Source: Corallium rubrum | Lineage: Eukaryota > Cnidaria > Anthozoa > Scleralcyonacea > Coralliidae | Direction: 5' to 3' | Assembly: GCA_964035015.1 (NCBI GenBank) | Contig: OZ035997.1 | Span: 10,991,536 to 11,055,535 of the forward strand | DNA length: 64,000 bases | Part shown: in pieces, positions 1 to 64,000 of the stretch | Layout of the letters: every line of letters starts with the position of its first letter | Position numbering within the stretch: the stretch's first letter is position 1 | Translations under genes and position numbers: made by a program | The notes under the pieces: generated by a model | Seen by the model: only the letters and a program-made list of their open reading frames with translations | Database searches by the model: none | What the model was told of the DNA's origin: nothing

Positions 1-900
1 AAGATGTTTTAGTATAGGTTTACACGCAGAAATCCACCGTGCTTCGCACTGTTTATGTTACATGTAGACGTGTTCAATACTTATTCAAAAAACGCGTTGA
101 ACATTGATTTATTGAGACGCATCAATGCATATATTACCAGAGTCTAAAACAGACATATAAAACGTAAAAATATCATATTCTTTAACAATGCGAGTAGCGT
201 CCGCGTTTCCTGTTTTTGCCGATTTACCTACCCTTACCGTGTGTTCAAACATTTTAGTATAGGGGATTGGGGTTAATCGTTAGAAATTAACGATTATTGT
301 TATTTCTATAGGTGAGACGTAAGAGTACATGTTGAAGGGTGTAGTCAATTTATAACGTTATGATAAGCGCTGGGCCGAGATGTTTAACTATAATTCACAA
401 GCAGAAATTTTCAGGCTGTTCTTTGCGCCGGCTCTAATGCTTTAATTCGAATATACATGTGGCATGATCACACGCTTATTGTGTTGAGTTCTAACATTAC
501 ACTCGAGCGAAATTAAAGCGATATAAGTATCATATTTTTTAATGCGATTATGGGGACCGAGTTTCATGTTTTAACTAATGTTTCAAGTGTACTGTTGACA
601 TGTTAGGCCCTTGGCCAAGATGTCTTAGCTATATGTCTGATTGTCTGTATATATACGCAGAAAGAAATCAACTGTACTTGGTACTGCCTGAGTTACAGGT
701 CGGCGTATAAAATACTTATTCAAAAAGTGCGTTGATTATTGTTGAGACAAATCAATTCAATCCTGTGTTACCAGAGTCTAACGTAGTAAAGATTAGAATG
801 AAAGCGATATATTATCACATTCTTTTAACAATGCGATTAGCGATCGGGTTTCCTGTTTTTTCCAATTTACCTATAAAATTGTCATTTTAAGATTAGAGTT
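1..900. repeat. Three diverged copies of an old dispersed or tandem repeat
   Basis: Blocks starting near 1, 370 and 610 share the same order of short matches: an AAGATGTTTTAG-like start, a GCAGAAAT segment, CTTATTCAAAAA, ACCAGAGTCTAA and an AACAATGCGA segment followed by TTTCCTGTTTT. Spacing and indels differ between copies, so this is an old array. No reading frame looks like a protein. Confidence 0.5.
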
Positions 901-1279
901 AAGATTAGGGTTGGGGCAGGGCTTGGGTTAGGGATTGGGTTGGAGTTTAAGTAAGGGCTAGAATTAAGCAATATTGTTAAGTGATTAAGGGCATTTAAAA
1001 ACTAATAATTATTGTAGATTCTAGATGATACGTCATAAGAGCATATGCTGATATGTCGCAAGGTTATCAAGCATTTTCAGTATGTTTTAGTGAACACTTT
1101 ACGTTGTTCAATCATTATCTGTAGGCCAAATAAATACCAGTATCCGCATGTACGCATTGCGTACCTATTTTTCGCAACTGCTCCCGGTTTGGTCTTAAAA
1201 TGTATATATTCTACACTCGAATTTTCCTTCACCCTAATCCTTAGAACATGCTATGTAATCGAGTGAAATGCCCAATATC

Positions 1280-1282
<3 letters not shown>
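901..1282. other. No gene seen; degenerate TTAGGG-like stretch
   Basis: Positions 890-960 hold degenerate GGGTTAGGG/GGGTTGG-type repeats. The rest, including a short open frame at 1045-1266, looks non-coding. Confidence 0.4.

Positions 1283-1346
<64 letters not shown>
1283..1346. repeat. (TA)n microsatellite
   Basis: About 32 uninterrupted TA units abut the outer end of the left Penelope-like copy. A second (TA)n lies about 60 bp beyond the other outer end. Confidence 0.95.
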
Positions 1347-1347
<1 letters not shown>

Positions 1348-1448
1348 CAAATGGAGGTAGAGTGACTCAACAAATTTGACTAGGCATATTTATTACTATT
1401 TAGTTTCGTACCACGAGATGTGGCACTCTTCAGATAAAACGGCCTAAT
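1346..1448 (-). mobile_element. Detached 3' end of the left Penelope-like copy
   Basis: This stretch is the reverse complement of 11490-11593, the 3' end of the right Penelope-like copy. It is separated from its own body (8381-9942) by the 1449-8380 insertion. Its last four bases (TAAT, 1445-1448) are the target duplication of that insertion. Confidence 0.85.
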
Positions 1449-1732
1449 GTACGGTGGCCCGTAAGTGCAATTCACAAAATAAATGTTCAGTGCAGAACTA
1501 AAGAGTTCGATACACAATCAAATGTAAGATTTGTCGTAATACAAAACAAAAGTCAGATTGATGCGAAACTAAAGTTAATTCAGTTCAAATGGAAAGTATC
1601 TCAATGCAAAATAAAAAGTATCTCAATGCAAAATAAGAATTTATGTTCCAATGCAAAACGAGTTTTCCCAATGCAAAAGGAGAGTTTGCCCAATGCAAAA
1701 TGATTACCGCATTGCAAAGTCATTGCAGGCGC
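1449..1732 (+). repeat. Left terminal inverted repeat of the 6.9-kb element
   Basis: This 284-bp repeat matches the reverse complement of 8074-8380 with small indels. From about 1590 inward it is an array of roughly 20-bp units built on CAATGCAAAA. The outer half has looser versions. Such subterminal arrays are typical transposase-binding regions (inference). The integrase ATG lies 58 bp beyond its inner edge, so it probably also acts as promoter. Confidence 0.85.
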
Positions 1733-1789
1733 TTGTCTCAAATGCGAATTCTGCTGCAGTGTCTGCTTCACTCCGTGAAATAAACTGGT

Positions 1790-3057
1790 ATGTTTTGTCC
1801 GTTTTGTGGTGAAAGGGTCCAGAGTACGTTCAACTTTTGTGTTTTCTGCGGACGCTCGTTGCCAGTTTCTGAAGAGCAAGAAAATTGCGATTTTGAAGCA
1901 GTGTTTGTTGAAGGAGAAACTTCCGATCAACTAATTACGCGTTACTTTAGACAAGGTTTTGAATACAAAAATATCCTGTTGTTTCTATCCAAATATCATG
2001 GCATTTGTATGTCATTAAGGACGCTGAAAACTAAGCTTCGCTCGCTTGGTCTACGGAGAAGATACAACGATTACAATATTGATGATATTCGTGATCGTAT
2101 TCAACAAGAATTGGACGGTCCTGGAAGCTCTAGTGGGTATCGTTCTATTTGGCACTCATTAAAAATTCAAGGACAACAAGTTCCCAGGGAAACTGTGCGC
2201 ATTCTGGTTAAGGAACTGGACCCTGAAGGTGTGCGAGAAAGGCGAGCACAAAGTCTTCGAAGGAGAACATATCGGTCACCAGGACCAAACTATGTGTGGC
2301 ATGTAGACGGCTATGATAAGTTGAAACCTTACGGATTTCCTATACATGACTGTATTGACGGTTTTAGTAGGAAAATCCTGTGGTTGAAAGTATGTCGCAC
2401 CAACAACGACCCAGCTGTAACAGGACAGCATTATTTGAACACAGTTCAAAAGTATGGTGGCTGCCCTACTTTGCTCAGAACAGACAATGGGACTGAGAAT
2501 GTCACCATGGCAACTATGCAAGCATATTTGCGTAGTGGTGGTGATGACGAAATTGCTGGAATTAAGGCACACCGGTATGGGTCATCACCAGCCAACCAAC
2601 GCATTGAATGCTGGTGGGCTTTCTTTTGCAAGAACCGCACAAATTGGTGGATTAATTTTTTTAAAGACCTTATTGAAAGAGGTGTGTTAAATACTTCAAA
2701 TAGTTTAGAAAAAGAGTGTTGTGGCATTGTTTTGCAGAAGTTTTGCAAGAGGACTTGAATTTAGTTAAGTGGAACTGGAACACACACTATATCAGAAAGT
2801 CTCGTTTTGATACAGTTTCTGGAAGGCCAGAAGAGCTTTACTTCCTTCCCGAGTGTGCAGGTGTAGTTGACCACAAGAAAGTGGTTGATGATACCAGTTT
2901 TGAAGAAATGTCCCAATATTGCCATGATTATGAAGAGGAGAACATTTACCAGGACTACTTTGCAACTATTCGCCAGGAACTAGGCTTGGGTAAGCCTAAG
3001 AAATGGAGAGATGCTCTTTCAAATTACAATACACTGCGTGAAGTCGGTACAGGCTGA
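1790..3057 (+). pseudogene. Zinc-ribbon DDE integrase (transposase), one frameshift
   Basis: The frame opens at ATG 1790 and reads to 2758; coding resumes one frame over from about 2716 to the TGA at 3055-3057. Joined, it would be roughly 420 residues. Residues 3, 6, 17 and 20 are cysteines of a zinc ribbon (CxxC...CxxC). A helix-turn-helix-like part follows (about 40-165), then an integrase core with D173 (HVDGYD), D232 (RTDNGTEN) and E273 (NQRIECWW), so all three acidic residues are present. This matches the metazoan integrase core family common in fish and cnidarian genomes. A single base appears to be missing near 2720, in or just after the run that encodes KECC. It could be real decay or a sequencing error. 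It is the element's own transposase by position and orientation. Confidence 0.82.
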
Positions 3058-3420
3058 CAACATACAGTACAGTTTTTACTTTTTATAAAATTAATATGCT
3101 ATCCAGCAACTGAATTCCATAAGCAATGTTTTAACAATGTAAATGAATATGTCTATCCATGTTTGTCAACATCATGCTAGTTTTGACCAAAAATACCTTG
3201 GAGAAAACAATGTACAGAAACTCTAAAAGTGAAACCCTTTCCCACAAGATAAAAATACATTTTGTTGCTCTTTAATTAATATGCTCATAAATTTCAGTTA
3301 CATTAGTGTACAACAGATGGCCTTATTAAAATATCAACCTGGATAACTATAACAATAATTATTATTACTTTTTGTAATACAGATAGAGTGCAATGGCAAA
3401 CAAATTATAACGTAGAATTG
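3058..3420. other. Gap between the convergent integrase and HECT genes
   Basis: 363 bp of AT-rich sequence between the two stop codons, presumably both 3' UTRs. No conserved frame seen. Confidence 0.6.
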
Positions 3421-6400
3421 TCACAATTTACTAAACACACCACCATTCATCAATGCTGTGAGAAGATAGTGAGAAATGCTATTGCCTATTGTTTTCTCAT
3501 TTACATACAAATATAACATGTTTGAACATGTTTGTGCACCTGGTATGTTTTTAGTTTCATCATGCACAAATGTAATCGAAGGGCTCGGGTCGAACCCAGT
3601 AGAAGGCACGTTTGTTGCTCCTGTAGTAAACATTAGAATGTGGCTTGGGGTGATAGTTGGGATGAAGTTCTTCTCCTGTGTAGTTAACTCCACCCCATCA
3701 TCCTCGATATCTTCCATCAAATTTCCATCTATAAAAAAATAATAATTCTAACAGCGCCCAAAATGACAATACAGTGCAAATTTTTGAAGATCACAGATCA
3801 CATTAAAGGACATTGACAACAAAAAATTTTATTGTCTTAAATGAAGGAAACTGTTTTTACTGGCGTATTTCTTGAAATTGTTGAATTTCTTTGTTATGCA
3901 ATCAAGGCATCGAATCAATCACCTGATTGCTGTGAACTTGTTACTATACGAAATAAGCCAGTAATAAATAAAAAATGTAGAATTTACGTTATTAAACAGT
4001 TTCAGCAGTTCTTTCATTTAAGACAATATTTTTTTTGTTGCCAACACTCTTTAACAATACTGTACCCTGTATTGACTTTAGGAACGCAATAAATTTTGCC
4101 ATAACAATTTCTTCTGCTGGCCTCCGATTGCTACCAACTGGTGCAAAATCAGGCTTCATCAGACCAAGCACTTGGTTGACATCAAGTTTCTCTGCTTTAA
4201 ACTCAAATATATGCTTTGCCATCCCTTTGTTGCTTCGAATCATTTCCAGAACCTTATAAAACAAACAGTAAAATAGAAAATGAAAGTATTGTGACCTGGC
4301 TTATAAGAGCAGGGCCTGGACCTAAATATGAAAATATCTTACATCATAGTAGTTCAGGCCATCCAGAAGTTGCTGCAACATCGGCTGACACTTTATAATT
4401 ACAAAGTACTTGGCCACTTCATCGATGAAGGTGTTCCTCCTTTCAAATGGGACTGGTGCTGGCAGACCATCAATGTCAAATCTCCATTCACTGCTTACCA
4501 TGCATGCATTTACTTCATCCTGGGTTTTTGCCTCTTTCAACTAAAATCAAACAGAAGAATTATAATATTTAGTCATATTATAAGTAAAATTAAAATTTCA
4601 GCTAGGATATTTGCTGGTAGATTCAAATGAATTGGCTTACTGTACACCAAAACAGTGAATTGGTTTGAATGTGAATTTCACTTGAAAATTAACAGGTAAA
4701 ACAATTAGTTTATGGGCAGCATGTGGCCAGCATTTAATGATGTAATTGCTGTCAAGAGAATTCACAAATGCAGTTTGTCCATCAATAGAAATCCCAAGTG
4801 CAGTATGTTCTTCATCCTACTGGCAATGTGTTACTTTGTATTACCTTGAGTAATGAATCTCTAACATTTTTGTCAGGGATCTCATCAATTGTTGGCATAT
4901 AGCTGTCAAATCCTCCTTGGATACATTCACAAATGCACTTGCTGAACAGACGAGGAAGCTCCCCCCCTTGAACAACCATTGTCGCTAACATCCGACCAAC
5001 AACTTTGAATTTTCCATCCTGTAAGGCACCAACATTGCACCTAATCACATGACCACTTGTTGTATCTGGCATATAAAACACAAAATTAATCAACATTGCT
5101 ATAATTTCTATACAAATTCATGCAGGACACATCACTGTCTTTTTTATGGTGTGAAGACTTGGTGGACAAAGGGTTTGTGTTCATTTTAATTTATTGGGGA
5201 TATGAGAATGCCATTACATATACAGTTTCTAATTTTTGATTGGAAAATTGTCGAAAGGAAAATTAAACTTTCATGATAGTAAGCATACAGAGCTTCTGTT
5301 TTAATCACTGTAAATGTGGTAATACCACCATGCATTCAGATTTCAGCATGCATTGAGCACAAGTAGCCAATGATTCTCTTGTGTCTAAAAAAGAGATGTT
5401 CAATTTAAAAGTTTATATAAAATGGTATTATGACACTTTGATGGAACAAATACCAGGCAATGAAAAATAACATTATTTTGCACTTTACAGCAAAATAGCC
5501 AGCCCCATTAATCTTACTTGTCAATGTTCCACTGTTAGTCATGATAGCACCCAATAGCAAATGGAAGAATTCCCGCCTCTGCCCACCAAGATCGACAGCA
5601 TCTTCTTCAGCCTCAAAAGTTGCTAACGTTACTTGCAGCATACCAGAGCCTTTCAAGAAGCCTCTTTTCTTGAAGTATGGTAATGCTGTTGCCCAAACAC
5701 ACAATCGACTAACAACGATGGTCCGTGGGTCACCACTGACTTTTTCATTTGCATGTTGCTTTATTGTTGATTGGAAGCATTCAGTGGAGGTTTCTGAATT
5801 CGATGTTGTATGAACCTCTACAACTTCTTCTTCAGCGGGGATGTTGTTTAGGCTGTTGTCAATGGCTTGCTGCACAGCTTCATTCTCATCAAAGCCAATT
5901 GGACTGTGGAAACATAAATTTAAAAAATAAATATTGTGTACAACAAATAGTCCATTAATTATCAGCTTAGCGGACCACAAGATATCTTCAGACTTCATTT
6001 TGCAGAATAAATTCCATGGCTCCATGATGCGATGAGGGTTCGAAATAACGTGTTGTGATTCGCGAACCAAATTGTGATCTTCACGATCGGAATAGACAAT
6101 TCCCATTACAGTATAGCAAAGCATCATGGGAAATGTGGTAGGCTTCACTTGCAGCCGCAGGCGAAATGGCCGCCGCGAAGCGAGCATTTTGCTTGTGAGA
6201 GAAATTGCTTTTTTAAAGTACATTTTTTCCAGAGTATTATAGTTTAAATAAAAGTAAGTCAAGTAGGTCAAGTAAGCCAAGGTGGCCAAGTAACCCAAGT
6301 AAGCCAAGTAGGTCAAGTAAGTCAAGTAGGTCAAGTAAGTCAAGTAGGTCAAGTAAGTCAAGTAGGTCAAGTAAGTCAAGTAAGTCAAGTAAGCCAAGGT

Positions 6401-8001
6401 GGTCAAGTAAGCCAAGTAACCCAAGTAAGCCAAGTAAGTCAAGTAAGCCAAGTAGGTCAAGTAAGCCAAGTAGGTCAAGTAAGCCAAGTAGGTCAAGTAA
6501 GTCAAGTAGGTCAAGTAAGTCAAGTAGGTCAAGTAAGTCAAGTAAGGTCAAGTAAGCCAAGTAGGTCAAGTAAGCCAAGGTGGTCAAGTAAGCCAAGTAG
6601 GTCAAGTAAGCCAAGTAGGTCAAGTAAGCCAAGTAGGTCAAGTAAGCCAAGTAGGTCAAGTAAGCCAAGTAACCCAAGTAAGCCAAGTAGGACAAGTAAG
6701 TCAAGTAAGTGAAGCATGTCGAGTAAGGCAAAGTAGGGAGACTGTATGGAAGCATTACTTCAAGTAAGCTTTACTTTAGAATAATATATAGGGAGACTAT
6801 ATGGGTTGTTACCATGAAGTATATACCGCCATTTCGCCTGCAAGTGAAACCTACCACATTTCCCATGATGCTTTGCTATAATGGGAATTGTCTATTGGCA
6901 GCTGCACAGCTTTTACATCACGAGAGATTAACCTTCTTCTGTCTAACACTGTACTTACAGGAAGTCTTCTACTGTGAACAAGGATGGTTCAATTGTTGAA
7001 CAATCTTGATTGACTTGACGTGGAACAGGTTCTTCCATACAGTCATCAAGTATCTGCTCAAGATCCTCCCCAAGTCCCAATAATGTGCTGCTGGTAAGGT
7101 CAGTGATATCAACAAGGTCATCATCTGCCCGCACATCACTTTCAACATAGCAGAAATCAGTAACCTACAGTATCAGAAACAACAGGAAATTGAAAAATAA
7201 TTTATTTTTGTTTCGATTTATATTATCGTTTCATTATTCAAATGGTCTATATATCAAAATATATAAATGTTGCATTTTATTGCATTTTTTAATACTTTTT
7301 TATTTATATTGTTTTCAATTTATTTTTAGGTCAATATTAAGTTATATATTATCGTCTTACTTTTCCTTGGTCATCTTTCTTCTCTTCAACTGGGCAAAGA
7401 AAATGTTTATCCTGGAAAAGGCTTTTCCCAAACCTTCTTTATACCCGCTTAAGGTGAATTGCTCGTCTGTCCCAGGAATTGTGCGGGCCAATTTACCGTC
7501 TGGATACACCAGTACGTATCCCCGTTCACGGGAAAATTCCCGGTCGTAGTCTTCCCACTTCTTCAACGATTTCTCCAGCAGTTCGTCGTATCCGCATTCC
7601 TTAGGGATTTTAACTGGGAAATTTTTACCGAAGACTTTCTTCGGCACTCCACATTCGTATTCCATAAGCCCCACGTTTATCAGAACGTCCTTGTTGTCTG
7701 AAGGCTTCGCGCCTGTGCTGGCTGTTGTCGTCTTTCTCTTTTTCGATTTCGGCTGAAAATGGGATTGCCGCTCATTTTCTTTCTCGCGGCTAAAAGCTTC
7801 GAAGGAGCTTGGTCGTGGCCGTTGGCCTTTACCTCGTGTGGTCAAAACACCAGCCGGCGATGGCGTCGGGCCCGTTGACGCTGTCGTGTCGCTAGAAGAC
7901 GGTGTTGATCGTGAACTAGCACCATCATTTCTCTTCGTCCCACAGCAAGGGCAATAAACAAACGCTTCATCCAATCTGGCTCCACAGTTTGCGCAAAACA
8001 T
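3421..8001 (-). CDS. Element-borne zinc-ribbon/UIM/HECT E3 ubiquitin ligase, seven exons
   Basis: Exons on the minus strand: 8001-7361, 7138-6959 (or from 7164), 5903-5518, 5065-4845, 4540-4343, 4252-4066 and 3728-3421. All junctions are GT-AG and phases agree from exon 2 to the stop. The exon 1/2 join fits only with the acceptor at 7139. The model gives about 706 residues. Residues 3, 6, 17 and 20 are zinc-ribbon cysteines; a basic, Ser/Thr-rich linker follows. Residues 279-292 (DENEAVQQAIDNSL) fit a ubiquitin-interacting motif. From about 335 comes a HECT domain with the N-lobe signature around DAVDLGGQRREFF. The C-lobe holds the catalytic cysteine in AQTCSN, residue 672, 34 from the end, the normal position. 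The closest known relatives are the G2E3-like HECT proteins. The usual LPxY-like motif after the cysteine reads LYLYV. A small repeat element sits in intron 2 without touching the coding exons. Confidence 0.8.
6091..6896. mobile_element. Small inverted-repeat element inside an intron of the HECT gene
   Basis: 6091-6180 and 6826-6896 are inverted copies; they share AATAGACAATTCCC and TTTCCCATGATGCTTTGC. Between them lies a 10-bp minisatellite. No clear target duplication was found. Confidence 0.65.
6245..6735. repeat. 10-bp minisatellite, AAGTAGGTCA / AAGTAAGCCA units
   Basis: About 49 units of a 10-bp repeat alternate between GTCAAGTAAG and GCCAAGTAGG variants. Read on the minus strand it gives spurious frames of Tyr-Leu-Thr/Ala repeats, which are not a protein. 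Confidence 0.92.
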
Positions 8002-8073
8002 TTATAAATAATTTATGAACAAACTACGACATCGAAATCAAATTTCTCTGTTTGAACTGAAGTTGGGTCGAGC

Positions 8074-8380
8074 GCGCCTGCAATGACTTTGCAATGCGGT
8101 AATCATTTTGCATTGGGCAAACTCTCCTTTTGCATTGGAAAACTCGTTTTGCATTGGAACATAAATTCTTATTTTGCATTGGGCAAACTCCTTTTGCATT
8201 GCAACACAAATTGTTATTTTGCATCGAGGTGCTTTTTATTTTGCATTGAGATCGTTTTAGTTTCGCATCGAACTGACTATTGTTTTGCATTACGATGAAT
8301 CTTACCTTTGATTGTGCATTGGAGTCTCTAGTTTTGCACTGAACATTCATTTTGTGAATTGCACTTACGGGCCACCGTAC
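8074..8380 (-). repeat. Right terminal inverted repeat of the 6.9-kb element
   Basis: This 307-bp partner of 1449-1732 has about one extra CAATGCAAAA-type unit. The HECT gene ATG (8001) lies 72 bp inside it, mirroring the integrase end. Confidence 0.85.
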
Positions 8381-9942
8381 TAATGCCTGACAGCTAAAAC
8401 TTACAATATTTTGTACAAACAGATGACGCTTTAATCCTATTTACCATGCAAGCTAATCAATTATCACCTTATCATTATGTTGACACCACGTGGAAATACC
8501 AAACTTAAGCGGTAATTTTAAAATAGTTAGAGTTCGTTAAGAGTTAATTAAAAGGAATTTTTTAGCATGTCTGCATGAAGAAACTAGTTCATTGCGTTTG
8601 TTTAGGGTAGCCATAGTAGGTTTACATATGATAAAGTATTTTTCCCATAAACAGAGATTACATCTATTTGAAGCGCAATTATAAGGCTTAGCTCGCTTCA
8701 ATATTTTCCAATTAATATTAAACTCAACATTGTTATTTTTCAAGTCCCAAATGTGTTTACTCAGCTCTGTGGAGTTCTGTTTCTTATGAGAATTAAATGA
8801 TGCCTTGTGGTTCGTAAATCTGGTCTTAAAAAGAGTTCTCAGTAAGCCCAACATACGTTTGTGGAGGTCTGTTATCTTTAGTGCTAACCGTAGCTTGGTA
8901 TACAACAGACTCAACAAGACATTTCCCTGGCATTGGGCACTCGTCCTTTTTCCTACAATTGCATGTTTTTTGACTATCTACATTGCTCGTTTGGGACAGT
9001 CTGGTTTTGTTGTGTCCATCGATAGTTTGCTTAATGTTTGGCATACAACTGTAGCTTATCTTGACCGTGTTGCGGTTAAAGATTTTATGTAGAATGTGCC
9101 CTGTGGGGAATTCTTCGTCAAGGATCTTTAAGAATGATTGTCCAACATTAGTAGAAACATTCTTGCTGAAGGGTGGGTTGTACCATATAATGTTGCGTTT
9201 ACGTCGTGTCCTGTTTTGTTTAGTGGTTTGATTTAGCGGATGTTTGAATTTGAGTTGGTGTGTGTAACCGCTTTTGTCTAGAGCTTTCTGGTATAATGGT
9301 ACGGCGTGTAGAAACGATTCCTGGTCAGATGATATCTCAGTGAGGCGTTTGTTGATGGATAATGGGATATTGTCTAGTATTCTAGGTGGGTGGTTAGACT
9401 TGTTATGCGCGTAGAGAGGTATGTTGTTAGGTTTAGAGTACGGCTGGTATTTCCCGCTAGACAAATTCAAGGTCACATCAAGGAAATTTATGATCTTCTT
9501 GTTAGCTTCGATAGTAATTTTTAGACCATGGTTGTTAAAGATGGCACAGAGATCTTTTTTAATCATTTCTATTTCACGCGGTGTTGCTTTAAGAATACCC
9601 AGACCATCGTCTCTGTATAAGCCGAAATTATTGCCATGCTTTGTCGTAATAAGATGTAGTAAAAAAGAACCGACTAGTTTGCATGACTCGGCACCGTCGA
9701 AGCTACCCATTGTGACGTCGAAGAGGTTAGATGAAGCCTTTTTGCCCCAGTGGCTTCCTGAATGATGAAGGCACGATTTCTTCGCGTGTAAAATAATTTG
9801 CCGTTCTTCGTCCGTGATGTTGTCGTAGTTTGATGCGAAATCTAACGCTGCATTGAGTAGATCTTTTGAAATGGATGGATAAAAATCGACTACGTCAAAT
9901 GCAATAAATGAATATTGATTTTTGTTTGAGATGTTGTTAAAC
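8381..9942 (-). mobile_element. Left Penelope-like retroelement copy (body)
   Basis: 5'-truncated copy reading leftward, nearly identical to the right copy (9943-11593) in opposite orientation. Its last ~100 bp lie at 1346-1448 beyond the 6.9-kb insertion. TAAT at 8381-8384 is the right-hand target duplication. Confidence 0.85.
8537..9942 (-). pseudogene. Penelope-like reverse transcriptase/GIY-YIG, frameshifted copy
   Basis: The frame runs from the centre of the palindrome leftward through RT motifs DVVDFYPSIS and YRDDGLGI, a Cys-rich linker (CNCRKKDECPMPGKC) and the start of the GIY-YIG domain. Near 8827-8831 it has five T's (minus strand) where the right copy has four, which shifts the frame in the GIY-YIG domain. 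The remaining domain continues in the next frame to a TAA at 8537-8539. The 5' part of the RT is missing. Confidence 0.82.
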
Positions 9943-11593
9943 CATCTCAAACAAAAATCAATATTCATTTATTGCATTTGACGTAGTCGATTTTTATCCA
10001 TCCATTTCAAAAGATCTACTCAATGCAGCGTTAGATTTCGCATCAAACTACGACAACATCACGGACGAAGAACGGCAAATTATTTTACACGCGAAGAAAT
10101 CGTGCCTTCATCATTCAGGAAGCCACTGGGGCAAAAAGGCTTCATCTAACCTCTTCGACGTCACAATGGGTAGCTTCGACGGTGCCGAGTCATGCGAACT
10201 AGTCGGTTCTTTTTTACTACATCTTATTACGACAAAGCATGGCAATAATTTCGGCTTATACAGAGACGATGGTCTGGGTATTCTTAAAGCAACACCGCGT
10301 GAAATAGAAATGATTAAAAAAGATCTCTGTGCCATCTTTAACAACCATGGTCTAAAAATTACTATCGAAGCTAACAAGAAGATCATAAATTTCCTTGATG
10401 TGACCTTGAATTTGTCTAGCGGGAAATACCAGCCGTACTCTAAACCTAACAACATACCTCTCTACGTGCATAACAAGTCTAACCACCCACCTAGAATACT
10501 AGACAATATCCCATTATCCATCAACAAACGCCTCACTGAGATATCATCTGACCAGGAATCGTTTCTACACGCCGTACCATTATACCAGAAAGCTCTAGAC
10601 AAAAGCGGTTACACACACCAACTCAAATTCAAACATCCGCTAAATCAAACCACTAAACAAAACAGGACACGACGTAAACGCAACATTATATGGTACAACC
10701 CACCCTTCAGCAAGAATGTTTCTACTAATGTTGGACAATCATTCTTAAAGATCCTTGACGAAGAATTCCCCACAGGGCACATTCTACATAAAATCTTTAA
10801 CCGCAACACGGTCAAGATAAGCTACAGTTGTATGCCAAACATTAAGCAAACTATCGATGGACACAACAAAACCAGACTGTCCCAAACGAGCAATGTAGAT
10901 AGTCAAAAAACATGCAATTGTAGGAAAAGGGACGAGTGCCCAATGCCAGGGAAATGTCTTGTTGAGTCTGTTGTATACCAAGCTACGGTTAGCACTAAAG
11001 ATAACAGACCTCCACAAACGTATGTTGGGCTTACTGAGAACTCTTTTAAGACCAGATTTACGAACCACAAGGCATCATTTAATTCTCATAAGAAACAGAA
11101 CTCCACAGAGCTGAGTAAACACATTTGGGACTTGAAAAATAACAATGTTGAGTTTAATATTAATTGGAAAATATTGAAGCGAGCTAAGCCTTATAATTGC
11201 GCTTCAAATAGATGTAATCTCTGTTTATGGGAAAAATACTTTATCATATGTAAACCTACTATGGCTACCCTAAACAAACGCAATGAACTAGTTTCTTCAT
11301 GCAGACATGCTAAAAAATTCCTTTTAATTAACTCTTAACGAACTCTAACTATTTTAAAATTACCGCTTAAGTTTGGTATTTCCACGTGGTGTCAACATAA
11401 TGATAAGGTGATAATTGATTAGCTTGCATGGTAAATAGGATTAAAGCGTCATCTGTTTGTACAAAATATTGTAAGTTTTAGCTGTCAGGCATTAGGCCGT
11501 TTTATCTGAAGAGTGCCACATCTCGTGGTACGAAACTAAATAGTAATAAATATGCCTAGTCAAATTTGTTGAGTCACTCTACCTCCATTTGTT
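9943..11593 (+). mobile_element. Right Penelope-like retroelement copy
   Basis: It mirrors the left copy about a 9-bp spacer at 9934-9942. Truncated at its 5' side in the RT domain, it ends with a 250-bp 3' non-coding tail. The uninterrupted TAAT site used by the 6.9-kb element in the sister copy lies in this tail. Identity between arms is high (a handful of differences over 1.5 kb), so the inverted pair is young or was recently copied. Confidence 0.85.
9944..11338 (+). CDS. Penelope-like RT and GIY-YIG endonuclease, 5'-truncated
   Basis: Open for 464 codons from the palindrome centre to TAA 11336-11338, with no native start codon. Order: RT motif with DVVDFYPSIS, the catalytic YRDDGLGI, the thumb region, a Cys cluster (CNCRKRDECPMPGKC) and a GIY-YIG nuclease. 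In the nuclease TYVGLTE, FKTRFTNHK and ELSKHIW are visible; CNLCLWEKY and a short tail follow. RT followed by GIY-YIG is the hallmark of Penelope-like elements, which use the nuclease for target-primed integration. The RT N-terminus is absent, so this copy cannot be autonomous. Confidence 0.85.
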   Translation: MSNKNQYSFIAFDVVDFYPSISKDLLNAALDFASNYDNITDEERQIILHAKKSCLHHSGSHWGKKASSNLFDVTMGSFDGAESCELVGSFLLHLITTKHGNNFGLYRDDGLGILKATPREIEMIKKDLCAIFNNHGLKITIEANKKIINFLDVTLNLSSGKYQPYSKPNNIPLYVHNKSNHPPRILDNIPLSINKRLTEISSDQESFLHAVPLYQKALDKSGYTHQLKFKHPLNQTTKQNRTRRKRNIIWYNPPFSKNVSTNVGQSFLKILDEEFPTGHILHKIFNRNTVKISYSCMPNIKQTIDGHNKTRLSQTSNVDSQKTCNCRKRDECPMPGKCLVESVVYQATVSTKDNRPPQTYVGLTENSFKTRFTNHKASFNSHKKQNSTELSKHIWDLKNNNVEFNINWKILKRAKPYNCASNRCNLCLWEKYFIICKPTMATLNKRNELVSSCRHAKKFLLINS

Positions 11594-11654
11594 TAATATG
11601 CTCTGGGTATCCATTGAGCACTCTGCCAAATGTTATTATAACTTACTCAACCTA

Positions 11655-11656
<2 letters not shown>

Positions 11657-11698
<42 letters not shown>
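11657..11698. repeat. (TA)n microsatellite
   Basis: About 21 TA units just outside the right Penelope-like end. Confidence 0.9.
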
Positions 11699-11701
<3 letters not shown>

Positions 11702-12142
11702 CGTCTAGACTGCTACAAGCATTTTACTAAATTTGCACCACGATTCTTAACAAAATAAAAGCTTTAGTCTTAAATCTTATTACTCTTACAAATTCTTACT
11801 TCAAATGTTCTTCGTAGAGTTTTTACCACTCCTTGGATTGAAATTGTTGCTGCCATTTTGAAAAATCCGAGTACAAAAATCCGAATCCCGATGATTGTTC
11901 CGAAGATGACTCGGACCCAGTACCTCGCGGTCACCTCAACTGCGAGTATCCCATCTAGCCACGACCAATAAGGTAAACAACTTTCCATAATTCCATACCG
12001 AGCATACAGGAAACTTGAAGAAGCCAATGGAAGGAGACTGCTAAATTCTGTAATTGTGGTCTAAACTGAACACACTTTTCGCTGTTGAGAATTGAGAGAC
12101 ATGGCAATAGCTGTAAATTGATTTGTTGTTACTTTTGTTGCA
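11699..12142 (+). promoter_or_regulatory. Probable DCAF8 upstream region and 5' UTR
   Basis: No gene is seen here. A CCAAT box lies at 12024-12028 and a GCCATTTT (YY1-like) site near 11852. There is no TATA box, which is usual for housekeeping genes. The transcription start was not located. Confidence 0.35.
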
Positions 12143-34630
<22,488 letters not shown>

Positions 34631-34777
34631 TGACTATACTGCAATTAGATGGTGACCCTTAGATTATTCAACCAAAATATAATGTGAACCGATGTGATAA
34701 TAGGTTTGATGAGTGAATGCCCACAATGTAACGTATAGAAATTGTGCTGTGAAACTGTCGTACTCCCAAAACCGAAA

Positions 34778-34783
34778 AATAAA
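34778..34783 (+). terminator. Candidate DCAF8 polyadenylation signal
   Basis: AATAAA about 150 nt after the stop codon; first such hexamer downstream. Confidence 0.45.
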
Positions 34784-34924
34784 CTATAAAGTCCCGTTAA
34801 CACGCGGTATCAGGTTAGACCACTACGATCGAAGACGTTTGCTGAAAGGACTGGACTTTCATATATTTAGTGAACTGTCATTTTTGATACTTCGCCGACA
34901 TTGAGATCGTGCTTAAAATGCCAG

Positions 34925-35060
34925 GTAGCAAGGACGCAACCAGGATTTTTGAAAGGGGGGTCGTTTTACCACAGGGGCATCCCCTCGAAAATTTTTGAAC
35001 TTTGGGTCTCTAAAACGGCATTTCCTGCATTCTGAGGAAAATTTTGAGCAAAATATAAAG
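34925..35060. repeat. Fragment of the CAGGGACGTA..CCAGG hAT MITE family
   Basis: AAGGACGCAACCAGGATTTT followed by a G run, then GGCATTTCCTGCATTCTGAG, which matches the interior of 19623-19985. No right end found. Confidence 0.5.
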
Positions 35061-35526
35061 GTTTCAAATCACATGTTGTTTTCATTTCGCACTTCATTTT
35101 GATATTCTTTGAGAAAAGTTTTGATAATTTTTAAGTATTGATCCTGAGCACAGTTTTCTTTCAGGTTTTAAGCACAAGCTCATGTTAGACCAATAGAGTG
35201 TTGACTTGGTATTGTCTTGGTTCGAAGTATTATATAATCCGCTCAATATTCAATGGCGACCACTGTACTCTATCCCCCATGCATTAAACATAACACACCA
35301 GACCTCAAAATGGCGATCACTATCCCCGGGAGTGTGTCCCACTGACTCCCACATGGCATTTAACACGACATTTGCATAAAACGTATGGAGAAAACAAGAT
35401 CATGACAAACTCTTTTGCAAATGTTATATATTTGGAACTTCATATCTTCAAAGTTCAGTATAAAAACGGCAAAACTCAAAGGCCCCAAAAAGAGTAAAAG
35501 TAACTTTTGACCTCCAAAATTTCCAT
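35061..35526. other. No feature seen
   Basis: Intergenic, no coding frame; a short open frame overlapping the C-runs is an artefact. Confidence 0.35.
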
Positions 35527-35600
35527 CGCAGCCCCCCCCCCCCCCCTCCCAAAAAAGGGAGGACGACCGCACCCTCCGACCCCCCCCCCCCCCCCCCCCA
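35527..35600. repeat. Two long poly(C) runs
   Basis: Runs of about 18 and 20 C's separated by an A/G-rich spacer. Confidence 0.9.
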
Positions 35601-35633
35601 GCGCAATTCTAGTGAAAATCGGGTACATAATAA

Positions 35634-35902
35634 CCAGGTGATCTGAAAACACGGAAAAGGACTGGGACTAGTTGTCAAATAGAAATCCATTTTTCGAATT
35701 AAACTATTTAATATCTCGTGAAATATACTTTATTTTGTTCCCAAATTTAGCATAGACTTATCATTTTCAACACTGAACATAAATACAAAGTTTCAACCAG
35801 TTTGATAAAGGAAAATGAAAGAAATAAGTTATTCAATACAGCAAAATGGATTTCTATTAGGTTGCTAGTTCCAGGCCTTTCCCTCACGGTCAGATCACCT
35901 GG
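35634..35902. repeat. MITE-like element, CCAGGTGATCTGA termini
   Basis: Arms include AAAGGACTGGGACTAG and AGAAATCCATTTT, mirrored at 35840-35902. Confidence 0.75.
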
Positions 35903-36034
35903 AAAGCATGTAATTCTCTTATGCATGCAGTGCATTCGATTGTTGCACAGCAACTATATAATTGAATGAAAAGATAGAAGGAGAAAACATAAAGAAAACC
36001 TGAGTCATGTAAAAGGTGTTAATGTTTCTGTTTA

Positions 36035-36740
36035 TCACTGTCGTGACAATAGAAGTGTTTCTAAAATATTGTTGCAATTCATTTGCTTTGTCTGAACAAT
36101 TTATTTGATGAAATTTTTGGTTTTAATTTTGATTGGTGTCTGGTTTCATAGATAATGAAGGGGAACTAGATAGGAAACTTAAAACGATGTTACGAAACCG
36201 GAAACGACGTACTTGCTATGGTAATTATATACTTAATTATATAAGCAGCTAATCACCTAACGGGTGGTCCCACATGGCCAGGATCAGCTATTGCTGAAAT
36301 TAAACAATAGTGTAATATCACTTAAGTTCAGCAGTGTCTAAGGGGGCCTTTACACAAGCCCGGGTTGAGTGCCAGCCCAGGTCAGCTCGCCATCCCTGGT
36401 TATTCTTTTTTCGTGTTTTCATGAACCTGGGTTGGCTGCTTTTTTTTCAACCTGGGTCAGCTTTTCCCAACCCGGATCAGCTTTTCTCAACCCAGGTCAG
36501 CTTTTCTCAACACAAATTATCATATTGCCAACACTTTACACGAGCCCGGGTCAAGTCAACCCGGGCTCGTGTAAAGACCTCCTAAGTTTATGTGGGACCA
36601 TCCGTTGGGTGCATTAGCTGCTTATAAGTGTATAATTACCATAGCAATTTGTGCAAACATCGTTTCCGGTTTCGTAAGTTTCCTATGATATCCAGTTCCC
36701 CTATGGTGGTTTCTGACACTTAATATTGCCACGACAGTGA
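36035..36740. repeat. Foldback element with a second one nested in its loop
   Basis: Outer termini TCACTGTCGTGACAAT; arms contain GAACTAGATAGGAAACTT and ACCATAGCAA. 36343-36588 is a nested foldback with GGCCTTTACACAAGCCCGGG-type ends. 62033-62264 is a relative of the outer element. Confidence 0.7.
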
Positions 36741-37204
36741 AGCAAACGTTTTCAGAGAACTTTTTCGGAGTACGACAGTTTCTGCAGTCGCAGTTATACT
36801 CTAATTATTTATAGTTATAAGTAGTTGCAGTTATAGTTATATTTACGTCGTGACCATCGACAGTTTGTGGATGACATGTCTATCCAGTCTATAGTGTCGG
36901 TTGCTTTTCTACTATAAGAGTCTATAGTCATTGAACCAGAGTGAATTAGCGTGTAAAAAGATGTAAATAAAATGAAATAATGTAGAACGTTTTGTATATG
37001 ACGCCGTCCACGGTAATAAAATACTTTTCTCACAGCAAGTTTGGAATTGTCGTTTTACAGCACTGACAAATTTACACTACGAGTAAATTATCACGAGTAG
37101 TGTAAAATCCTTAAGCCCGGCATACAGTAGAGAACATTTCCGAAACAAGTTACCGAAACACGGTTTCTGAAACAAAAGTTTCCAGTGTATGTTGAAAAGT
37201 TTCC

Positions 37205-37910
37205 GAAACTTGAGGTTTTTCTTGAAATCTAAGAAAGCAAAGTAGTTCACGATATCTCCGAATATCCATTCAACAGATACCCTTACGGTACTCATTAATT
37301 TGTTGAATGCTGCTTGATCCGGTGTTAGTCTTCCTCGAAATGGGCTCATTAATTGAGGACGCAAGGGGTATGCGGGGTCACCATAAATGCACAGCATTTG
37401 CTCAGTTGGTGAGTATGAATTCTGGTGTAATTTCTCTAAAAGTCCTGAAGCAGCAAGTAGTGCACAGTCATGCCTCCTTCCTTCAATGGGACCATAAAGA
37501 TTGGCGATGAGTCAATTGGGTGCTACAACACTTTGGAACTTCAAAGAGTGAACTCTCTTATGTCCATTGTAAAACAATCGTTGTTGTTGTTGTTGTCCAG
37601 GCCGACACAGTGGCCTTACAGTTCCATCCACAAATCCCCATCAATCCACGACGATGAATCGCATCTGCATATTCTTGTAGTTTTTCAGGACGGAGCCAGT
37701 TTTGCATAAAGTTAGTCAGTTTGTTTTTGTAGTGGTCATATGTCCAGTCAACCACATATCTTGAAATTATACTCATTTCTGGAAATGAACGATCAAAACG
37801 TGGAATCATCCCCATACCTGCAAGGATAGGCGAATCTCTTTAAAAAGATTGCTAATGCTTCGATTTGGTCCACTTTGGTTCTGTTGTAACAGGTTATTTC
37901 TTCAGGAATA
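37205..37910 (-). pseudogene. PIF/Harbinger transposase (DDE superfamily 4) remnant
   Basis: Minus-strand segments in order: EEITCYNRTKVDQIEALAIF, FLKRFAYPCRYG, MIPRFDRSF, LQEYADAIHRRGLMG, FVDGTVRPLCRPG (catalytic D), YNGHKRVHSLKFQSVVAPN, IANLYGPIEGRRHDCALL (catalytic D), CIYGDPAYPLRPQLMSPFRG, FNKLMSTVRVSVEWIFGDI (catalytic E). Frame breaks occur near 37815 and 37640, and a TGA replaces the Gly codon expected after VAPN. Downstream of EWIFGDIVNYFAFLDFKKNL the protein runs into an inverted-repeat segment. Dead copy. Confidence 0.85.
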
Positions 37911-38552
37911 CTTGTAAATTATCGGGATTTTCACTGTTTTGAATTATTTCATGTGTTCAATTGCATATTGGGTTTGTCGTTTATAATTATGTGTTACAGA
38001 ACGTTGATAAATCAATTAAACAGGTTAGCAACGTGCACAGAATTTTAATTTTCACTGTTATTCATTGCTGGGTCGAGATTGATTGAACTAACCAATCAGG
38101 TGCCGAGTTTCATCGGAGTTTCCCAGAGCCTCCGTTCCTTGGTACTGACCAAAAGAATCGCAGGCTCTGGGTACGAGATTGGATGCATGGTTGAAGCCAA
38201 CCTCGTATCCAGGGTCTCAAATGGTTGAGGATGTTTAAAACTCAAAGAAGTTTGAGAAGCATTCAGTCAAGAAATTCGAAGTTTTCGACCAGAAAAGGAG
38301 CGACAAATACCTTAATTTTATCATTACCAACACACCGTGACTGTCTGTAGCTGAGAATTAAGGCGACCAGAGTTTATTAGCTCACAAACCTATCTTCGCT
38401 TGGCTGTTTTACCGATTCGTTTTGTCGTTCAACCGTTGTTCTTTGAAAGAAAATTACTATAACCAAAGCGAAATGTCATGAAATTTAGCTGGCGATGTGT
38501 CATGATGTTTGTCTTCTCTTCTCATTCTGATATGTCTGTTAGCTTGTGTTGA
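37911..38552. other. No feature seen
   Basis: Non-coding intergenic DNA. Confidence 0.35.
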
Positions 38553-38615
38553 ATGCGTAATTAAGATATTTGAGGAAGACACTAGTGACTTTCATCAAAT
38601 ATCTTAATTACGCAT
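38553..38615. repeat. Short hairpin
   Basis: ATGCGTAATTAAGATATTTGA is mirrored at 38595-38615 around a 20-bp loop. Confidence 0.75.
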
Positions 38616-38718
38616 GCAGCTGAGGGTGTTTCACCGGGATATCCAAATGCCATCTCGTGATCAAATGGGCCTTTATTATTGGTTAATTAGCTCATGAATT
38701 ATTCATGAATTTGAGAAA

Positions 38719-38752
38719 TTATATATATATATATATATATAATTATATATAC
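38719..38752. repeat. (AT)n microsatellite
   Basis: AT repeats with one AATT interruption. Confidence 0.85.
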
Positions 38753-38804
38753 GGTGTCACGCGGTAATAATAGTTGGACACTGGTGACTAGCGACGAAGA
38801 AAAC

Positions 38805-38941
38805 TATATAAACTCTCAAACAAATAGTATTTTGCTTTCGTTTATTAAAACGAAACGAAATGGAGCACGAAGAAAAGGATACAAACAACCCGTTTAACAT
38901 GTTTGTGGTCACTCCGTGGTCAAATCATTTTAAAGTTAACG
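38805..38941 (+). other. Possible promoter and first coding exon of an unknown gene
   Basis: TATATAAA at 38805-38812 is followed 55 bp later by ATG 38860 and an acidic, then neutral 27-codon frame (MEHEEKDTNNPFNMFVVTPW...). It meets a GTAGGA donor at 38942. No second exon could be matched in the next 2.5 kb. It could be chance. Confidence 0.25.
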
Positions 38942-38942
38942 G

Positions 38943-39805
38943 TAGGATTCTTGTTGTTTTCAAGTTTTCGCTTAACCTAAACAATATACAGCTTCACGTT
39001 TTCGTGCTTTCCCTTTGCTCGTCCAAAGCACAAATCACCAAACTAAAGCTAATTTAAAACACTACCTTAGGCTGTATGTGGACGTGATGTTTTTCATTGG
39101 CATTGCATGCACCTTTTATTATTAAATACTCATGGGTTTTGGCGATTTTTTTGGCTCACCCGCTGTATTTCCAAATTTTCGACTGAAACGTTGTCTGTTT
39201 AATACTTCTTTCTAGAATCCAATTCTACCGAATTGTTTTTATCTCAGACTCTATTATAAATGTAATTTTTGACCTGTTGACTTTTAAGTCAAAACATGTA
39301 TGCATAGGGAAGGCATTTAAACTTGTTAAAAATAATCCCTTTTGAAACCTCCTAAAAACATATTTTATACAACCAGAATTTAATAATGAAATCTAAGTTT
39401 TGCTTTGATATGTTAAATCAGTTTAGTCATCTTATCCATAAATTATAGAATTATCTTGAGGATTATCATTTGTTTTTATATCTGTTTGTTTTTATATTGG
39501 CTGTATATCAGGTGTGCTTATTTTAATCAGGGTGGGTGGGTGTTTCAAAAAAGCATTTTATAAAAGCGGGCGAGGGGTTGTTGCATTAATGTATTTCTAG
39601 TTAAAGTTATAAACATCAAAGCAAAGGCCATGCAATGTTGTCAATAAGGCTTTATACAATACCCTGGTTGCTATGCGTGTTTTCATTGGTTGTTGCCCAT
39701 GATCTATTAGAGGAGAGACACATGGATCACGTCAGCTGACTTGCTTTTTTCTTTCTTCGTGCCCCAAAATCTGGCAAGAAGTATTGTGTAATTTTTATAT
39801 TGTAT
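38943..39805. other. No feature seen
   Basis: AT-rich, no conserved frame. Confidence 0.35.
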
Positions 39806-40003
39806 AAAACAAATAGATTCCATTTTTTGTTGTCTGTTCAGTTATAGATGCACAGAAGACGTCACAACGTGGTAAGAACATCAGTGACCCACTCGACTGC
39901 GTCTCGTGACTCGTGAGCCACTTTTTTGTTCTTACCACGTTGTTGACGTCACTGTGCATCTATAACCGAACAGACAACGGCAAAATGGAATCTATTTGTT
40001 AAA
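39806..40003. repeat. Hairpin element (about 90-bp arms)
   Basis: AAACAAATAGATTCCATTTT and ATAGATGCACAG..GACGTCA are mirrored; the loop is near 39890-39920. Confidence 0.85.
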
Positions 40004-40914
40004 CTGATACTGCATGTAGGCCAAATTTTCTTAAACACAAAAGTCAATACAAAAAAGTAGATTTTTTCCCATCAAAAGTGTTTTTAACTTACAAACAATA
40101 CCAAAAATTGTCACTACAATAAACAAAGTAATTCGTTTTCCAACTTTTATATATAAAACTATGATAAAAGCTAGAATTACTGCGTGTCCTAATAATTTTT
40201 GGCGAAGCCGGTCTCCATGGTCTGTATTGTCTTTCTCTGTCGTCAGGCTCGGGTCATTCTAGAACATAGTATATTGATAATTCATTAACAATCCGTTTAT
40301 AAAAAAATAACAGGATATTTGGATGCCAATTTTATCAAGTATTGACTTACATGTAGTTTTAAAAGTACTTTTAATCCTTTTGTTGCATTTATTCAACATA
40401 GCAATACAAAATAAACGGCGCGAAGTCGTCGAAGTTTACACATGGCTATCGTTCAATTGCCAAATTTTATTTGTTTTTAACACGAGTTTATAGTGCCTTT
40501 CTTTTGCCGCGACAAGTAAAATCCAGAGCAAGGTTGCCTAAAATGTTCTGAATATTCACTTTTGTCCATGTGGTGTGCTTAGAAATCCAAATATTTACCG
40601 GCAACTATTTTTCTGATAGAAAAAAATTAATGAGACTTACCTTCACAATTTCTGCTCATGGACATGCAGACCATGTTCAATTTAGGCTTAAATATTTTGC
40701 GTCAACTGTATACTTTTCCAATCTGGGAGTGAATACGGCTGGACCAGTGATCTCGGGAAATCACACCATGTTAACTTCAAAAATCAAATGCAGAAATCCT
40801 TCGAATTTTCAGCTTTGTTTTGAGATCCTTTGGATGTCTTGTAAGTGATGACAAATAAATTGTGCATTTATAATGTCATGAATACGTGTTGTTTCTGTTG
40901 ATATAAAAAATAGG
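40004..40914. other. No gene recognised
   Basis: One 90-codon open frame (40570-40848) has no recognisable domain, start context or splice structure. Confidence 0.35.
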
Positions 40915-41345
40915 GACGTCTTTTTTGACGTCGAACATGGCACGGTAAAATTAAGGAATTCGAATTTTTTAGCACCGTAAGATGGCAGCCGCTGGCTTCA
41001 ATTCTCCCATGGAAGGCCCTATAAGACAATAAAATTCAAAATGGTGCAATGGAAAGTTTTCACATTTCCAACGACTTGTGGTCCACTATATGAACTAAAA
41101 ATTCCATGTAAATATTTTGAAATGAGTACCGAGAATACCCAGAGTGAAAATGTTTCGTGTTAAATAATGAAACAAAGGCGTGAGTGAGTACGAAGCGTAA
41201 CGTGTCGTAATTTTGTCATGTATATAATAAATTAATACAATAAAGGATTTACACTACTCGTGATATTTGAAAATTATGCCAAATTGCAATTATGTCAAAT
41301 TTTCAAATATCACTTGTAGTATAAATCCTTAATTGCACTCGCTAT
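40915..41345. repeat. Dispersed repeat, copy 2 (inverse of 17103-17545)
   Basis: Shares ACTACTCGTGATATTTGAAAA, CGTGTCGTAATTTTGTCATG and AAAATTCCATGTAAATATTT with copy 1 in reverse order, and repeats the first motif inverted within itself at 41300-41330. Confidence 0.65.
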
Positions 41346-41494
41346 CATATGATTACCTGATAAAATAAGTATGCTAATTATGATCTTTCAAAAGTTAAAC
41401 AAAAATAACGTCAACGTCACCAAACTGGACATCGATTGTGATCACCACACGTTATCATACGTCTTGTAGTTTCATTCCTGAAATACGAATTCAG

Positions 41495-42364
41495 ATGCTT
41501 ATCTGGAAATTTAAAGTTTTCCTCTTTCTTGTGGTAATAGGCACTATTGCTTCTATCTACATCTCATTTCTGGCCAGAAGTGGATTTCTGAAGCCAACTT
41601 CGAAGATCTCAGGTTTTCACGATGCCATCAATGGTTTTCATGTTATCACAAACTATCCACTGATAGTCGAGCGACCTTGGAAGGATAACCAAACAGAAAC
41701 AAACATGACTCGACTGTGGGAAAGACAAGCTGAGGTGGAAGAAACCTTACAACGAAATCTTGATCATCCTTTAGTCACAATTCTCCATCTTCTCATAAAC
41801 CAAGAGTCAGCTCTAAAAAGACTAACCGAATTACAACTGCGTAACAAACAGAAAATTCGTGTGCGACGTATCAAGGGACTGCCAAAATACCGAGATTTCT
41901 TTGCGTATGTTGGTGAGAAACTTCAGAATTGTACCGTGTCAATAATGAATATGGATATTGCCATTGGTGAAGGTTTTGAACAACTTAATAAAACATTGCT
42001 CATGACCGAGAATATTTCATATGTCTTAACGAGAAATGGACGGCAAGAACGAAGGTGCAATATGGCGGGAAAACAAGGCTACTGTGGAACTGGATACATT
42101 GGTTCCCACGACGCTTTTATATTTGTATTAAGGCAGTCTTTTACAGAGCATGTTCTGTCTGAGCTCAATTACCCAATGCATCTATATGGCGGTGACAACG
42201 TCCTTCTTTGGGTAATTAAGAATAAATTAGGAATGAGACTTCTTAACCCGTGCAAATATCTGAAGACGTATCACAGCCACTGCGTTGATATACACTCAAG
42301 CATCAGACCTAGAATAAACATTCATGGGAAAAGCGCTTGGGTACCTCCCAGCGCATTATTATAA
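41495..42364 (+). CDS. Type II membrane protein, putative Golgi glycosyltransferase-like, single exon
   Basis: 289 codons from ATG 41495; the reading frame opens further upstream without another ATG. Residues 6-26 (FKVFLFLVVIGTIASIYISF) form one hydrophobic segment after a short basic cytoplasmic start, the layout of a type II Golgi enzyme. A stem with possible N-glycosylation sites (NQT, NMT) and a Leu-rich helix follows. The luminal part has NMDIAIGEGF (152-161), GSHDAF (203-208), GGDNVLLW (232-239), NPCKYL (251-256) and HSHC (260-263). This N.DI / GSHDAF / GGDN / NPC / H.H order recalls glycosyltransferase-A-like proteins in which the first Asp and the DN pair may bind metal-nucleotide sugar. 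That function is inference; no exact family is claimed. More N-glycosylation sites (NCT, NKT, NIS) support secretion-pathway residence. No introns seen. Confidence 0.55.
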   Translation: MLIWKFKVFLFLVVIGTIASIYISFLARSGFLKPTSKISGFHDAINGFHVITNYPLIVERPWKDNQTETNMTRLWERQAEVEETLQRNLDHPLVTILHLLINQESALKRLTELQLRNKQKIRVRRIKGLPKYRDFFAYVGEKLQNCTVSIMNMDIAIGEGFEQLNKTLLMTENISYVLTRNGRQERRCNMAGKQGYCGTGYIGSHDAFIFVLRQSFTEHVLSELNYPMHLYGGDNVLLWVIKNKLGMRLLNPCKYLKTYHSHCVDIHSSIRPRINIHGKSAWVPPSALL

Positions 42365-42569
42365 GTAAAAAATATAGTTGCTGCAAGTAGTCAATCTTTT
42401 TCACAAAACGAATACCAGAATTCTCACATATCATTAGATATTCATAGCATTTCGGCCAATCCGGTTGCTTGATTTACGTCACATGTACTTACCTAGAAAC
42501 CCAGTCTAAACCAGAGACCACTTAATTCAAGTGCGAGAACAATACATATGTTAATTTCAAATTTCAATA

Positions 42570-42670
42570 CTGTATTTAGAACTGTTTTCTAAATACGGTA
42601 AACTGTATTTAGAAAACATTTCTAAATACAGTACGCTGTATTTAGAAATCATTTCCCAATACAGTTTTCT
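42570..42670. repeat. Short repeat in alternating orientation, CTGTATTTAGAAA
   Basis: The 13-bp core or its complement occurs about six times in 100 bp, switching direction each time. Confidence 0.75.
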
Positions 42671-43230
42671 GTCGCTATAGAAACCATATACAATACAACA
42701 GATTTTTTTTTACCTAACAGCGCTTCACAATATAAGCGACTACATGCGATACATATATTACAAGTAAAATAGACTAACAAGAAACTAAACTCAGTTACGT
42801 TGGTGCAATTTAAGTTATTCGACGACAGACAGAAACCTACAAAAAGCACTAAAACAGTGATGTTGCTTGCAGACTGATTGCAGACCTTTCATAATATTAT
42901 GAAGTACATATAAGAGTATACAAGACAGTCACCTCACGCTTTGTTTTCTCCGGTATCGACCAGTAACATCTTCTGTCTTCTTTAGTTTGTAAAGTTCTAC
43001 ATTATTCCAATTGTCATCTATATTTTCTCTGCTCAATATCAGTCCTGGCTAAATTGACCCTGCTATTCAACATAATCTAATGTATGTTATCCAATAAATC
43101 CAACGTCTTGCGAATCAAAACTCCTGGTTGTTTTAAAACAAAATTTTCCCCTGTCTCTGCAAGCGCTTGACGACCAGTCTGTTGTGATTGCCCTCATTGC
43201 AATGAATATCTAATGATGTGTGAGAAGCTA
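42671..43230. other. No feature seen
   Basis: Probably 3' flank of the type II membrane protein gene. The first AATAAA after its stop lies near 43094. Confidence 0.3.
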
Positions 43231-43367
43231 TTTCAAATCCTCGTTAGTGTTCTAGACTTGGTTGCCAAATCCCATGTGCCGTTAACAATAGCTCCACTGC
43301 GCCTCGCTATTGTTAACGGCACATAGGATTTAGAAACCACGTCTAGAACACTAACTCGGATTTGAAA
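43231..43367. repeat. Hairpin element (60-bp arms)
   Basis: TTTCAAATCC..CGTTAGTGTTCTAGAC is mirrored at 43338-43367; the inner arms are GTGCCGTTAACAATAGC. Confidence 0.85.
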
Positions 43368-43694
43368 TATTACTTACAAACCAAAAGGAAACGTTTGCTC
43401 TTCCAACTTCAGAGGCAAAATCTTGTGAGCTGATTGCGAGGGAACTAAAATTCCACCTTTCATTTTAGCAAATTACAAAGCAATTCCAGAATCTCGGGAA
43501 TGGATCTATAAAGTTTGACATTAGCATGCTTTTCTGCTTTGTTGTGGGTAAATCGCATAGCGTCGATAGACTCCTACGCTATAATATTTTATATATCAAA
43601 TGGAAAGGTAAGTTGAAGTCTTCGAGGTTTTATTTTTTGATTGCACTAGCTGTTAACAAATAATATTATAAATCTCTTCTATTTTGGCAAATTC

Positions 43695-43885
43695 CAAAAT
43701 ACCAATTCTTGGTTTTCATCTGACGTCACGGCGGCCATGTTGGTGCACAGGAACAATGAAATGGCGGCCATGTTGGTGCACAATCTTTATCCTATGGGAA
43801 TTTAACTCTTCTTATTCAAAAATTTTGTATTAATTGTTTCATCACTCCAACGGGGCCAGCGATCACGTGAGTGAAAACCGAGAAT
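43695..43885. repeat. Dispersed repeat, inverse of 30880-31065
   Basis: Same CTTGGTTTTCATCTGACGTC, GGCGGCCAT and TTATCCTATGGGAATTTAA modules. Confidence 0.7.
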
Positions 43886-44673
43886 ACGTTCTGCTCTGTT
43901 GGCTGTCTTTTGTTTATTCTTAGTTAACCGGAATAGTTGGCGATGTTTATTTGTCTTCTCGACTTCGGAAAGCTTCTGCTAATAACTTGTGCTGTTTGAA
44001 CAATTATAACATTATTACAACAATGACTAACAGAAAGATTAAAATCAGTGTAAACCTAGAATGCACTATACACTTTGGTGGGATAATATTCTTTGAATTG
44101 CTCCTCGTTTCCATTTGCTTTTGCCGAGATATGGCTATTTAAACATTGCACAGCATTGAAATACTGGATGTACCAGAAGGTCCCGGAGTCGTCTGAACAT
44201 CTTCAAAGCGTCGTAAAATTATAACAGATTCATGTGAACGTAACCACATTTCACCGTTGTATCCCGGTCTCGTGTGATCGCAGTCTAAAACGCTCCGGTT
44301 TTAGAGCGACGTTTTCACACAATTTCGATCCGGTGCCGTGTGAATGCAACAGCGTTTTGTAACTTTTTAGCGCCGTTTTCAACTCGCTCCGGACTCGTGT
44401 GAACGGGGTCTTATATTCAGTAATCTTTAACACAGGCTAGTAATCATTTGTTTCCCAAAGTCTGGACGAGATGAAACTATATGTATGTGCTAATGTGCCC
44501 CGTCTTTTCGTCAATATTTTGCTTGCTAGCAAACTTTGTAAGTATGACATTCTTATATGCTACCATTTATAGTGCTCGATAACACAAATATAGGACTTTG
44601 TGTTTATTCATTGAAACTTTAATAAGACCTGGCTTAAACGTCGAACTTCGTCTTCACATGTCTTTAAAGGTGC
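43886..44673. other. No gene; GTGTGAACG-rich repeat-like stretch
   Basis: 44228-44410 has inverted CGTGTGAACG / CGTTCACACG-like matches, suggesting another small element with unresolved ends. Confidence 0.3.
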
Positions 44674-44943
44674 TGTCCAGTCCGTTCTGCGCATGTACGA
44701 AACTAATGTTTACCTTATTCATGATTGTAAGCTTTTCTTGCTTCCTCTTCATTACTTGCACCCAAAACAAAGCATTTAATTTTCAGAAGAAATAGAAGAA
44801 ATCCGAAGAGATATCCTCGCCGAATCGCTTGGTTTTCTGCCATGTTGCTCCTAACGGTTTACATTGAGTTGAGTACTTCATGTAATTATCTACGAATGTC
44901 ATGTTTTGGGGATCCCATGGCGGTCATGCGCAGAACGGACTGT
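44674..44943. repeat. MITE-like element, GTCCGTTCTGCGCATG termini
   Basis: 20-bp inverted ends at 44675-44694 and 44925-44943. Confidence 0.65.
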
Positions 44944-46261
44944 ACGTCTCATTGCCTATATGGTTGCTATCTAATAACTCAAACAAGATTAAAATAGCGA
45001 GAACAAACTTACTTTAAATGTTTTGATTTTGTATTTCATTATGGCACTACATTTAAGAATTTTGAGCTGGGCTATTATCTTTATACTTTGTACTGGATAA
45101 AATTATAATAAAACATCAATGTTTTACAAAAGAATTAACAGACACTATAGTGGCTAATTAATTAGGGCTATTATTCGGCTCACAATTGAAAATGCCCAAA
45201 TGGCACATAAAGATAGGCCGCTCATTATATATATATTTAATTTTAAACCAATATTCTAGAATTTTTAATATTTTTACCATGTTACTGAACGAGAACTTCC
45301 CACAGCTGTGGTCTATGAACTGCGCCTTCCTTTTTGACAAGAAAAAGGAATAAAAATATGAAAATTGGTAAATCGTTGTTATGCGCCATAAACACACGTC
45401 ATCAGTTAGAGCTGGAAGACAATGCAGGAGTTTACTTGAAACGTTCAGTAAAATTAATGTTCTTGTTACCGATCTGCTCAAAACCGCTAACACGTTTTTT
45501 GCATTAACAACTGACACTTTAACATCACGATTAACACTATTTCTATTTAACAATGGCATCTACCTCCCTTAGTTTAAATAGATATTATATTAAAGCAGTT
45601 TCGACGAATCATGCAACGTTTTTATTTTTCGACATAAAGGGTATATAAAAAAGAAAATGCCTTTCGGGTAAATGACGCGCAAAGTGTTCTATAACCGAAT
45701 AATTGCACATTCGGGATAAAAAATTGTTCACTAAAACTGACATAAGGGTAAGAAAGATACCTTTCACAATTTCAAATGCTTTTTAGCCCTCTCTTCAAAC
45801 GCTGCCAAACGTTTACGCATGCGTGAGTTTTCAAGAGAAAACGCCACTAGCCGTATCAAGAACAACCTGCAGACACAGAAGACTAATCAGGTTCCAATAT
45901 TCATTTTTGCATGTTTTTTAAGGGTATGAAAATTACGAAGGGGGTATTTTACAACATATTGTAAAGTTAACAATGAAGATATGGCGGGATTGCCCATCAG
46001 TGGTGTTCTTGTTAAATAGAAAATTGTGTAGGACTCTCGGTCCAATACAAATAAATCGGTAATTTTCTGCTTTTTTTCTGAGCCGCGAGCATTAAAAAAA
46101 GTTGTTATCCTCTATTGTTATCTTTGTCACAGACTAAGATGTATTTTGTCAAAAATTAATAAGCACCCCTGCGGCCCTCCCACATAAGCACCCACCCTCG
46201 TTTGAAATTGGAAGGGCGGGAAAAGGTAACCTGAGTATCAGGCATTATTCTCGTCTTCCGC
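44944..46261. other. No feature seen
   Basis: AT-rich intergenic DNA, no recognisable frame on either strand. Confidence 0.35.
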
Positions 46262-47193
46262 TAAGGGACGGACCATTATTTTTCCGAAGGTGGGGGGGGT
46301 TGAAAAATATTGAAAAAAATTGTTTGCAGATGCTGATAAGATCAAATACATTGTTTGCAAACATAATAAGTAAAAAACAAAATGTTTACAGAGCAATGAT
46401 GAAAGCCCATGATTTAATATTTGTTATACCAACTTATCTCCGTTCATCAGTAGCGTAGCCAAGGGCGGCGAGAGGGGGCGATCGCCCCCCAATGGTCTCC
46501 AAGACCGCTCTCGTGAAAAGTTTAAATCCGTTGAGAAACTTGTAGGGGTGGAGGTTACATTGTTTTAAGGCCAAGTGAGTAGACTGGTAATGTGCTATAT
46601 ATTTAGCAGGCAATAAATTACAATACTAAGGTCTATACAAAATGCCTCCAACTTGTTTTTACATTTACGACTAGTTTATAAATCAATCTAAAGATATTCT
46701 GACGTGTATCACGCTATGTTCTGGTTTGATTTCAACAAAATTATGTAATTTATGGCTTTTGGATTACTTTTGAATACTTGCCTCAAAATGCAGGAAATAG
46801 CGTTTCAGAGACCCTAGAAATCCAAAATTTTCCGGACACCCCTAGGATATCGACGTTCTTGTCCCCCCCCCCCCCCCCCCAAACTCAACATAAGACCGTG
46901 TGGTAGCAAGCCACGTACTGTCTGTCTTGTACTGTACTGGTCAGGAAACCTTGATAAAGATGATTATCAGTCACTACGTATACCTTCAACATATCTAAGA
47001 CACCTGATATATGCTCTACAAATAGTGATGAAATAATTTACATGTATCTCTTGTAGTTAAAAAAAATAGTGTGCAAATGAAGGCTGCTGGAAAAAAATAG
47101 TTTGCGGAGGTACAAGCACTGAAAAAAATTGGTTTGTCTTGAAAATGTTTTCACCCCCCCCCCCCTTCCAGAAAAATAATGGTTCGTCCCTAA
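46262..47193. repeat. Inverted-repeat element containing a hAT-like fragment
   Basis: Outer ends AGGGACG(G/A)ACCATTATTTTTC with a C/G homopolymer and AAAAAAATTG.TTG motifs in both arms. 46448-46910 inside resembles the 19623-19985 MITE family (GTAGCGTAGCCAAGG; GGAAATAGCGTTTCAGAGAC) and includes a run of about 18 C's. Confidence 0.6.
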
Positions 47194-47231
47194 AAAGCAA
47201 GTAGGGACGAGGCAGGGATACAATTCTTTAC

Positions 47232-47540
47232 CTGGCCGCTTTCCGCCCCCAAATGAATTTTCTGAATCTCCAATCGAGTGAATCGACGAAGCTTTAATCG
47301 CACAATCCAGCCGTTCCAAGTTTCCAATTTGCTGTTTCCTTAGATATTTAAGCGGATTCACGGCTACAGAATTGTTTCGGAGTAATTCCTTCACGAGTAC
47401 GTCCCTCTTCGCTCTGTCTTCGTAGACGCTTGGGAGAAGTTGGTATTATTAAACTCTTGCCATAACCAGTACAGAGTACAGCTAGCACATCCTTATTAAA
47501 CATGACTTTTTCTAAACATTTGCGCTGTTCTTTCTTTCTT
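47232..47540 (-). pseudogene. RecQ-like helicase fragment (Walker A region)
   Basis: The minus strand reads RKKEQRKCLEKVMFNKDVLA then VLCTGYGKSLI, matching the RecQ-type start of the ATPase domain (TGYGKS is the P-loop; most relatives have PTG, here CTG). A one-base shift near 47444 is needed to continue as QLLPSVYEDRAKRDVLVKEL and on to FGGGKRPG before a GTAAAG donor-like site at 47231. The rest of the helicase is not nearby. This is either a broken retrocopy or a mobile-element-borne fragment. The 3' half is not recognisable as helicase. Confidence 0.5.
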
Positions 47541-47822
47541 TAGATATTTTACTTTAAACTTCCATCTCAAACTCATTAATAATTCATGAGACAATCAGCC
47601 AATTACAATAGTTCATTCAATCATCTGATTGAAGTTGGATACTCCAGTAAAGCCCAAGATATTAGATAAAAACCGGTGTTCATCTAATTCTTAAGATCTT
47701 AATTATCGATGCAAAACAAACAAGTTGCTGTATGAATAAATTTTACACACATTCATGAATAAAATCTCATGAGGGTTTATTTTAATTGTATTTTTCAATT
47801 GAAATCACTCGATTGAGATGCC

Positions 47823-47968
47823 ATATCAACAACCCGTTTATCGTATTTCATCAGGGGAATCCAAACACTCGAAAACAATAAAACCACTCGGCCTTCGGCC
47901 TCGTGCTTTCATCATGTTTTCTCGTGTTTGGATCCCCTGATGAAACACTCAAACTCGTTGTTGATATA
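47823..47968. repeat. Foldback element, CAGGGGAATCCAAACAC arms
   Basis: ATATCAACAACCCGTTT..TTTCATCAGGGG mirrored at 47933-47968; the loop contains GGCCTTCGGCC. Same core as 22432-22665. Confidence 0.8.
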
Positions 47969-48018
47969 TTACATCTAAACATCGTCTGTGACATCGTAGA
48001 ATCGCTGGATTCGTTATC

Positions 48019-48110
<92 letters not shown>
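48019..48110. repeat. (ATA)n microsatellite, 3' tail of a retrotransposon
   Basis: About 30 units adjoin the 3' end of the minus-strand non-LTR copy, as expected for a tail made by target-primed reverse transcription. Confidence 0.9.
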
Positions 48111-49322
48111 TTTATTTTAAACTGTAGACTGTTCAGCTGTAAGAATAACCGGTATAAACAAGATGAACAGTATTTACAATTATATAACTACCCTAAAAAT
48201 GACTAACAATATTAATTACTATAATACAAATTAAGAACTATAAATATGGCAATCGATGTCAGTTTCTAAAAGATAGTTAAAAAGCGTTATGCTTAAAAGT
48301 GTTAAAAGAAGTAATTTCTCTAATGTACACGGGAAGGGAATTCCAATCTTTGGCTCCTGCATATCGAAACATTGACTGTCCTATTTTACTGTTTACTCTT
48401 GGTAGATGGAGGAGTGTGTGATCACGAAGTTCTTTTTCTCGAATGGAGCTTCGCAGTTTAAAAGCGTCAGTCAACTGCTCTGGACAATCTAATTTGTTTA
48501 AAATTTTAAAAATTGTCAAAAATCTAAAAAAGCGCCGTCTACTATACAAGGATAAAAGTTTCAGCTCACTTCTCATGTCTTGAGTGCATTTTTTTCTTCG
48601 TTCGTTTAAAATAATTCTCATTGCTCGATTTTGCATTTTTTCCACACGATTTGTTAGAATGGAACCACACTCGTGCCATACAATAGAACAATTGTCTAAA
48701 ATGGGTAAAATAGTTTGTTTATATATACGAAGTAGAACAGATTTGGGCAAAAACGCTGAAATTCGATTTAAAAGCTTTAATCTTGGGTAGATTCGTTGAC
48801 CAAGTTTAGTAACATGTGGATCCCAGGAGAGTGTTGTTTGTACGGACCCCAAGATAGTCGAACGTTGTAACCTCTTCGAGAAGTTCGTTGTGCAGATAAA
48901 CTTCTAAGTTGTTTGCCTTTTTTACTGCTTGTCTTGATCCAATAACCATAGCCTTTGTTTCCTTTACATTGGCAATCATTGCGTTTTGTCTTAACCAACG
49001 TTCGACATTTTTCAAGTCGCTGTTAACTCTGAACTGTGCGGTGGTTAAGTCCGAATGGGAATGATGGGCCTCTGTGTCGTCAGCGAACAAAACTGTTTTG
49101 CAATCGGAAAAACTGTTAACGATGGTATTAAAGTGCAAACAAAAGAGTGTAGACCCCAGCGCTGATCCCTGGGGGACACCGAAAGTTACCATTTGTTTAT
49201 CTGATTGAGCGTTATTGCACACCACATACTGCTGCCTCTCGGTTAAATAGGAGAACCATTTAATTTCGACTTCACCAAAACCATAGCTTTTTAATTTAGC
49301 CAGGAGAACATCATGATCGCTC
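48111..49322 (-). pseudogene. 5'-truncated CR1/L2-type non-LTR retrotransposon (RT C-terminal half)
   Basis: Minus-strand frame from about 49322: LLAKLKSYGFGEVEIKWFSY, TFGVPQGSALGSTLFCLHFN, the catalytic VLFADDT, then thumb, HVTKLGQRIYPRLKLLNRIS, ILDNCSIVWH and AKDWNSLP to a stop just left of 48277. Frame shifts once near 48835-48850. Endonuclease and the RT palm start are missing. Confidence 0.85.
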
Positions 49323-49700
49323 TGTTAATTATGTAAATCATATTAATTCATAAACCAATCAGAATAGAGCTTTTCGGGGTTTTTTTGTCTTATGAACCAA
49401 TCAGGCGAAAAAGCCCAAACCGGCTTTTTACATGCTGCCAGGTAAAGAATTGTATCAGGCCCTCTTTCCCTTCCTCCGCCTGCAAGTTTCCGCCACCCGC
49501 AGGAAGGGAAAAGCGGGCCTGACTCTGTCAGGTAGGGGAAAGTCCCTCCGAAATACTGAGTGAAATCATTCGGAGTAATGCGGTCCCGTGTTCACCGCAA
49601 TGGCGGTTTCACTGGTCCCGTTGGCGGTTCTGTTGAAGGTATTTGATTATAACTGGCACAAAACTACGCATAATAGGCGAGTTTCAGGGTGTTGCGCACG
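49323..49700. other. No gene; short GC-rich hairpin
   Basis: 49450-49520 pairs CCTCTTTCCCTTCC with GGAAGGGAAAAGCGGG-type sequence. CAGGTAAAGAATTGTATC near 49439 also occurs inverted at 47217-47235. Confidence 0.4.
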
Positions 49701-49706
49701 CATCAT
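49701..49706 (+). repeat. Target duplication of P1, left copy
   Basis: CATCAT, repeated exactly at 60705-60710. Confidence 0.8.
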
Positions 49707-49769
49707 AGTAGATAACCCCCTTCCCCCATCCACCGTAACAAAGGGGTGCCGCCTCATTAATATTCAGCG

Positions 49770-49846
49770 TGACTCACGCATGACTCACGCTTGTGACATG
49801 ATTGGGCAAGATTGGAATATAGTTAGTGCGTATGAAGTTATATAAA
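49770..49846 (+). promoter_or_regulatory. AP-1-like sites and TATA box in the left end of P1
   Basis: TGACTCA at 49770 and 49781 (11-bp spacing), then TTATATAA near 49838. The right end (60620-60650) keeps one TGACTCA unit and the TATA box. No gene follows in P1. Confidence 0.55.
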
Positions 49847-50099
49847 TTGAATAATATGGAGACTTTGAATATTATATTAACCTAAATGATCAAACAGTCT
49901 TATACACGTTTTGTGGCAATAAATGTTAAGAATTTTAGAGAGTTATCGTTTACTTTGGCCTAGTTTGTAGAGAAACGAAACAGAAATGGATAGAGACACT
50001 TTATATTTTTTATCTGAAATCTCGTTTGGAGGAATATAGAGAAGTAGTAATAGACCCCCATCGAGACTACAAAGGGATGCCGCCTCATTAAATATTCAA

Positions 50100-50480
50100 T
50101 TTTTAATTATTCATTCTCATGCTCCTTTGCGACCCTCTAACCCTAATCTCATTACGTCATTATGGCTCATGCTCCTATAGGACATTCTAACCCTAACTTC
50201 CCCCCTTACCCTGGCTTGTTGCTGAACCCCCGGTTATTATTATGTCATAACTGACTCGCGCTCTTCCGAAACCCCCTAACCCTAGCTGTTACTCAACCCC
50301 CCTGGTTTTCACTACATCATTATATATACATTTTTTACTTATTCATTCTCAGGCTCCTTTAGGACCCTCTTAACCCTAATCTCATTATGCATACGTCATT
50401 CATTCTCATGCTCCTTTGGGACCCTCTTAACCCTAACTTTTATCCAACCCCCAACCCCAATTCTCAAACCAACCCCCCGT
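50100..50480. repeat. Degenerate CCCTAACCC-type direct repeats in P2 (mirrored 55500-55880)
   Basis: Units of CATTCTCATGCTCCTTTNGGACCCTCTTAACCC plus CCCTAA motifs recur four to five times. Confidence 0.6.
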
Positions 50481-51994
50481 GTAATACGTCATAGCCGATA
50501 GCTCTCCAACTAATTCCCGAAGTTACATCATTGTCAAAAGGCATTCGACTTCTATCCTTATAAGTAATAGTAATTACCTTTTCATTTATACACTTTACCA
50601 TACTGTCAGTCAAAAAAAAAAAACTTTAACAAAATAGACGTTCTTTACAAGGAACTAAAGAGAAATTGATAGAGGCACTTTATATTTTTTTTCTGAAACC
50701 TTGTCTCGATGAGTATAGGGAGTTTTGAACCGTCTAAGTGTCTGAATTGGCAGAGCTCATATAGACTTAGATTAATAGCATATGATGAATATTATATTAG
50801 GTTTAGAACCTAAATATTCAATCACCCTAGAATCATTGCTAGCTAAACCCTTGTTTATAAGTGAAGAAATCATAAGAAGATAGAATGAGGAGTCAATTCA
50901 AAAGTCATAAGAACGTTTTTAAGTGTCAATATATAAACGAAATATTATTTGGCTGTGGGACGGCTGGAGTATCGACTTGAATTAATAGCATATCGTGAAT
51001 ATTATATTCAAACAGAGCAAGTCTTCACAGAATTATTACTAAACCTCGTTTATAAGCGAAGAAATCGTAAGAATATGGGGTGAGGAATCACTTCGGGAAG
51101 TCAAACTTAAGATATTATGAGGAGTCGATTCGAAAAACTAAGGAGTTTCAAACGTATTGGCACATGGCAACGTAAATCTTGTATAGAGAACGCTTAGCAA
51201 AGTTCAATATGAATATGTTAAGACACTTGGAAACAAATCAAGCACAGAATTATTACTAGGTTAACCTTAGTTTATAAGTGAGGAAATCGTAAGGAGATAG
51301 AATGGGGAATCACTTTGAGAAGCCGTAAGAAGACACAAATCAATTCGAAAAGCGAAGAGCAAAGACTTCTCGATATATAACTGAGATACATCATGGTTAC
51401 TAGGCTTTCTGCTAATAAGAACGATATAAACAATAAGATTCTCGCACGTGCCGGACACAAAAGAGAAACTCGTTAAAGTTACTAATGACCAAAACATAAC
51501 AGGATTTGCATATAAGTAGAATATTTAATTCATTTTAGGGGTGATCATGACTTTTGGGGGGATAATAAGGGGCATGGAGAGGTATTAATGCATGGGCAAG
51601 TTCAGGCGAGAAAGTCATTAGCGTGTATTTTGCATAAGCCAGAATTCACAACAATCAGTTTAAAATATTTATTTAGGCTTTGGTTTAAACATATACATAT
51701 AAAACGTTTTAGTAAGGTCTGCTTCTTAGATTATATTTAGGTGTTTTTATTTTAAAAGTAGCATGATAATCTTTCTTGTCCTCTGATGATAATTGGGACA
51801 CGTCTTCTTTTGTCATGGGTAAATATTTTATCAATAGATTGGTGTTCATACTCTTCTCTTTCATCCGGAGTCATCTTTGCCAAGTCTTTCTCTGTCGGGT
51901 CGCCCAAACTTTCCCAGTTATGAAAGAAATTATGTTTAACGTCGGTTGTTCAACAGTAGGGGGTGTTACAAAATAGGTTTTAGGTGTAGCAGGA

Positions 51995-52430
51995 AAACCC
52001 CACGGAGTACCCCTGGGATAACCCTAAACACCCCCTGGGATACCCCCAATCACCCCTGGGGTACCCCCAATCACCCCAGGGGTAACCCCCAAACACCCCT
52101 GGGGTAACCCCAAACACCCCAAGGGTAACCCCGAAACACCACCGGGATACCCCAATCACCCCTGGGGTAACCCCCAAACACCCCCGGGGTACCCCAATCA
52201 CCCCAGGGGTAACCCCCGGGATACCCCAATCACCCCTGGGGTAACTCAAACACCCCCAGGGTACCCCCAATCACCCCTGGGGTAACCCCCAAACACCCCT
52301 GGGGTACCCCCAATCACCCCAGGGGTAACCCCCAAACACCCCCAGGATACCCCAATCACCCCTGGGGTATCCCCATTCACCTCTGGGGTAACCCCCAAAC
52401 ACCCCCGAGGATGCTCCAAACTCCCCCTAT
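51995..52430. repeat. CCCCNGGGGTAACCCCCAAACA minisatellite, left P2 arm
   Basis: About 20 units of 20-24 bp; each contains ACCCCTGGGGTA, a palindrome, and C-runs. Mirrored at 53520-53985. Confidence 0.93.
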
Positions 52431-52539
52431 CGTGTAGTCATATAGTGATGTAGTCATAATCCTAAGATCATAGTCATAGTCATAATACTAACTAAGAGTA
52501 TATAGTCCTTATCTTCCCATTATCTTCATCTTATCTTCC

Positions 52540-52947
52540 TCTTATCTTCCCATTATCTTCCTTATCTTCCTCCTCCTCCTCTTTCTCCTCCTCCTCCTCT
52601 TTCTCCTCTTGCTCCTCCTCCTCCTCCTCCTCCTCTTCCCCCTCTTTCTTCGCCTCCTCCTCTTGCTCCTCGTCGTCCTCCTCCTCCTCCTCCTCTTGCT
52701 CCTCCTCCTCCTCCTCTTCCCCCTCTTTCTTCTTCTTCTCCTCCTCCTCCTCTTTCGTCTCCTCCTCCTCCTCCTCCTCCTCCTCATTCTCCTCCTCTTT
52801 CTTCTCCTCCTCCTCCTCATTCTCGTCCTCCTTCTTCTCCTCCTCCTTCTCCTTCTCCTCCTCCTACTCCTCATTCTCGTCCTCCTCCTCCTTCTCCTCC
52901 TCTTCCTCCTCCTCCTCCTCTTTCCTCTCCTCCTCCTCCTTCTCTTA
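52540..52947. repeat. (CTC/CTT)n pyrimidine tract
   Basis: About 400 bp with nearly no purines on the plus strand. Frames reading poly-Leu or poly-Arg are artefacts. Confidence 0.95.
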
Positions 52948-53023
52948 AAATGTGCTTTTTGATCAACATCTCTATTTGACAGTTAGTGTCTAAATGAGGA
53001 GAACGCTGCCAAAACATACATTT

Positions 53024-53400
53024 TAAGAGAAGGAGGGGGAGGAGAGGAAAGAGGAGGAGGAGGAGGAGGAGGAGGAGGAGGAGGAGGAGGAGGACGAGAA
53101 TGAGGAGGAGGAGGAGGAGGGGGAGGAGGAGGAGAAGAAGAAGGAGGACGAGAATGAGGAGGAGGAGGAGAAGAAAGAGGAGGAGAATGAGGAGGAGGAG
53201 GAGGAGGAGAAGAAAGAGGAGGAGGAGGAGAAGAAGAAAGAGGGGGAAGAGGAGGAGGAGGAGGAGCAAGAGGAGGAGGAGGACGACGATGACGAGGAGC
53301 AAGAGGAGGAGGAGAAGGAAGAGGGGGAAGAGGAGGAGGAGGAGGAGCAAGAGGAGAAAGAGGAGGAGGAGGAAGATAAGGAAGATAATGGGAAGATAAG
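53024..53400. repeat. (GAG/GAA)n purine tract, mirror of 52540-52947
   Basis: The complementary tract on the other side of the P2 loop. Confidence 0.95.
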
Positions 53401-53519
53401 AGGAAGATAAGATGAAGATAATGGGAAGATAAGGACTATATACTCTTAGTTAGTATTATGACTATGACTATGATCTTAGGATTATGACTACATTACTATA
53501 TGACAACACGATAGGGGGA

Positions 53520-53985
53520 GTTTGGAGCATCCTCGGGGGTGTTTGGGGGTTACCCCAGAGGTGAATGGGGATACCCCAGGGGTGATTGGGGTATCCCGGG
53601 GGTGTTTGGGGGTTACCCCTGGGGTGATTGGGGTATCCCGGGGGTGTTTGGGGGTTACCCCTGGGGTGATTGGGGGTACCCCGGGGGTGTTTGGGGGTTA
53701 CCCCAGGGGTGATTGGGGGTACCCTGGGGGTGTTTGGGGTTACCCCAGGGGTGATTGGGGTATCCCGGGGGTTACCCCTGAAGTGATTGGGGTACCCCAG
53801 GGGTGTTTGGGGGTTCTCCCGGGGGTGATTGGGGTATCCGGTGGTGTTTGGGGGTTACCCTTGGGGTGTTTGGGGTTACCCCAGGGGTGTTTGGGTTACC
53901 CCTGGGGTATTTGGGGCTACCCCAGGGGTGATTGGGGGTCTCCCAGGGGGTGTTTAGGGTTATCCCAGGGGTACTCCGTGGGGTT
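53520..53985. repeat. GGGGTGATTGGGGTATCCC minisatellite, right P2 arm
   Basis: Inverted partner of 51995-52430; unit order differs slightly between arms. Confidence 0.93.
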
Positions 53986-54001
53986 TCCCTGCTACACCTA
54001 A

Positions 54002-54232
54002 ACCTATTTTGTAACACCGCCTCCTACTGCTGAACAACCGACGCTTAAACATAATTTCTTTCATAACTGGGAAAGTTTGGGCGACCCGACAGAGAAAGAC
54101 TTGGCAAAGATGACTCCGGATGAAAGAGAAGAGTATGAATACCAATCTATTGATAAAATATTTACCCATGACAAAAGAAGACGTGTCCCAATTATCATCA
54201 GAGGACAAGAAAGATTATCATGCTACTTTTAA
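54002..54232 (+). pseudogene. 76-codon coding remnant in the right P2 arm
   Basis: Open from just after a stop to TAA 54230-54232. The peptide is protein-like, with HNWESLGDPTEKDLAKMTPD, EREEYEYQSIDKIFTHDKRR and VPIIIRGQERLSCYF. It looks like the C-terminus of a lost gene. The inverted copy in the left arm (51750-51972, minus) differs by an indel at the CTTAAAC site that breaks the frame. No family recognised. Confidence 0.45.
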
Positions 54233-55939
54233 AATAAAAACACCTAAATATAATCTAAGAAGCAGACCTTACTAAAACTTTTTATATGTATATGTTTAAA
54301 CCAAAGCCTAAATAAATATTTTAAACCGATTGTTGTGAATTCTGGCTTATGCAAAATACACGCTGACTTTCTCGCCTGAACTTGCCCATGCATTAATACC
54401 TCTCCATGCCCCTTATTATCCCCCCAAAAGTCATGATCACCCTAAAATGAATTAAATATTCTACTTATATGCAAATCCTGTTATGTTTTGGTCATTAGTA
54501 ACTTTAACGAGTTTTCTCTTTTGTGTCCTGCACGTGCGAGAATCTTATTGTTTGTATCGTTCTTATTAGCAGAAAGCCTAGTAACCATGATGTATCTCAG
54601 TTATATATCGAGAAGTCTTTGCTCTTCGCTTTTCGAATTGATTTGTGTCTTCTTACGGCTTCTCAAAGTGATTCCCCATTCTATCTCCTTACGATTTCCT
54701 CACTTATAAACTAAGGTTAACCTAGTAATAATTCTGTGCTTGATTTGTTTCCAAGTGTCTTAACATATTCATATTGAACTTTGCTAAGCGTTCTCTATAC
54801 AAGATTTACGTTGCCATGTGCCAATACGTTTGAAACTCCTTAGTTTTTCGAATCGACTCCTCATAATATCTTAAGTTTGACTTCCCGAAGTGATTCCTCA
54901 CCCCATATTCTTACGATTTCTTCGCTTATAAACGAGGTTTAGTAATAATTCTGTGAAGACTTGCTCTGTTTGAATATAATATTCACGATATGCTATTAAT
55001 TCAAGTCGATACTCCAGCCGTCCCACAGCCAAATAATATTTCGTTTATATATTGACACTTAAAAACGTTCTTATGGCTTTTGAATTTACTCCTCATTCTA
55101 TCTTCTTATGATTTCTTCACTTATAAACAAGGGTTTAGCTAGCAATGATTCTAGGGTGATTGAATATTTAGGTTCTAAACCTAATATAATATTCATCATA
55201 TGCTATTAATCTAAGTCTATATGAGCTCTGCCAATTCAGACACTTAGACGGTTCAAAACTCCCTATACTCATCGAGACAAGGTTTCAGAAAAAAAATATA
55301 AAGTGCCTCTATCAATTTCTCTTTAGTTCCTTGTAAAGAACGTCTATTTTGTTAAAGTTTATTTTTTTTGACTGACAGTATGGTAAAGTGTATAAATGAA
55401 AAGGTAATTACTATTACTTATAAGGATAGAAGTCGAATGCCTTTTGACAATGATGTAACTTCGGGAATTAGTCGGAGAGCTATCGGCTATGACGTATTAC
55501 ACGGGGGGTTGGTTTGAGAATTGGGGTTGGGGGTTGGATAAAAGTTAGGGTTAAGAGGGTCCCAAAGGAGCATGAGAATGAATGACGTATGCATAATGAG
55601 ATTAGGGTTAAGAGGGTCCTAAAGGAGCCTGAGAATGAATAAATAAAAAATGTATATATAATGATGTAGTGAAAACCAGGGGGGTTGAGTAACAGCTAGG
55701 GTTAGGGGGTTTCGGAAGAGCGCGAGTCAGTTATGACATAATAATAACCGGGGGTTCAGCAACAAGCCAGGGTAAGGGGGGAAGTTAGGGTTAGAATGTC
55801 CTATAAGGAGCATGAGCCATAATGACGTAATGAGATTAAGGTTAGATGGTCGCAAAGGAGCATGAGAATGAATAATTAAAAATTGAATATTTAATGAGGC
55901 GGCATCCCTTTGTAGTCTCGATGGGGGTCTATTACTACT

Positions 55940-56291
55940 TAGAGAGTTTTGAACAGCCTAAAGTGTCTGAATTAGCAGAGATAACGTATAGACTTGAATT
56001 AATAGCATATCATAAATATTAGGACCTAAATATTCAAACAGAGTAAATCATCCTAGAATTATTGCTAACTAAACCCTAGTTTATGAGCGAGGAAATTGTA
56101 GGAAGATAGAATGAGGAATCACTTCGAGAAGTCATGAAAAGAACGATTTTAAATGTCGAAATATTAAGGCAAAGCGATTTATTACTTTGAAAGCGTTGCT
56201 ACGCTTTCTGTTACTAAGTGTGATATTTGCATATTTATCCTCAGTGCACGTGCAGGAGACAAAAGAGAAACTCATTAGGGGCAATTAAGGG
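55940..56291. repeat. Continuation of P1 left terminal repeat after the P2 insertion
   Basis: Matches the reverse complement of 60034-60390; together with 49707-50042 it forms the 0.69-kb terminal repeat. Confidence 0.8.
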
Positions 56292-56439
56292 CTTTAAGCG
56301 CTTAGGCAAGTCTAGGCGAGAAAGTCATTAGCAACACGCGTACATGTAATATAGAATTTAAAATATTTTATTGAGAAATATATCTTTACACACAAAAAAA
56401 AAACAACTCTTGATTATTATTGACTGTTGTTTCATGTGA

Positions 56440-56555
56440 ATCTTCGTATAATCTTAGTCTTAGGACTATAGTCTTACTCTTAGAACTATAGTCTTAGTCT
56501 TAGGACTATAGCCTTAGTCTTAGGACTATATAGTCTTAGTCTTATAATCTCACCC
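56440..56555. repeat. ATAGTCTTAGTCTTAGGACT minisatellite
   Basis: Five to six units of about 20-30 bp. Confidence 0.8.
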
Positions 56556-56790
56556 AAAATAACCCCAAATACCCCCGGGGTACCCCCAAACACCCAGGGG
56601 TAACCCCAAACACCCCAGGGGGTAACCCCAAACACCCCCGGGATACCCCAATCACCCCTGGGGTGACCCCTAAATACCCCCGGGATACCCCAATCACCCC
56701 TGGGGAAGCCGCATCTCCCCGGGATACTCCCAAACACCACCGGGGTACCCCAAACACCCCATGGGGTAACCCCCAAACACCCCCGGGTTT
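56556..56790. repeat. CCCC-type minisatellite in P1
   Basis: Same unit family as the P2 arms (ACCCCNNGGGGTA, AAACACCCC). Confidence 0.9.
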
Positions 56791-56867
56791 AATTCATTTA
56801 AGGGGTGATCATGAGTTTTTGGAGGATAATAAGGGGCATGAAGAGGTATTAATGCATGGATCTGGGG

Positions 56868-57092
56868 GATCGGAGCCAGGTGCCAGGAGCCAAGAGCTCG
56901 GAGCTAGGAGCCAAGGGCTCGGAGCTAGGAGCCAAGGGCTCGGAGCTAGGAGCCAAGCGCTCGGAGCCAGGAGCTCGGAGCTAGGAGCCAAGGGCTCGGA
57001 GCTAGGAGCCAAGGGCTCGGAGCCAGGAGCCGGGGGCTCGGAGCTAGGAGCCAAGGGCTCGGAGCCAGGAGCCAAGAGCTCGGGATATTAGA
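56868..57092. repeat. 21-bp GAGCTAGGAGCCAAGGGCTCG minisatellite
   Basis: About ten units; because 21 is a multiple of three both strands stay open (SELGAKGSEPGA-type and LAPSSEPLAPS-type repeats). Confidence 0.92.
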
Positions 57093-57129
57093 ATAGGGTG
57101 CCTATTTTGGTCTGAGATAGGGCATGGAT

Positions 57130-57310
57130 GCCAAAGGGGTAACCCCCAAACACCCCCGGGGTACCCCCAATCACCCCAGGGGTAACCCCCAAACACCCAC
57201 GGGATACCCCAATCACTCCTGGGGTAACCCCAGACACCCCTGGGGTACCCCATTCACCCCTGGGGTAACCCCCAAACACCCCCGAGGATGCTCCAAACTC
57301 CCCCTATCAT
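57130..57310. repeat. CCCC-type minisatellite in P1, second block
   Basis: Seven or eight units ending in CCGAGGATGCTCCAAACTCC, as at 52405 and, inverted, at 53520 and 59876. Confidence 0.9.
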
Positions 57311-57399
57311 GTAGTCATATAGTCATGTAGTCATAATCCTAAGATCATAGTCATAGTCATAATACTACCTATGAGGATAATATTATGAGGAGGAGAAAA

Positions 57400-57640
57400 T
57401 AATAATACTATGAGGAGGAGGAGGAGAAAGAGGAGGAGGAGGAGGAGAAAGAGGAGAAAGAGGAGGAGAAGGAGAAAGAGGAGGAGGAGGAGGAGAATGA
57501 GGAGGTGGAGGAGGAGGAGGAGAAGGAGGGGAAAGAGGAGGAGGAGCAAGAGGAGAAAGAGGAGGAGGAGGAGAAAGAGGAGGAGGAAGATAAGGAAGAT
57601 AATGGGAAGATAAAAAGAAGATAAGAGGGAGATAAGAGGA
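57400..57640. repeat. (GAG/GAA)n purine tract in P1
   Basis: Related to the P2 tracts; flanked by GAAGATAA repeats as there. Confidence 0.93.
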
Positions 57641-57716
57641 AGACAAGGAAGACTAGAAAGATAAATGGAAGATAATGGGAAGATAAGGACTATACTCTTA
57701 GTTAGTATTATGACTA

Positions 57717-58049
<333 letters not shown>

Positions 58050-58288
58050 CTTTATTTAACCACGCTAACACCGTCAGCAGATGCTGGTTTCCACAGTGGG
58101 CGTGTTTGAGATACAGGTATTACGCTAAATTACATACAAAATAGAGTATCTACAAAGATTTACATAAATGTCTAGATTACAAATTTTCAGAACATAGTTA
58201 AGTATAATCATGGATAATATAATTAGATAATTTATAATTATAATCTATTATATTACCCATGGTTTAATATAGAGATAAATGTTACAGT

Positions 58289-59840
58289 TTAGTTACTTAG
58301 AGCAGAAGCAGCAATGTTTCGTTTGAATTGGTTGAGAGACTTGCTATTTTTAGTTTCTACTGACAGGGAGTTCCATATCGAGCCCCCATCATATAGAAAA
58401 CTTTTCTTCATGTTATTTGTTCTCGGTTTTGGCAAACAAACATTAAGGTCACTGTTTCGAAGATTGTGATTTAGGACTTCTTCTCTGAAAGTGAATTGAT
58501 TTTGTAGGCATTCTGGACCCATGTTGTTTAATATTTTGTACATCATTTTGGCTTTTGCTTTCATTCTTTGTGATTTTAGTGGTTCCCAATTTAATTCACT
58601 TAATATAGTATCTTGCTGTACTTCATTGGGCATATTTGTTATAATGCGAGCAGCTCTGTTATGAAGCTTTTGTAGACGTGTGGATTGAGTTTCTCCTAGC
58701 ACATTCCAAACTTCACAGCAATAATCAAAGTAAGGTTGTATTATAGCATTATATATTGATAGAAGGGTTTTCAGATCAACAAATTCTTTTAGGCGCCGAA
58801 GAGCACCTAGACCTGATGTTATTTTTTTACAGACATTGTCAGTGTTATTTTTCCAGTTCAAATTTTCGTCGACAACTATGCCCAATGTTTTACTTTCAGT
58901 TACTTGTTTGACTGCTTTACCATCAATAGAAATATTTGGCTGACAATTTGATACTGTTTTCAACATTTGATTAGAACCAATTAATATGAATTCAGTTTTA
59001 GTTACATTTAGGTTTAGTTTGTTCGCTATTAGCCAATTTCGAAGGTTTTCTAGATCCGAGTTTACGACATTTTCAATTTCATTTATTGTTTTCCCAGCTG
59101 CTGTTATATTTGTATCATCAGCAAATAATCGAGCTTCAGTTTTGTTCAGGCATTTAGGGAGGTCATTTATGTAAATCAAAAAGAACAAAGGTCCTAAGAT
59201 AGATCCTTGAGGTACACCACATATTATATCTCGTTCAGATGAAACATATCCATTTACTTGACATTTTTGGGTGCGATCTGATAAATATGACGTTAATAAT
59301 GTTAGAGCATCGCCTTTGATACCATAGAGTTCCAGTTTTTGTAGAATTTTATGGTCCACAGTATCAAATGCTTTCTTTAAATCAATTAAAACAACGAGGT
59401 TAAACATTTTTCTATCCATATTTAGATACCAACTATTTGTGCAGTCAAGTAGGGCAGTAGCAGTAGAATGATGCTTTCGAAAGCCAAATTGTTTCTCTGA
59501 TAAAAGATTATTTTCAGAAAGATATTCATAGAGTTGGTTGTATAAAATACGTTCCATAATTTTGCTTAGGATAGGTAAAACAGATATAGGTCTGTAATTT
59601 TCAGGTAAATGTGTCTTGCCGCTCTTGAAGATTGGGGTTACTTTTGGCCATTTTCCATTCAAGTGGAAAACTGCATAAAGTGATAGATTGGTTAAATATA
59701 TATGTCAGTGAACTGGATATGATTGGTGCAGCAATCTTAATAATTTTACTAGAAATTTTATCAATGCCTGTGGCTTTTGAGCTCTGAAGCTGAGACAAGA
59801 GATGAAAGACATGGTTAAGAGGAACTGGGTCAAACCGCAT
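58289..59840 (-). pseudogene. Non-LTR reverse transcriptase, CR1/L2-like, one frameshift
   Basis: From about 59840 leftward: SSKATGIDKISSKIIKIAAP, SFPLEWK, then a frame change near 59645 and VTPIFKSGK, NYRPISVLP, FRKHHSTATALL, VVLIDLKKAFDTVDH (first catalytic D), GVPQGSILGPLFFLIYINDL, ARLFADDT (catalytic DD), a thumb region and the C-terminal IWNSLSVETK to a stop at 58289. Motifs 0-9 of a CR1/L2/Jockey-type RT are in order. The endonuclease half is absent. Confidence 0.88.
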
Positions 59841-59867
59841 GATGACTACATGACTATATGACTACAT

Positions 59868-60033
59868 GATAGGGGGAGTTTGGAGCATCCTCGGGGGTGT
59901 TTGGGGGTTACCCCAGGGGTGAATGGGGTACCCCAGGGTGTTTGGGGTTACCCCAGGGGTGATTAGGGTATCCGGGGGGTGTTTGGGGGTTACCCCTGGG
60001 GTGATGGGGGTACCCAGGGGTGTTTGGGGGTTA
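59868..60033. repeat. GGGG-type minisatellite, right side of P1
   Basis: Inverse of the 57130-57310 block. Confidence 0.9.
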
Positions 60034-60704
60034 CCCTTAATTGCCCCTAATGAGTTTCTCTTTTGTCTCCTGCACGTGCACTGAGGATAAATATGCAAAT
60101 ATCACACTTAGTAACAGAAAGCGTAGCAACGCTTTCAAAGTAATAAATCGCTTTGCCTTAATATTTCGACATTTAAAATCGTTCTTTTCATGACTTCTCG
60201 AAGTGATTCCTCATTCTATCTTCCTACAATTTCCTCGCTCATAAACTAGGGTTTAGTTAGCAATAATTCTAGGATGATTTACTCTGTTTGAATATTTAGG
60301 TCCTAATATTTATGATATGCTATTAATTCAAGTCTATACGTTATCTCTGCTAATTCAGACACTTTAGGCTGTTCAAAACTCTCTATATTCCTCCAAACAA
60401 GATTTCAGATAAAAAATATAAAGTGTCTCTATCCATTTCTGTTTCGTTCCTCTACAAACTAGGCCAAAGTAAACGATAACTCTCTAAAATTCTTAACATT
60501 TATTGCCACAAAACGTGTATAAGACTGTTTGATCATTTAGGTTAATATAATATTCAAAGTTTCCATATTATTCAATTTATATAACTTCATACGCACTAAC
60601 TATATTCCAATCTTGCCCAATCATGTCACAGGCGTGAGTCACGCTGAATATTAATGAGGCGGCACCCCTTTGTTACGGTGGATGGGGGGGGGGGGTTATC
60701 TACT
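60034..60704. repeat. P1 right terminal repeat, uninterrupted
   Basis: 671 bp; holds the empty P2 target site and one TGACTCA unit. Confidence 0.8.
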
Positions 60705-60710
60705 CATCAT
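60705..60710 (+). repeat. Target duplication of P1, right copy
   Basis: CATCAT, same as 49701-49706. Confidence 0.8.
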
Positions 60711-60958
60711 TTTTCAAAAAAACTGGCGAGCTTCACTCAACGTAAGCATACTGTTTAAAATAAACAAAGTATAACAAAGTATAGATACAGTTTCTGGATG
60801 TTTAACACTGTTATTCTGCTGTTGTTGCCTCGCTAGCAAGTCTGTTTGTCATTGCTTACTTTGTGGAGAGCCCGCCAATTTCTTTGCAAAACGATGCGCG
60901 CGCATTTTGTAAAAAAATGCGCGTAAGCTCCCCTCCGTTTCAGTTAATTTACTCCAAG

Positions 60959-61393
60959 TGGTTCTCTGATGAAAAGATTGTTGGCTAGTTGGCAATCGGG
61001 CAGAGTTTCATTTCAAAATTCGTTGAAGAAAAGGTGGTATTTTACGTGTGAAGTTTGTATTTTGAAGCGCCGCCATTAAAGTGGACGAGCTTGAGAAGGA
61101 GTCGAGTAAGCTTATGATGTCATAGTCTCAATAGCAACAATGACTCTTTCTTTTGTTGACAACAACAATGATCTTTTGTTTTCGTTGAGTCTATGATGTC
61201 ATAAGTTCTCCTCAACTCATTCTTCTCAAACACGGCCAATTTAATGGCGGCACTACAAAATACAAACTTCGCACGTAAAATACAATTTAGTTTTTGAGAA
61301 TTTCGGAATGAAACTTAGCGCAATAACCAAGTACCATAACAACTTTAGAATTATGCAGAAACATTACCAACAATATTTTCATCAGAGAACCAG
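60959..61393. repeat. Foldback element, GTTCTCTGATGAAAA termini
   Basis: Arms about 170-200 bp: GTATTTTACGTG, GCGCCGCCATTAAA and TTATGATGTCATA are mirrored. Confidence 0.75.
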
Positions 61394-62032
61394 TTTAAAT
61401 ATGAATAGGCTGGGTTTAATATTCTTTATTCTGCTGCTACTCTCGTTCTAGAGAGGTAATTGAGGAGCGTATAAATAAATTCTCAATCTCCTAGATCCAA
61501 ATGACAAAGAGCATGGCAGCCTTGTTGGTGTACATAACTGCGAGACAAGTTGGACAAAAGATTGGATAACACAGCCTTGAAGGTGTCTTTTATAAGAACT
61601 GCGTTTTCCAGGGGCCGTACTAAATACGAGAATTAAGTTCATAAAAGAAAACGGCGTGTGTAATTTGAATACGAAATTTTGAATTTGTATATAGTAATCT
61701 GCAATGTTACAGAGCCATGCGACGAACTTAGTCGCATAATCACAGAAGGCCTGAGTCCCACCCCCTCCCCCGGCGACCCACGACGTCTCCATAAAATAAC
61801 TTAGACAATCAACTTCCAAATTGAAACCATTAACTTTATTTAAATTTAATAATACCACGCCCATTCCCTGCTGGAATATTTTAGTAAATATCTTGACCTC
61901 GATTTAATACAAACATTAAATATCTATTGTTGATGTTTGTTAAGTGAAAACTCATGCATCTAATGTGCTCAAATGATCTCACCACGTAATTAATTTAATT
62001 TATGTAAGATTATAGCGTCAGTTAGTATGTTT
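61394..62032. other. No feature seen
   Basis: An open frame at 61448-61864 (minus) shows no domain. Confidence 0.35.
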
Positions 62033-62264
62033 CTGTCGTGGCAAGAGAAGTGTTCCTAAAATATTGCTATACAATTCATTTTCTTTATCTCACCAATAAT
62101 TTGATTCGTATTTGACTAATAATCATATTTCCTATTGCTTGTTGAAAACCCAGAAACCAATCAAGACAGGAAGTTTCCAACGAATTTCATAAAATGAATT
62201 GATCAGGTTAAAAACCGGAATTGCAACAACATTTTTGAAATACTTCCATAAATTGCCACGACAG
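62033..62264. repeat. MITE-like element, CTGTCGTGGCAA termini
   Basis: Related to the outer part of 36035-36740 (AGAAGTGTTCCTAAAATATTG). Right end TTGCCACGACAG. Confidence 0.65.
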
Positions 62265-62268
62265 TATT

Positions 62269-62577
62269 ACAGTCAAAATGAAATACCTTCCTACTTCTGT
62301 AGTTTGTTGTGTATTACTGTATTTCTGTAGTCGCTACTGAAACGTAGGAAAAAATTTTGTCGAAAAATATGAATAAATTGAAAAGTATCATATTTTTGAA
62401 TTTAATGATAATATAACGAATGTTTCTCCCAAATCGATGCCAACAAACAAATATAAATCAAGAATAAGCGACTTTTATCGCTAGATTTTCCTCACGTTTC
62501 TGTAGCAACCACAGAAAAACAGTAATACACAACAAACTACAGAAGCGGAAGTGGGAAGGTATTTCCATTTTGACTGT
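62269..62577. repeat. MITE-like element, ACAGTCAAAATG termini
   Basis: Arms include TACCTTCC.ACTTC.GTAGTTT and GTAATACACAACAAACTAC mirrored; abuts the previous element. Confidence 0.75.
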
Positions 62578-62617
62578 AAAATATAGCCCAACTCAGAAGA
62601 TGGTTGGGTTGTGAATG

Positions 62618-62623
62618 TTTATT
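62618..62623 (-). terminator. Candidate polyadenylation signal of the ABCC4-like gene
   Basis: TTTATT on the plus strand (AATAAA on the minus strand), about 180 nt past the stop codon. Confidence 0.4.
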
Positions 62624-62798
62624 TAAAGTCCATATCCTTAGATCCTCACTGTCCATGGCGCAATTCTAGCTGACTAAACTCAACTTCTCGTCAAAGCAAT
62701 AGTAAAGACGATATGTTCCACTTATGGTCCCATATGTCATGACACAATCCTCAGTGTATTTGAAATTCTTCCACAGGCTTTATACGTTCTTGCCAAGC

Positions 62799-62960
62799 TC
62801 ACTGGCAAGAACGCTTTTCGTGCGCAATTCGGGCCATTCTCTGTAACTTTAACGCATTTTGTTTACCCGTTTGCTCCACCAGCTTAGAAAATTCTGAATC
62901 TGGACGCTGCAGAAGTTCGTAAGGCTCTTCAAACTCAATCACTCTACCTGCCTCGAAAAC
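62799..62960 (-). CDS. Last exon of an ABCC4-like (MRP4) ABC transporter
   Basis: Acceptor CTTTAG at 62961-62966 (minus), phase 0, 53 residues to TGA 62799-62801. The peptide VFEAGRVIEFEEPYELLQRP followed by FSKLVEQTGKQNALKL matches the end of the second nucleotide-binding domain and C-terminal tail of ABCC-type exporters (a ...GR..E.D.P..LL......F..MV.Q.G.. pattern), closest to MRP4/ABCC4. The protein would pump organic anions or cyclic nucleotides from the cell. All other exons lie to the right, at least beyond the P3 element or the window. ABCC subfamily is firm; ABCC4 rather than a sister paralog is likely. Confidence 0.8.
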   Translation of the reverse strand, partial: VFEAGRVIEFEEPYELLQRPDSEFSKLVEQTGKQNALKLQRMARIAHEKRSCQ

Positions 62961-63204
62961 CTAAAGCAAGTAAGAAAGATTGTAATAACACTTTCAAAGT
63001 GAATGAATAACATTGATTCTCAAATTCAATTTAAGGCTTGATAGGAAAATACACTGTAAATAAAAATACACTGTAATTTATGTCAACTAATTCTTAATAA
63101 TTGTAAAATGATAGATAAAGTCTGCCGATCACTGGTCAGTAGATAACCCCCCCCCCCCCCCACATATAGGGACCAAAGGGATGCCGCCTCATTAATATTC
63201 AGCG

Positions 63205-63303
63205 TGACTCACGCATGACTCACGCATGACTCACGCATGACTCACGCCTGTGACATGTTTGGGCAAGATTGGAATAATTATAGTATACATGAAGTTATAT
63301 AAG
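63205..63303 (+). promoter_or_regulatory. Promoter of the P3 gene: four AP-1-like sites and TATA box
   Basis: TGACTCA at 63205, 63216, 63227 and 63238, exactly 11 bp apart (about one helical turn), then TATATAAG at 63296-63303. P1 keeps two units on the left and one on the right. TGACTCA is the consensus for AP-1/bZIP factors. Confidence 0.7.
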
Positions 63304-63421
63304 CTCGGTTATTTCGTATAGTTGTTACTTTTCCTAAAGTGTTTTACTTGTGGAGTTTACTGTCTGCGATATAGTGTTTTCTTGGGAGTTATTTTCGAAG
63401 ATATTTTTGTCAGATTTTAAG

Positions 63422-63514
63422 GTAAGATGTTTTGCATTTATTTGTTTTATATTGCCTGACGACGTTCACTGTGTATTTTATCAGAGTTTAATATACGTTG
63501 TGTTTCATTGACAG
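63422..63514 (+). other. Intron in the 5' UTR of the P3 gene
   Basis: AAG/GTAAGA donor and TTTCATTGACAG acceptor, ending two bases before the ATG. Confidence 0.6.
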
Positions 63515-63516
63515 CA

Positions 63517-64000
63517 ATGGATCTTATCGGTGTAATCAAAGGTTGTACAACCGTCGAAGAAATTGAGGCGCTGGAATGGCTGTTTGATTTCGAGGAGAGG
63601 CATAAGGAAGCAGCCTTGTTTCAACGTATCATTATATTGTCGAATGCCTTGGAGCGTGATTTGGAGAACGAACGTTGTGGGATTTCTACGGTGTTAATGG
63701 ATGGTTGGTCGGACGAGCAACGCGAATCCTTCAAGCGAGATTGGAACGATGATTCGTTTTTGGCCGAGATGGACGATATCCCCGGCGGTCAGGCCCCCGA
63801 ACCGGCGATGCCCTCGTTGATGGATGGTTGGTCGAACGAGCAGCATAAATCCTTCAGAATGGATTGGAACGACGATTCATTTATGGCCGAACTGGAGGAT
63901 ATTTCTGATGTCTCTGGTGAACCGTCGATACCCGAGGTATCTATCCAGACCGGAGAAGGAAGCCGAAAACGAGCCGCTAAACCAAGTACGGAATCAATAC
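63517..64000 (+). CDS. Unrecognised P3 gene, N-terminal 161 codons, runs off the window
   Basis: ATG 63517, open to the window end, with higher GC than its surroundings. The first 55 residues look like a helical bundle (MDLIGVIKGCTTVEEIEALE, then an amphipathic helix). Two diverged copies of a roughly 29-residue acidic unit follow (LMDGWSDEQRESFKRDWNDD and LMDGWSNEQHKSFRMDWNDD). A basic KR-rich stretch (SRKRAAK) may be a nuclear signal. No family recognised. The acidic, tryptophan-containing duplicated units would suit an activation or interaction domain (inference). Its place directly inside a Polinton-like terminus says it is element-encoded. Confidence 0.6.
   Translation, partial: MDLIGVIKGCTTVEEIEALEWLFDFEERHKEAALFQRIIILSNALERDLENERCGISTVLMDGWSDEQRESFKRDWNDDSFLAEMDDIPGGQAPEPAMPSLMDGWSNEQHKSFRMDWNDDSFMAELEDISDVSGEPSIPEVSIQTGEGSRKRAAKPSTESI

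Follow-up and report, generated by a model that had tools for sequence, protein, structure and literature searches.

A transposon with a transposase gene and a HECT gene

The 64,000-nucleotide stretch of Corallium rubrum DNA analyzed here (the window) contains a whole DNA transposon at positions 1450–8379, with the termini TACGG..CCGTA. Only two genes were recognized in the 6.9 kb between its terminal inverted repeats (TIRs), a transposase gene on the plus strand and a HECT ubiquitin ligase gene on the minus strand, and they converge inside the element. The left TIR (1450–1732, plus strand) starts TACGGTGGCCCG, contains AATGCA-type units and has its top self-match at a 22-bp shift; the right TIR (8074–8379, minus strand) finishes CGGGCCACCGTA and matches itself best when shifted by 44 or 22 bp. 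Inverted arm pairs between the two ends share 85% identity (1449–1589 with 8240–8380), 86% (1593–1687 with 8163–8257) and 99% (1664–1732 with 8074–8142), and the outermost 50 bases match at 48 positions.

The element is flanked by two copies of an unstranded target site duplication, CTAATG, at 1444–1449 and 8380–8385, which we defined by comparing the flanks with the sister arm of the surrounding palindrome. Alignment of the palindrome arms places the empty site at 11490–11495 (minus strand), where both flanks meet over exactly one CTAATG, the arms overlap by 6 bases, and neither the transposase nor the HECT gene is present. The original prediction, a DNA transposon that carries its own HECT gene, is thus borne out by the TIRs, the duplication, the empty site and Pfam matches for both proteins (PF24764 and PF00632). 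Its use of the TIRs and the sister-arm empty site to fix the borders also holds, with the ends moved from 1449 and 8380 to 1450 and 8379; the proposed TAAT duplication is ruled out by the empty site, which gives the six bases CTAATG.

The transposase gene (1790–3057, plus strand) consists of two overlapping open frames, 1790–2758 and 2716–3057, separated by one frame break. The first frame matches PF24764 (1.7e-24), and its rva_4 integrase core contains a DDE triad encoded at 2306–2308 (D), 2483–2485 (D) and 2606–2608 (E), all on the plus strand. The N-terminus carries a zinc ribbon that scores below the Pfam cut-off; the HHCC domain model is absent from the Pfam matches of this protein, although zinc ribbon matches are present. 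The catalytic E and the second D are kept in 11 of 11 transposases and the first D in 10 of 11, the fragment C15_15M not covering that residue. The transposase frame is intact at 426 aa in the related elements C34 and C39.

The HECT gene (3421–8001, minus strand) has seven exons, at 8001–7361, 7164–6959, 5903–5518, 5065–4845, 4540–4343, 4252–4066 and 3728–3421, whose borders were set by hand from GT/AG sites and similarity to the C28 element; the stop lies in the last exon, and the frame of exon 1 is broken once. Exons 2–7 match PF00632 (1.1e-14), with 55.2 bits for the window protein and 45.4 for that of C28 against a curated cut-off of 23.9. The catalytic cysteine codon, at 3526–3528 (minus strand), lies in the C-lobe motif QTCSNMLYL, and all 11 aligned HECT proteins retain the cysteine. 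This protein also begins with a zinc ribbon that scores below the Pfam cut-off. The spliced HECT frame is intact in C28 (703 aa). A ubiquitin-binding CUE domain exceeds the Pfam cut-off in two of seven HECT-type proteins of one set and in two of the four HECT-type entries P0129–P0132. Homologs are found in fish (P0003 and P0004). Because each gene has one frame break, the window copy may be inactive, although the breaks could also be assembly indels.

Both genes recur together across the genome

The C. rubrum genome contains 11 elements, from seven families, that have both ends, a transposase and a HECT gene. The termini TACGG..CCGTA are present in the window element and the ten other two-ended elements; the 6-bp duplication is perfect in nine of the 11 and matches at five of six bases in the remaining two, and the duplications of C34 and C255 say little because both sit in TA repeats. 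These elements are the full-length two-gene copies with new duplications that had been proposed as a check. Both frames are open within a single copy in C255 and in C15:14.3 Mb. The window family has a second copy, C52, truncated within the transposase; its match is 99.5% identical over 1067 bases. Searches for the second end of C13:12.81 Mb and of C82:911 kb did not find it, and the TIRs of a second transposase branch were not found at C1:48.4 Mb, where the HECT side may have more exons.

Of 29 loci selected solely for DNA similarity to the transposase, 23 contain a HECT piece adjoining the transposase; six of these 23 belong to a single family, in whose copies the HECT piece is short and weak. 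No HECT piece was found at L010, L023, L024, L027, L028 or L038, and L021 was left out of the count because it lacks a transposase, although a TIR and a HECT exon are present there. Copies with the same TIRs and integrase but never the HECT gene, which had been named as a refuting outcome, were therefore not what we saw.

Starting from the HECT side, at least 61 of 145 loci among the matches listed lie within 10 kb of a transposase, and 58 of these 61 pairs are convergent; locus clustering may merge neighbors, as with two C79 HECT matches that form one locus and were counted as divergent. The chance expectation of such proximity is about 1%, and the pairing counts, together with the empty site, rule out a chance neighborhood. 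The other 84 of the 145 have no transposase nearby among the matches listed, and part of them are presumably host genes; one, L068, proved to be transposase-linked when its sequence was read.

Transposase and HECT proteins diverge together

Pairwise distances of the transposase and HECT proteins are strongly correlated (Mantel r 0.84, n = 11, with 0 of 20,000 permutations reaching this value; r 0.80 for n = 8, reached in 6 of 20,000). IQ-TREE recovers the same groups for both proteins, namely the window element with C28 and family 3, C255 with C82_911k, C8_39M with C1_2.4M, and three second-branch elements, and leaves the deeper order of both trees as open forks; deeper nodes conflict in FastTree (0.946 for the HECT node versus 0.867 for the transposase node). 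The trees include C1_48M, C15_15M and C82_1.58M, elements without demonstrated TIRs, and open frames were read stop to stop. The C15_15M transposase is a 258-aa fragment, the window HECT protein lacks exon 1 and the family-3 HECT protein its N-terminus, and in distances, pN/pS values and trees the intact C34 sibling stands in for the C28 transposase.

Both proteins are under constraint. Between the window and C28, HECT pN is 0.21, with pS saturated at 0.81, and the C1_48M–C15_15M comparison gives a HECT dN/dS of 0.11. In four pairs, pN/pS is 0.26, 0.29, 0.44 and 0.56 for HECT versus 0.23, 0.21, 0.30 and 0.36 for the transposase, and HECT evolves faster in all four. Since many transposons in this genome contain relatives of both the transposase and the HECT protein, the ligase looks like an old working part rather than baggage. 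Judged from these sequences, it looks like an integral second enzyme, an old co-diverging component with no single capture behind it; of the two roles first considered for the HECT gene, part of the element or cargo, the former fits and one-off cargo does not.

A zinc ribbon occurs in both proteins

A zinc ribbon motif is present at the HECT N-terminus in all eight families so grouped and at the transposase N-terminus in seven; the open frame of the C8:39.56 Mb transposase has none. In C255, a 635-bp TIR encodes identical first 40 residues of the transposase and the HECT protein. A generally greater likeness of the two ribbons within an element than between elements is not supported, the permutation fraction being 0.015 with C255 and 0.11 without it. 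The Pfam zinc ribbon is absent from the HECT proteins paired with the second transposase branch (two tested), so the ribbon cannot account for every case.

Possible roles of the HECT ligase

The best overall explanation, to which we assign a probability of about 0.6, is a two-gene IS3EU transposon with a co-inherited putative HECT ligase that would be ribbon-targeted to the element ends and tag proteins bound there. The pair would have been inherited jointly while several families diverged in this genome. The ligase is probably recruited to the element ends, brought there by the zinc ribbon at its N-terminus, a motif that the transposase has as well, and could then tag proteins sitting on the element's DNA so that they are removed. 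The likeliest targets would be host silencing or repair factors, by analogy with the TET/JBP enzymes of fungal IS3EU elements; the transposase complex after strand transfer is a less likely one. A bolder version, to which we give somewhat less than an even chance, would make the HECT enzyme an ancestral, integral component of a large animal IS3EU branch, perhaps from corals to fish, that shares the DNA-targeting ribbon of the transposase and strips host silencing proteins off the element by local ubiquitination, a self-targeted ubiquitin weapon. The likeness of the ribbons in some families would then be maintained by terminal repeats that extend into both genes.

Alternatively, the ligase might regulate transposition by ubiquitinating the transposase or strand-transfer complex, thereby limiting copy-number damage or aiding disassembly after integration. 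The co-divergence of the two proteins and their similar N-terminal ribbons fit such a direct partnership, as does the constraint on both genes, but on general reasoning self-limitation is usually only weakly selected on a transposon, and we regard this role as rather unlikely.

Transposons are known to carry long cargo, and a host HECT gene captured once and carried without benefit to the element would agree with the HECT genes that have no listed transposase nearby, presumably host genes, and with the weaker constraint on HECT than on the transposase in all four pairs compared. We consider such a passenger very improbable, given the low pN where pS is saturated, the cysteine kept in 11 of 11 proteins, matching tree groups and seven bordered families. 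For elements with known borders, we give practically no weight to the idea that transposase copies landed in or next to a host HECT gene: the seven exons of the window gene recall many host genes, but the empty site lacks both genes, and for the 11 two-ended elements this reading is refuted by the position of both genes within TIRs, with duplications.

Eukaryotic DNA transposons are mostly viewed as requiring a transposase alone. Retention of the ligase across several families suggests that some elements may keep an enzyme of their own with which to resist host control or remodel their own complexes, which would make this transposon a tractable case of mobile DNA exploiting the ubiquitin system. 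Some of the repetitive HECT genes that annotations of cnidarians and fish assign to the host may likewise be transposon-borne.

Comparison with known systems

Polinton/Maverick elements encode DNA polymerase B and packaging genes in addition to an integrase, and the two genes recognized between the window TIRs do not place the element among them. Ginger1 and Ginger2 also have integrase-like transposases, and some carry ubiquitin-like protease domains; their duplications are 4 or 5 bp, and the 6-bp duplication in the window excludes membership. The element protein shares the HECT domain and a TC(S/F)N-type cysteine motif with animal HECT E3 ligases such as AREL1 and UBR5, but these are distant (top PDB sequence match, E = 0.034), and it adds the zinc ribbon and an uncharacterized N-terminal domain. 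In the available portion of PMC6027436, the carrier of the HECT gene described is a giant virus, not a transposon.

The available portions of two papers describe IS3EU transposons as having TA..TA ends (TAYGG..CCRTA in fungi), usually 6-bp duplications and an integrase-type DDE transposase (PMC10045372, PMC12730594). The window element resembles IS3EU (IS3EU/GingerRoot) in its TACGG..CCGTA ends, 6-bp duplication and DDE transposase without HHCC, and by these published features of ends, duplication and transposase type it belongs to that superfamily. The words HECT and ubiquitin are absent from the available main text of both papers. Among the matches listed, no literature linking IS3EU with HECT was found, and co-mentions of IS3EU and ubiquitin were limited to two papers, which by their titles concern a fungal pathogen and buffalo mastitis.

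Fungal IS3EU elements with TET/JBP, as far as the available text describes them, have an alpha-kinase gene opposite the transposase, where the window element has HECT instead. The TET/JBP gene of these elements is thought to counter silencing, and the TET/JBP transposons of fungi, which span several superfamilies including IS3EU, resemble the window element in encoding an accessory enzyme with a plausible effect on host silencing (available portion of PMC12730594). The enzyme itself is different, and in one fungal group the accessory TET/JBP gene has, according to the same portion of that paper (PMC12730594), moved between transposon superfamilies, whereas here HECT groups with its transposase.

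Structure and insertion site of the window element

The transposon in the window spans positions 1450–8379 (6,930 bp), with inverted ends TACGGTGGCCCG..CGGGCCACCGTA. Its outermost 50 bases match at 48 of 50 positions between the two ends, and the terminal inverted repeats (TIRs), which extend inward as far as 1732 (left) and 8074 (right), are made up of units ~22 bp apart that are candidate binding sites. The host site is one arm of an inverted duplication that the original prediction labelled Penelope-like. As had been predicted, the other arm carries the empty site, in which both flanks are fused over one CTAATG. Insertion thus duplicated six bases, the CTAATG common to both flanks, and not the four first proposed; the arrangement suggests that duplication of the arm came first and insertion later. 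A palindrome at 8829–11047 (arms of 1,105 bp, 100% complementary, 9-base gap), with the transposon on one side only, may be a real inverted dimer or a fold-back assembly.

The forward strand encodes a DDE transposase (PF24764, 1.7e-24) with its D, D and E triad at 2306, 2483 and 2606, the last two separated by 40 residues. The reverse strand holds the HECT ubiquitin ligase gene, which has seven exons by comparison with a related element, with hand-picked GT–AG borders. Besides its HECT domain (55.2 bits against a cut-off of 23.9), which has the TCSN-motif cysteine, the product contains a conserved domain of unknown fold and, at the N-terminus, a CxxC..CxxC zinc ribbon scoring under the Pfam cut-off. 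Both genes are interrupted by one frame break, so this copy is perhaps dead, or the breaks are perhaps assembly indels. HECT intron 2 houses a nested element at 6091–6905 whose inverted-repeat arms (94% over 49 bp) enclose a 9-bp minisatellite at ~6245–6720.

Bordered elements carry both genes

A check for further copies with both genes and duplications of their own, proposed with the original prediction, brought the bordered total, window included, to 11 elements in seven families, with transposase and HECT convergent in all 11. A family with 70% identity occurs elsewhere in the genome at C28, C39, C34, C8, C15, C13 and C14. Its duplications are GATCCC at C28:9596787-9606777, GAGAAA at C39, CCTTTT at C8:27.98 Mb, TATATA (within a TA repeat) at C34 and one matching at five of six bases at C15:1.0 Mb. 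A third-family element at C13:9580718-9592387 is flanked by ATTAAC, and four more divergent families have borders at C1:2.37 Mb (CCCATC), C15:14.3 Mb (CTTATG), C255 (five of six bases, inside TA repeats) and C8:39.56 Mb (AATTTA). The count of 11 leaves out the copies at C13:12.81 Mb and C14, whose second ends were not found. The C13 and C14 loci L015 and L018 have common flanks and are probably haplotigs or a segmental duplication.

The transposase frame is unbroken (426 aa) in C34 and C39; a spliced HECT of 703 aa is intact in C28, where the transposase is broken. Both frames are open within a single copy at C255 and at C15:14.3 Mb.

Pairing across the genome

Loci were clustered from matches to the HECT protein (85), Pfam HECT (131), the transposase (98) and PF24764 (150), together with 12 of 59 transposase DNA matches, giving at least 145 HECT and at least 256 transposase loci. 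A listed transposase lies within 10 kb of 61 of 145 HECT loci, a lower bound because the PF24764 search scored 150 of 1,351 candidates; random placement predicts about 1.1%. These 61 pairs comprise 58 convergent, two divergent and one in the same direction. With the element's own HECT protein as query, 29 of 39 loci have a convergent transposase and ten have none listed. One HECT locus with no partner among the matches listed (C15:15.3 Mb) did have a transposase on direct reading. The top-scoring Pfam HECT match, at C1:41.85 Mb, has no transposase nearby among the matches listed and is presumably a host gene.

In the reverse direction, at least 63 of 256 transposase loci have a HECT match. Among 29 loci chosen solely by transposase DNA similarity, a HECT piece adjoins the transposase at 23 and none was found at L010, L023, L024, L027, L028 and L038. 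Six of the 23 (L032–L037) represent copies of a single family, in which the HECT piece is 78 residues long and includes the cysteine region but matches weakly (E 7e-5; 18.5 bits against the profile in two re-scored copies).

Co-inheritance and constraint

The comparison covered 11 element pairs: eight have a HECT of the ribbon type and three come from a second branch (~500-aa transposases; borders not found). HECT and transposase protein distances are correlated (r 0.84, n = 11; equalled in none of 20,000 permutations), also among the eight ribbon-type pairs alone (r 0.80; 6 of 20,000). IQ-TREE recovers common groups for the two proteins, namely window, C28 and family 3; C255 and C82_911k; C8_39M and C1_2.4M; and the three second-branch elements, with ultrafast support of 96 to 100 for HECT and 81 to 100 for transposase. 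Neither tree settles how the groups join or where C15_14M belongs, and deeper FastTree nodes conflict (0.946 for HECT against 0.867 for transposase); co-inheritance is therefore shown within groups, the oldest splits excepted.

The HECT cysteine is kept in all 11 proteins. Between window and C28, HECT differs by 0.21 at nonsynonymous sites, with synonymous sites saturated; between the second-branch elements C1_48M and C15_15M, dN/dS is 0.11 for HECT and, close to it, 0.07 for transposase. HECT changes more quickly than transposase in four of four pairs (pN/pS 0.26, 0.29, 0.44 and 0.56 against 0.23, 0.21, 0.30 and 0.36, values that are rough owing to saturation).

The N-terminal zinc ribbon

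A short zinc ribbon motif opens the HECT protein in eight of eight families and the transposase in seven. At C255, the TIR (~635 bp, 95.6% identity) encodes identical first 40 residues of both proteins, which shows that a terminal repeat extending into both genes can supply ligase and transposase with one N-terminus. P0051, a PF24764 protein of 424 aa in a different dataset, aligns to the C255 HECT protein with 100% identity across 5% of its length, corresponding to the ribbon. This common N-terminus is not general beyond C255: without it, within-element ribbon likeness is not significant (0.11), the transposase frame at C8:39.56 Mb (L067) lacks an N-terminal ribbon though its HECT protein has one, and Pfam found no zinc ribbon in the two second-branch HECT proteins tested. 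The TIRs of L067 are long repeat arrays. At L064, L068 and L069, second-branch PF24764 genes are convergent with HECT proteins having SAC(T/L) around the cysteine; no TIR was found in the stretch examined at L071 and L064. In one HECT N-lobe relative (P0139), a RING-H2 finger (PF13639) precedes the N-lobe.

Proposed role and relation to known elements

We put at about 95% the probability that the HECT gene is integral to IS3EU-type elements in this genome. Because the ligase is constrained and diverges together with the transposase, we infer from these sequence comparisons that it benefits the element. In the mechanism we tentatively prefer, at slightly less than even odds, the ribbon would target the ligase locally and host silencing factors would then be removed. 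The main rival is that the ligase instead controls or disassembles the transposase complex.

The N-terminal part is also present in HECT relatives from Dendronephthya gigantea, Archocentrus centrarchus and Takifugu rubripes, and relatives of the transposase occur in Dendronephthya, Montipora and Oculina. Among the papers searched, none joins transposon-encoded, HECT and ubiquitin ligase, and two contain both IS3EU and ubiquitin, with titles on a fungal pathogen and on buffalo mastitis; Repbase entries may already describe HECT-bearing IS3EU. The main text of PMC10045372 and PMC12730594 does not contain the words HECT or ubiquitin. As described there, IS3EU elements in Repbase are marked by TA..TA ends and usually 6-bp duplications, and TET-bearing IS3EU of rust fungi have TAYGG..CCRTA ends and an alpha-kinase gene oriented opposite to that of the transposase. 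Unlike those rust-fungus elements, with an alpha-kinase beside the transposase, the coral elements pair the transposase with HECT.
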